From contig JAPOQE010000046.1 in NCBI GenBank assembly GCA_026710875.1, positions 1 through 41,892 of the forward strand: 41,892 nucleotides of DNA. The letters run 5' to 3'. Position 1 is the stretch's first letter; every line of letters starts with the position of its first letter. A program made the translations under genes and the position numbers. Origin of the DNA: Gammaproteobacteria bacterium. GTDB lineage: Bacteria; Pseudomonadota; Gammaproteobacteria; UBA4575. The notes beneath the pieces are model-generated. The model made no database searches, was not told where the DNA came from, and saw only the letters and a list, made by a program, of their open reading frames with translations. Shown here in pieces: positions 1-41,892 of this stretch.

Positions 1-132
1 CATCGTTATCTCGACCCAGATGAATTTGATCAACTACGGCGAATTGGGGAGGATATGGGTTTTCATCATGTAGCAAGCGGCCCATTGGTCCGCTCCTCTT
101 ATCATGCAGATAGCCAAGCCAATGGGCATTGA
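1..132 (+). CDS. lipA: Lipoyl synthase, C-terminal fragment
   Basis: The window opens inside a plus-strand gene; 43 codons remain before the TGA at 130-132. The visible peptide contains [28 protein letters not shown] and ends NGH. This is the very conserved C-terminus of lipoyl synthase, the radical-SAM enzyme that inserts two sulfurs into octanoyl groups on lipoyl domains; the RSSYHA motif supplies the serine that ligates the auxiliary iron-sulfur cluster. The catalytic N-terminal part lies outside the window. It converges on murU with a 48-base spacer holding only a 4-bp hairpin (AGGG/CCCT, 160-171) and no clear terminator. The identification is confident despite the short fragment. Confidence 0.93.
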
Positions 133-180
133 TGTGTTTCCAATCGATGCACCTGGCTTAGGGAAGACCCTGGTCGGTGA

Positions 181-885
181 CTATTCAGAAGTGGCAGGAG
201 ACTTTCCGGACGATGTCGGGTTTTTGGTCTGATTCTTCAGGTACTGCTCAGCTTCGAAGAGACGTTCAAAAGTACCAATATCAAACCATGCACCAGTATG
301 GTGATCTGCAGTAACCTGACTCTGGTTGATTGCAGAGCGCAGAACAGGGGCTAACTGATTTTCGCCTGTCTGTGTTTTGAAAAGCTCAGGTTTGAAAACA
401 CCAATTCCACTGAAGGTCAGGAAATTATTTCCTGTGGTGCAGGCTGTGCCGGATTCATAGGCAAAATCCCCATCGGGATGGTGGGCAGGATTATTCACAA
501 GGATCAGGTGAGCGTTCTCATGCACTGGATCAGGGAAGGAAAGAGGGTGGTCACACCAGATATCACTGCTTATGACCAAAAACGGCCTTTCTCCCAAAAG
601 TGGCAAGGCATGGACAATTCCACCAGCAGTGCCTAGGGGGTGTTCTCCTTCATGGGAATATTGAATGCGTATCCCATAACTTCCACCATCACCAAGCTTT
701 TTCTGAATTGAGTCCCCCAAATGGGAAAGATTGATAACAACCTCCTTATAGCCCGCGGTTTTGAGTCTTGCCAGGTGGTGTTCGATTAACGATTTTCCTG
801 CAAGCCTGATAAGAGGTTTCGGAACCTGGTTGGTCAGCGGTCTCATTCGCTTGCCCAGACCTGCTGACAGTAGCATGCACTTCAT
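181..885 (-). CDS. murU: N-acetylmuramate alpha-1-phosphate uridylyltransferase
   Basis: This 234-residue nucleotidyltransferase carries the N-terminal signature GLGKRMRPLT followed by VPKPLI, and an SSDIWCD metal/nucleotide site near the middle, as expected for the short MurU class of sugar-1-phosphate nucleotidyltransferases (usually about 220-235 residues). MurU converts MurNAc-1-phosphate and UTP to UDP-MurNAc, bypassing de novo synthesis during cell-wall recycling. The upstream amgK stop codon TGA (887-885) shares its A with the ATG at 885, giving TGATG translational coupling; a GTG one codon earlier (888) is possible. The adjacent sugar kinase makes the MurU assignment much stronger than a generic mannose-1-phosphate guanylyltransferase-like annotation. 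Confidence 0.88.
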   Translation of the reverse strand: MKCMLLSAGLGKRMRPLTNQVPKPLIRLAGKSLIEHHLARLKTAGYKEVVINLSHLGDSIQKKLGDGGSYGIRIQYSHEGEHPLGTAGGIVHALPLLGERPFLVISSDIWCDHPLSFPDPVHENAHLILVNNPAHHPDGDFAYESGTACTTGNNFLTFSGIGVFKPELFKTQTGENQLAPVLRSAINQSQVTADHHTGAWFDIGTFERLFEAEQYLKNQTKNPTSSGKSPATSE

Positions 886-1868
886 CACAACTGGAAAGAA
901 ACCTCATCACTAATGAATTCTGCCAACTTCTGGGTCTCAGGGTAATTTGGTGCAACGGATTTCACATACCCCAGAGTCCGCGGAATATCTTTCAGATAGC
1001 CTGTCTTTTTATCGCGCAGGCTCAGGCGTGCAAATATTCCAATAGCCTTCAAGTGTCGCTGGATACCCATCAAATCAAACCACTTCAGAAATGTTTCGTC
1101 ACTTACATCACAGGCCATGTTTGTTTCCATCAGCCTTTCCTTGTACTCCAGTGCCCAGGCTTTGACGCGGTCGGGTGACCATTGAATATAACAGTCCCGT
1201 AACAGTGACACTGCATCGTATGTAACCGGGCCACAAACTGCGTCTTGGTAATCGATGATACCTGGCCAGTTGGCATCGATTTTCATTAGGTTACGTGAAT
1301 GGTAGTCGCGATGAACAAACACCTGTGGTTGAACCAGGGCGTTTTGTTTCAATTGAGCAAAGACATTGTGTAACATCTTTTCAGTCGACTCTGACAGCTT
1401 TTTGTCCAGAAGTTTGCCTAGAAACCACTGCTGGAATAACTCCATTTCCTGTAACAATAGTTCCTGACTGTATCGTGGCAGGCTATTTGCAGGAATTTGT
1501 TGCATCACTGTCAGGGCATCCAGTGCATTCCCATACAGTCTGTCTACATTTTCTGTGTCCAAGATGTCCAGAAACAGGGTATTACCAAAATCATCCAGAA
1601 GAAAATAGCCGGAATCCAGTAAGCTGTAGTGGATGTGTGGTACGGGCAGTCCTTCTGCCTCAAGCAAATGTGTTACCTCAACAAAGGCCTCATTCGATTC
1701 TTTTTCAGGAGGGGCATCAACTGCAATGTATCGCCAATGATCAGACAGGACCCGAAAGTAGCGCCTGAAGCTTGCATCTTCGGACGCTGGCTCGAGCGTA
1801 TACTGAACATCCCCGAATACTTCCCTGATCCATCCATGCAATTGGGAAAGACGTGGGTCTAGGTCCAT
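885..1868 (-). CDS. amgK: N-acetylmuramate/N-acetylglucosamine 1-kinase (AmgK)
   Basis: A 327-residue aminoglycoside-phosphotransferase-fold kinase. HRDYHSRN (residues 186-193) is the catalytic loop and IIDYQDA (204-210) holds the metal-binding aspartate. AmgK phosphorylates the anomeric position of MurNAc or GlcNAc, feeding MurU directly downstream; the pair forms the MurNAc recycling shortcut known from Pseudomonas and many other proteobacteria. The order amgK-murU with overlapping stop/start is as in that pathway. The start ATG has only a weak ribosome site (GGATA). No other in-frame start gives a better N-terminus. Other readings (choline/ethanolamine kinase-like) are less likely given murU. 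Confidence 0.88.
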   Translation of the reverse strand: MDLDPRLSQLHGWIREVFGDVQYTLEPASEDASFRRYFRVLSDHWRYIAVDAPPEKESNEAFVEVTHLLEAEGLPVPHIHYSLLDSGYFLLDDFGNTLFLDILDTENVDRLYGNALDALTVMQQIPANSLPRYSQELLLQEMELFQQWFLGKLLDKKLSESTEKMLHNVFAQLKQNALVQPQVFVHRDYHSRNLMKIDANWPGIIDYQDAVCGPVTYDAVSLLRDCYIQWSPDRVKAWALEYKERLMETNMACDVSDETFLKWFDLMGIQRHLKAIGIFARLSLRDKKTGYLKDIPRTLGYVKSVAPNYPETQKLAEFISDEVSFQL

Positions 1869-1971
1869 CTACATATCCGAAGGAGGTACTGTCCAGTAAC
1901 CGGGTGAGTGATGTTAAATCTGAATGCCTCGGGGTTTGACAGGGCTACGACCATGTCTGGCAGCGCTACTT

Positions 1972-2379
1972 TTACAGCAGGCTTACATTTTCAGCCTGAG
2001 GTCCTTTTGCACCCTGTACTACATCCATGGAAACTTTTTGACCTTCACGCAGGGACCGGCGTCCGCTGCTCACGATAGACTTGTGGTGTACAAAGACATC
2101 TTCACCGTTTTCCTGCTCAATGAATCCAAAACCTTTTTTGTAGTTAAACCATTTGACAGTGCCTTTCGTCTGCGTGGAAGTGGTTCTGAACTTGGTGCCG
2201 CCAGTGCTCTTTGTTCTGCTATTACGAGCCAGAGTAATCAGGGCGGGAATTGCAATGACGGATATAATTGCCAGTCCCCCAGAAATCAATAGTTTGGTAG
2301 TGTCTCCACCGGTGAGGATAGCGAGTACTATACCTACCACAATACCCAGACTTAATAAAATAGTGGAATTGATTTTCAT
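1972..2379 (-). CDS. Membrane-anchored cold-shock-domain protein
   Basis: The 135-residue product has two hydrophobic segments (about 5-23 and 28-50), a short basic Ser/Thr-rich linker (51-71) and then a complete cold-shock domain (72-135) with RNP-1-like KGFGFI and RNP-2-like VFVHH. Cold-shock domains bind single-stranded RNA or DNA; classical CspA proteins are about 70 residues and soluble, so here the nucleic-acid-binding domain would be tethered to the inner membrane. A good ribosome site (CAGGAGAG) lies about 11 bases before the ATG. It sits between argA and amgK on the same strand, 93 bases after argA. The domain call is certain; the role and topology are inferred. Confidence 0.85.
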
Positions 2380-2472
2380 GAAGCGTGTTTCTCTCCTGAG
2401 CTTAGTTATTTAGGATCGCATTGACTGCTGAATATAGCGATCCAGTGTGATGCATGATACCTGCCGAGCAGT

Positions 2473-3792
2473 TTATTGGATAGATTTGCTATACACTTTA
2501 GACTTACGCATATCATCATAGAGCGCCTGTTTTTCCACAGGCAGGTCTTCAATATTTGAAGGCTTGAAGCCATGCTCTTGGAACCAGTGCTCGGTTTGCG
2601 TCGTAAGCACAAAAAGTTTGCTTACGCCAGCCTCGCAGGCTTTTCTTTCCAGGTGCATTAACATCTTGCTACCACGTCCGATCGACTGAAATTCGGGATG
2701 CACTGCCAGGCAGCCCACTTCGGCAGCATTTTCTTTCGGAAATGTGTACAAGGTCCCACAGGTCAGCAGTACACCATCACGCTCAATGACATCAAAGCGG
2801 TCAATTTCAAGCTCGAGTTGTTCACGAGAACGTGATACTAGGAGCCCTTTATCCATAAAGGGCTGTATGAGTTCAGCTATACCGTCCAGATCATCTAAGG
2901 TGGCAGGTCTTATTTCCTCATAACTTTGAGCAGTTACCAGCGTGGCTGCGCCGTCCAGGCTGTAAAGCTCTTCCAGCAGTGTACCCGGTTTTTCAATGTC
3001 AACCAAATGCACGTTCCTGATACCTTTCAGGCATGCCTGAATAGCTATTTCCAGATAACGCTTCGCATCTTCATTATGCGCGGACAGCTTATGTACAAGC
3101 TCCTTGGCTTCGGGGATGGTGTAGTGTCCTTCACCTTGTTCTTCATGATTTGTAAGTCTGAATTTGTCCAGTATCAATATCAGTTTTTCACTTTTCAGCA
3201 CGCAGGCTGTGCGCTGTGCAAGTTCTTCACTGGGCAAAAGGACCAAGTTGTCATCCGTTGAACAAACCGTGGGAGTAACGACTACAATATTTCCCTTGTC
3301 TAGCTGAGACTGCAGCATCGCTTGGTCGATACTGTAGTCAGCCCCATAGGGACCATCTGTCTTGCCACGTCCGTGAGGGCCGGGATTTGCGTGCAAGAAA
3401 TTGTCACAGGCAACATCCAGCTTTGCACCTGCAAGTGGGGTATTGGCAAGGCTGGTGGAAAAAAGGTCTTTTACGCTCTCACAAATTCTTCTTGCAGATT
3501 CTTTGGTCTCATCAATGGTCCGTGGACTTGTGATGTGTAGACCACTATGCAACCAGTTTTCACTGGGTTCAGTGGTTTTTTGGGTAATGAATGCCCCATC
3601 GCCGAGCACCAGTACGAGTTTGGCCCCCAGTGCATGCATCAATGCTAGATCACGGACCAGCACGGCCAGGCTGGTCTGTGCCAGCAGAACACGGCTGTGA
3701 ACATAGACCACGAAAGTTTTGCCGCGGTGGGTATGAATATAGTGGGCGGCTTGGCGAAAACTCCCGGTCTGAAACAGGGAATCACTGCTCAT
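2473..3792 (-). CDS. argA: N-acetylglutamate synthase (ArgA), amino-acid kinase plus GNAT domains
   Basis: At 439 residues this matches the classical two-domain ArgA: an N-terminal amino-acid-kinase-like domain (about 1-285), which binds arginine in this family, and a C-terminal GNAT acetyltransferase domain (about 295-439) with GCLAVHPEFQSIGRGSKML as the acetyl-CoA loop. It makes N-acetylglutamate from acetyl-CoA and glutamate, the first step of arginine synthesis. The gene encoding the matching deacetylase, argE, is also in this window, about 1.5 kb away on the same strand. The ATG lacks a strong ribosome site. The upstream spacer contains a 5-bp inverted repeat (CTTGG/CCAAG, 3828-3842) that could be an operator, but no convincing ArgR box. 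Confidence 0.93.
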   Translation of the reverse strand: MSSDSLFQTGSFRQAAHYIHTHRGKTFVVYVHSRVLLAQTSLAVLVRDLALMHALGAKLVLVLGDGAFITQKTTEPSENWLHSGLHITSPRTIDETKESARRICESVKDLFSTSLANTPLAGAKLDVACDNFLHANPGPHGRGKTDGPYGADYSIDQAMLQSQLDKGNIVVVTPTVCSTDDNLVLLPSEELAQRTACVLKSEKLILILDKFRLTNHEEQGEGHYTIPEAKELVHKLSAHNEDAKRYLEIAIQACLKGIRNVHLVDIEKPGTLLEELYSLDGAATLVTAQSYEEIRPATLDDLDGIAELIQPFMDKGLLVSRSREQLELEIDRFDVIERDGVLLTCGTLYTFPKENAAEVGCLAVHPEFQSIGRGSKMLMHLERKACEAGVSKLFVLTTQTEHWFQEHGFKPSNIEDLPVEKQALYDDMRKSKVYSKSIQ

Positions 3793-3989
3793 TTTTCACG
3801 CTGTAACCAGATGTGGAGATAGTGTAACTTGGTTGACCCAAGGTAAGCTCATGAAATAATAAAGGATTCTTCCTGCAGGTCTTTAATGCTATCCGAGGCT
3901 GGACTTGCCCCTTATAATGAGCAATTCAAGTAAGCCGTTGATAGAGTTGTCCAATCGACTGGTCACATTTTATACATAAGGAATAAAGA
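3793..3989. promoter_or_regulatory. Divergent promoter region, argA / secreted-protein operon
   Basis: This 197-base spacer separates the minus-strand argA from the plus-strand 3990 gene and must hold both promoters. For the plus strand, TATAAT at 3913-3918 is a perfect -10 hexamer without an obvious -35. A second candidate, TTGTCC (3947-3952) to TATACA (3971-3976) with an 18-base spacer, would start transcription only a few bases before the ATG. For argA, a small inverted repeat CTTGG-TTGAC-CCAAG (3828-3842) lies just before the gene. AAGGAA about 9 bases before 3990 is a reasonable ribosome site. Confidence 0.4.
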
Positions 3990-4685
3990 ATGCGAAGAAT
4001 ATTACTGGATGTGAAGGGTTTGTTTTTCCTGGTGTTGATACTGTCGAGCCCGCCAGTTTTTGCCAGTGGTGAGGTACTTAAATCTCCAATTCTGGATCGC
4101 GTTAAGATACTTTATTCGGCCCCAAGCAATCTGGAAGATTTGACTTTGGAGCAATTGCATGAAGAAAGGGCTGTGCTCGAAAAAGAACTCAATTCTTTCC
4201 GCCAGGCCAGCGACGCTCCTGAAATTGCCAAGCAAAAATTCCTTGAAACTGTTTTCGAGCACGATGACAAACGCTTGCAGATTGTCGGGGTCATTCGCGA
4301 CCTGATCGATGAGTATCAAATTGAAGGAAAATTTCGTGATGATTTGATTGGTTACAGCAATACATTTGATGTAGCGGTCAGGAATGCCCGTAAGCATGTT
4401 CATACATTGCAAGACTACAGATCATACGACTTCAGGTTTTCTGCTGTCTATATGTCCATGATGATGAGGTTCAATGAAGACCCCGAGTTTCGAAAACGCA
4501 TGGTGGCAGATATGCAAAATCCGGATACATCATGGGGCAAGTATCGCAAGGAAATAGATGAGTCTTATGCCGAGGTACAGCGTAAAAAATCTCTCATTCA
4601 GAACATATACTCAGTCGATGAGCTTGAGCAGGCAGTCACGAGCATCGATGAGGAAATTTCCAGAAGGGGACGTACGCAGTTGTAG
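3990..4685 (+). CDS. Secreted helical protein of unknown function
   Basis: I do not recognise this 231-residue protein. It begins with a typical signal peptide (hydrophobic LFFLVLILSS core, likely cleavage after VFA near residue 25), so it is probably periplasmic. The mature part is charged, without cysteines, and looks mostly helical, with two heptad-like stretches (about 45-95 and 185-225: EEL..EL and YAEVQRKKSLI). No catalytic motif is apparent. It is 15 bases upstream of a second secreted protein on the same strand, so the two are probably co-transcribed. AAGGAA about 9 bases before the ATG supports the start. Confidence 0.7.
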   Translation: MRRILLDVKGLFFLVLILSSPPVFASGEVLKSPILDRVKILYSAPSNLEDLTLEQLHEERAVLEKELNSFRQASDAPEIAKQKFLETVFEHDDKRLQIVGVIRDLIDEYQIEGKFRDDLIGYSNTFDVAVRNARKHVHTLQDYRSYDFRFSAVYMSMMMRFNEDPEFRKRMVADMQNPDTSWGKYRKEIDESYAEVQRKKSLIQNIYSVDELEQAVTSIDEEISRRGRTQL

Positions 4686-4700
4686 GGGCTGGGTAACTGA

Positions 4701-5099
4701 ATGATGGTCCGGCGAGTTCTCATATTTCAGATGCTGCTGCTTTGCGCAGCACTCTCACTCGCAGAAACAGATAATAAGGCCATCAGCCCTCCGGATATGA
4801 TTTCGGGTGCACCGCCTGCTGTCAGGGCAGATACCATGCAGCAGGAACCACAAGCAGAAAGTGTAACCATTTACGAATCGAAGTTTTTCCCAGGCTTTCG
4901 CCCATGTACATCACAGGATTACCGTGATCATGATTTTGGTCCTGTTGCTTGCCAGAACACCACAGCTGCACGTACCTTGTCTTCAATTCAAGAAGAAGAA
5001 TCAGGCAGCGGTCTAGCAGAGGCAGATACGGTATCCCAAGGGAATATATTCAAGTTGCGTTTTGGGCGATTTACCAAGGATAAAGACTCTGGGCAGTAA
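4701..5099 (+). CDS. Small secreted protein of unknown function
   Basis: A 132-residue product with an N-terminal signal peptide (LIFQMLLLCAALSLA, cleavage probably after SLA near residue 22). The mature part is proline- and acidic-residue-rich at first, then has a segment RPCTSQDY...VACQNT whose two cysteines could form a disulfide, and a C-terminal basic tail. I recognise no family. It follows the 3990 gene by 15 bases and probably shares its transcript. The ribosome site is weak. Short length and low complexity make it less certain than its neighbour, but the signal peptide and the co-directional position support a real gene. Confidence 0.55.
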   Translation: MMVRRVLIFQMLLLCAALSLAETDNKAISPPDMISGAPPAVRADTMQQEPQAESVTIYESKFFPGFRPCTSQDYRDHDFGPVACQNTTAARTLSSIQEEESGSGLAEADTVSQGNIFKLRFGRFTKDKDSGQ

Positions 5100-5203
5100 A
5101 CGCGGACCCAGTAATCAGAAGATCTCCTCTTGACACTGATGCGCAGGTGTTGGTCAGAGCTGGGCATCGACTGTCAGGGCAGAGAACTTCACACAAGCCT
5201 TTA

Positions 5204-5262
5204 CCCAATCCCAGCTAGGTTTTGCTAAAAATTGCTAAAGGGGTAGCTGTCGAAGGATTGGG
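5204..5262. other. Long two-part inverted repeat in convergent spacer
   Basis: CCCAATCC (5204-5211) pairs with GGATTGGG (5255-5262), and the adjoining CAGCTA (5212-5217) pairs with TAGCTG (5244-5249), leaving a 5-base bulge and a 26-base loop. The loop contains a tandem TTGCTAAA repeat (5222-5229 and 5232-5239). The element sits between the convergent 4701 gene and argE, so it could act as a bidirectional transcript end despite lacking a T-run, or be a small structured RNA. The pairing is seen directly; the function is inferred. Confidence 0.5.
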
Positions 5263-5282
5263 CCTGGGTAGAGCTGTCCTGG

Positions 5283-6425
5283 CTACATACATATAGAGTG
5301 TATGACTTTTTGTAGCAATTCAGTGGTTGGTTTGAGTGACGAAAGTTCAATGAACTCATTTGGCTGGTGGGCCTGGTCTATCGAGCCTGGTCCCAGGACC
5401 ACTGTTTCCATTCCCATGGAATTAAAAAATGGGGCTTCCGTTGCAAAAGTAACTGATGTCGGACTTTTGTTAGTGTAACCGCTTACTAGCTTGACAATCC
5501 TTGAGTCTTCCGCTGTTTTGAAGGCAGGAACTCCGTCAAATAGTGCTTTAAATTTACAGGTAAGGCCAAGCGAGTCTATTTTATTTGAAATGCGTTGATG
5601 TAGCTCATCTCTCAGAGCACTGATTTGCATACCAGGTAGCAGGCGTATGTCGATGTGCAGTTCGCACTCCGCACAGATCCGGTTTGGGTTGTCACCACCA
5701 TGAATGTGGCCAAGATTCAAGGTCGGCACTGGTACGATGAAGTCATGGTCAACATATTTTTCTGCAAGCTCCTGTTTGAATCTATCAAGTTCATTTAACA
5801 CTACTCGCATCCCTTCCAGTGCATTGTTGCCAAGAGCCGGGTTGCTCGCGTGACCCGCCTTCCCATAGAGCGTGATTGACTCCATGAACACCCCTTTGTG
5901 CTGGCGTACAGGGGTAAGGTTTGTAGGTTCACCTATAATGCAAAAGCGACCTGGTTTCCTGTTATTTTCTACAAGGGTACGAACTCCCTGCATTGTGCTT
6001 TCTTCGTCAGCTGTCGCAACAATAGTGAGTCGCTGCTGTAGATTTTTCCCTACAAAATCCTTTGCCGCTTCAATGGCGATCGCCAGAAACGACTTCATGT
6101 CTGCTGTGCCCAGGCCATATAGCCGGCTACCGACTTGTTCGGCCAGAAACGGATTAGTATTCCATCCCGTTTGATCAAAATTCACAGTGTCCGTATGACC
6201 AGATAACACGAGCCCATCCTCCCCATCTCCAATCCACGCTATCAGGTTATATTTCTCGGTGGACGAAGGAATGATCTCCGTCTGGAATCCAAGATCGTCC
6301 AGCCAGTTGGCCAAACAGTCGATAATAGGTTTGTTGCTGGTATCAAATTGTGCCTGTGTGCTGCTGACTGAGGGTATTGCAATCAGTTGCCCAATCATTT
6401 CGAGTAGCTGAGGTGCAGACTTCAT
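5283..6425 (-). CDS. argE: Acetylornithine deacetylase (ArgE), M20 peptidase family
   Basis: A 380-residue M20 metallohydrolase with the expected metal ligands in order: SGHTDTV (His), GTADMKS (Asp), TADEES (Glu pair), the GEPT motif, and a late His in AHQPNEFI. The length matches ArgE, which hydrolyses N-acetylornithine to ornithine and acetate. The first codon ATG lies one base after the stop of the MtdA/MtdB gene, so argE is the last gene of the C1 operon. That setting is odd for an arginine enzyme. Related M20 members (DapE, succinyl-diaminopimelate or other amidohydrolases) are possible, but the GEPTNLTPV...HKG context is ArgE-like. Confidence 0.85.
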   Translation of the reverse strand: MKSAPQLLEMIGQLIAIPSVSSTQAQFDTSNKPIIDCLANWLDDLGFQTEIIPSSTEKYNLIAWIGDGEDGLVLSGHTDTVNFDQTGWNTNPFLAEQVGSRLYGLGTADMKSFLAIAIEAAKDFVGKNLQQRLTIVATADEESTMQGVRTLVENNRKPGRFCIIGEPTNLTPVRQHKGVFMESITLYGKAGHASNPALGNNALEGMRVVLNELDRFKQELAEKYVDHDFIVPVPTLNLGHIHGGDNPNRICAECELHIDIRLLPGMQISALRDELHQRISNKIDSLGLTCKFKALFDGVPAFKTAEDSRIVKLVSGYTNKSPTSVTFATEAPFFNSMGMETVVLGPGSIDQAHQPNEFIELSSLKPTTELLQKVIHSICM

Positions 6426-6426
6426 A

Positions 6427-7293
6427 CTATCGGGAGCCCGTCATTTGTTGGGCAATCTTGTAAATTGCGTCTGCGTCTAGTACTTGATCATTGGATGTAA
6501 ACAGTCTTTCAATACAGGCGCGGTGCAGCTTCAACTTCAATGCGCCTATACCAAGGCCTCCAAAAACTTTCTTGCCAAATCTTTCAGTATTCCTGTCGTT
6601 CATGTTAATGCCCTCAAAGCCGAGGGGTTCCGCAGTGCTGACATCAGCCAGAATTTCAATGGAGTCATGTTTTTGCCATTGTTCTGCATCGAGTAAGCGG
6701 ATGCCTGCCTTGCCTGCACCAAATACAACTTGCGCTCCTTCCAGTGCGATCTGAACCGAACCATGATCACGGGCTTCCACAGGTGCAAGTTCGACTCCAA
6801 ATTGTTTTCCCATGTCTTCGCATGCCTGCTTTGAACGACTCATTTCTCTCGATGTCAGGCGTACTTGAGCACCGCTTTGTGCCAGCATCACTGCAGCACG
6901 CTGTCCCACTGGTCCCGTACCGGCAAGGACCACGGCAATTTTCCCTGCTAACGAGCCAGCTTGGTTTAGTAAGGTGACACCCGCTGCAGCAGTGGTATTG
7001 CAGCCGTTGCTATCCAGCATCACGGATACGCGAAAATCCTGGAAAAAATGACTTTGTATGGCCTCGAATAAAGACTGGCTGCTGATGAGGCTGCTACCGC
7101 CTACAAAGATTGCGGTATTCTTTTTATGTTTGGGTGCCCGTGTATAGATCGCACCTTCGACGAGGCTTGCACAATTATTTTCATGAATGCCCCCAAGTTG
7201 GGTAACTTGGTCTGCTCCCCCATCATATGCAACCACAGAATCAAATACACTGGGGATAGGGTCAGTATCAAAATGGTACAAAAGCTTTTTCAT
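6427..7293 (-). CDS. Methylene-tetrahydropterin dehydrogenase (MtdA/MtdB family)
   Basis: The product (288 residues from the ATG at 7293) begins KKLLYHFDTDPIPSVFDSVV and carries the FVGG, MLDSNGCNTTAAAG and LAGTGPVGQRAAVML nucleotide-binding motifs, then GGLGIGALKLKLHRACIERL. This matches the NADP-dependent methylene-H4F/H4MPT dehydrogenases of methylotrophs. MtdA uses both cofactors and supplies methylene-H4F to the serine cycle; MtdB is H4MPT-specific. Reading alone cannot separate them; location in a serine-cycle cluster favours MtdA, but the usual partner fch is missing. A TTG start at 7320 would add nine residues; the family N-terminus supports ATG 7293. It follows ppc by 36 bases. Confidence 0.87.
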   Translation of the reverse strand: MKKLLYHFDTDPIPSVFDSVVAYDGGADQVTQLGGIHENNCASLVEGAIYTRAPKHKKNTAIFVGGSSLISSQSLFEAIQSHFFQDFRVSVMLDSNGCNTTAAAGVTLLNQAGSLAGKIAVVLAGTGPVGQRAAVMLAQSGAQVRLTSREMSRSKQACEDMGKQFGVELAPVEARDHGSVQIALEGAQVVFGAGKAGIRLLDAEQWQKHDSIEILADVSTAEPLGFEGINMNDRNTERFGKKVFGGLGIGALKLKLHRACIERLFTSNDQVLDADAIYKIAQQMTGSR

Positions 7294-7329
7294 AGTATGC
7301 AGGGGTAACACCACACTCAAACGGGAAAC

Positions 7330-10104
7330 TCAGCCAGTACTACCAATTCCTGCTGCGACACAGTTGATAGACAAAAGCAGGGGAACCAGAATATTTTGCC
7401 TGTCCAGAGTTTTGTCTTGCTCATTGCGAAACTTTTTGACTAACTCGGCCTGTTCAATACCCACCTGATTCAAAGACTTCAGACGCCTGTTGAAGTGTCT
7501 TTTAAAGTTCGGAAAACGGTCACACAGCTGGTCTTCACCTGTGATCTGCAAGACCATTTCCGTTGTACGCTCATACTCAGATCTAATCGCTGAGTAAATT
7601 GCTTGGCTGTACTGGCTGTTAACCACCAGTTCTACATATTTTTCAGCAACTTGCAAGTCGACTAACAACAACGTTTTCTCTACGCTGTCTAGTATCAACC
7701 GAAACAAGGAATGCTTGATGTACAGCTCCTGCAATAATTCTTTCCCTCGTTCTCCCCGGATGCTGATCAGTTGCTCAAAACTGCTCCCGACCCCGTACCA
7801 TCCTGGGACCAAAATACGGTTTTGCGTCCAGGCAAATACCCAGGGTATAGCGCGTAAGTCATCGAGAGTTGTCGCGCCAAACCTGCTTGAAGGCCTTGAT
7901 CCGATTTTCATAAGTGTCAGTTCTCCAACGGGACTTGCCTGCTGATAGAAATCTACTAGACCCGGTGTTTCAATTAACTTGCGGTACATGACATACGCTG
8001 TCCCCGAAAGTGCTTCCATGACTTCATCGAGCTCGGCATTGATTTGGAAAGCAGGGTCTTTGCCTGACATCAGTGTGTGTGTGAGTGCGCTGGAAGCGAG
8101 GATTTCCATCTGTTCTTCCGCAAAACCACGGTTTGCATACTTGTACGATACGACTTCGCCCTGCTCTGTGACTCGCATGCGTCCATCAATTGTACCTACG
8201 GGCTGAGCCGCAATGGCACGACCGCTGGGTGCGCCACCCCGACTTACCGAGCCGCCACGACCATGAAAGAATGAAGCAGGAATTTTGTGCTTGTCCCCGA
8301 CCTCCTTGATTCGAGTCTGTGCCTTACTGATGATCCAATTGGAAGTAAGAAATCCGCCATCTTTGTTAGAGTCCGAGTAGCCCACCATGACCTCTTGAGA
8401 CTCTCCATTCCTGCGTATCGTTCGCCTGATAAATCCGTATTCGAGCAATTCATTCAAAATAGAGGGCCCCTGTTCCAGGGCCTCTATGGTCTCCAATAAA
8501 GGTACGACCAGAATCCGACAGGCTTCCAAACCATCGCCATCCGTAAACAGTCCCGCATACTTCGCTAACAGGTATACCCCTAGCACATCAGTTGATGTCT
8601 GCGTCATGCTGAGTATGAAGGCGCCAAACGTGTCCGGGTCCAGTTTGCCTTGATAGTGCTTAACCTGTGCAAGCATGGTTAACGTGGATTGAGCACGGTC
8701 TGAAAGAAAATCAGTGTTTGGAATTACGCGTAGTGGCCGCATCAGTTCGCTAACAACCCACTCTTTCCATTCATCTGATTTAAAATCTGGAACATCAAAG
8801 TGTGTTTTCTGATGCAAGGTTTGCCAGATTTCTGCAAGAACATTGTTTGTTACGGTTGTATTCTCGCGAAGATCCAGGCTGACTGTTCGAAAGCCGAAGG
8901 TATCTACCATATGTCGCAATGGCGATAAGTTTGACCGGCTCAGGTGCTCACAGCGGGCATCATCCAGTCCACGCTCGAGTGTCCGCAAATCGTTTGCCAG
9001 ATCGGATGCGCTACGATAGGCGATATCTGATTTTGTTGGGTCATCAATATTTTGCAGTGTCGCGTCAATGCTGCGCAGCATACAACTCAGGTACTGTCTG
9101 AATACCTCGCCAGGATTTTGTTTCGAAAAGGATTCTGTCTCTTCCAGCATTTCGAGTTTTTTATCAAGGGCTTCGATGAAGTCCTCAGAAACTCTTAATG
9201 AATGGCTGGCAATGCTAAGCTTGGCACCGAGCTTGATTAAATCCTGACGATACCGCTTCAGACTCGCACGGGCATTTTCACGAATAGCAAATGCGGTAAC
9301 TTTGGCATCTACATCCGGATGACCATCTCGATCACCACCTATCCAGGATCCAAACCGGAAAACGGGTGGTATTTCAAATTCAATGTGCGGGTACATTTTT
9401 CTCAAGGCACGATTTAATTCAGCATAAAATCTCATCACGCCATCAAACAAAGATTCCGTAAAAAAGTGCAGGCCCCATGTAACCTCTTGGGCAACGGTAG
9501 GCTTTTCCAGGCGGATTTCACCTGTCAGCCAGAGAAGATCGATCTCATTGCGCAATTCGTGAATGAGTTCATCGCGTTCGCGAGGTGTCCAGCGCGTCAG
9601 TTCTAATTGCTTGAGCAGTATGTAAATTCGCCTGTGAATTTCCAGTACGGTTACACGCTTAGCCTCAGTGGGGTGTGCAGTAATTACCGGGCAGATAAAG
9701 CTCTTGTTGAGTATCTTCTGAATTTCTTCTGCCGGAACATTGTGCTGGGCTGCCATGGAAAATGTATATGCGAAAGTTCCTGGCACACGGCGACGCCCGT
9801 ATTCCTTTTCTATCTGGCGGCGCTGCTGCACCGTTGCATTTTGCTCAGCGATGCTGAGTAGCTGAAACCAGATGCCATGTGCCTCCAATATGTACAGAAT
9901 CTGTGAATCTGTGCTTTCACGAATGTCTCGATGGCCCTCTATGAAGGCTTCTATATCCGGTTGCCGGGTCCGCAGTACACTCAGTAGCTCTTTGTACAGC
10001 AGGTCTACAAGCTTGCTCTCATAGCTTGCAGCCGGGTCAATAATGGCACGTCCAGTAGCAACCCGGGTCAGTTGGGTCCAGGAAAGTGGAGAAATATCAC
10101 TCAT
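7330..10104 (-). CDS. ppc: Phosphoenolpyruvate carboxylase
   Basis: A 924-residue PEPC with ITAHPTEAKR (catalytic His about 144), VGYSDSNKDGGFLTS, HGRGGSVSRGGAPSGR and IPWVFAWTQNRILVPGWYG motifs. It carboxylates PEP with bicarbonate to oxaloacetate, the CO2-fixing step of the serine cycle. The length fits the family (about 880-960). The C-terminus reads AAGIGSTG, whereas well-studied enzymes end RNTG or QNTG; the terminal glycine is kept. The start codon is preceded by a hairpin (10107-10136) rather than a ribosome site. Placement between hprA and mtdA within the C1 cluster supports a dedicated assimilatory enzyme rather than a purely anaplerotic one. Confidence 0.96.
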   Translation of the reverse strand: MSDISPLSWTQLTRVATGRAIIDPAASYESKLVDLLYKELLSVLRTRQPDIEAFIEGHRDIRESTDSQILYILEAHGIWFQLLSIAEQNATVQQRRQIEKEYGRRRVPGTFAYTFSMAAQHNVPAEEIQKILNKSFICPVITAHPTEAKRVTVLEIHRRIYILLKQLELTRWTPRERDELIHELRNEIDLLWLTGEIRLEKPTVAQEVTWGLHFFTESLFDGVMRFYAELNRALRKMYPHIEFEIPPVFRFGSWIGGDRDGHPDVDAKVTAFAIRENARASLKRYRQDLIKLGAKLSIASHSLRVSEDFIEALDKKLEMLEETESFSKQNPGEVFRQYLSCMLRSIDATLQNIDDPTKSDIAYRSASDLANDLRTLERGLDDARCEHLSRSNLSPLRHMVDTFGFRTVSLDLRENTTVTNNVLAEIWQTLHQKTHFDVPDFKSDEWKEWVVSELMRPLRVIPNTDFLSDRAQSTLTMLAQVKHYQGKLDPDTFGAFILSMTQTSTDVLGVYLLAKYAGLFTDGDGLEACRILVVPLLETIEALEQGPSILNELLEYGFIRRTIRRNGESQEVMVGYSDSNKDGGFLTSNWIISKAQTRIKEVGDKHKIPASFFHGRGGSVSRGGAPSGRAIAAQPVGTIDGRMRVTEQGEVVSYKYANRGFAEEQMEILASSALTHTLMSGKDPAFQINAELDEVMEALSGTAYVMYRKLIETPGLVDFYQQASPVGELTLMKIGSRPSSRFGATTLDDLRAIPWVFAWTQNRILVPGWYGVGSSFEQLISIRGERGKELLQELYIKHSLFRLILDSVEKTLLLVDLQVAEKYVELVVNSQYSQAIYSAIRSEYERTTEMVLQITGEDQLCDRFPNFKRHFNRRLKSLNQVGIEQAELVKKFRNEQDKTLDRQNILVPLLLSINCVAAGIGSTG

Positions 10105-10106
10105 AC

Positions 10107-10136
10107 TGCATGTAAAAAGTCAGACCGACTCATGCA
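10107..10136 (-). promoter_or_regulatory. Hairpin immediately upstream of ppc start
   Basis: TGCATG (10107-10112) pairs with CATGCA (10131-10136), and an inner AGTC (10118-10121) pairs with GACT (10127-10130) around a 5-base loop. On the minus-strand transcript the helix ends two bases before the ppc ATG (10104-10102), just where a ribosome site is expected, and no Shine-Dalgarno sequence is visible. It may gate translation or mark an RNA-processing site in the hprA-ppc spacer. Pairing is direct observation; the role is inference. Confidence 0.45.
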
Positions 10137-10219
10137 ATATACAGCAAGGGCGCAAGATACTCCCTCCCGGTTCAGAAGGGAATGTGCTGTCTCTGTAAAG
10201 GGAAGAAACAGATATACGT

Positions 10220-11191
10220 TTAAACCAGCTTGTCTTTTGGTGTATCGCCCGCTTCAAATGCAGCCAGGTTTTCCAGTACACGATTACCCATTGCAATACG
10301 TGTCTCAGTTGAGGCACTGCCTAAATGAGGCAGCAGCACGGCATTTTCTAATTCAAGGAAACGCTTGTCCAGGTTGGGTTCGCCTTCAAATACATCCAGG
10401 CCCGCACCCGCAATCGTGCCATTTTTTAACGCCTCAATTAATGCATCATTATCGATCACGTCACCACGCGCCGAATTGATGAGAAATGCGCTGGGCTTCA
10501 TTTTGGCCAGATTTTCCTTGTTCAGGAGATGGTAGGTTTCTTTGCCGCCCGGGCAGTGAATGGACACGAAGTCCGAATTTGCAAGAACCTCGTCGATCGA
10601 TTCGTATTGAGTCGCATTGAATTTCTTTATAACTTCATCAGAGGGGGGGTAGGGATCCACGAAGATTATCTTCATTCCAAAGCCATGATGTGCTCGCTTT
10701 GCCATAGCCTGCGCAATTCGTCCCATGCCGATCATGCCCAGGGTTTTGCCGGTCACTTTGGTGGCCAGCAAGTGTGTAGGCCGCCAGCCTGTCCACGCAT
10801 TGGCACGCAGGTGGCGTTCCCCTTCACTCGTACGCCTTGCTGCGGTTAACAGTAATGTCATTGCAATATCTGCTGTGCAGTCGGTAAGCACCTCTGGTGT
10901 ATTGGTTACGGTCAATCCGCGGGCTTTGGCTGCATCCAGGTCAATGTGGTTGAATCCTACCCCAAAATTGCCGATGAACTTGGCTCGCAGTGGCTCAGCA
11001 CTTAATACTTCCGCATCGACGGGATCCGTCACGGTGGGCAGAAACACATCGCAATTGCCCAATGCCGCTTTCATTTCGTCCTTGGTCATGGCAACGTCAG
11101 TCTCATTCAGTTGCACGTCATATTTTTCTTTCAGTGTAGCTTCCACTTCTGCAGGCCAGGCGCGCGTGACGATGACTTTCAATTTGCTCAT
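10220..11191 (-). CDS. hprA: Hydroxypyruvate reductase (glycerate dehydrogenase)
   Basis: A 323-residue D-isomer-specific 2-hydroxyacid dehydrogenase: Rossmann loop GMIGMGRIAQAMA (152-164), catalytic Arg242 in NSARGDVID, Glu271 in DVFEGEPN and His289 in LLPHLGS. Within this cluster the logical reaction is NAD(P)H reduction of hydroxypyruvate to D-glycerate, the step after serine-glyoxylate aminotransferase. Glyoxylate reductase activity is likely as a side reaction. An AGGAG site lies 8-9 bases before the ATG; the gene starts 12 bases after the mtkB stop. The sequence alone could not exclude another 2-hydroxyacid substrate; the specificity rests on gene context. Confidence 0.9.
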   Translation of the reverse strand: MSKLKVIVTRAWPAEVEATLKEKYDVQLNETDVAMTKDEMKAALGNCDVFLPTVTDPVDAEVLSAEPLRAKFIGNFGVGFNHIDLDAAKARGLTVTNTPEVLTDCTADIAMTLLLTAARRTSEGERHLRANAWTGWRPTHLLATKVTGKTLGMIGMGRIAQAMAKRAHHGFGMKIIFVDPYPPSDEVIKKFNATQYESIDEVLANSDFVSIHCPGGKETYHLLNKENLAKMKPSAFLINSARGDVIDNDALIEALKNGTIAGAGLDVFEGEPNLDKRFLELENAVLLPHLGSASTETRIAMGNRVLENLAAFEAGDTPKDKLV

Positions 11192-11203
11192 TTTACTTTT
11201 CTC

Positions 11204-12094
11204 CTAGGCAAGATCTTTCAAGACCCTTTCCATGGTTGATCCGAGTTCAGAGGGGTCTGGTGCAACAGTGACTCCGGCTTTCTCAAGCATCTCCACCTTC
11301 TCAGCAGCACTTTCGCCTTTGCCAGATACAATAGCACCCGCATGGCCCATGCGACGGCCTTTAGGTGCTGTCAGTCCTGCAATGTAGGCAACCAACGGTT
11401 TGGTCATGTGATTTTTAAAATATTCCGCAGCATCAGCTTCCTGAGGCCCCCCAATTTCACCAATCAGCATGACAGCCTTTGTTTCTGGGTCCGCTTCGAA
11501 TAACTCAAGGATGTCGCGGTGAGAGCAACCGTTGATCGGGTCACCACCAATTCCAACACTCGTGCTGATACCGATCCCGCATGCCATCATTTGAGATGCA
11601 GCCTCATAACCAAGTGTGCCTGAACGTGCAACAATGCCTACATTTCCAGGGATGTAAATGTGTCCCGGCATTATGCCGAGGAGACATTTTTCAGGACTGA
11701 TCGTTCCGGCACAGTTGGGGCCTGTCAGCCGCATCCTGTCTTCTTTCTTGTAGCGGTACATGTAACGCTTTACAAGCATCATATCCTGCGCAGGAATGCC
11801 ATCAGTGATCGCAACACAGGTCTTGATACCCGCATCGGCTGCTTCCATGATTGAATCAGCAGCGAATGAAGCAGGTACAAATACGATGCTGGCATCGGCG
11901 CCCGTTTCTTCTACGGCATCTTTCATTGTGTTGAAGACAGGAAGTTCGAGATGGGTTTGTCCGCCCTTGCCAGGAGTAACGCCGCCGACTACTTGGGTAC
12001 CGTATTCGAGCATTTCCTTTGCATGGAAAGTACCTATTTTCCCTGTGAAGCCCTGGATCAGTACCTTGGTATTGTTATCAATCATTATGCTCAT
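11204..12094 (-). CDS. mtkB: Malate-CoA ligase (malate thiokinase) alpha subunit
   Basis: A 296-residue protein of the succinyl-CoA synthetase alpha fold: IQGFTGKIGTFHAKEML CoA-binding start, GPNCAGTISP, and GRRMGHAGAIVSG with the phosphorylated His251. In serine-cycle clusters this paralogue partners MtkA to form malyl-CoA from malate, CoA and ATP. AGGAG precedes the ATG by about 8 bases. It starts 16 bases after the mtkA stop. Adjacent malyl-CoA lyase and PEPC make the malate specificity far more likely than succinyl-CoA synthetase (SucD), although the fold is the same and the sequence by itself would also match SucD. Confidence 0.9.
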   Translation of the reverse strand: MSIMIDNNTKVLIQGFTGKIGTFHAKEMLEYGTQVVGGVTPGKGGQTHLELPVFNTMKDAVEETGADASIVFVPASFAADSIMEAADAGIKTCVAITDGIPAQDMMLVKRYMYRYKKEDRMRLTGPNCAGTISPEKCLLGIMPGHIYIPGNVGIVARSGTLGYEAASQMMACGIGISTSVGIGGDPINGCSHRDILELFEADPETKAVMLIGEIGGPQEADAAEYFKNHMTKPLVAYIAGLTAPKGRRMGHAGAIVSGKGESAAEKVEMLEKAGVTVAPDPSELGSTMERVLKDLA

Positions 12095-12110
12095 GTGTGT
12101 CTCCTAGCTT

Positions 12111-13289
12111 TTATGAGGCTTCAACGACGCGGTTGCGTTCTGCTACAACTTTTTCTGCAGCTTCAGATAACGTGTCTGCAGTGATGACGGGGTAGCCACT
12201 GTCTTTGAGCATCTGCATACCTTTTTCAACATTCGTTCCCGAAAGACGCACTACTACAGGGGTTTTTACATCGAGTTTGCCGAATGCCTGTATTACGCCC
12301 TCTGCAATCCAGTCACAGCGGTTGATGCCTGCAAATATGTTGACCAGCATTGCTTTTACTTTTTCATCATCCAGGACAAGCCTGAACGCCTTCGTTACCC
12401 GATCCGGTGATGCGCCGCCCCCAATATCCAGAAAGTTGGCTGGCTCGCCACCTTTGTGCTTGATCATGTCCATGGTTGCCATGGCCAATCCTGCACCATT
12501 GATCATGCAGCCAATGTCTCCATCCAGGCCCACATAGCTCAGACCTCTGTCAGATGCCGCAGTTTCGCGCGAGTCTTCCTGAGACTTGTCACGTAACTCT
12601 GAGATCTTCGGTCTGCGAAAGAGGGCGTTATCATCAAAGCTCATCTTGGAATCCAGTGCCAAGATGTGATTGTCCTTGGTAACGACCAAGGGGTTGATTT
12701 CCACCAGGGTGGCATCAAGTTCACGAAAGGCACTGTAAGCGCCCTCGATACAATGCACTGCTTGGCTGATCATCTCAGGATGAATGTCGAGAGCAAAAGC
12801 AAGTTCCCTAGCCTGAAAATCCCGCAAGCCCACTGCAGGTTCAACTTCCAGTCTGTAAATGGTTTCCGGCTTCGTGGCGGCCACTTCTTCAATATCCATA
12901 CCACCTTCTGAAGAGGTAACTATAACGACCCGCTGCTTGTTCCGGTCCAGTACCAGGGCAAGATAAATTTCGCGTTCTATGTCTGAAACCTGCTCGATAT
13001 AGAGCCGGTATACTACTTTCCCACTCGGGCCGGTCTGATGAGTCACCAGACGCTTGCCAAGTAATTCCTCAGCGGCGTTCCAGATCTCCTCGTCGTTCGA
13101 ACAGACCTTGATCCCACCGGCCTTGCCTCGTGCACCGGAATGAATCTGTGCCTTGACCACCCACTGGTGTCCGCCTATTTCCTTGGCTCGGTAGACTGCT
13201 TGCTCCGGGCTGTATGCCAGCCCGCCAGGCGAGATCGCCACGCCAAATTCCGATAGTAATTCTTTCGCTTGATATTCATGAATATCCAC
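12111..13289 (-). CDS. mtkA: Malate-CoA ligase (malate thiokinase) beta subunit
   Basis: An ATP-grasp protein of 392 residues beginning [15 protein letters not shown], with [16 protein letters not shown] and the glycine-rich [14 protein letters not shown] and [17 protein letters not shown] CoA-ligase motifs. It is the nucleotide-binding subunit that acts with MtkB. I chose the GTG at 13289 over the ATG at 13295: the strong GGGAGG site lies about 8 bases before the GTG but only two before the ATG, and the family normally begins at M-[DN]-[IV]-HEYQAKE. A long structured spacer separates it from mcl. As with mtkB, context distinguishes it from SucC. Confidence 0.9.
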
Positions 13290-13334
13290 TAGCATTCCCT
13301 CCCGAGAATAATAATTCGTTTTTGCCGTGATGCC

Positions 13335-13444
13335 TGTCTAGGGCAGTTATCAGGCTCAAACCCCGTAGCCAAATCAGGTCTTGCTCCCCATCGCATTGAT
13401 GGGTTGATCTCCAAATCCTGGGAGATTGACATAGCACCTAGACA
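13335..13444 (-). ncRNA. Structured spacer upstream of mtkA (candidate RNA element)
   Basis: Within the 176-base mcl-mtkA spacer an 8-bp outer helix, TGTCTAGG (13335-13342) with CCTAGACA (13437-13444), encloses three small hairpins: GGCT/AGCC (13353-13370), CCCATC/GATGGG (13387-13403, 5-base loop) and ATCTCC/GGAGAT (13407-13426, 8-base loop). A 110-base closed multi-branch fold of this kind could be a cis-regulatory RNA, an RNase processing site or an attenuator controlling malate thiokinase. There is no T-run, so it is not a standard terminator. I do not recognise it as a known riboswitch class. Confidence 0.4.
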
Positions 13445-13465
13445 AACGGAAAAACTGCTAAGGCT

Positions 13466-14407
13466 TTAAGACTTGGCAGCAATGGCTTCCGCAGCGCGCA
13501 CAATATTTTCAGCCATACGCGCAGATGCTGCATCGATCATTTTGCCATCGAGTGAGGCAGCACCTTTGCCCTCTTTGGCAGCTTTTTCCAGTTCTTCAAG
13601 AATCCTTTTGGCCTTGTTCGTCTCAGCTTCAGGCGGTGTAAAAACTTCATTTGCCAGGTCAATCTGCTTGGGATGAATGGCCCACTTGCCCTCACACCCT
13701 AGCGCAGCAGCACGTCGCGCGGCCAGAAGATACCCATCAGGATCGTCGAAATCACCGAATGGTCCGTCAATCGGGCGGAGTCCATAGGCCCGGCAGGCGA
13801 CTGTCATACGCGAGATTGCAGCATGCCATTGATCGCCAGGATAATCAGGATTCAAGCCGCCAATATTGACAGTACGTGCACGGTTGCTTGCAGCATAATC
13901 GGCAACACCGAAATGCATGGCTTCCATACGCGTACTGGAGGTAGCAATGGCTTCAACGTTTGCCATACCCAAAGCGGTCTCGATAAGGGCTTCAAGACCA
14001 ATTCGGTTTTCCAGTCCCTTGGCCTCCTCGATCTGGGTAACCATGGCATCGACCATATAGACATCACCGGTTGTCCCCACTTTAGGAATGAGTATGGTGT
14101 CAAGTTTGCTACCTGCCTGTTCAACTACATCCACCACATCGCGGTACATATAGTGTGTGTCCAACCCATTGATGCGTACTGAAACCGTTTTTCCGTGACC
14201 TTTCCAGTCAAACTCATTTAATGCGGCAATTACATTTTTTCGTGCCTGGACCTTGTCATCCGGTGCTACGGCATCCTCAAGGTCAAGGAATACATAATCT
14301 GCGTCACAGGTCAGTGCTTTTTCCAGCATCCTGGGATTGGACCCGGGCACAGCAAGTTCACAACGCTGTAATCGCTGTCGGGCCGGTTTGTATTGAGTAA
14401 AGCTCAT
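13466..14407 (-). CDS. mcl: Malyl-CoA lyase
   Basis: A 313-residue HpcH/HpaI-CitE superfamily enzyme. It shows DYVFLDLEDAVAPDDK (metal/CoA site), RINGLDTHYMYRD, TILIPKVG, LEALIETALGMANVEAIA, MHFGVADYAASNRART and GCEGKWAIHPKQIDLAN, which together are typical of the serine-cycle malyl-CoA lyase. It cleaves L-malyl-CoA to acetyl-CoA and glyoxylate, closing the cycle and regenerating the acceptor for Sga. An AAGGA site lies about 9 bases before the ATG, ten bases after the sga stop, so the two are co-transcribed. Citrate-lyase-beta or beta-methylmalyl-CoA lyase are the alternative family functions, less likely here. Confidence 0.94.
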   Translation of the reverse strand: MSFTQYKPARQRLQRCELAVPGSNPRMLEKALTCDADYVFLDLEDAVAPDDKVQARKNVIAALNEFDWKGHGKTVSVRINGLDTHYMYRDVVDVVEQAGSKLDTILIPKVGTTGDVYMVDAMVTQIEEAKGLENRIGLEALIETALGMANVEAIATSSTRMEAMHFGVADYAASNRARTVNIGGLNPDYPGDQWHAAISRMTVACRAYGLRPIDGPFGDFDDPDGYLLAARRAAALGCEGKWAIHPKQIDLANEVFTPPEAETNKAKRILEELEKAAKEGKGAASLDGKMIDAASARMAENIVRAAEAIAAKS

Positions 14408-14417
14408 TTTGATTTCC

Positions 14418-15674
14418 TTATGATTTCTTCTTCATTTTGGTGCGTGCCTCACGAGGCGCCTTGGCTGAACCGAATTTTTTGATTTTTTTGGCAGTCTTGC
14501 GGTAGTACTCTCCGGCTGCGGCGACTCCGCTACCTGGTTTTACCTTCATGCCAGCATCCCGCATCGCCATTTCCACAGTGCCTAGGACTGCCATCATACG
14601 TGCTTCGTTGTTGTCTCCGAGATGCCCGATACGGAACACCTTGCCGGCTACTTTGGACAACCCAGCGCCAAGAGAAATATTGTAGCGGTGATAGGCAATA
14701 TGGATCACTTCAGCTGCGTTAACACTGGGAGGCACTTCAATTGCAGTCACAGTGTCAGAGTACCACTTGGGTGACTTCGCACAGGGTTTGAGCCCCCAGC
14801 CCCTGACTGCTTTGCGCACGCCTTCCGCCAACCGGTGATGACGCTTGAACACGTTTTCCAAACCCTCATCCATGAGCAAGTCAATTGACGCCCGCAGTCC
14901 CCGCAGCATGGGTACCGAGGGAGTGTAGGGGAAATACCCGTCTTTGTTGGTGTTGATATGATCCTGTATGTCAAGAAAACAACGCGCACACTGGGCCTGT
15001 TTTCGTGCTCTGAGTGCCTTTGGGCTGAATGCAACGATGGCCATGCCCGCAGGTAACATGAATCCTTTTTGTGATCCACTGACCGCCACATCTACACCCC
15101 ATTGATCCATGCGGAAATCAATGCTCGCAATTGAACTTACTCCATCGACCATCAGCATAGCCGGATGCTTGACGGCATCCATGGCCCGGCGCAAACCAGC
15201 GATATCACTGGTCACACCGGTTGCAGTTTCGTTATGACAAACTACCACTGCACGGATTCTGTGCTCTTTATCCGCAGCAAGGATGCGCTTGAATTTGGCA
15301 ATCGGAACACCTTCGCCCCAAGGGGTTTCAACCAGATCAACCTCCAGGCCAATCCGGCATGCAAGGTCATACCACAGGTGACTGAACTGACCAAAGCGTG
15401 TAGTGAGTATCTTGTCTCCGGGAGACATAGTATTGGCCAAGGCGACCTCCCAGCCGGCAGTCCCAGTGGCTGGAAACAGAAAGCAGGTGCCCCTGGTGGT
15501 TTTGAAGATTTTTTTGCAGTCGCGAAGCAGGGGTTTGACAAGTTCTGGAAAATCAGGCGCCCGGTGGTCCTCTTGAGGGACAATCATGGCATTTTGCACG
15601 GCCTGAGGAATATGGGTCGGGCCTGGTGCAAACAGGTAATTTCGTCCAGGAAATGATAATTTTTCGCTAGGCAT
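14418..15674 (-). CDS. sga: Serine-glyoxylate aminotransferase
   Basis: A 418-residue class V PLP aminotransferase. FAPGPTHIP at the start, PATGTAGWEVALAN, VDGVSSIASIDFRMD and the PLP lysine in SGSQKGFMLPAG (Lys203) identify the alanine/serine-glyoxylate group. It transfers the serine amino group to glyoxylate, giving hydroxypyruvate and glycine. An AAGGA site about 9 bases before the ATG supports the start. The C-terminus has a lysine-rich tail (about 385-418, repeated KK and KMKKKS) beyond the usual end. Mcl follows by ten bases; fhcD lies 263 bases upstream across a palindrome-rich spacer. Confidence 0.95.
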   Translation of the reverse strand: MPSEKLSFPGRNYLFAPGPTHIPQAVQNAMIVPQEDHRAPDFPELVKPLLRDCKKIFKTTRGTCFLFPATGTAGWEVALANTMSPGDKILTTRFGQFSHLWYDLACRIGLEVDLVETPWGEGVPIAKFKRILAADKEHRIRAVVVCHNETATGVTSDIAGLRRAMDAVKHPAMLMVDGVSSIASIDFRMDQWGVDVAVSGSQKGFMLPAGMAIVAFSPKALRARKQAQCARCFLDIQDHINTNKDGYFPYTPSVPMLRGLRASIDLLMDEGLENVFKRHHRLAEGVRKAVRGWGLKPCAKSPKWYSDTVTAIEVPPSVNAAEVIHIAYHRYNISLGAGLSKVAGKVFRIGHLGDNNEARMMAVLGTVEMAMRDAGMKVKPGSGVAAAGEYYRKTAKKIKKFGSAKAPREARTKMKKKS

Positions 15675-15768
15675 AATTAAAAATCCTTATTGTGAAATTT
15701 GATAAAATTCGTAAGCGCCTTGATTGTTGTTCCTGTTGTCAGAACAGATAATTCCGCATGCAAGAAGC

Positions 15769-15905
15769 TACTGTCCGAAAAACCCAGCATCTTGCCATAA
15801 GGACAGTACCTGACTCAAGCAATTTGGGTAATTGATGGAAGGCTCAAACTTGAGTGGAGGCTGTCTCCAAAGCCTCCACAGGCCCTGTATGCAGAAAGTC
15901 AGGGC
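15769..15905 (-). ncRNA. Tandem-hairpin spacer between fhcD and sga (candidate RNA element)
   Basis: Four perfect inverted repeats are packed in 137 bases: TACTGTCC (15769-15776) with GGACAGTA (15801-15808); ACTCAAG (15813-15819) with CTTGAGT (15849-15855); GTGGAGGC (15854-15861) with GCCTCCAC (15872-15879, 10-base loop); and GCCCTG (15882-15887) with CAGGGC (15900-15905). A fifth, CTGTT/AACAG, lies at 15733-15746. The second and third arms overlap by two bases, so those stems may compete. No T-run follows, and no convincing small ORF occupies it. Possible roles are attenuation, mRNA processing between fhcD and sga, or an operator region for a separate sga promoter. Confidence 0.45.
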
Positions 15906-15937
15906 TCTGCAGGGTGTAGTACGCTCAAATCCCTGGA

Positions 15938-16855
15938 TTAAGGCTGCTTTTCAGGGTGCAGGAAGATAAAGCTTTTGCCCAGTCGCCCGCCATAGTTGCC
16001 AGCAGAAATCATGCTCAAGCCCGGCGTGTCCACCGAAGCCCTGATGGCCGCCTGAGTAGCATCAATGATGGGCTGCATGCCTTGACCATTCATGATGATT
16101 TCCATTACTGAATGCACCCCTTTCGGGAGTCCTGCCTCGACATCCGGGTTATCCTGCAACAGCGGGCAAAACTTCTCATAGGTGCTGGCAATAGTGAAGT
16201 CATAATTGCTGCCTGCCTTTGAGCCGCTTCCCGCAATTCCCCCCGGGAAGGTCGTGATGACACCGGGCAGGGGCAGTATAGCTTCAACACCCTTTTCCGC
16301 GGCTTCAAGCGCAGAGTCCACACTGTCTCCGAAGAACCACAAATTGCCACCCATCAGGCCGTCTGCATAACCGAGTCGACGATCCATAATGAATTCGCCT
16401 CCCAGGATCGGGATCCACCACATTTTTCTACCAAAGCGTTCGATGCGTCTTTGGTAACCGTTACCGAAGTAGGCTACCTTGCGCCCCATGTGGTAGTAAT
16501 CTTCTGAATCGATCAGGTTAAAGCACGAAGCCGTTGGGCAGGTGAGTACATTCTGGCTGAGACGAACCAGCGCCGAACGCTCCAGTGCCTGGACCCGGTC
16601 CTTTCTGAAACGCGGAATATGCAGTTGTATGATTGCTCCCGGGCGCCCATCTGGCGTGACAAATGCCTCATCTCCGCCAGGCCCTACATAGCGGTCCATG
16701 CCTGCTTCACAGTCACACAGGATCGAACTGGATGCATTTCCAGTTGCAGCATGCACGGCATGGTCCAGCCACTTTCGGTCACGAGCGGTAATCAGGAATT
16801 CGGTATACAGACTCCTGAATGCTTCAGCGTACGTATCATCGATAATTGCTGGCAT
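15938..16855 (-). CDS. fhcD: Formylmethanofuran:tetrahydromethanopterin formyltransferase
   Basis: A 305-residue member of the Ftr/FhcD family, with RKMWWIPILGGEFIMDRRLG, GGNLWFFGDS, ILPLPGVITTFPGGI and SGSKAGSNYDF motifs in the expected order. In methylotrophs FhcD is a subunit of the formyltransferase/hydrolase complex that moves formyl from formyl-H4MPT and releases formate in formaldehyde oxidation. The partners fhcA, fhcB and fhcC are not adjacent, unlike the usual fhcABCD grouping. The ATG is two bases after the cyclo-ligase stop, with AAGGGA as ribosome site, so the two are translationally linked. The family identity is clear. Confidence 0.92.
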   Translation of the reverse strand: MPAIIDDTYAEAFRSLYTEFLITARDRKWLDHAVHAATGNASSSILCDCEAGMDRYVGPGGDEAFVTPDGRPGAIIQLHIPRFRKDRVQALERSALVRLSQNVLTCPTASCFNLIDSEDYYHMGRKVAYFGNGYQRRIERFGRKMWWIPILGGEFIMDRRLGYADGLMGGNLWFFGDSVDSALEAAEKGVEAILPLPGVITTFPGGIAGSGSKAGSNYDFTIASTYEKFCPLLQDNPDVEAGLPKGVHSVMEIIMNGQGMQPIIDATQAAIRASVDTPGLSMISAGNYGGRLGKSFIFLHPEKQP

Positions 16856-16857
16856 GA

Positions 16858-17496
16858 TTAATCCCTTCCGATACCTTCATAAACTGCATCCTCGGTAATC
16901 ACCTTGTCCATGTAAACATCATGCGGGGCTACCAGGACTTCATCAAACAGTTGTGACTCGTAGCACAGTGCAACCAGCGGGCAATCCGGGCGTGCTTTTT
17001 CCAGCAAGCGATCATAATAGCCCTGTCCGTTCCCCATGCGTCCGCCTTTACGGTCAAATCCCACTCCAGGCACCATGATGATATCAAGGTCTTCGGGCTC
17101 CACCTCTTTCTCGGGATTTCCCCACATCTCCTTGGGTGGTTCCAGAATGTTCCACTTGCCTACGATCATTTCTTCAAGGCTTTCCATCCACCAGAGTCCA
17201 AGCTTGTTTTCGCCATGCTCATCTTCGGTGCAATAGGGCACGATAATTTTTTTCTCGCCCTTGGCCACCTCTTCCAGTAGCTGGGGTTTGGTGCGGGTCT
17301 CCGAGCGACAGTCAATGTACCACATCGCAATGTTTGCACGTTGGTATTCAGGCAGGTCGATAAATTTCTGGCAGGCCTGGGCACTGATCTCATCCTTGTC
17401 TTCCTGCGCATTCCGTCGATCATAGGCCTCACGGCGCATCTTGTTTTTGCGCTCCATTACAGCTGCTAGTTCTTCGGGGGATAGTAAAGTGGCCAT
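16858..17496 (-). CDS. 5-formyltetrahydrofolate cyclo-ligase family protein
   Basis: A 212-residue MTHFS/YgfA-family protein: N-terminal KNKMRREAYDRR basic helix, PGVGFDRKGGRMGNGQGYYD signature (about 146-165) and the C-terminal PHDVYMDKVITE. The enzyme class converts 5-formyl-H4F to 5,10-methenyl-H4F with ATP. It is the first gene of the C1 run and is coupled to fhcD, so it may serve C1 flux rather than simple repair of 5-formyl-H4F; action on a methanopterin derivative is a speculative alternative. The ATG at 17496 is preferred over the GTG at 17499 because AGGAG lies five bases upstream of it. Confidence 0.85.
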   Translation of the reverse strand: MATLLSPEELAAVMERKNKMRREAYDRRNAQEDKDEISAQACQKFIDLPEYQRANIAMWYIDCRSETRTKPQLLEEVAKGEKKIIVPYCTEDEHGENKLGLWWMESLEEMIVGKWNILEPPKEMWGNPEKEVEPEDLDIIMVPGVGFDRKGGRMGNGQGYYDRLLEKARPDCPLVALCYESQLFDEVLVAPHDVYMDKVITEDAVYEGIGRD

Positions 17497-17597
17497 CACA
17501 ACTCCTGAGATATAGTTCTAGTTATTTCGGATACATAATTTGCAACTGGCAGGGATTATCCTAAAGGATTTACTGTCTGCCTGACAATTTCGAATTT

Positions 17598-19280
17598 TCA
17601 GTCGGTGGTCGCCCCGTTGGAAGCCGAGCGCACCTGTCGTGCATATTTTGCTAATACGCCTTTCGTATATCGGGGTTTTGGAGGCCGCCACTTCTGTTTT
17701 CTCTGTGCCATCTCTTTTTTCGAAAGCCTGACACTTATTTCGCGCTTATGGGCGTCTATGGTGATTACATCACCGTTTTTCAAAAGCGCAATGGGTCCAC
17801 CCACTGCAGCTTCTGGTGTGATGTGGCCGACCACAAACCCATGACTGCCTCCCGAGAAGCGACCATCCGTAATCAGGGCGACATCTTTGCCCAGCCCCTT
17901 GCCCATAATGGCCGAAGTCGGGGATAGCATCTCACGCATGCCCGGACCCCCTTTGGGTCCTTCATAACGTATTACCACGACATCCCCTTTCTTGACGCCG
18001 CCATCCAGTATCCGTGCCAATGCCTTTTCCTCCGAGGGGAAAACGCGTGCTTTGCCGGTAAAACTCAAGCCCTCTTTCCCAGAGATTTTTGCCACTGCCC
18101 CTTCAGGGGCAAGGTTTCCGTAAAGAATCACGAGATGACTATCCTTTTTGATCGGATCAGCAAAATTGCGCACGATATCCTGGGACTTCGGGTACGACTT
18201 GATGCCGCGCAAATTCTGCCGCAGGGTCTTGCCGGTGACTGTCAGGCAGTCTCCATCCAAAAGCCCCTTGCCCAACAGCATGCGCATGAGGGGCTGGATA
18301 CCGCCTATCTCGATCAGTTCAGACATCATGTACCGGCCACTCGGCCTCAGGTCGGCCAGCACGGGGACCTTCTTGCCAACGCGGGTGAAATCATCAAGGC
18401 TCAGCCGCACGCCAATGGCATGCGCCATCGCCAGCAGGTGCAGCACAGCATTGGTGGAGCCTCCCAATGCAATCACAACAGTGATCGCGTTCAGGAAAGC
18501 CTTCCTTGTCATTATGTCTTTGGGACAGATATTGTTTCTTACCAGGTGCATGACCGCTTTTCCCGCTTCGACGCAATCCAGCAGCTTGTCTTTGGAAATC
18601 GCATTTTGTGCTGAACTGTTCGGCAGGCTCATGCCCAGTGCCTCGATTGCACTCGCCATAGTGTTGGCTGTGTACATTCCACCACAGGAGCCGGCGCCAG
18701 GGATGGCCGAGGACTCAACCTTCTTGAGTTCACGCTCCGACAACTGACGTTTGGCATGCTGCCCCACGGCTTCGAATACCGAGACGACATCGACCTTTGT
18801 ATTTTTGTATTGTCCTGGCTGGATGGTGCCTCCATAGACAAAAATTGATGGTCGATTGAGGCGTGCCATTGCGATCAGACAACCGGGCATGTTTTTGTCG
18901 CAGCCTCCAATAGCAACCACGCCATCGAATCCTTCACACCCCACAACGGTCTCAATGGAGTCTGCGATGACTTCCCGTGACACCAGGGAGTACTTCATTC
19001 CTTCCGTGCCCATGGAAATGCCGTCAGAGACGGTGATCGTGTTGAACACGACAGCCTTGCCTCCCGCCTGATTGGCACCTTTGGCAGCCTCATCAGCAAG
19101 TGTATCGATGTGCATGTTGCAGGGCGTCACCCCGCTCCATGTGGATGCAATGCCGATTTGCTCTTTTGAGAAATCAATATCCCTGAAGCCGACAGCCCGG
19201 AGCATCGCGCGGCTCGGCGCGCGCTCTACGCCATCCACAATAACGGAGGAATAATTTCGTGTTTGTCTGTTTTTGGCCAA
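17598..19280 (-). CDS. ilvD: Dihydroxy-acid dehydratase
   Basis: A 560-residue IlvD with the three conserved cluster cysteines: Cys54 in TPCNMH, Cys127 in [10 protein letters not shown] and one in [13 protein letters not shown] (about 199), plus [15 protein letters not shown] near the C-terminus. It dehydrates dihydroxy-isovalerate and dihydroxy-methylvalerate in valine, leucine and isoleucine synthesis; ilvE is also in the window but on the other strand. The start is an in-frame TTG; no ATG or GTG upstream is in frame, and the next ATG would delete conserved sequence. The spacing pattern suggests a 2Fe-2S type enzyme. It ends 101 bases before the C1 operon begins. Confidence 0.95.
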
Positions 19281-19302
19281 GCCGGTTACCCACTGTACAA
19301 AG

Positions 19303-19319
19303 CCATCCGGACAGGATGG
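19303..19319 (-). promoter_or_regulatory. Hairpin in ilvD leader
   Basis: CCATCC (19303-19308) pairs with GGATGG (19314-19319) around a 5-base loop, about 23 bases before the ilvD TTG start on the minus-strand message. A tiny upstream frame (ten codons, [10 protein letters not shown], from the ATG just after the candidate promoter) precedes it, but it is not rich in Ile, Leu or Val codons, so classical attenuation is not supported. The hairpin might modulate translation from the weak TTG start. Confidence 0.3.
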
Positions 19320-19391
19320 TATGAAAAGAAGTGCTGTACCACGTGTTCGGTCAGTACTTCAACCCTGCCTGCACGTGATGCATTTTTGTTT

Positions 19392-19421
19392 TTTATAGCG
19401 GTTACGTATCTGGATTGCAAA
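19392..19421 (-). promoter_or_regulatory. Candidate sigma-70 promoter for ilvD
   Basis: On the minus strand, TTTGCA (19421-19416, 4/6 to the -35 consensus) and TATAAA (19397-19392, 5/6 to the -10) are separated by 18 bases. Transcription would begin near 19385, giving a leader of roughly 105 bases. The -35 is embedded in a small inverted repeat TGCAA-AGTT-TTGCA (19416-19429), which could be an operator. This is the clearest promoter in the 206-base spacer between fbpC and ilvD. Confidence 0.45.
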
Positions 19422-19486
19422 GTTTTGCACGAGAATGTGTATCTGAATCTGCTGCTGTGGAAATACTTTCTGGATGAAAATGCTGC

Positions 19487-20560
19487 CTAGGATTGCTTAC
19501 CCCGTGACAGGGCAGGTTCACGCGCAAAGACGACCAGATGTTCCAGGTCGAACTTGATACCGATCGGTTCGCCAATCTGATGGTCATGATGGCTGGAAGC
19601 GTAACACAGCACGAAATTGCCACTCTGGAGGCGCAGCTTGTAAAGAAACTCGGCCCCGCGAAAGCGTTTTTCTTCCACCAGTGCAGTAATCGGGCTGCTG
19701 TCATCATGCGGGATATCATCCGGTCGTACCAGCAAATCCACTTCCTCACCGGAAGCAAAAGAGGGATCCAGGTCCCCCCGAATTTTGCCAAACTCGGTGT
19801 TCAGTGTATGAGCATCCAGTACTTTTGCAGGAATCATGCTGCCGAGCCCGATAAAATCTGCGACAAAACGGGTTTTGGGTCTGTGGTAGATGCTGTAAGC
19901 ACTGTCCCACTGCTCCATCCGGCCCTTCACCATGACACCAATCTCATCGGCCATGGCAAAGGCTTCATTCTGGTCATGGGTTACAAGTACCGCAGTTACA
20001 TTCTCGTGCTTGAGGATCTTTCGCACGCCTGTGGCCACCTGTTCACGCAGATCAGGGTCGAGGTTTGAGAAGGGTTCGTCCAGCAAAAGAATCTCGGGCC
20101 TTGGCGCGAGGGCCCGTGCCAGTGCAACACGCTGCTGCTGCCCGGTAGACAACTGGTGCGGGTATTTGTCTCCCTTGTGTTCCAGTTCTGTCAGTTCAAG
20201 TACCTGGCGGGTACGGGCACGCTTCTCACCGGGATCCAGTGACTTGAGACCGAAGCCTATGTTCTGCTTGACGGTCAGGTGAGGGAACAGCGCAAGGTCC
20301 TGAAACATCATGCTGATATGCCTTTTCTCAGGGGACAAGGTGAACTGTGCCTTGCTGAAAAGCCTGGCATGGACATGAATCTCGCCACTGGATACAGGCT
20401 GAAAGCCGGCAAGCGCTCGAAGCAGTGTAGTTTTTCCGCAGCCGCTAGGCCCCAGAATGGAGGCAATGCAGCCTGGCTCGAGTTGAAAGGAAACGTTTTG
20501 TACGACGTCCTTGTTTTGCAGCTTTATGCCAACGCTGCGTACTTCAAGTCTGGGCGCCAT
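19487..20560 (-). CDS. fbpC: Ferric iron ABC transporter, ATP-binding protein
   Basis: A 357-residue ABC ATPase with Walker A GPSGCGKTT, Q-loop FQDLALFPHLTV, signature LSTGQQQRVALARAL, Walker B ILLLDEP and the switch His in VLVTHDQNEAFAMAD, followed by a C-terminal regulatory TOBE-like domain (about 240-357). It is the energising subunit of the iron importer whose permease and binding protein precede it. I use the ATG at 20560 (APRLEVRSVG): TGGAG lies six bases upstream; an earlier ATG at 20572 is possible. The start overlaps the permease end by 17 bases, indicating coupled translation. Confidence 0.9.
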   Translation of the reverse strand: MAPRLEVRSVGIKLQNKDVVQNVSFQLEPGCIASILGPSGCGKTTLLRALAGFQPVSSGEIHVHARLFSKAQFTLSPEKRHISMMFQDLALFPHLTVKQNIGFGLKSLDPGEKRARTRQVLELTELEHKGDKYPHQLSTGQQQRVALARALAPRPEILLLDEPFSNLDPDLREQVATGVRKILKHENVTAVLVTHDQNEAFAMADEIGVMVKGRMEQWDSAYSIYHRPKTRFVADFIGLGSMIPAKVLDAHTLNTEFGKIRGDLDPSFASGEEVDLLVRPDDIPHDDSSPITALVEEKRFRGAEFLYKLRLQSGNFVLCYASSHHDHQIGEPIGIKFDLEHLVVFAREPALSRGKQS

Positions 20561-22214
20561 GTATGACTCCACTTTGTACTATTGAGCGGTTCAGTATCAG
20601 GATTGGCAAAACACTGATCGCCACGATCAGTAATGCACTGCATGCCGCATCTGCCAGTCGTTCATCCGAGGCAAGCTCGTAGGTACGAACCGCAAGGGTA
20701 TTGAAGTCGAAAGGGCGCAACACAAGCGTTGCAGGAAGCTCTTTCGTGACTTCAACAAATACCAGCAGGGCTGCGGTGAGTATACCGCCTCTGATCATCG
20801 GAAGGTGGATGCTGGCGAATCGCTCGAATGTCTTGCGGCCCAATAGCTGGGCAGCATCGTCAATGCTGCGGTGGATTTTTGCCAGGCTCGCGTCCACCGA
20901 GTTCAGCCCGATTGCCATGAAACGTACCACATGGGCGAAGGCCAGGGATGCCAGGGTACCGGTCAGGATGAGACCAGAGGAAATCTTGAAATGTTGCTGC
21001 AGCCATGCATCAAGTGCGTTATCAAGCCATGCAAAAGGCAACAGTACGCCAACCGCAATGATTACACCGGGCACGGCATAACCCATTGCACTGATGTTCA
21101 CGGTATAGGGAATGGAGAAATGAGTGCCGACACGCTTGCCGTAGGCCAGCACAGTGGCTGCCACGATGATAATCCCGGTGACGATAACAGTAAGTTGCAG
21201 CGTATTGAATATCAGGGTGAAGAAAGAGCTGTCAACGATTTCAGGTGCCGTTTTCATTGCCCACGCACCCAGCTGAACACTTGGAATAATAAAACCAAGG
21301 AAAACCGGGAGACTGCAAATTAAGACTGCTGCAATAGCCTTGATCCCTGTTAACGGGTAACGCCATGATTTTTGCACTTTTGTGGGGTTTTGATGATGAA
21401 CGGCTTTCCTCATGTAACGCTCCGCCAGGATCACGGCAAACACACAAAGCAGCAACAAACTGGCCAGTTGCGTGGCTGCGACACGATCCCCCAGGCCAAA
21501 CCAGGTACGAAGAATCCCGGTGGTGAATGTCGGCACACCAAAATAGTGAACGGTGCCGTAGTCCGCGAGCGTTTCCATCACGACCAGCGTCAACCCCGCA
21601 ACGAGGGCAGGACGTGCCATGGGCAAGATAATCGTGAATAGGGTTCTATAGGACCCGACACCAAACATGTGGCTGGCTTCACGCAGGCTGGAGGACTGCT
21701 CTGAAAATGCGGTTCGCAGAAGCAGGTAAACGTACGGATACAAAACCAGCGAGATCATGATAATGGCACCGGTGATGGAGCGGATTTCAGGGAACCAGTA
21801 GTCCCCGTATTCCCAGCCAAATACGCTGCGCATTGCTGTCTGTACGGGACCCGCAAAATCAAGCATGCCTGTATAGGTATACGCGATGATATACGGGGGA
21901 AAGGCCAGCGGTAAGAGCAAGGTCCAGCTGAAAATCTTACGCCCGGGAAAAGTACAGGCACTGCACAGCCAGGCAGTCGTGATACCGATCAGGGAGGTGC
22001 CGATGCATACGCCTGCTGCCAGTACAAAGGAATTCAAAGCATAGTCGGCAAGAACGGTAGACCAAAGATGTGACCAGATGTCATTGGCAGGTAATGTGAT
22101 CGAGTAGAGTACCGTAACGACAGGGATGCTCAGCAGCAATGCAGCACCCACAGTACAGATCAGCCAGCCCAGATCACTTTTTTGTTGCCGAATTCTCTGG
22201 ATAAAACCCGGCAT
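20544..22214 (-). CDS. fbpB: Ferric iron ABC transporter, double permease
   Basis: A 556-residue integral membrane protein with about twelve hydrophobic segments arranged as two tandem permease units, each ending in an EAA-type loop (REASHMFGVGSYRTLFTIILP and IDDAAQLLGRKTFERFASI). This fused double permease is typical of FbpB/SfuB ferric transporters. It forms the inner-membrane channel for iron delivered by FbpA. The ATG at 22214 is chosen because GAGG lies about 8 bases upstream, while the earlier ATG at 22241 has no ribosome site. It begins 45 bases after the binding-protein stop. Confidence 0.88.
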   Translation of the reverse strand: MPGFIQRIRQQKSDLGWLICTVGAALLLSIPVVTVLYSITLPANDIWSHLWSTVLADYALNSFVLAAGVCIGTSLIGITTAWLCSACTFPGRKIFSWTLLLPLAFPPYIIAYTYTGMLDFAGPVQTAMRSVFGWEYGDYWFPEIRSITGAIIMISLVLYPYVYLLLRTAFSEQSSSLREASHMFGVGSYRTLFTIILPMARPALVAGLTLVVMETLADYGTVHYFGVPTFTTGILRTWFGLGDRVAATQLASLLLLCVFAVILAERYMRKAVHHQNPTKVQKSWRYPLTGIKAIAAVLICSLPVFLGFIIPSVQLGAWAMKTAPEIVDSSFFTLIFNTLQLTVIVTGIIIVAATVLAYGKRVGTHFSIPYTVNISAMGYAVPGVIIAVGVLLPFAWLDNALDAWLQQHFKISSGLILTGTLASLAFAHVVRFMAIGLNSVDASLAKIHRSIDDAAQLLGRKTFERFASIHLPMIRGGILTAALLVFVEVTKELPATLVLRPFDFNTLAVRTYELASDERLADAACSALLIVAISVLPILILNRSIVQSGVIHGAQT

Positions 22215-22259
22215 GACAACTGCCTCGTTTCCTGTACCCATTGCCGTAACTGCCGAAAC

Positions 22260-23288
22260 CTATTTCCACTGCGCGCGGTCCATGATCATCACCGCTTTTG
22301 CATTGAGCTCTCCCAGATGATGGAGGCTCAGCGAATCCGCTTTGAATGTGCCCCAGTTTTCCAGCATTTGGCTGGGCTGAACACCCGCTTTTACCGGGTA
22401 TTCGAAATTGGTTTGCGCATACCAGTGCTGTGCCTTGTCACTTGCCAGGAATTCCAGCAAGGCAATTGCAGATTCCCTGTTTTTTGAAAACCTGGTCACC
22501 GCACCCCCGCTGATATTGACATGTACGCCACGGCCATTCTGATTGGGCCAGAAAATCTTTACTTTTTCCGCGGCAGCCTGCTGTACAGGGTCTTTGGAAG
22601 CCAGCATCTTGCCAAGATAATAGGTGTTGGCAATCGCAAGATCACACTGACCCGCGGCAGCCGCCCTGATCTGGTCGCGGTCGCCCCCTTGTGGCGCACG
22701 GGCAAAATTGTCTACCAGACCTTTTGCCCAGGACAACGTCTCTTTTTCTCCCAGATGAACGAGCAGGGAGGCCACCAGGGATTGGTTGTAGATGTTATCC
22801 GATGAACGAATGCAGATTCTTTTTCTCCAGACTGAATCACTTAGTGCTTCGTAAGTAGTCAGCTCTTTTGGCCTGACACGCTCGATGTTGTACATGATGG
22901 GACGTACCCTGAGAGAAAGTGCATACCAGTAGCCATCAGGGTCGCGGTACTGTTTCGGAATGGAGTCTTTGAGAATTTGTGAGTCCACGGCCTGCAGGAT
23001 TTTTGCCTGCTGAGCCCGGTACAGACGACCTGCGTCGGTGGTGATCAGGACATCGGCAGGGCTGTGCTTGCCTTCACTGATGATACGCTGCAGCAATGCA
23101 TCAGCTTTACCCGTAATCAGGTTGACCTGTGTATCGGTATACTTCTCAAACTCGAGCAGCAGTGGCTTGATCAGGTTTTCCTTTCTGGCCGAGTACACGT
23201 TGACTTCGGCTGCATTGAGCAGTGAGCCGGTCAGACATAGACTGAACGCAAGTGCAAATTGCACTGCATGGAGGTGCGGTGTTTTCAT
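22260..23288 (-). CDS. fbpA: Ferric iron-binding periplasmic protein
   Basis: A 342-residue solute-binding protein with a signal peptide (FALAFSLCLTGSLLNAAE, cleavage probably after LNA near residue 24). VNVYSARKENLIKPLL at the mature N-terminus and the paired tyrosines in IANTYYLGKM are hallmarks of the FbpA/AfuA transferrin-like iron-binding class. It captures Fe3+ in the periplasm and passes it to FbpB. The ATG at 23288 is preferred to one 14 codons earlier because AAAGG lies about 7 bases upstream and the signal peptide then starts normally. It is first in a minus-strand fbpABC operon preceded by a Fur-like site. Confidence 0.92.
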   Translation of the reverse strand: MKTPHLHAVQFALAFSLCLTGSLLNAAEVNVYSARKENLIKPLLLEFEKYTDTQVNLITGKADALLQRIISEGKHSPADVLITTDAGRLYRAQQAKILQAVDSQILKDSIPKQYRDPDGYWYALSLRVRPIMYNIERVRPKELTTYEALSDSVWRKRICIRSSDNIYNQSLVASLLVHLGEKETLSWAKGLVDNFARAPQGGDRDQIRAAAAGQCDLAIANTYYLGKMLASKDPVQQAAAEKVKIFWPNQNGRGVHVNISGGAVTRFSKNRESAIALLEFLASDKAQHWYAQTNFEYPVKAGVQPSQMLENWGTFKADSLSLHHLGELNAKAVMIMDRAQWK

Positions 23289-23328
23289 GCGAGACCTTTG
23301 GGAAATCCGGGGTATTGTATAAGTGTAC

Positions 23329-23357
23329 AATAATAATAGCTATTCTCATTAGCATTT
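23329..23357. promoter_or_regulatory. Candidate Fur box upstream of fbpABC
   Basis: The segment 23329-23347 matches the 19-base consensus Fur box at 13 positions by my count, and a second register starting at 23335 matches at 12, giving overlapping NATAAT-type hexamers. It lies 41-70 bases upstream of the fbpA ATG in the divergent spacer with glnE, next to a TATACA-like -10 on the minus strand. Iron-replete repression of fbpABC by Fur is the expected behaviour. Whether it also touches glnE transcription is unknown. Confidence 0.5.
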
Positions 23358-23432
23358 AGAATACCAAAAATCTCGGGCTACGACACAGGATTACGTCTTT
23401 TTCACCAGGACTTTCGTATATATTTTATAACC

Positions 23433-26309
23433 ATGCCGAGATCCCTACCCAACCTGCTGCCTTCCCGACTCCAGCACGATTTCGAGACACTCACTGCCAA
23501 GTCAGGGGATTTATCCATTCAAAAATACCGGGAAGAGATTCTATCGGTCTGGTATGCGAGCCCTTTCATACGGCGAGTTTGTATTGCCGAGCCGCAATGG
23601 CTGGAGGAATTGCTTTCAAAAGGGCAGCTGCACACAGATTATGACTACACGCCCTATGACAAGGAACTGGAATCCGAGATTTCCCAAGCGACGGGTATTG
23701 AGCACATGCAGCAAATCTTGCGCCGCTCAAGAACCTGCGCTTATGCGCGCACTGCTTGGCGCGACCTGCAGCAATATACAACGGTGGAGCAGACCCTTTT
23801 TGAGCTCAGCACTTATGCTCAAATCTGTATCGACCGGGCACTTTCATGGTGCTTTGAGTGGCTGAAGTCCCGCCCCCATATCGGCCAGTTTGAGCAGTCC
23901 ATGCACAACAATATTGTGGTCTTCGCATTGGGCAAGCTTGGTGGAGGTGAGCTCAATTTTTCATCGGATGTGGATCTCGTGTTCGCCTATGCTGATGACC
24001 CGACCCACTCACAGGATCAGCGTGCCAAGGCTGGCAGCTTGTATCTGAAGCTTGTCCAGCTCCTGATCAAGGTACTCTCACAGCAGACTCAGGATGGATT
24101 TGTCTTTCGAGTTGACACGAGATTGAGGCCGTTTGGCAATTCCGGTGCACTGGTGCCGAGCCTTGCAGGGATTGACCAGTACTTTCAAACGGCCGGGCGC
24201 GACTGGGAGCGGTATGCCTGGATCAGGGCACGTGCCATTGCCGGCAACACTGAAACCGGCGAACAGTTTCTTCAGGATATCAGCCCTTTTATGTATCGCC
24301 GTTACCATGACTATGGCGTCATGCAGGCACTGCGTGAGATGAAGGCCATGGTCGATCAGAAGGCCGGTCAGGCTGCGAACAAGGATAATCTGAAAATCGG
24401 ACAAGGAGGTATACGCGAAATCGAATTTGTCGCCCAGATGTTCCAGTTGATTTACGGAGGCAGGGACCCCGATCTTCGGATGCGCTCAACCCTCGAGGCA
24501 CTGAGGTACCTGGGGGGGAGTGGCAAACTCACCAGTGAAAGTGTGACAGAACTGCGCCAAGCCTATCTGTTCTTAAGGAAGGCTGAAAATTGTCTGCAGA
24601 TGCGCGAAGACCAGCAGGTGTACAGCCTGCCGGCCAAGGATGAAGAACGCCAACAGTGTGCCTATGCAGCAGGCTTTGATTCCTGGGCCGCCCTGTATGG
24701 TGAATACCAGGCGCGTACCGCCAAAGTCAGCAAAATATTTCACTCCCTGTTGCTGGCTGAACACGAGGGGCCAGAAGAGCTTGGAAAAGACGGTGGTGAT
24801 TTGGCATTTGTATGGCAGCAACTCCAGGATGAGCCTGCATGCATGGAGATCCTGAAAAAGCATTTTGACGAGGATGCCAAGGACGTTTACCAGCGATTAC
24901 GGGGGTTTGAGGAATCGATGCGCCAGATCGATCCCGTGGCCAAGCAAAGGCTGGAACGATTCCTGCCCGTGTTCTTAAGAGATCTTTCTACACACTCCCA
25001 GGTACCTTTGGTGCTGACTCGCTTTCTTCGGATACTCGGCAAAATTGTGCAACGCTCAACCTACATTGCCCTGTTGACCGAGAACCAGAGCAAGCTGACC
25101 AAATTGCTCAAGCTGATCGAGGCCAGTCAATGGGTAGCCCAGTACATTTCCGCACACCCGTTGCTGCTTGATGAATTGCTGCACTCGGACAATATTGACC
25201 CGCCGGACCTGGAGGAGATGCAATACCAGATGCAGGTGCTTGAGCAACTGCAGATGCTGATCGATGCATCCGGCACTAATCTCGAGGCCTACATGGAACG
25301 CTTGCGTGAATTCAAGCATGCCCAGGTTTTACGGATTGCAGCTGCAGACATCGTGACGAATTACCCGATCATGCGGGTCAGTGATCATCTGTCCTGGCTT
25401 GCTGATACCTGCCTGAAGAGTGCAACCCGCAAGGCCTACCAGGATCTTGCAGACAAGCATGGTGAGCCTACATGCATTGTCGATGGAAAAACCGCCATTC
25501 CTGAACTTCTGATCATTGAATACGGGAAGCTGGGTGGACTGGAACTCGGCTATGGCTCAGATCTCGATGTGGTTTTCGTGCATAGCAACATGGACGACTC
25601 GGGTGAGACAAATGGTGAGAAGACCTTGAAAAATCCGGTTTTCTTTACCCGCGTAGTACAGCGTACGATCCATCTGCTGACCACAACCACTGCGTCAGGG
25701 AAGGTTTTCGATATTGACACGAGGCTCAGGCCGTACGGCCAGTCCGGAGCCATGGTCTGTTCACTCACCACCTATGAGGACTATTTGAGAAACAAGGCAT
25801 GGTTGTGGGAACTTCAGGCGCTGATTCGCGCGCGGCCCATCACGGCAAGCCGGAGTCTGGCCGATACCTTCCAGGCATTGAGAAAGGACCTGCTTTGCCA
25901 GGCGCGCGATGTTGAGGAAGTGCGGAATTCAGTCATTGAAATGCGCGAAAAAATTGTGGCGAGTCACAATGTGAAAAACGGGGCGCGATTCAGTCTCAAG
26001 AAAGACCGGGGTGGAATTGTCGACATCGAATTCATTGTTCAGTTCTATGTGCTCAGCTACGCGAACCAGCATAACGAGATCTGTGTGCATACCGACAATG
26101 TCAGGATTCTTGATGCCTGTGCCGAGACGGGTCTGATCAAGCGCGAATCCGTCGAGGAGCTCAAGAAAATCTACATCGCGTACCGAAAACATCTTCACCA
26201 ACTCAGCCTGCAGTTACTGCCGGAAACCGTAGCCGCAGATATGTTTGCTGAGGAGCGGTCCATCATACAAAACTACTGGACAAGTCTGTTACACTTATCG
26301 GCTGTTTGA
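23433..26309 (+). CDS. glnE: Bifunctional glutamine synthetase adenylyltransferase/adenylyl-removing enzyme
   Basis: A 958-residue GlnE with two nucleotidyltransferase domains. The N-terminal one has GGGELNFSSDVDLVFAY (about 169-185) and GGIREIEFVAQMFQLIYGG; the C-terminal one has GGLELGYGSDLDVVFVHS (about 699-716) and GGIVDIEFIVQFYVLSYAN. It adds and removes AMP on glutamine synthetase in response to PII and glutamine. Length is as usual (about 940-990). The ATG has no clear ribosome site, preceded by AT-rich TATATTTTATAACC. The glnE-ilvE order, 20 bases apart, is the same as in Pseudomonas. Confidence 0.96.
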   Translation: MPRSLPNLLPSRLQHDFETLTAKSGDLSIQKYREEILSVWYASPFIRRVCIAEPQWLEELLSKGQLHTDYDYTPYDKELESEISQATGIEHMQQILRRSRTCAYARTAWRDLQQYTTVEQTLFELSTYAQICIDRALSWCFEWLKSRPHIGQFEQSMHNNIVVFALGKLGGGELNFSSDVDLVFAYADDPTHSQDQRAKAGSLYLKLVQLLIKVLSQQTQDGFVFRVDTRLRPFGNSGALVPSLAGIDQYFQTAGRDWERYAWIRARAIAGNTETGEQFLQDISPFMYRRYHDYGVMQALREMKAMVDQKAGQAANKDNLKIGQGGIREIEFVAQMFQLIYGGRDPDLRMRSTLEALRYLGGSGKLTSESVTELRQAYLFLRKAENCLQMREDQQVYSLPAKDEERQQCAYAAGFDSWAALYGEYQARTAKVSKIFHSLLLAEHEGPEELGKDGGDLAFVWQQLQDEPACMEILKKHFDEDAKDVYQRLRGFEESMRQIDPVAKQRLERFLPVFLRDLSTHSQVPLVLTRFLRILGKIVQRSTYIALLTENQSKLTKLLKLIEASQWVAQYISAHPLLLDELLHSDNIDPPDLEEMQYQMQVLEQLQMLIDASGTNLEAYMERLREFKHAQVLRIAAADIVTNYPIMRVSDHLSWLADTCLKSATRKAYQDLADKHGEPTCIVDGKTAIPELLIIEYGKLGGLELGYGSDLDVVFVHSNMDDSGETNGEKTLKNPVFFTRVVQRTIHLLTTTTASGKVFDIDTRLRPYGQSGAMVCSLTTYEDYLRNKAWLWELQALIRARPITASRSLADTFQALRKDLLCQARDVEEVRNSVIEMREKIVASHNVKNGARFSLKKDRGGIVDIEFIVQFYVLSYANQHNEICVHTDNVRILDACAETGLIKRESVEELKKIYIAYRKHLHQLSLQLLPETVAADMFAEERSIIQNYWTSLLHLSAV

Positions 26310-26329
26310 TCTGAGGGAGTCCAGTAGAA

Positions 26330-27250
26330 ATGTCAATGTCTGATAGGGATGGGGTCATCTGGTACGACGGCGAGTTTGTGCCGTGGCGAGAGGCAACTAC
26401 CCATGTCCTGACACACACACTGCACTATGGGGGCGGTGTTTTCGAGGGCGTTCGCGCCTATCAGACGGATCAGGGCACTGCCATCTTCCGCTTGCATGAT
26501 CATACCGAACGGTTGTTCAATTCCGCAAAAAGTATCGGCATGTCTTTGCCGTACAGCCCGGAGCAGATCAACCAGGCGCAGCTGGATGTCGTGCGCAAGA
26601 ACAAGCTGCGGTACGGCTACATACGGCCGATGTGCTTTTACGGCTCCGAGGGGATGGGCCTAAGGGCCGATAACCTGAAGGTCCACTGTATTGTTGCCGC
26701 GTGGGAATGGGATGCCTATTTTGGTGATGAGAAGATCAGGAATGGAATCCGTGTCAGGACCTCATCCTATTCCAGACATCATGTGAATGTTGCCATGTGC
26801 CGGGCCAAGGTGAACGGCAATTACATCAATTCCATGCTTGCCTTGAATGAGGCACTGCAGGACGGCTATGACGAGGCCCTGCTGCTGGATGTCGACGGGT
26901 TTGTAGCCGAGGGGAGCGGTGAAAATCTTTTCATTGTCAAGGACGGCACACTCTATTCACCGGAGCTGGCCTCAGGACTGGACGGCATTACCCGGAAAAC
27001 CGTCATTACGCTGGCCGATTCGATGGACATCCCACTGGTGGAAAAGCGCATTACACGTGATGAGGTGTACATCGCAGATGAGGCCTTCTTCACGGGTACC
27101 GCAGCAGAAGTCACACCGATTTGCGAGCTGGACAACCGCAGCATCGGGGAAGGCAAGACAGGTCCAGTCACCCGGCGACTCCAGACCAGGTATTTTGAGC
27201 TGGTCCGCGGCAAAGGTGAGTTACCCGGTGATTGGCTTGCCTACGCGTAG
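26330..27250 (+). CDS. ilvE: Branched-chain amino acid aminotransferase
   Basis: A 306-residue class IV PLP aminotransferase. LHYGGGVFEGVRAY near residue 32, the PLP lysine in CRAKVNGNYINSMLALNEA (Lys160), and GFVAEGSGENLFIV are typical. It interconverts valine, leucine and isoleucine with their keto acids. GGGAG about 10 bases before the ATG fits. It follows glnE closely and is separated from hldE by 79 bases that include a short GC-rich hairpin. Confidence 0.95.
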   Translation: MSMSDRDGVIWYDGEFVPWREATTHVLTHTLHYGGGVFEGVRAYQTDQGTAIFRLHDHTERLFNSAKSIGMSLPYSPEQINQAQLDVVRKNKLRYGYIRPMCFYGSEGMGLRADNLKVHCIVAAWEWDAYFGDEKIRNGIRVRTSSYSRHHVNVAMCRAKVNGNYINSMLALNEALQDGYDEALLLDVDGFVAEGSGENLFIVKDGTLYSPELASGLDGITRKTVITLADSMDIPLVEKRITRDEVYIADEAFFTGTAAEVTPICELDNRSIGEGKTGPVTRRLQTRYFELVRGKGELPGDWLAYA

Positions 27251-27291
27251 GCGGCCTTGAACCGATGCATCCGACAAGCTTGCCTGTCCTG

Positions 27292-27306
27292 GGCCACCCT
27301 GTGGCC
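27292..27306. terminator. GC-rich hairpin between ilvE and hldE
   Basis: GGCCAC (27292-27297) and GTGGCC (27301-27306) form a perfect 6-bp stem with a 3-base loop. There is no T-run after it, so it is at best a weak or Rho-assisted terminator, or a pausing and mRNA-stability element between ilvE and hldE. Confidence 0.35.
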
Positions 27307-27329
27307 TGCATGTTCTTGAGACGGGACCC

Positions 27330-28748
27330 ATGAACCTGAAAAATCTCTCTAAGGCAAGGATTCTGGTCATCGGAGATGTCATGCTCGATAAGTATTGGCT
27401 GGGGGAGACCAGTCGTATATCTCCTGAGGCGCCTGCGCCAATCGTCAATATCAAAAACATGGAAGACCGGTTGGGCGGTGCGGCCAATGTAGCAGTCAAT
27501 GCCAGCAGCGTGGGAGCTGCCGTGACTCTGGTTGGACTAGTTGGCCATGATGTAAACGGCAAAAGGCTGATGGAGTTGCTGGAGGATACGGGTATCGATG
27601 TAAAAATCATCCGGAAGGAGAATTACGAGACACCTACAAAATTGCGTGTTGTCAGTCGAAACCAGCAATTGCTCAGACTGGATCACGAAAACAACCATGA
27701 GGAGATTGACAACTCCGAAGTTCTGGAAGTCTGCGAACGGCTGGTTCCAGAGTTCGCGACGATTGTGATTTCAGATTACGACAAGGGAGCAGTCACAGGA
27801 GTTGGGCACATTATTGAAGCCGCACGCAAGGCGAACAAGCAGGTCATTGTGGATCCGAAAGGAGCCAGCTTTGGCAAGTACAAAAATGCGAGCATCATCA
27901 CCCCGAACTATCAGGAGTTCATACAAGTTGCCGGAGAATGCAGGGACGAGGAAGAGCTTGAGGATAAGGCTGTTCGGATGTGCAGGGAATTAAATCTCGA
28001 GGCGTTGCTTGTCACACGCAGTGAACATGGCATGTCCTTGTTCACGCAAGGACAACCTGCCAGGCATTTTCCTACACAGGCCAGGGAAGTCTACGATGTC
28101 ACGGGAGCCGGGGATACCGTGGTAGGCCTGTTTTCCTCAGCTGTATCTGCTGATTACTCAACCGCAGATGCCGTGAAAATTGCGAATCTCGGGGCAGGGG
28201 TTGCAGTAAGCAAGCTTGGTACCGTAGCAGTGACTGCAGAAGAGCTGGACTTCAGTTTGCGAGTCTCAAGTACCAGAGGGAAACGGGTTGCCGACCTTGA
28301 AGAGTTGAAGCAGGCAGTGGCTGGCTTGAGACGCAAAAATGAAAAAATTGTGTTTACCAACGGATGTTTCGATCTGATCCATCGCGGCCATATTGCCTGT
28401 CTGCGTGATGCCAAGTCCAGAGGCGAATGCTTGATTGTGGCGATTAATGACGACTCTTCAGTAAAAAGCATCAAGGGGGAAAGTCGTCCCGTGTGCAGTT
28501 TGCAAAACCGCATTGAAGTGCTGGAAGAGTTAAGCTGCATTGACTGGATCATACCTTTCTCCGAAGACACACCCATGACACTGATCGAGGAACTAAAACC
28601 CGATGTTTACGTCAAGGGCGGTGATTATGAAAAGGAAAAACTGGCCGAATACGAACTGGTCAGCAGCTACGGAGGGGAAGTTGTCATCTCGCCTTACGTG
28701 GAAGGCTGCTCAACAACCTCGATCATTGACTCAATCTCAAACGCCTGA
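27330..28748 (+). CDS. hldE: Bifunctional heptose-7-phosphate kinase / heptose-1-phosphate adenylyltransferase
   Basis: A 472-residue fusion: a PfkB-family kinase (about 1-318) with GDVMLDKYW, RLGGAANVAVNA and the catalytic TGAGDTVVG, then a cytidylyltransferase-like domain (about 340-472) with TNGCFDLIHRGHI nucleotide-binding motif. It phosphorylates D-glycero-beta-D-manno-heptose-7-phosphate and then adenylylates the 1-phosphate, providing ADP-heptose for the LPS inner core. The heptosyltransferases that would use it are further along (34787-35827 and 40376-41404). It is the last plus-strand gene before the AT-rich envelope island. Confidence 0.95.
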   Translation: MNLKNLSKARILVIGDVMLDKYWLGETSRISPEAPAPIVNIKNMEDRLGGAANVAVNASSVGAAVTLVGLVGHDVNGKRLMELLEDTGIDVKIIRKENYETPTKLRVVSRNQQLLRLDHENNHEEIDNSEVLEVCERLVPEFATIVISDYDKGAVTGVGHIIEAARKANKQVIVDPKGASFGKYKNASIITPNYQEFIQVAGECRDEEELEDKAVRMCRELNLEALLVTRSEHGMSLFTQGQPARHFPTQAREVYDVTGAGDTVVGLFSSAVSADYSTADAVKIANLGAGVAVSKLGTVAVTAEELDFSLRVSSTRGKRVADLEELKQAVAGLRRKNEKIVFTNGCFDLIHRGHIACLRDAKSRGECLIVAINDDSSVKSIKGESRPVCSLQNRIEVLEELSCIDWIIPFSEDTPMTLIEELKPDVYVKGGDYEKEKLAEYELVSSYGGEVVISPYVEGCSTTSIIDSISNA

Positions 28749-28824
28749 CATGCTCTATTCGGGCTGTTCCTTTGCAGACCATACGAACACCCCAGCGTCA
28801 CTTGCTATCTGGCGCACAGAAATA

Positions 28825-29694
28825 TTACTTGGCTGATTTTAGAAGGTTGATCCTTTTCACGATGTTGAATCCTCCCGAATTCCAGAAGTTGAGCACATGC
28901 CACCAGTAAGTTCTGTAGTCATCCTTCAGGTATAGATGCAATAACTCCTTCTGCGGAACCTCACCGACTCTGAATCTCGCCAAGCACTTAAGATCAAAAA
29001 ACCGCTTTAAAATCTTGTAGGGGCTGCGCGAAAATGTGCAACGATCATTGTCAATTAAGGTAAATCTGGCCGTTGCTATGTCTTTCACATCAAGTGTATC
29101 TATATTCTGTCGGTTGAGGTCTGTCAGTATATTGCCTCCATGCGGGTCATCATGTCGAATATTGGCTGCATGTATTTCATTAACCAAATCAGCGCATCGG
29201 ACGGCAATTGATTTGATCAGAGCATCTTTGTTTGCCACATCAGACTGGAGTATGTACCCACATAACTCAGTCACAGTGATTTCACCCTCAACTTTTTGGT
29301 ACAACAGATAACTTTTTCGATTCCACCAGGTTGCCCGAAATGTCCAGTAGGCTATAGGCTTGATGGTGTCGACACCTGCACGCTGTAGTCGCAGGCTGCC
29401 CATATAACTCTTGTAATTGTAGTCTTTAAACAGACCTGTCAAAAACAGATCTATTTTTCTGCCAAGCTTATAGTGCCTGCTGATTTCGGATACTTTCATG
29501 ACAACACAACAGCCTTCCGGTTTATAGTCAAAGCAGTACAGGCGATTTCTTTTCCTACTTTTTTTGCCAAGCAGTAGTTGGGCTTTCTCGTATTTCAAAA
29601 ACTGCTTTTCCCGTATCCACTTCTCAGTGAGGTGATGGGATGTTAAGTCACTGTTAATCACGTGTTTCCCATATGGGTAGGACTGCTTCTTCAT
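28825..29694 (-). CDS. LPS-kinase-like (WaaP/Kdo kinase fold) protein
   Basis: A 289-residue protein with a minimal protein-kinase fold: VVMKV (candidate ATP-binding Lys67), IRHDDPHGGNIL (catalytic Asp183 and Asn188) and LIDNDRC (metal Asp215). These patterns match the lipopolysaccharide core kinase superfamily (WaaP, KdkA, InaA-like), which phosphorylates heptose or Kdo at the inner leaflet. The substrate here is unknown. The gene is AT-rich compared with its neighbours and has many Lys and Asn codons, as expected of a horizontally acquired surface-sugar region. It converges on hldE and is divergent from another kinase-fold gene at 29803. Confidence 0.75.
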   Translation of the reverse strand: MKKQSYPYGKHVINSDLTSHHLTEKWIREKQFLKYEKAQLLLGKKSRKRNRLYCFDYKPEGCCVVMKVSEISRHYKLGRKIDLFLTGLFKDYNYKSYMGSLRLQRAGVDTIKPIAYWTFRATWWNRKSYLLYQKVEGEITVTELCGYILQSDVANKDALIKSIAVRCADLVNEIHAANIRHDDPHGGNILTDLNRQNIDTLDVKDIATARFTLIDNDRCTFSRSPYKILKRFFDLKCLARFRVGEVPQKELLHLYLKDDYRTYWWHVLNFWNSGGFNIVKRINLLKSAK

Positions 29695-29802
29695 GCTAGA
29701 GCAGATTTGTATGTGGGCGTGATAGATTGATAGGATTCTGAGATATCTGGAATTTTACAATCTCCTCTATGCAAGATCAAAGCATGTTAGCCTTAAATCG
29801 TG

Positions 29803-30489
29803 ATGGGTTTTGAAACACTTAGTGCTATGAAAGCACGCGAGGTGGAGTTACAGCAGACTGTATTTTTGCCGGATGAAATACAGGTAGGAAGCTTTCTTGG
29901 CAGGGGTCGGCGTTCATTTTCCTACAAGGGAAAATATGAAAATCAAGATGTTGTCATCAAGGTTTACAGAAGGGAGTTTGTTGAAAAGTATCAACAAAAA
30001 TGTAGTGTTGATATTGCAGAATTTGAGTTCGAGCGCAATACGAATCTATATCGCATTGATGATATAAGGCAATATATTTCGAGACCTTATAAGGTTTTCA
30101 AATATGACAGTGGTTATACACATTCATTCGTACAGGAGTATGTAGAGGGCATCACACTTAAACAACTAATCAATCAGTCAGGATTTCTTCCTAAAGAAGT
30201 CCTAGATGCTGGGTACAAGATTGTCAAAATTGCAGAGGCTAATGGAGTACACGATATTGATATCAGTCAAGGCAACATCAAAGTAACTCGAAGAAAAGGG
30301 GTTTGGATCCCCAAGTTGTACGATTTCAATCTGTTACCCCAGCACATTAGTCCCCCCAACCTACTTATAGCTTTAGGTATCAAGTTGGGGCTGCGTAGGA
30401 AGTCATGGAGAGACTACAGAAGTTTAAAATGTTGGAAAAAAGCAGGTATGCAACAACGGTCATTAAACATGCAGCAAAATAGTGAATAA
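29803..30489 (+). CDS. Small kinase-fold protein in envelope island
   Basis: A protein of 228 residues that keeps the protein-kinase core: a glycine-rich loop LGRGRRSFSYKG (about 32-43), a lysine in VVIKVY (about 53), a catalytic loop HDIDISQGNI (about 150-159, with Asp and Asn correctly spaced) and YDFN in place of DFG. The active-site residues are therefore present, unlike a pseudokinase. It resembles Kdo/heptose kinases or small Ser/Thr kinases; I cannot assign a substrate. An ATG at 29803 is used; GTG at 29800 and an ATG at 29827 are alternatives, none with a clear ribosome site. Its stop overlaps the start of the next gene. Confidence 0.65.
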   Translation: MGFETLSAMKAREVELQQTVFLPDEIQVGSFLGRGRRSFSYKGKYENQDVVIKVYRREFVEKYQQKCSVDIAEFEFERNTNLYRIDDIRQYISRPYKVFKYDSGYTHSFVQEYVEGITLKQLINQSGFLPKEVLDAGYKIVKIAEANGVHDIDISQGNIKVTRRKGVWIPKLYDFNLLPQHISPPNLLIALGIKLGLRRKSWRDYRSLKCWKKAGMQQRSLNMQQNSE

Positions 30490-31177
30490 AGATTTAAGCA
30501 AGCTTATTTGGGTGGCACTTCCAGTTGTAGTTTTTCTGGTACCTTACCTTTCGAGAATGGGAGGCATAGGTGCGGATTTGTACTTATATGGAGAAGATGG
30601 CTGGATAGAGATTCTGACTGTAATTTTCTTACTTGTAGCGATCTTCTTTGGCGTGACATTTTTGTTATTGAATAAGGTGCCAAGCCACGGTTGGATCCGA
30701 TGGTGGATGGTACTTCTTATTCTTGGCAGTATCTATTTTGCTGGGGAAGAAGCAAGCTGGGGACAACATTTTCTTGGATTTAGCACCCCTGAATATTGGC
30801 AGGGCTTCAATGATCAGGGTGAAACGAACCTCCATAATACAAGTCCTTTATTCGATCAACTCCCAAGGACACTTTTGTCGGCTGCTGCTTTAATTGGAGG
30901 AGTCTTGGTACCCTTGTATTTTTTATTTGTTCAACGATACCCCAAAAGGTCATCGTTACACTACTGGCTATGGCCTACATATGTATGCGTGCCTGCTGCT
31001 TTCTTATCCTTGTTAGTAAGTTGGCATGAGAAAGCTTACAAGTTCGTGGATGTGGAGATTCCAGTTATCCTTGATGTGCGCGCTGGAGAAGTAAAAGAAA
31101 GCTTACTGGCACTATTTATAATGATTTATATCGTATCTATTTGGTATAGGAGCAGATGCTACCAAGGCAAGTCGTGA
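30482..31177 (+). CDS. Uncharacterised multi-pass membrane protein
   Basis: A 231-residue protein with about six hydrophobic segments (roughly 8-24, 40-62, 75-95, 133-153, 165-183 and 210-226). A conserved-looking acidic/aromatic patch, GEEASWGQHFLGFSTPEYW followed by GETNLHN, lies in the loop after the third segment and may be a functional site; I recall similar motifs in unannotated bacterial membrane proteins but know no function. Translation appears to start at a GTG (30482) lying inside the last codons of the kinase-fold gene, an 8-base overlap that implies co-translation. The two may act together on an envelope glycan or lipid. Confidence 0.65.
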   Translation: MNKDLSKLIWVALPVVVFLVPYLSRMGGIGADLYLYGEDGWIEILTVIFLLVAIFFGVTFLLLNKVPSHGWIRWWMVLLILGSIYFAGEEASWGQHFLGFSTPEYWQGFNDQGETNLHNTSPLFDQLPRTLLSAAALIGGVLVPLYFLFVQRYPKRSSLHYWLWPTYVCVPAAFLSLLVSWHEKAYKFVDVEIPVILDVRAGEVKESLLALFIMIYIVSIWYRSRCYQGKS

Positions 31178-31292
31178 ATCCAAATCAAGCGTTGCAGAAT
31201 ATTAGCCTGTAAGCCACCCAGCGGATCCGATAGACACTGATCATATGTGCATGCAGGAGATAAATGGAGTACCTAGGTATGGTTTCTAGCAG

Positions 31293-32114
31293 CTATCCTT
31301 TGCTTAGCTTTCTATATAGTAAAGCATCCTTGTAGGTTTTCTCGATGGCATCATTGATATTTTTATTTGGCTGTCTTTCAGGGTGATACAGATGATAAAC
31401 GATAGCCCGATTTAAGAGTGGATATCGATGCACGCCTGCCCTCAAAAGCTGTATTTCAAGCTGGGCATCTTCTCGGCAATTCTCTTTTGTTTCATAAATT
31501 TTGTCATCAAAATCAGGATATCTGCCGACACTTTCAAATAGAGTTTTATGCAAACTGAAATTGACCCCCATGAGACGTCGTTCACTTGGGTGGAAGCACC
31601 TGGCAAGCCAACTTGGCAACCGAATGCCAAGCAGATAGCGTTTAGTGTCTTTGCTGAGTGCGCTAAATAGAATTGGCCCAATAATTTTTTCCAGCTTTTT
31701 TGATTCAACAAATGACACGTCGATAATTTTCGATAAATTTGGGCCAAGTCTGACTCTTCTTCCGCATAGAACCGTTCCATTTTTTGTTGCATCCATGTGG
31801 TCGCTTACCCAATGGGAGTGCGGCACTGAATCACCGTCTAAAAATAGCAGGTAACTGCCCGTAGCCTCTTTAGCAGCCGTATTACAAATCTTTAATTTGC
31901 GATTTCCAATATCTTCATGCCAGACGTGCCTAACAGGAGGCGTGATGATTTGTTGCCATTTTTCTATGACAGCTGCTGTCTCTTGTGTGGAGCCATCGTC
32001 TGCAACAATAATTTCTGAGGGAGATTCAGTTTGTAAACTCAATCCACATAGCACCATCTCAAGCGCGTGCGGATTGTTATAAGTACTAATGATAACGGAT
32101 GCGGAAATGGGCAT
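31293..32114 (-). CDS. Family 2 glycosyltransferase
   Basis: A 273-residue GT-A glycosyltransferase from the ATG at 32114: SVIISTYNNPHALEMVL at the N-terminus, EIIVADDGST, and LLFLDGDSVPHSHWV with the DxD-type metal motif, then NCREDAQLEIQLLRAGV as the acceptor/catalytic region. It lacks a membrane domain and would work at the cytoplasmic face on a core or O-chain sugar. The upstream GTG (32192) adds 26 residues without family similarity, so I reject it. It belongs to the AT-rich island, on the same strand as the FkbM methyltransferase upstream. Confidence 0.82.
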   Translation of the reverse strand: MPISASVIISTYNNPHALEMVLCGLSLQTESPSEIIVADDGSTQETAAVIEKWQQIITPPVRHVWHEDIGNRKLKICNTAAKEATGSYLLFLDGDSVPHSHWVSDHMDATKNGTVLCGRRVRLGPNLSKIIDVSFVESKKLEKIIGPILFSALSKDTKRYLLGIRLPSWLARCFHPSERRLMGVNFSLHKTLFESVGRYPDFDDKIYETKENCREDAQLEIQLLRAGVHRYPLLNRAIVYHLYHPERQPNKNINDAIEKTYKDALLYRKLSKG

Positions 32115-32256
32115 AGTAATACTAGTAAAGCAGGTTGATTTCTCTAAGGGAAGGCTAATCTGGCTACCAGCATGAATGAAGTTTAGGGCCACTATTACAC
32201 AGCTGTGTGTACAGAATAGCCAAACATAAATTCCTCCAAAACTCTGTAACTAGGAG

Positions 32257-33108
32257 CTATTCTGAACATCTGAGAAGACTAGGGATTTCTCCAGATTTAT
32301 GTATACACAATACATCATAGTGTCGCCATTTATTAAAGTTGTCTTCAGTTATTTCAGGGCCCGCACCCAACGGCTCGTTAGTTATCTTATAGACGAAATA
32401 GCCCAGTCCCAAGAGAAAGGTAAGCAGTTCTTTCCGGTACTGAGAATCAGTGTTTTTAAAAACTTCCGCCTTGATAACCGGTTTATAGCAATTAATGATG
32501 TCATGCATTGACTTGAGGACGTATAAGTCGTAACCCTCAGCATCAACTTTTATGAATTTTAATCGTGGCAGGAATTCCTGATAGTTTTCACGCAGCTCTT
32601 TGGCCAAATCCAAACAAAATACTTCCTGCTTGAATGGATGGCCATGCTTTATAGCTGGTATATTTTCATGGCGCCCACCATTGCAAAAGCCAGCATCTGA
32701 ATATTCAAATTTCATAAATCCCTCATATGTGGCTGCGGCTGCCATCATAGTTTTTATGTTAGTGGCATGGTTGTTCGCCCGAGCATTTTTCTCAAGAACA
32801 TGGTAAATAAAAGGGTTAGGTTCAAGCGCTAAGGCACAACCACTGTTGCCTGCAGCCAATGCCATGGGAAGAGTTGAGTATCCCATGTGTGCACCAATAT
32901 CAATACAGAAATCCCCTTCCTTTAATATTGCACGGTGCGCATCCACCATTTGGGTGTTGATCGTTTTTTTTGCTTCGCCATGATGGGGGTGAAGCCAGCG
33001 GGCAAAATGAATAGTTTCATTGCCCAAGTCAACATCATGGATTGCGTAGCCATAATGCTTGGCTTTTCCACGAAAACCTAGAAATTGGAAAACGTTTTTA
33101 ATTTTCAT
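32257..33108 (-). CDS. FkbM-family methyltransferase (first copy)
   Basis: A 283-residue SAM-dependent methyltransferase: FCIDIGAHMGYSTLPMAL (motif I), ALALEPNPFIYHVLEKNA, and LKFIKVDAEGYDLYVLKSM, typical of the FkbM family, which commonly O-methylates sugars in surface polysaccharides. The ATG at 33108 is preferred to a TTG at 33126. It lies 142 bases upstream of the glycosyltransferase gene, in the same orientation. A second, divergently oriented FkbM gene follows after a long spacer. The acceptor is unknown. Confidence 0.82.
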   Translation of the reverse strand: MKIKNVFQFLGFRGKAKHYGYAIHDVDLGNETIHFARWLHPHHGEAKKTINTQMVDAHRAILKEGDFCIDIGAHMGYSTLPMALAAGNSGCALALEPNPFIYHVLEKNARANNHATNIKTMMAAAATYEGFMKFEYSDAGFCNGGRHENIPAIKHGHPFKQEVFCLDLAKELRENYQEFLPRLKFIKVDAEGYDLYVLKSMHDIINCYKPVIKAEVFKNTDSQYRKELLTFLLGLGYFVYKITNEPLGAGPEITEDNFNKWRHYDVLCIHKSGEIPSLLRCSE

Positions 33109-33577
33109 CTTATGTTCCAAATCCAATACCTTGGGGCGGACAGTCGCACAATCTGGCTCTCGCTATGTCAGATGGGATGACCACAGGTATTCAGTATCCT
33201 GACATTACACGCTATATTTGAGGGTTCCTAAGGTACGACGCTACAGTCATTCCCTTACAACTGACCATTCTCTACACGGCACTAAAGGCTATTTATCCAA
33301 ATTTTCATGGCGCTGAAATTGGACGCAACTATACAACTTGGGACATTTATTTTGAAAGGTCTTTGCAAAGGTTAATACATGCCCACAGCAAAATTATATT
33401 AGTGGTTAACTGCACTTCTCTCTATGATCTTGCTAAAACTGTATTAGACTAGCTTACTTGAAAAACCATGCCAAATCTGTAGTTCCAGAAACTAGCAAGA
33501 CTTTCAAACAGTACGAGATTCCCAGACAAATGAATTTGTTAGACTCTTGACCGAACGTTAGTGCATTTGGATCATTC
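33109..33577. other. Long AT-rich spacer with a possible decayed reading frame
   Basis: This 469-base stretch between two divergent FkbM genes holds no convincing gene. On the plus strand one frame is open from 33102 to an internal TGA at 33219-33221 and then again from 33222 to a TAG at 33450-33452. The second part has 76 codons without a suitable ATG and reads like folded protein (for example DATVIPLQLTILYTALKAI), but I recognise no family. It could be the remnant of an island gene inactivated by a nonsense mutation, or chance in AT-rich DNA. The remainder should contain promoters for both FkbM genes; I see no strong one. Confidence 0.3.
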
Positions 33578-34339
33578 ATGGCTAAGAATCGTGATATTTA
33601 TGCCCGCGCTATGGCCGAGAATGCTTATGTCCAGGATTACTTTGAGTCTAAAAGAAACGGTTATTTTGTAGAGGTTGGGGCCCATGATCCAATAAATTTT
33701 GGGTCTCAGTCCTGGCATCTTGAAAATGATTTCGGTTGGCATGGTGTTTTGGTTGAACCAATTCCAGAACTAGCCTCAATGTGCAGAAAATATCGGCCAA
33801 AATCTAAGGTCTTCGAATGTGCCTGTGTGGACGGAGAAACTACAAATACAGTTTCGTTATTTATCCCTAGGAAAATCCAAGGAGGGGCAGATATCCTGGG
33901 AAGGTCTGCAATTGAGCCAAACATTGATGATGGGTATTTTCAATTTCACAGAAAGTTGCAGGTTGAAGCAAGGACATTCAACTCCATTTTGCTGGATGCT
34001 AGTGCGGGACAGATTGATCTGTTATCGATAGATGTTGAAGGCGCTGAGCTAGAAGTGTTGCATGGACTTGATTTGAACTGCTATCGACCTAAACTGATAT
34101 TGCTTGAAGATAAATTTGTTCATTTGAAAAAGTACAGATACCTGAAAAAGCACGGCTATAGGTTAGTGAAGCGTACCCGGGAAAATTGCTGGTATGTTCC
34201 TGTTGATGCTAAACGTCCACCACAAACTATTCTGGAAAAAATTCGTTTATTCAAAAAAATGTATATCAGCATCTGGAGGAGAAAGCTGGAGTTCTATATC
34301 AGAAATCAGTTACTCAAGGGTAAAATCAAAATTGTATGA
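33578..34339 (+). CDS. FkbM-family methyltransferase (second copy)
   Basis: A 253-residue protein with GYFVEVGAHDPINFGSQSW (SAM motif I), WHGVLVEPIPELASMCRKY, and IDLLSIDVEGAELEVLHGL, which are the FkbM motifs. The C-terminal third (about 195-253) is basic and aromatic, possibly for membrane or acceptor contact. It differs clearly from the first FkbM protein at 32257-33108, so the two are not a recent duplication. AT-rich codon use is shared with the island. It converges on a DUF6165 gene. Confidence 0.82.
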   Translation: MAKNRDIYARAMAENAYVQDYFESKRNGYFVEVGAHDPINFGSQSWHLENDFGWHGVLVEPIPELASMCRKYRPKSKVFECACVDGETTNTVSLFIPRKIQGGADILGRSAIEPNIDDGYFQFHRKLQVEARTFNSILLDASAGQIDLLSIDVEGAELEVLHGLDLNCYRPKLILLEDKFVHLKKYRYLKKHGYRLVKRTRENCWYVPVDAKRPPQTILEKIRLFKKMYISIWRRKLEFYIRNQLLKGKIKIV

Positions 34340-34373
34340 AGCTAAGTGCTTTGAGAATGAAATAAACCAGCAA

Positions 34374-34760
34374 TCAGTACTCAGCATATGATTTTTCTTC
34401 CATGATCCCAGAACCAAGCAGTACATTGATTTCTTTCTTAGTGGCTGCGCGTTTGTCGTTTTGTAAATACACAGAACGCGCCAGTTCCACAAATTCCTGA
34501 TCAAACTCTTTGCGAGCTTCCTTGATACGAATCTTGTCTTCGATTTCCCAGAGGGCGATGTTTGTTGTCTTGAGGGATTGTTTGAGTTCACGCATTTTGT
34601 CGTTGTCAATTGAGGACTGTTTCCATATCTGTTCCAGCAAGTCCAGTTCCGTTTTAACGTTGCGCAGCTTTTCACCATCCGGAATTTGCTTTGCCTTGAT
34701 TTCCAAAATAGTGATTTTGTCCAGTAATTCCCCCGGTGAGACAGGTATGCGTATATTTTC
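34374..34760 (-). CDS. DUF6165-like small coiled-coil protein
   Basis: A 128-residue protein beginning ENIRIPVSPGELLDKITIL and rich in charged helices (LRNVKTELDLLEQIWKQ, IEDKIRIKEARKEFDQEF). This pattern, particularly the PGELLDKITIL start, matches DUF6165-type proteins that commonly sit beside LPS glycosyltransferase genes; the function is not known to me. I use the ATG at 34760, 26 bases after the family 9 glycosyltransferase stop, because the extra 14 residues from an upstream start (34802) would overlap that gene and do not fit the family. Probably co-transcribed with it. Confidence 0.72.
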   Translation of the reverse strand, partial: ENIRIPVSPGELLDKITILEIKAKQIPDGEKLRNVKTELDLLEQIWKQSSIDNDKMRELKQSLKTTNIALWEIEDKIRIKEARKEFDQEFVELARSVYLQNDKRAATKKEINVLLGSGIMEEKSYAEY

Positions 34761-34786
34761 CATAGTACAGGTTCGGCCTTGATGGT

Positions 34787-35827
34787 TTATCGGTGGCTGC
34801 AAAGAGTGTCCAGTTTGGAAGTTACTTCATCCACGGTAATCAGGTCCATGACTCCCGGGAATTCGAGTTTCGTGCCCCATTTTAATTCATTTTCAGGTTT
34901 GTATTTAAATGCCTGCGCAGCAGCTCCGTACTTGTCCACACACCATTGCCTGCTGAGGTAAGGGCCGCTGCGCTTCGGGTTGCTTGCGGCATAAAGCCCG
35001 ATGACTGGCGTACCCAAGCCGGTAGCCAAATGCGCGGGACCGGAGTCGGGCGAGATGATGACATCTGCACCCTGCAGCAGGGCAAGAAATTTTTTCAGGG
35101 TATCTTTACCGATCAGGTTCAAAGCCTTCATTTGCATGCAGGCCTCGATCTCCTTGCCCATTTGAATTTCTGTCCGGGACTTCCCACCGCAGAGTATGAC
35201 CTGGGCATCAAGTGAGCGGATAGCATGTTCGGCAGTCGCTGCATAGCGTTCCGCACGCCAGTTTCTGAGTGGATGACTAGAACACGGACTGATAATCACC
35301 TTAAATCGGTCATCTTCAAGATGCTCTTGCGCGAAATGATGGGCACTCTCCGGGATGGTGTAGTCCCAGCGCAGATCACGGTCCGGTAAGCCAATGTGTT
35401 CGATGAAGCTGAAAAAGCTGTCCAGCACATGCTGTTGTGGAGTTGGCTTGATATGGTGTGTGACAAAAAAAGAGTGCAGGTCCTTTGCACGTGCCCTGTC
35501 ATACCCTAGCTTAAGGTCTGCATGGATCAAAGTACTGAGGATGTTTGCTCTCAGTGAGACTTGGGTACATAACAGTACATCAAATTTCCGGTGCCTGGTT
35601 TGCCGGGCAATGGACCGATAACTGCCCAGCCCCTTTGTCTTGTCAAACTTGATAAACTCAATGCCGGGGATGTCACCAATCAGTTTGGCTTCGTTTTTCC
35701 CGATGATCCAGGTCAGTTCAGTTTCGGGCCAGTATTTCTGAATCGTGCGCACGACCGGGACCATGTGTGTTATATCCCCAATCGAGGAGAGTCGTAGGAG
35801 ACAGATGGATTTTGGTGGGCTGTCCAT
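34787..35827 (-). CDS. Family 9 glycosyltransferase (LPS heptosyltransferase I-like)
   Basis: A 346-residue GT9 enzyme with LLRLSSIGDITHMVPVVRTI at the N-terminus and the donor-site motif SPDSGPAHLATGLGTPVIGL followed by YAASNPKRSGPY. GT9 members transfer ADP-heptose to the Kdo-lipid A core; the SSIGD start and overall layout are nearest to WaaC-type or related heptosyltransferases, but the exact acceptor is uncertain. It is divergent from kdkA by 24 bases and upstream of the DUF6165 gene. GC content returns to the level of the rest of the window here, marking the end of the AT-rich island. Confidence 0.85.
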   Translation of the reverse strand: MDSPPKSICLLRLSSIGDITHMVPVVRTIQKYWPETELTWIIGKNEAKLIGDIPGIEFIKFDKTKGLGSYRSIARQTRHRKFDVLLCTQVSLRANILSTLIHADLKLGYDRARAKDLHSFFVTHHIKPTPQQHVLDSFFSFIEHIGLPDRDLRWDYTIPESAHHFAQEHLEDDRFKVIISPCSSHPLRNWRAERYAATAEHAIRSLDAQVILCGGKSRTEIQMGKEIEACMQMKALNLIGKDTLKKFLALLQGADVIISPDSGPAHLATGLGTPVIGLYAASNPKRSGPYLSRQWCVDKYGAAAQAFKYKPENELKWGTKLEFPGVMDLITVDEVTSKLDTLCSHR

Positions 35828-35851
35828 ATTGTGTGAGCTACAAGTCGAAGT

Positions 35852-36610
35852 ATGACCGCAAAAGCAGATTCAATGGATTACGTTGAATTCAAACACTATG
35901 GTAACGACATTGTTGCCTACAACAAAAGCCTGTTTTCTGACTTTCAGGCTGATTTGTTTAGCCCTGAATTCCTTTCTTCAGATCCAGCCCTGCAGCACAG
36001 GCGCCTTTCACCAACCGACATCAAGGGCCGACAGGGGCTGCATTTGTTCACCTATCAAAACCAGACTCTGGTATTGAGGCACTATTACCGCGGCGGCGCA
36101 GTTTCCAAATTCATCAACGACAGCTACCTCTGGTGCGGTTTACACAGAACCCGCGCAGTCTGTGAATTGCAGCTCCTGTTTTCCCTGCAGCAGATGAACC
36201 TGCCTGTCCCAATCCCGGTGGCCGCGCATGTGCAAAAAAACGGTTTCACCTACCGTGCAAATATCGTGACCCGGCTCATCCCGGATGCACAATCACTGAG
36301 TTTGAGGCTAGCTGAAAATCCGCTCCCGGCTGAAGTCTGGCGCAAGATTGGAGCTGTGGTCAGGCAATTTCATGAAAATAACTGCAATCATGCGGACCTG
36401 AATGCACATAATATTCTGCTGGATAGGAAAGAAACAGTATTCCTGGTTGATTTTGACAGATCAGTAATTAATAAAAAGGCGAGGGTGGCAGGGCAAAAGA
36501 ATTTGGCCAGGCTGCGGCGTTCGCTGCTCAAGCTCAAAAAAACGGAACCCTTGTTTCATTTTTCTGGACAGAATTTCATATCGCTGATGGAGGGCTATGA
36601 CACGGCTTAG
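35852..36610 (+). CDS. kdkA: 3-deoxy-D-manno-octulosonic acid kinase
   Basis: A 252-residue kinase-fold protein: LVLRHYYRGG (with ATP-site residues), catalytic NHADLNAHNILLD and metal-binding FLVDFDRS. The RHYYRGG and HADLNAHN motifs are typical of KdkA, which phosphorylates Kdo at position 4 of the LPS inner core, as in Haemophilus and Vibrio where it permits a single-Kdo core. Its stop overlaps the convergent waaA stop by four bases, linking the Kdo transferase and kinase genes. A single phosphorylated Kdo may be predicted if WaaA is monofunctional, but this cannot be read from sequence. Confidence 0.88.
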   Translation: MTAKADSMDYVEFKHYGNDIVAYNKSLFSDFQADLFSPEFLSSDPALQHRRLSPTDIKGRQGLHLFTYQNQTLVLRHYYRGGAVSKFINDSYLWCGLHRTRAVCELQLLFSLQQMNLPVPIPVAAHVQKNGFTYRANIVTRLIPDAQSLSLRLAENPLPAEVWRKIGAVVRQFHENNCNHADLNAHNILLDRKETVFLVDFDRSVINKKARVAGQKNLARLRRSLLKLKKTEPLFHFSGQNFISLMEGYDTA

Positions 36611-37866
36611 GTGGGCTGCAGAATGGGACGCAGGTGCTCAATGTAGCTGTCCAGCACGGATGCCTTCTGCCTCACAAACTGCTGCGCATTTTTCCCGTAT
36701 TGATCCCGCACATCCGTGTTGTTCAACAGGCGTGCCAGTTCAAGCCCCAGGTCCTGATTGTCGTCGACCTGGATGACTCCATCTGCCTCCTGCAGTTCTT
36801 TAGTCTCAAGCGCAAAGTTCTCGGTGTGCGGGCCTATTACAGTGCATTTTCCAAATCCGGCAGGCTCAAGGAGATTGTGGCCTCCACGGGATATCAGAGA
36901 GCCCCCGACAAATACCAGTGCCGCCTCGCTGAGAAATCCGTCGAGTTCACCAAAAGTGTCTACGATATAAACATCGGTCTGGCTTGTTGTGCCGTTTGCC
37001 TGGCTGTGCAAACTCACCGTCCAGTTTTGTTGTTGCAGTTGGCGACACAAAGCCTGGCTTCGCTCCGGATACCTTGGTGCAATTACCAACAGGTGTTTTT
37101 TCTCTCGCAAGAGCGGCAGGTGTTGTGCCAGTTGCAGTTCCTCGTCCTCATGTGTGGAAATCGCAAGTACAAAAGGGTATTTGGTGGCAGTCTGTTGCAA
37201 GGGTTTGTCAATCCGGGTCGAGGCATATTTCAGGTTACCGCCGACGTGCGTTGTTTGATGCTCAGCCCCCAGGCGCAGGAATTTCAGGCGATCCTCTTCG
37301 GAGCGTGCCAGAATCAGGTCCAGGTTTTGCAGCGAAAACTGCTGTTCGTTCTTTAGGAATCGGTTTGCACGCAGTGTTTTATCAGACAACCTGCCATTTA
37401 TGATGGCAATGGTGATGTCGTTTTTTGCCGCTTGAAAAAACAAGGTTGGCCAGATTTCGGTTTCGAGGACCAGCACGCAGACGGGGCGCACATGTGCCAA
37501 TAGCTGGCTGACTGCGAACGAGTAATCAAGTGACATGTATACATGTGAGATTTTTTTATCCTCCAGCTTTGAAACCAGCACAGCGGCGGTGGGAGTGTTG
37601 GTGGAAATGACCAGGTGGTGATCCGGATACAGGTCGCGCAGTTTGAAGATCAAAGGCTTTGCAGCATGAAACTCGCCCACAGAGGCACAATGGATCAAGA
37701 GCGAGGGTAGGGTGATGCGCGGATAGTCAATACCAAAGCGTTGCAGGAAGTAGCGCCGGCCCCCGTCTTTTACAGCCCGGTATACCGTGTATCCAAAGGC
37801 AATAGGACTCAGCAGAATTACCAGTGCTCTATATCGCAGTGTGGTGCGATGAATCGGTTTTGGCAT
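36607..37866 (-). CDS. waaA: 3-deoxy-D-manno-octulosonic acid transferase
   Basis: A 419-residue GT30 enzyme: an N-terminal membrane-associating helix (ALVILLSPIAFGYTVY), the acceptor motif CASVGEFHAAKPL, ISTNTPTA, VLETEIWPTLFF, and the C-terminal donor motif SRGGHNLLEPAGFGK. It transfers Kdo from CMP-Kdo to lipid IVA. The ATG at 37866 is used because it clears the tolC stop by five bases and matches the family N-terminus; an earlier ATG at 37884 would overlap tolC by 13. kdkA is convergent next door. Confidence 0.94.
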   Translation of the reverse strand: MPKPIHRTTLRYRALVILLSPIAFGYTVYRAVKDGGRRYFLQRFGIDYPRITLPSLLIHCASVGEFHAAKPLIFKLRDLYPDHHLVISTNTPTAAVLVSKLEDKKISHVYMSLDYSFAVSQLLAHVRPVCVLVLETEIWPTLFFQAAKNDITIAIINGRLSDKTLRANRFLKNEQQFSLQNLDLILARSEEDRLKFLRLGAEHQTTHVGGNLKYASTRIDKPLQQTATKYPFVLAISTHEDEELQLAQHLPLLREKKHLLVIAPRYPERSQALCRQLQQQNWTVSLHSQANGTTSQTDVYIVDTFGELDGFLSEAALVFVGGSLISRGGHNLLEPAGFGKCTVIGPHTENFALETKELQEADGVIQVDDNQDLGLELARLLNNTDVRDQYGKNAQQFVRQKASVLDSYIEHLRPILQPT

Positions 37867-37871
37867 GCAGG

Positions 37872-39230
37872 CTAATTTAGCCAATCATCGATCTTTAGTA
37901 AATCATCCACTGAAAGCGTACCCGTAGCCTGCTTGAGTTTCAGTGTGTGCAAAAGATAATCGTAACGTGCTCGCGCATGGTCCTGTTTGGCACGAAAGGT
38001 ATCCTGCACGGCGAGCAATACGTCTACAGAAGTACGTGTACCTGCCTGGAATCCGGCTTCATCGGCGCGTGTGGCCGCCTCATTCGACTCGACAGCAGTG
38101 GCCAGGGCTTTGACGCGACTGATCCCGGAAATCACGTTCAGGTAAGCGTCACGCACATCCTGAATGGTCTGGCGCCGTACTTTCTCATACTCATTTTTTG
38201 CAAGGTTGGCATTATGGTGCGCCTGTTTAGTTGTGTAATACGTTCTGCCTCCCTGAAAGATTGGCAAGTTGAGTTCCAGACCCATACGGGTGTCTTCTGT
38301 TTTGCGTGGACCTGAAAGTCCGCCGGTATCTGCATAGGAATATGAACTCACGATATCGAGTGTAGGGTGATAACGCGACTGCTGTAATTTGATTTCCTGT
38401 TGAGCGATCTTGCTTGCGTACTCGCTCGACAGCAGTGTCAGATTCTGTTGCAGGCCCTTGGTCACCCAGTCCTCGGCGTTGTTCGGGTCCGGTGAAACAA
38501 GCTCCACCCGGTTCGACAGGGTGTATAGGTGATCCAGACGCTCTGTAATGATGACTTCCAGTGCAGCCTTGGAGATTTCCAGCGTATTCAGTGCCTCGAT
38601 TTCCTCAACCACAGCAAGATCATAGGAAGCCTGGGTTTCATGTACGTCCGTTTTTGCAATCAGGCCCACTTGAAAATGTTGTTTGGCCTGTTCAAGTTGA
38701 CGGCCAATGGCTTTCTTTTCGGATTCTTTGAACGTGACTGCATCTTGTGCGGCCAGTACATTGAAATAGGCGACTGCAGTGCGCACGATCAGAGCCTGAT
38801 GTGCAGCGTCAAGATCGACTCTGGCCTTGGCGACAGAATTTTTGGCCTGGCGGAACTGTACATAAAAGTCTCGGTGATACAGTGCCTGACTGAGGTTCAG
38901 GCTGTACCCGTGGGAGTTGAAATCCACTGGTCTGCCTGGGATGCCGAACATACGCCCCCTGGTTTTCTGACGGTTATCGGCCGCGCTTGCGCTCAAGTTC
39001 GCCTGGGGCAGAAGATTTGCACGGGCAATTGGCTTTTTCTGGGCTTCTGCCTGGTACCTTGATTCCGCAATCTGGATATCGGCATCGTGTTGCTTGGCCA
39101 GAGAATACACATCAAATAGGCCCTTTGCAGATACTGGGGTTATATTTGCTGTCCACAGTACTGAGAACAGTACGATGAGACTACGGGACAAGGTTCTTAA
39201 ATACACAATGTTTGACCTCTGGTCTTCCAC
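37872..39230 (-). CDS. tolC: TolC-family outer membrane efflux protein
   Basis: A 452-residue outer-membrane factor with a signal sequence (LIVLFSVLWTANITPVSA, cleavage near residue 35) and GLFDVYSLAKQHDADIQIAESRY, then two helical-barrel repeats with LSLSQALYHRD-like and ELNLPIFQGGRTYYTTKQA segments. It forms the trimeric exit duct for type I secretion or RND efflux. The inner-membrane partners are not in the window. It follows the rhodanese gene by nine bases and precedes waaA, an order also seen in other gammaproteobacteria. Confidence 0.9.
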   Translation of the reverse strand: MEDQRSNIVYLRTLSRSLIVLFSVLWTANITPVSAKGLFDVYSLAKQHDADIQIAESRYQAEAQKKPIARANLLPQANLSASAADNRQKTRGRMFGIPGRPVDFNSHGYSLNLSQALYHRDFYVQFRQAKNSVAKARVDLDAAHQALIVRTAVAYFNVLAAQDAVTFKESEKKAIGRQLEQAKQHFQVGLIAKTDVHETQASYDLAVVEEIEALNTLEISKAALEVIITERLDHLYTLSNRVELVSPDPNNAEDWVTKGLQQNLTLLSSEYASKIAQQEIKLQQSRYHPTLDIVSSYSYADTGGLSGPRKTEDTRMGLELNLPIFQGGRTYYTTKQAHHNANLAKNEYEKVRRQTIQDVRDAYLNVISGISRVKALATAVESNEAATRADEAGFQAGTRTSVDVLLAVQDTFRAKQDHARARYDYLLHTLKLKQATGTLSVDDLLKIDDWLN

Positions 39231-39239
39231 ACTTTGGTT

Positions 39240-39566
39240 TTAGTACACCGGCATGGACGGGTCTACCTCTTTAGCCCAGCCATCCATCCCTGTGGAAAGG
39301 TTGATCACCCTGGCAAAATGGTGCCTGGCCAGAAAACCGGCCACGGCGCGACTGCGTATGCCATGGTGACAGATTACGACGATTTCCTGGTCAGGATTAA
39401 GGTCGTGCAGGACACGAGGAATCTGTCTCATGGGCACCAGTGTCGTTTTGGGGAGGTGGCATCGTTCATATTCCCAGGGTTCCCTGACATCCAGAAGGAC
39501 CGGGTCGGTCTCTGCAAGTTCCAGATGGTTTTTCAGCTCCTGTGGGCTGTATTCCATGAATGTCAT
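39240..39566 (-). CDS. Single-domain rhodanese
   Basis: A 108-residue rhodanese-like sulfurtransferase: VLLDVREPWEYERCHLP (CDC25-type entry motif) and the catalytic Cys66 in VVICHHGIRSRAVA, whose active loop is CHHGIRS. It could move sulfane sulfur in thiosulfate, persulfide or cyanide chemistry; the physiological acceptor is unknown. The ATG at 39566 overlaps the end of the pcm gene by four bases, and tolC follows by nine. The pcm-rhodanese-tolC-waaA order is familiar in gammaproteobacterial genomes. Confidence 0.88.
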   Translation of the reverse strand: MTFMEYSPQELKNHLELAETDPVLLDVREPWEYERCHLPKTTLVPMRQIPRVLHDLNPDQEIVVICHHGIRSRAVAGFLARHHFARVINLSTGMDGWAKEVDPSMPVY

Positions 39567-40213
39567 AACTGGAAAGCCTTTGATTTTTCAAGGCCTATCA
39601 GTGGGCGGAGGCTGGTCTCAAACAGCGTCGTGCACTGTAACCCCTGTGCATCCAGCCGGGTGAGAAGTTGCGCGTGCATGGCCGGGGCTCTTCCTGTTAC
39701 GACAAACATTCGCCCCCCCGCGGCAAGCCGTTCCTCAAAGAGATTCTGATATATCGGCATGGAGGCAGTCACAGCAATCACGTCATACGTCTTGTCAGTG
39801 CATTCACTCAAGGCATCTCCCTGAGAAAACTCGACATTTTCAATTTCCAGCTTTGCCATGGTGCTTTGCGCCTGGGCTGACAGATCTTCAAAGCATTCAA
39901 TGGTATCTACATAACCACCCAGTCGTGCAAGGCAGGCGGTCACGAACCCGCTGCCTGTCCCGATTTCAAGAATTCTGTCGCCGGACTTGATCTCCAGCGC
40001 TTGGAGCATGCGTGCCTCAAGTTTCGGTGACATCATGCATTGCTCATGCGGGAGAGGAATTTCCAGATCGGAAAATGCCAGGTTGCGGTACTGACCAGGC
40101 ACAAATAATTCGCGCGGTGTCTGGGCAAACACTTCCAGCACATCAGCATCCAGAACATCCCAGGGACGAATCTGTTGCTGAACCATATTCAATCTGGCTT
40201 GTTCGGTATCCAC
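39563..40213 (-). CDS. pcm: Protein-L-isoaspartate O-methyltransferase family protein
   Basis: A 216-residue PCMT-family enzyme. ILEIGTGSGFVTACLARLGG is the SAM motif I, preceded by MMSPKLEARMLQAL, the characteristic PCMT linker. It would methylate isoaspartyl residues for repair. The family copies that sit upstream of tolC are shorter on the C-terminal side and sometimes diverge in function, so the substrate is less certain than the fold. Its start is in the same spacer that holds the upstream region of the divergent waaF. Confidence 0.8.
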   Translation of the reverse strand: MDTEQARLNMVQQQIRPWDVLDADVLEVFAQTPRELFVPGQYRNLAFSDLEIPLPHEQCMMSPKLEARMLQALEIKSGDRILEIGTGSGFVTACLARLGGYVDTIECFEDLSAQAQSTMAKLEIENVEFSQGDALSECTDKTYDVIAVTASMPIYQNLFEERLAAGGRMFVVTGRAPAMHAQLLTRLDAQGLQCTTLFETSLRPLIGLEKSKAFQL

Positions 40214-40375
40214 GAACCTATTTATACCTTGGTTTGCTATATTCTTCGTGCAGACGTTTATAGACTATATCAATATCGTCAGTGCGTGACCTACAGGACC
40301 CACTGCTGCACGGCAGTGCAATATACTGTAAAAACACACAGGTTTCATGAATCCGACACCATACAGCGAGTACTT

Positions 40376-41404
40376 TTGAACGCGAGGACAATACTTGTAA
40401 TCGGTCCAGCCTGGGTGGGCGACATGGTCATGGTGCAGAGTCTGTTCATGGCTCTGAAACGGCAAAATCCCGGTAATGTCATTGATGTGGCTGCACCAGC
40501 GTGGTCTGCGCCGGTGCTCGCACGCATGCCGGAGGTCAGGAACATTGTTGAAGTGGACTTGAGCCATGGAGAGCTGGGCTTGCTGAAACGAATGCGCATT
40601 GGCCGGGCTTTGCGCAGCAGGTATGACCAGTCCATCATTTTGCCCAGATCTTTCAAGTCTGCGCTGATTCCATATTTTGCAGGTATCGCGCAGCGTACCG
40701 CCTACCGGGGTGAAATGCGCTACGGGGTGGTTAACGATATGCGTGTACTCGACACGGAGGCCACTTACAAGGCGGTTGAGCGGTATGTCGGCCTGGGGTC
40801 TGATCCATCAGACCCTGTCCAGCCTCCTGAAATCCGCTTTCCAAAACTGCAGGTGCACGAAGACAAGCGCCACAAAGCGGCAGCCCGGCTGGGGATCAAT
40901 GAGGCAGTTCCCTGTGTAGCTCTGATGCCCGGGGCAGAGTTCGGGCCGTCCAAACGCTGGCCGGCGCAATACTTTGGAGAGTTGGCAATGTTGTTTGATA
41001 AGCAGGGATTTGATGTGTACATATTCGGCTCTGCCAAGGACCAGGCCATTGGACAGGAAGTGGTCGACGCATCGAATCACTGTGCCAAAAATCTTTGTGG
41101 GCAGACCAGCCTGGAAGAGGTGGTCGACTTGCTTTCGCTGGCAAAAATTGCCATCACCAATGATTCGGGACTGATGCATATTGCCACGGCAGTCGGTCGG
41201 CCCGTGGTGGTGGTTTACGGGTCCATTACGCCTGAATACACCCCGCCATTGTCCGATACTGCAAGAATCGAGTACCTCAATCTGGAGTGCAGCCCCTGCT
41301 GGCAAAAGCAATGCCCATACGGACATTACAACTGTTTAAAGAATCTTGGCGTACGTCAGGTGTATGAGAGCGCCAAGGAACTGTTAGCGGCCGAAAGGGG
41401 CTAG
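40376..41404 (+). CDS. waaF: ADP-heptose:LPS heptosyltransferase II
   Basis: A 342-residue GT9 enzyme: ILVIGPAWVGDMVMVQSLF at the N-terminus, LMPGAEFGPSKRWPAQYF, ITNDSGLMHIATAVG and the C-terminal CSPCWQKQCPYGHYNCLKNL cysteine cluster, all typical of WaaF. It adds the second heptose of the inner core. The start is a TTG at 40376, inferred from the family N-terminus; the open frame extends upstream to an ATG at 40175, but those 67 residues are unlike WaaF and would overlap pcm. A ribosome site is weak (GCGAG). The stop overlaps the convergent radical-SAM gene by four bases. Confidence 0.9.
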   Translation: MNARTILVIGPAWVGDMVMVQSLFMALKRQNPGNVIDVAAPAWSAPVLARMPEVRNIVEVDLSHGELGLLKRMRIGRALRSRYDQSIILPRSFKSALIPYFAGIAQRTAYRGEMRYGVVNDMRVLDTEATYKAVERYVGLGSDPSDPVQPPEIRFPKLQVHEDKRHKAAARLGINEAVPCVALMPGAEFGPSKRWPAQYFGELAMLFDKQGFDVYIFGSAKDQAIGQEVVDASNHCAKNLCGQTSLEEVVDLLSLAKIAITNDSGLMHIATAVGRPVVVVYGSITPEYTPPLSDTARIEYLNLECSPCWQKQCPYGHYNCLKNLGVRQVYESAKELLAAERG

Positions 41405-41892
41405 AGAAAGTAATCCGAGCGATCAAAACTGGAATCAAGCTGGTCCAGTTTTTCCGGATGGTTGATCAAATCCTCGATAAACCAGTTGGCATGGTTGTAC
41501 AGACAGGTGACGTCCTTGCACTCCTCGGTGGCGTCAAACGTTTCGATCAGCCGCATGGTATTTTTTTGTGTGTCCTGTAGGCTGTCCGGTGTTGCGTAGG
41601 CATGTTTCCCGCCCAGCAAAGCCTGGGGGACATGACGATACACGGGACAGTTGAAGATGCCGAGTGGGCTGACTACCTGCCTGAAATACTGCATGTGGCA
41701 ATTGTGCGGTTGCTTGCTGTAGTTCATGTAGGTGCCGTTTTCAAGTACGCGAAGATTTGTACTTTCCACCACTGCAAAGCTCTCATCTTCAAGCTTTTGA
41801 GCCTCGCAGATGGCGTTGCGGATCTTGGTCATGATCGTGGCCACGTGTTCCTGCTTCTTTTCTATGCCGACGACTTCTGCGTTATTCAGTTC
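41401..41892 (-). CDS. Radical-SAM-like protein, C-terminal fragment
   Basis: The minus-strand frame stays open through the window edge, so this is the 3' part (163 codons) of a longer gene; the GTG at 41844 is not a real start. The visible part contains NCHMQYFRQVVSPLGIFNCP followed by VYRHVPQ, and near the end ECKDVTCLYNHANWFIEDLI. The C-x(n)-SPLG...C arrangement resembles the SPASM/auxiliary cluster region of radical-SAM enzymes. The N-terminal CxxxCxxC cluster motif, if present, would be outside the window, so the family is likely but not proven. Confidence 0.55.
   Translation of the reverse strand, partial: ELNNAEVVGIEKKQEHVATIMTKIRNAICEAQKLEDESFAVVESTNLRVLENGTYMNYSKQPHNCHMQYFRQVVSPLGIFNCPVYRHVPQALLGGKHAYATPDSLQDTQKNTMRLIETFDATEECKDVTCLYNHANWFIEDLINHPEKLDQLDSSFDRSDYFL

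Follow-up and report, generated by a model that had tools for sequence, protein, structure and literature searches.

We asked whether the closely packed inverted repeats between fhcD and sga, in an uncultured gammaproteobacterium of the UBA4575 lineage, control the genes that follow them. The initial annotation had proposed that they do, from their position at the point where the tetrahydromethanopterin part of an operon gives way to its serine-cycle part. The window, i.e., the whole stretch of DNA analysed (41,892 nt), belongs to an assembly of 1.8 Mb in 171 contigs. All of the genes named here are encoded on the minus strand, so any RNA would be the reverse complement of the sequence as it was initially read, and the fhcD-sga spacer occupies 15675-15937. 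The genes are:

15938..16855, minus strand: fhcD, formylmethanofuran--tetrahydromethanopterin formyltransferase, upstream of the spacer (NCBIfam NF002554, above the cut-off)
14418..15674, minus strand: sga, putative serine--glyoxylate aminotransferase, named from its context
13466..14407, minus strand: mcl-like, malyl-CoA lyase / CitE family, named from its context
12111..13295, minus strand: mtkB, malate--CoA ligase subunit beta (NF010647, above the cut-off)
11204..12094, minus strand: mtkA, malate/succinate--CoA ligase subunit alpha
10220..11191, minus strand: hprA-like, glyoxylate/hydroxypyruvate reductase family
7330..10104, minus strand: ppc, phosphoenolpyruvate carboxylase

The fhcD product scored just under the cut-off of a second model, TIGR03119 (one_C_fhcD). 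For the sga product (14418-15674), the best NCBIfam match was BhcA, L-aspartate--glyoxylate aminotransferase (602.9 of 650 bits, below the cut-off); the name sga was given because of the neighbouring genes.

Inverted repeats in the spacer

The four perfect inverted repeats attributed to 15769-15905 are all present, though the third, described as 8 bp long, is in fact of 9 bp. Running a script on the exact segment, we located an 8-bp repeat, TACTGTCC/GGACAGTA (stem 1, 15769-15776 with 15801-15808), a 7-bp repeat, ACTCAAG/CTTGAGT (stem 2, 15813-15819 with 15849-15855), a 9-bp repeat, GTGGAGGCT/AGCCTCCAC (stem 3, 15854-15862 with 15871-15879), and a 6-bp repeat, GCCCTG/CAGGGC (stem 4, 15882-15887 with 15900-15905). 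As had been noted, two of them share bases (the 7- and 9-bp repeats overlap by two), and no coding gene accounts for the segment, no ORF of at least 100 aa being listed within it.

The pairing is also unusually dense. When scored against 1000 dinucleotide shuffles of 15769-15905, the segment’s 23 disjoint paired bases compared with a mean of 5.5 and were reached by 0/1000 shuffles, and 2% of the shuffles had at least four repeats; since the segment was chosen after the fact, these values overstate the significance. Sliding 137-base segments along the window, we found 3/1671 that scored this high, the fhcD-sga spacer among those three. By the same score, the densest segment of the window lies elsewhere, at 29826-30112. 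In RNA folding, the segment gave a z of -3.3 on the plus strand, which is not the gene strand, and of -2.2 on the gene strand; when the entire spacer and its flanking sequence were folded on the latter strand, z was -1.1.

A conserved site and predicted promoter upstream of sga

Comparing the spacer with those of four sister genomes of the same genus, we found that its conservation is confined largely to one part: identity was 42.6% at 15828-15937, 87.5% over the 40 bases of 15788-15827, and 64% in the predicted sga leader. Likewise, when the spacer was searched by blast against 55 genomes, same-genus matches began only at query position 111, in the half that holds the predicted promoter, and the conserved core was also matched in other genera of the family. 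Read on the minus strand, the conserved site (15789-15818) is TTGAGT-18-CAAGAT with an extended -10, TATGG, and the core as a whole is CCAAATTGC-TTGAGT-N18-CAAGAT, with N18 ending in TATGG. The distance from the fhcD stop to the -35 in five same-genus genomes is 119 (window), 110, 109, 103 and 41 nt (the last in sister genome G002). The parts of the spacer are:

15828..15937, minus strand: fhcD-proximal part, containing stems 3 and 4 and one arm of stem 2; not conserved, with many gaps in the alignment
15819..15827, minus strand: CCAAATTGC box adjoining the -35 on its upstream side, identical throughout the genus and A/T-rich in other members (alignment, group consensus)
15813..15818, minus strand: -35-like box TTGAGT; TTGAG precedes sga in 27 loci from two clades
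15795..15812, minus strand: 18-nt promoter spacer, with TATGG at 15795-15799 and an arm of stem 1 at 15801-15808
15789..15794, minus strand: -10-like box CAAGAT (CATTAT in many relatives), the sole such site in the genome
15675..15783, minus strand: predicted 5' leader of sga, ~107-109 nt by its distance from the -10, with a putative start 6-8 nt after the -10

Among close relatives, 27/28 loci carry TTGAGn-17/18-CAnnAT upstream of sga, with TGG preceding the second box, namely every one of the 17 family loci examined and 10 from a marine clade that does not belong to the family; many of these 27 are close relatives and not independent, and some of the “invariant” letters were set by the search pattern itself. 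The boxes are 17 nt apart in 17 loci and 18 nt apart in 10, and while this length holds, the sequence between them varies between genera, except that it ends in TGG (nearly always TRTGG). In shuffled upstream sequences the pattern arose in 2/10800 cases. A genome-wide search of 19 genomes with TTGAN{14,15}TRTGGCANNAT returned 18 matches, 17 of them at sga (a reversed control pattern returned one), such that a search for a regulon in these genomes yielded essentially sga only; with a single site per genome, no regulon could be seen. A locus in another family, whose sga is 78% identical, has no more than a variant of the site (TTGGTG-17-CATATT with TGTGG), TTGAAG-18-CATGAT with TGTGG precedes an sga of greater distance (63% identity), and in a class-wide set of 27 loci (most sga at 55-66% identity) the strict site was found upstream in only three.

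Gene order indicates to which gene the site belongs. The marine clade and the family’s other genera have the order fhcD-folD-site-sga (folD being identified from its sequence), whereas in the window’s genus folD is gone from between fhcD and sga (window 15675-15937) and the site still lies directly upstream of sga. Thus, with or without folD in between, the conserved site belongs to sga. Each genome of the window’s genus carries a divergent folD (43-46% identity) elsewhere (G000:C62:18729-19607), and this C1-pathway gene has apparently been replaced in the genus.

Sigma-70 promoters with an extended -10 keep a fixed distance between their boxes, leave the spacer sequence free and retain A2, A5 and T6 of the second box; those with TRTGn before the -10 tolerate poor hexamers. 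We read the site as a promoter of this type because its distance is fixed, its spacer sequence is free and A2, A5 and T6 are kept. In all 27 loci the two boxes stand 17 or 18 nt apart, inside the 16-19 nt of this type, with a variable sequence between them, and TGG, nearly always as part of TRTGG, directly precedes the -10. The -35 departs from the type in reading TTGAG instead of TTGACA and in its own strong conservation. The window’s hexamers match TTGACA at 4/6 and TATAAT at 3/6 positions (the relatives’ CATTAT at 4/6), which places them below the 9-of-12 cut-off of a consensus promoter scan that reported none at the fhcD-sga spacer.

Given a site that is conserved, nearly unique in each genome and associated with sga, we consider it very probable that the spacer carries a dedicated sigma-70-type promoter driving sga-mcl-mtkB-mtkA-hprA-ppc. 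RNA polymerase would recognise TTGAGT (15818-15813), TATGG and CAAGAT (15794-15789) on the minus strand, and transcription would start 6-8 nt past the -10, leaving ~110 nt before sga. The transcript would presumably serve the whole set from sga to ppc, either independently of read-through from fhcD or on top of it. So understood, the promoter would be of an ordinary kind, a well-defined instance of a conserved operon promoter and not a hairpin switch.

The conserved block may at the same time be the binding site of an activator, e.g., a LysR-type protein resembling QscR, that overlaps the promoter, an idea we hold tentatively and that would refine the promoter reading while remaining compatible with it. 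Within the genus, conservation reaches past the hexamers to CCAAATTGC and the promoter spacer, as an activator site would predict, yet beyond the genus only the promoter-like blocks persist. A precedent is offered by Methylobacterium extorquens, in which QscR activates the serine-cycle genes, according to Kalyuzhnaya and Lidstrom (2005) as cited in PMC9320726.

Stems and leader in related genomes

The four same-genus genomes used to compare the stems share the fhcD-sga neighbourhood of the window. We sought an intact stem in them, and every stem was broken or absent: the pairing positions kept were 3-5/8 for stem 1, 3/7 for stem 2, 0-5/9 for stem 3 and 0-4/6 for stem 4, and G002 altogether lacks the stretch that holds stems 3 and 4. 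No compensatory changes were found in stem 2 among the same-genus sequences; stems 1, 3 and 4 show a few two-sided changes, in a set of five sequences with one third of the cells unpaired, and most of these changes fall where the alignment is poor. An RNA consensus fold of the whole spacer within the genus was weak and contained no convincing helix. The lack of compensatory changes in relatives, which the initial annotation had named as grounds for abandoning its proposal, is therefore what we found, pairing being broken in all four sisters. The other ground it had named, that the segment might be a dispersed repeat, does not apply: the spacer is single-copy in its own genome, its other matches there being only 18-21 bases long with E above 0.4.

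Stems 3 and 4 could instead fold into a 3'-terminal hairpin of the fhcD mRNA, acting as a stabiliser or weak terminator in the window species and two sisters, which we regard as unlikely. In the same stretch, G001 carries a 9-bp CAGAAACCC/GGGTTTCTG hairpin and G003 a TACGGGGA/TCCCCGTA hairpin; however, no T-run follows the stems, the hairpin is absent in G002, and the fold z values in the five genomes are -1.7, +0.7, -1.6, +1.2 and +0.1. A terminator scan returned no terminator-like site at the spacer.

It is highly improbable that the stems act as a cis-acting RNA switch (a riboswitch or attenuator), within fhcD read-through or the sga leader, to control sga-mcl-mtk. The excess of pairing over shuffles, the location of the stems directly before sga and the two-sided changes noted above would favour such a switch, but the breakage of all stems in sister genomes and the absence of compensation in stem 2 argue against it, as does the layout of the promoter. 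In the minus-strand reading, the 7-bp repeat supplies the -35 box with its CTTGAGT arm, and the 8-bp repeat has its TACTGTCC arm within the promoter spacer; with one arm each upstream of the predicted start, stems 1 and 2 cannot form in a transcript begun at that point, and the whole of stems 3 and 4 falls upstream of the promoter. The suggestion that the overlapping repeats could switch thus finds no support. An Rfam scan of the window at the gathering score gave no match.

The leader itself was folded as a consensus in three groups and gave weak structures (-6.3, -5.3 and -3.3 kcal/mol) without a convincing conserved helix, and for this reason we claim no riboswitch. The leader holds the other arm of the 8-bp repeat (15769-15776); it begins close to a TTTTTCGG run that the family conserves, and most family members retain a TTTTCG run at this start. 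Leaders of related genera (L018-L022) contain short hairpins, e.g., AGCTCCG...CGGAGCT in L018, that are unshared with the window’s genus; we considered whether such group-specific 5' hairpins represent one common structure, which the leader consensus folds do not support. In the variant-bearing locus of another family (L093:2749-2900, minus strand; genome G197), sga follows an unrelated gene and keeps TGTGG-CATATT, and its leader contains a hairpin followed by a T-run that resembles an intrinsic terminator, AAAAAGCCGCC...GGCGGCTTTTTT, which could be an attenuator.

A sigma-54 promoter (GG at -24, GC at -12; TGGCA ... GC) was rejected as an exceedingly improbable reading of the site: TGGCA is conserved and GC stands at the right distance in most of the marine clade, but only 1/17 family members have GC at positions 14-15, leaving 16/17 without GC at -12, and the ever-present TTGAG at 17-18 nt is not needed by sigma-54.

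Taken together, these comparisons indicate that the four inverted repeats are peculiar to this genome and partly built on the predicted promoter’s own letters. The proposal that sga-mcl-mtk is controlled from this spacer holds to the extent that a conserved control element is present there; that the repeats are this element is not supported.

Parallels and meaning

The nearest parallel to the predicted sigma-70-type promoter is found in Methylorubrum extorquens, in which transcription starts have been mapped upstream of sga and the Pqsc1 boxes are TTGAAT-17-CATCGA (PMC9320726). As with Pqsc1/Psga, transcription would start before sga of a serine-cycle set from a two-box, sigma-70-like layout. 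The systems differ in that the M. extorquens leader is 343 nt long (table in PMC9320726) versus the ~110 nt predicted here, and in that M. extorquens is an alphaproteobacterium with the operon order sga-hpr-mtdA-fch; the likeness described here is one of layout.

It is conceivable, if rather doubtful, that TTGAG-17/18-CAnnAT, TRTGG and the TTTTCG start region together make up a single-gene promoter that has stayed almost unchanged in two separate gammaproteobacterial clades because an unrecognised C1-responsive regulator, or a control at the start region (e.g., through a T-run at the transcript start), acts on it to set serine-cycle flux.

More generally, dense perfect inverted repeats in one genome, taken without comparison, are poor evidence for a riboswitch, and attention at this locus shifts away from the hairpins, which are not conserved, towards a precise 30-base control site, which is. 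For uncultured methylotrophic gammaproteobacteria, which lack genetics, the predicted start and its boxes would provide a concrete target for the study of carbon-assimilation genes.
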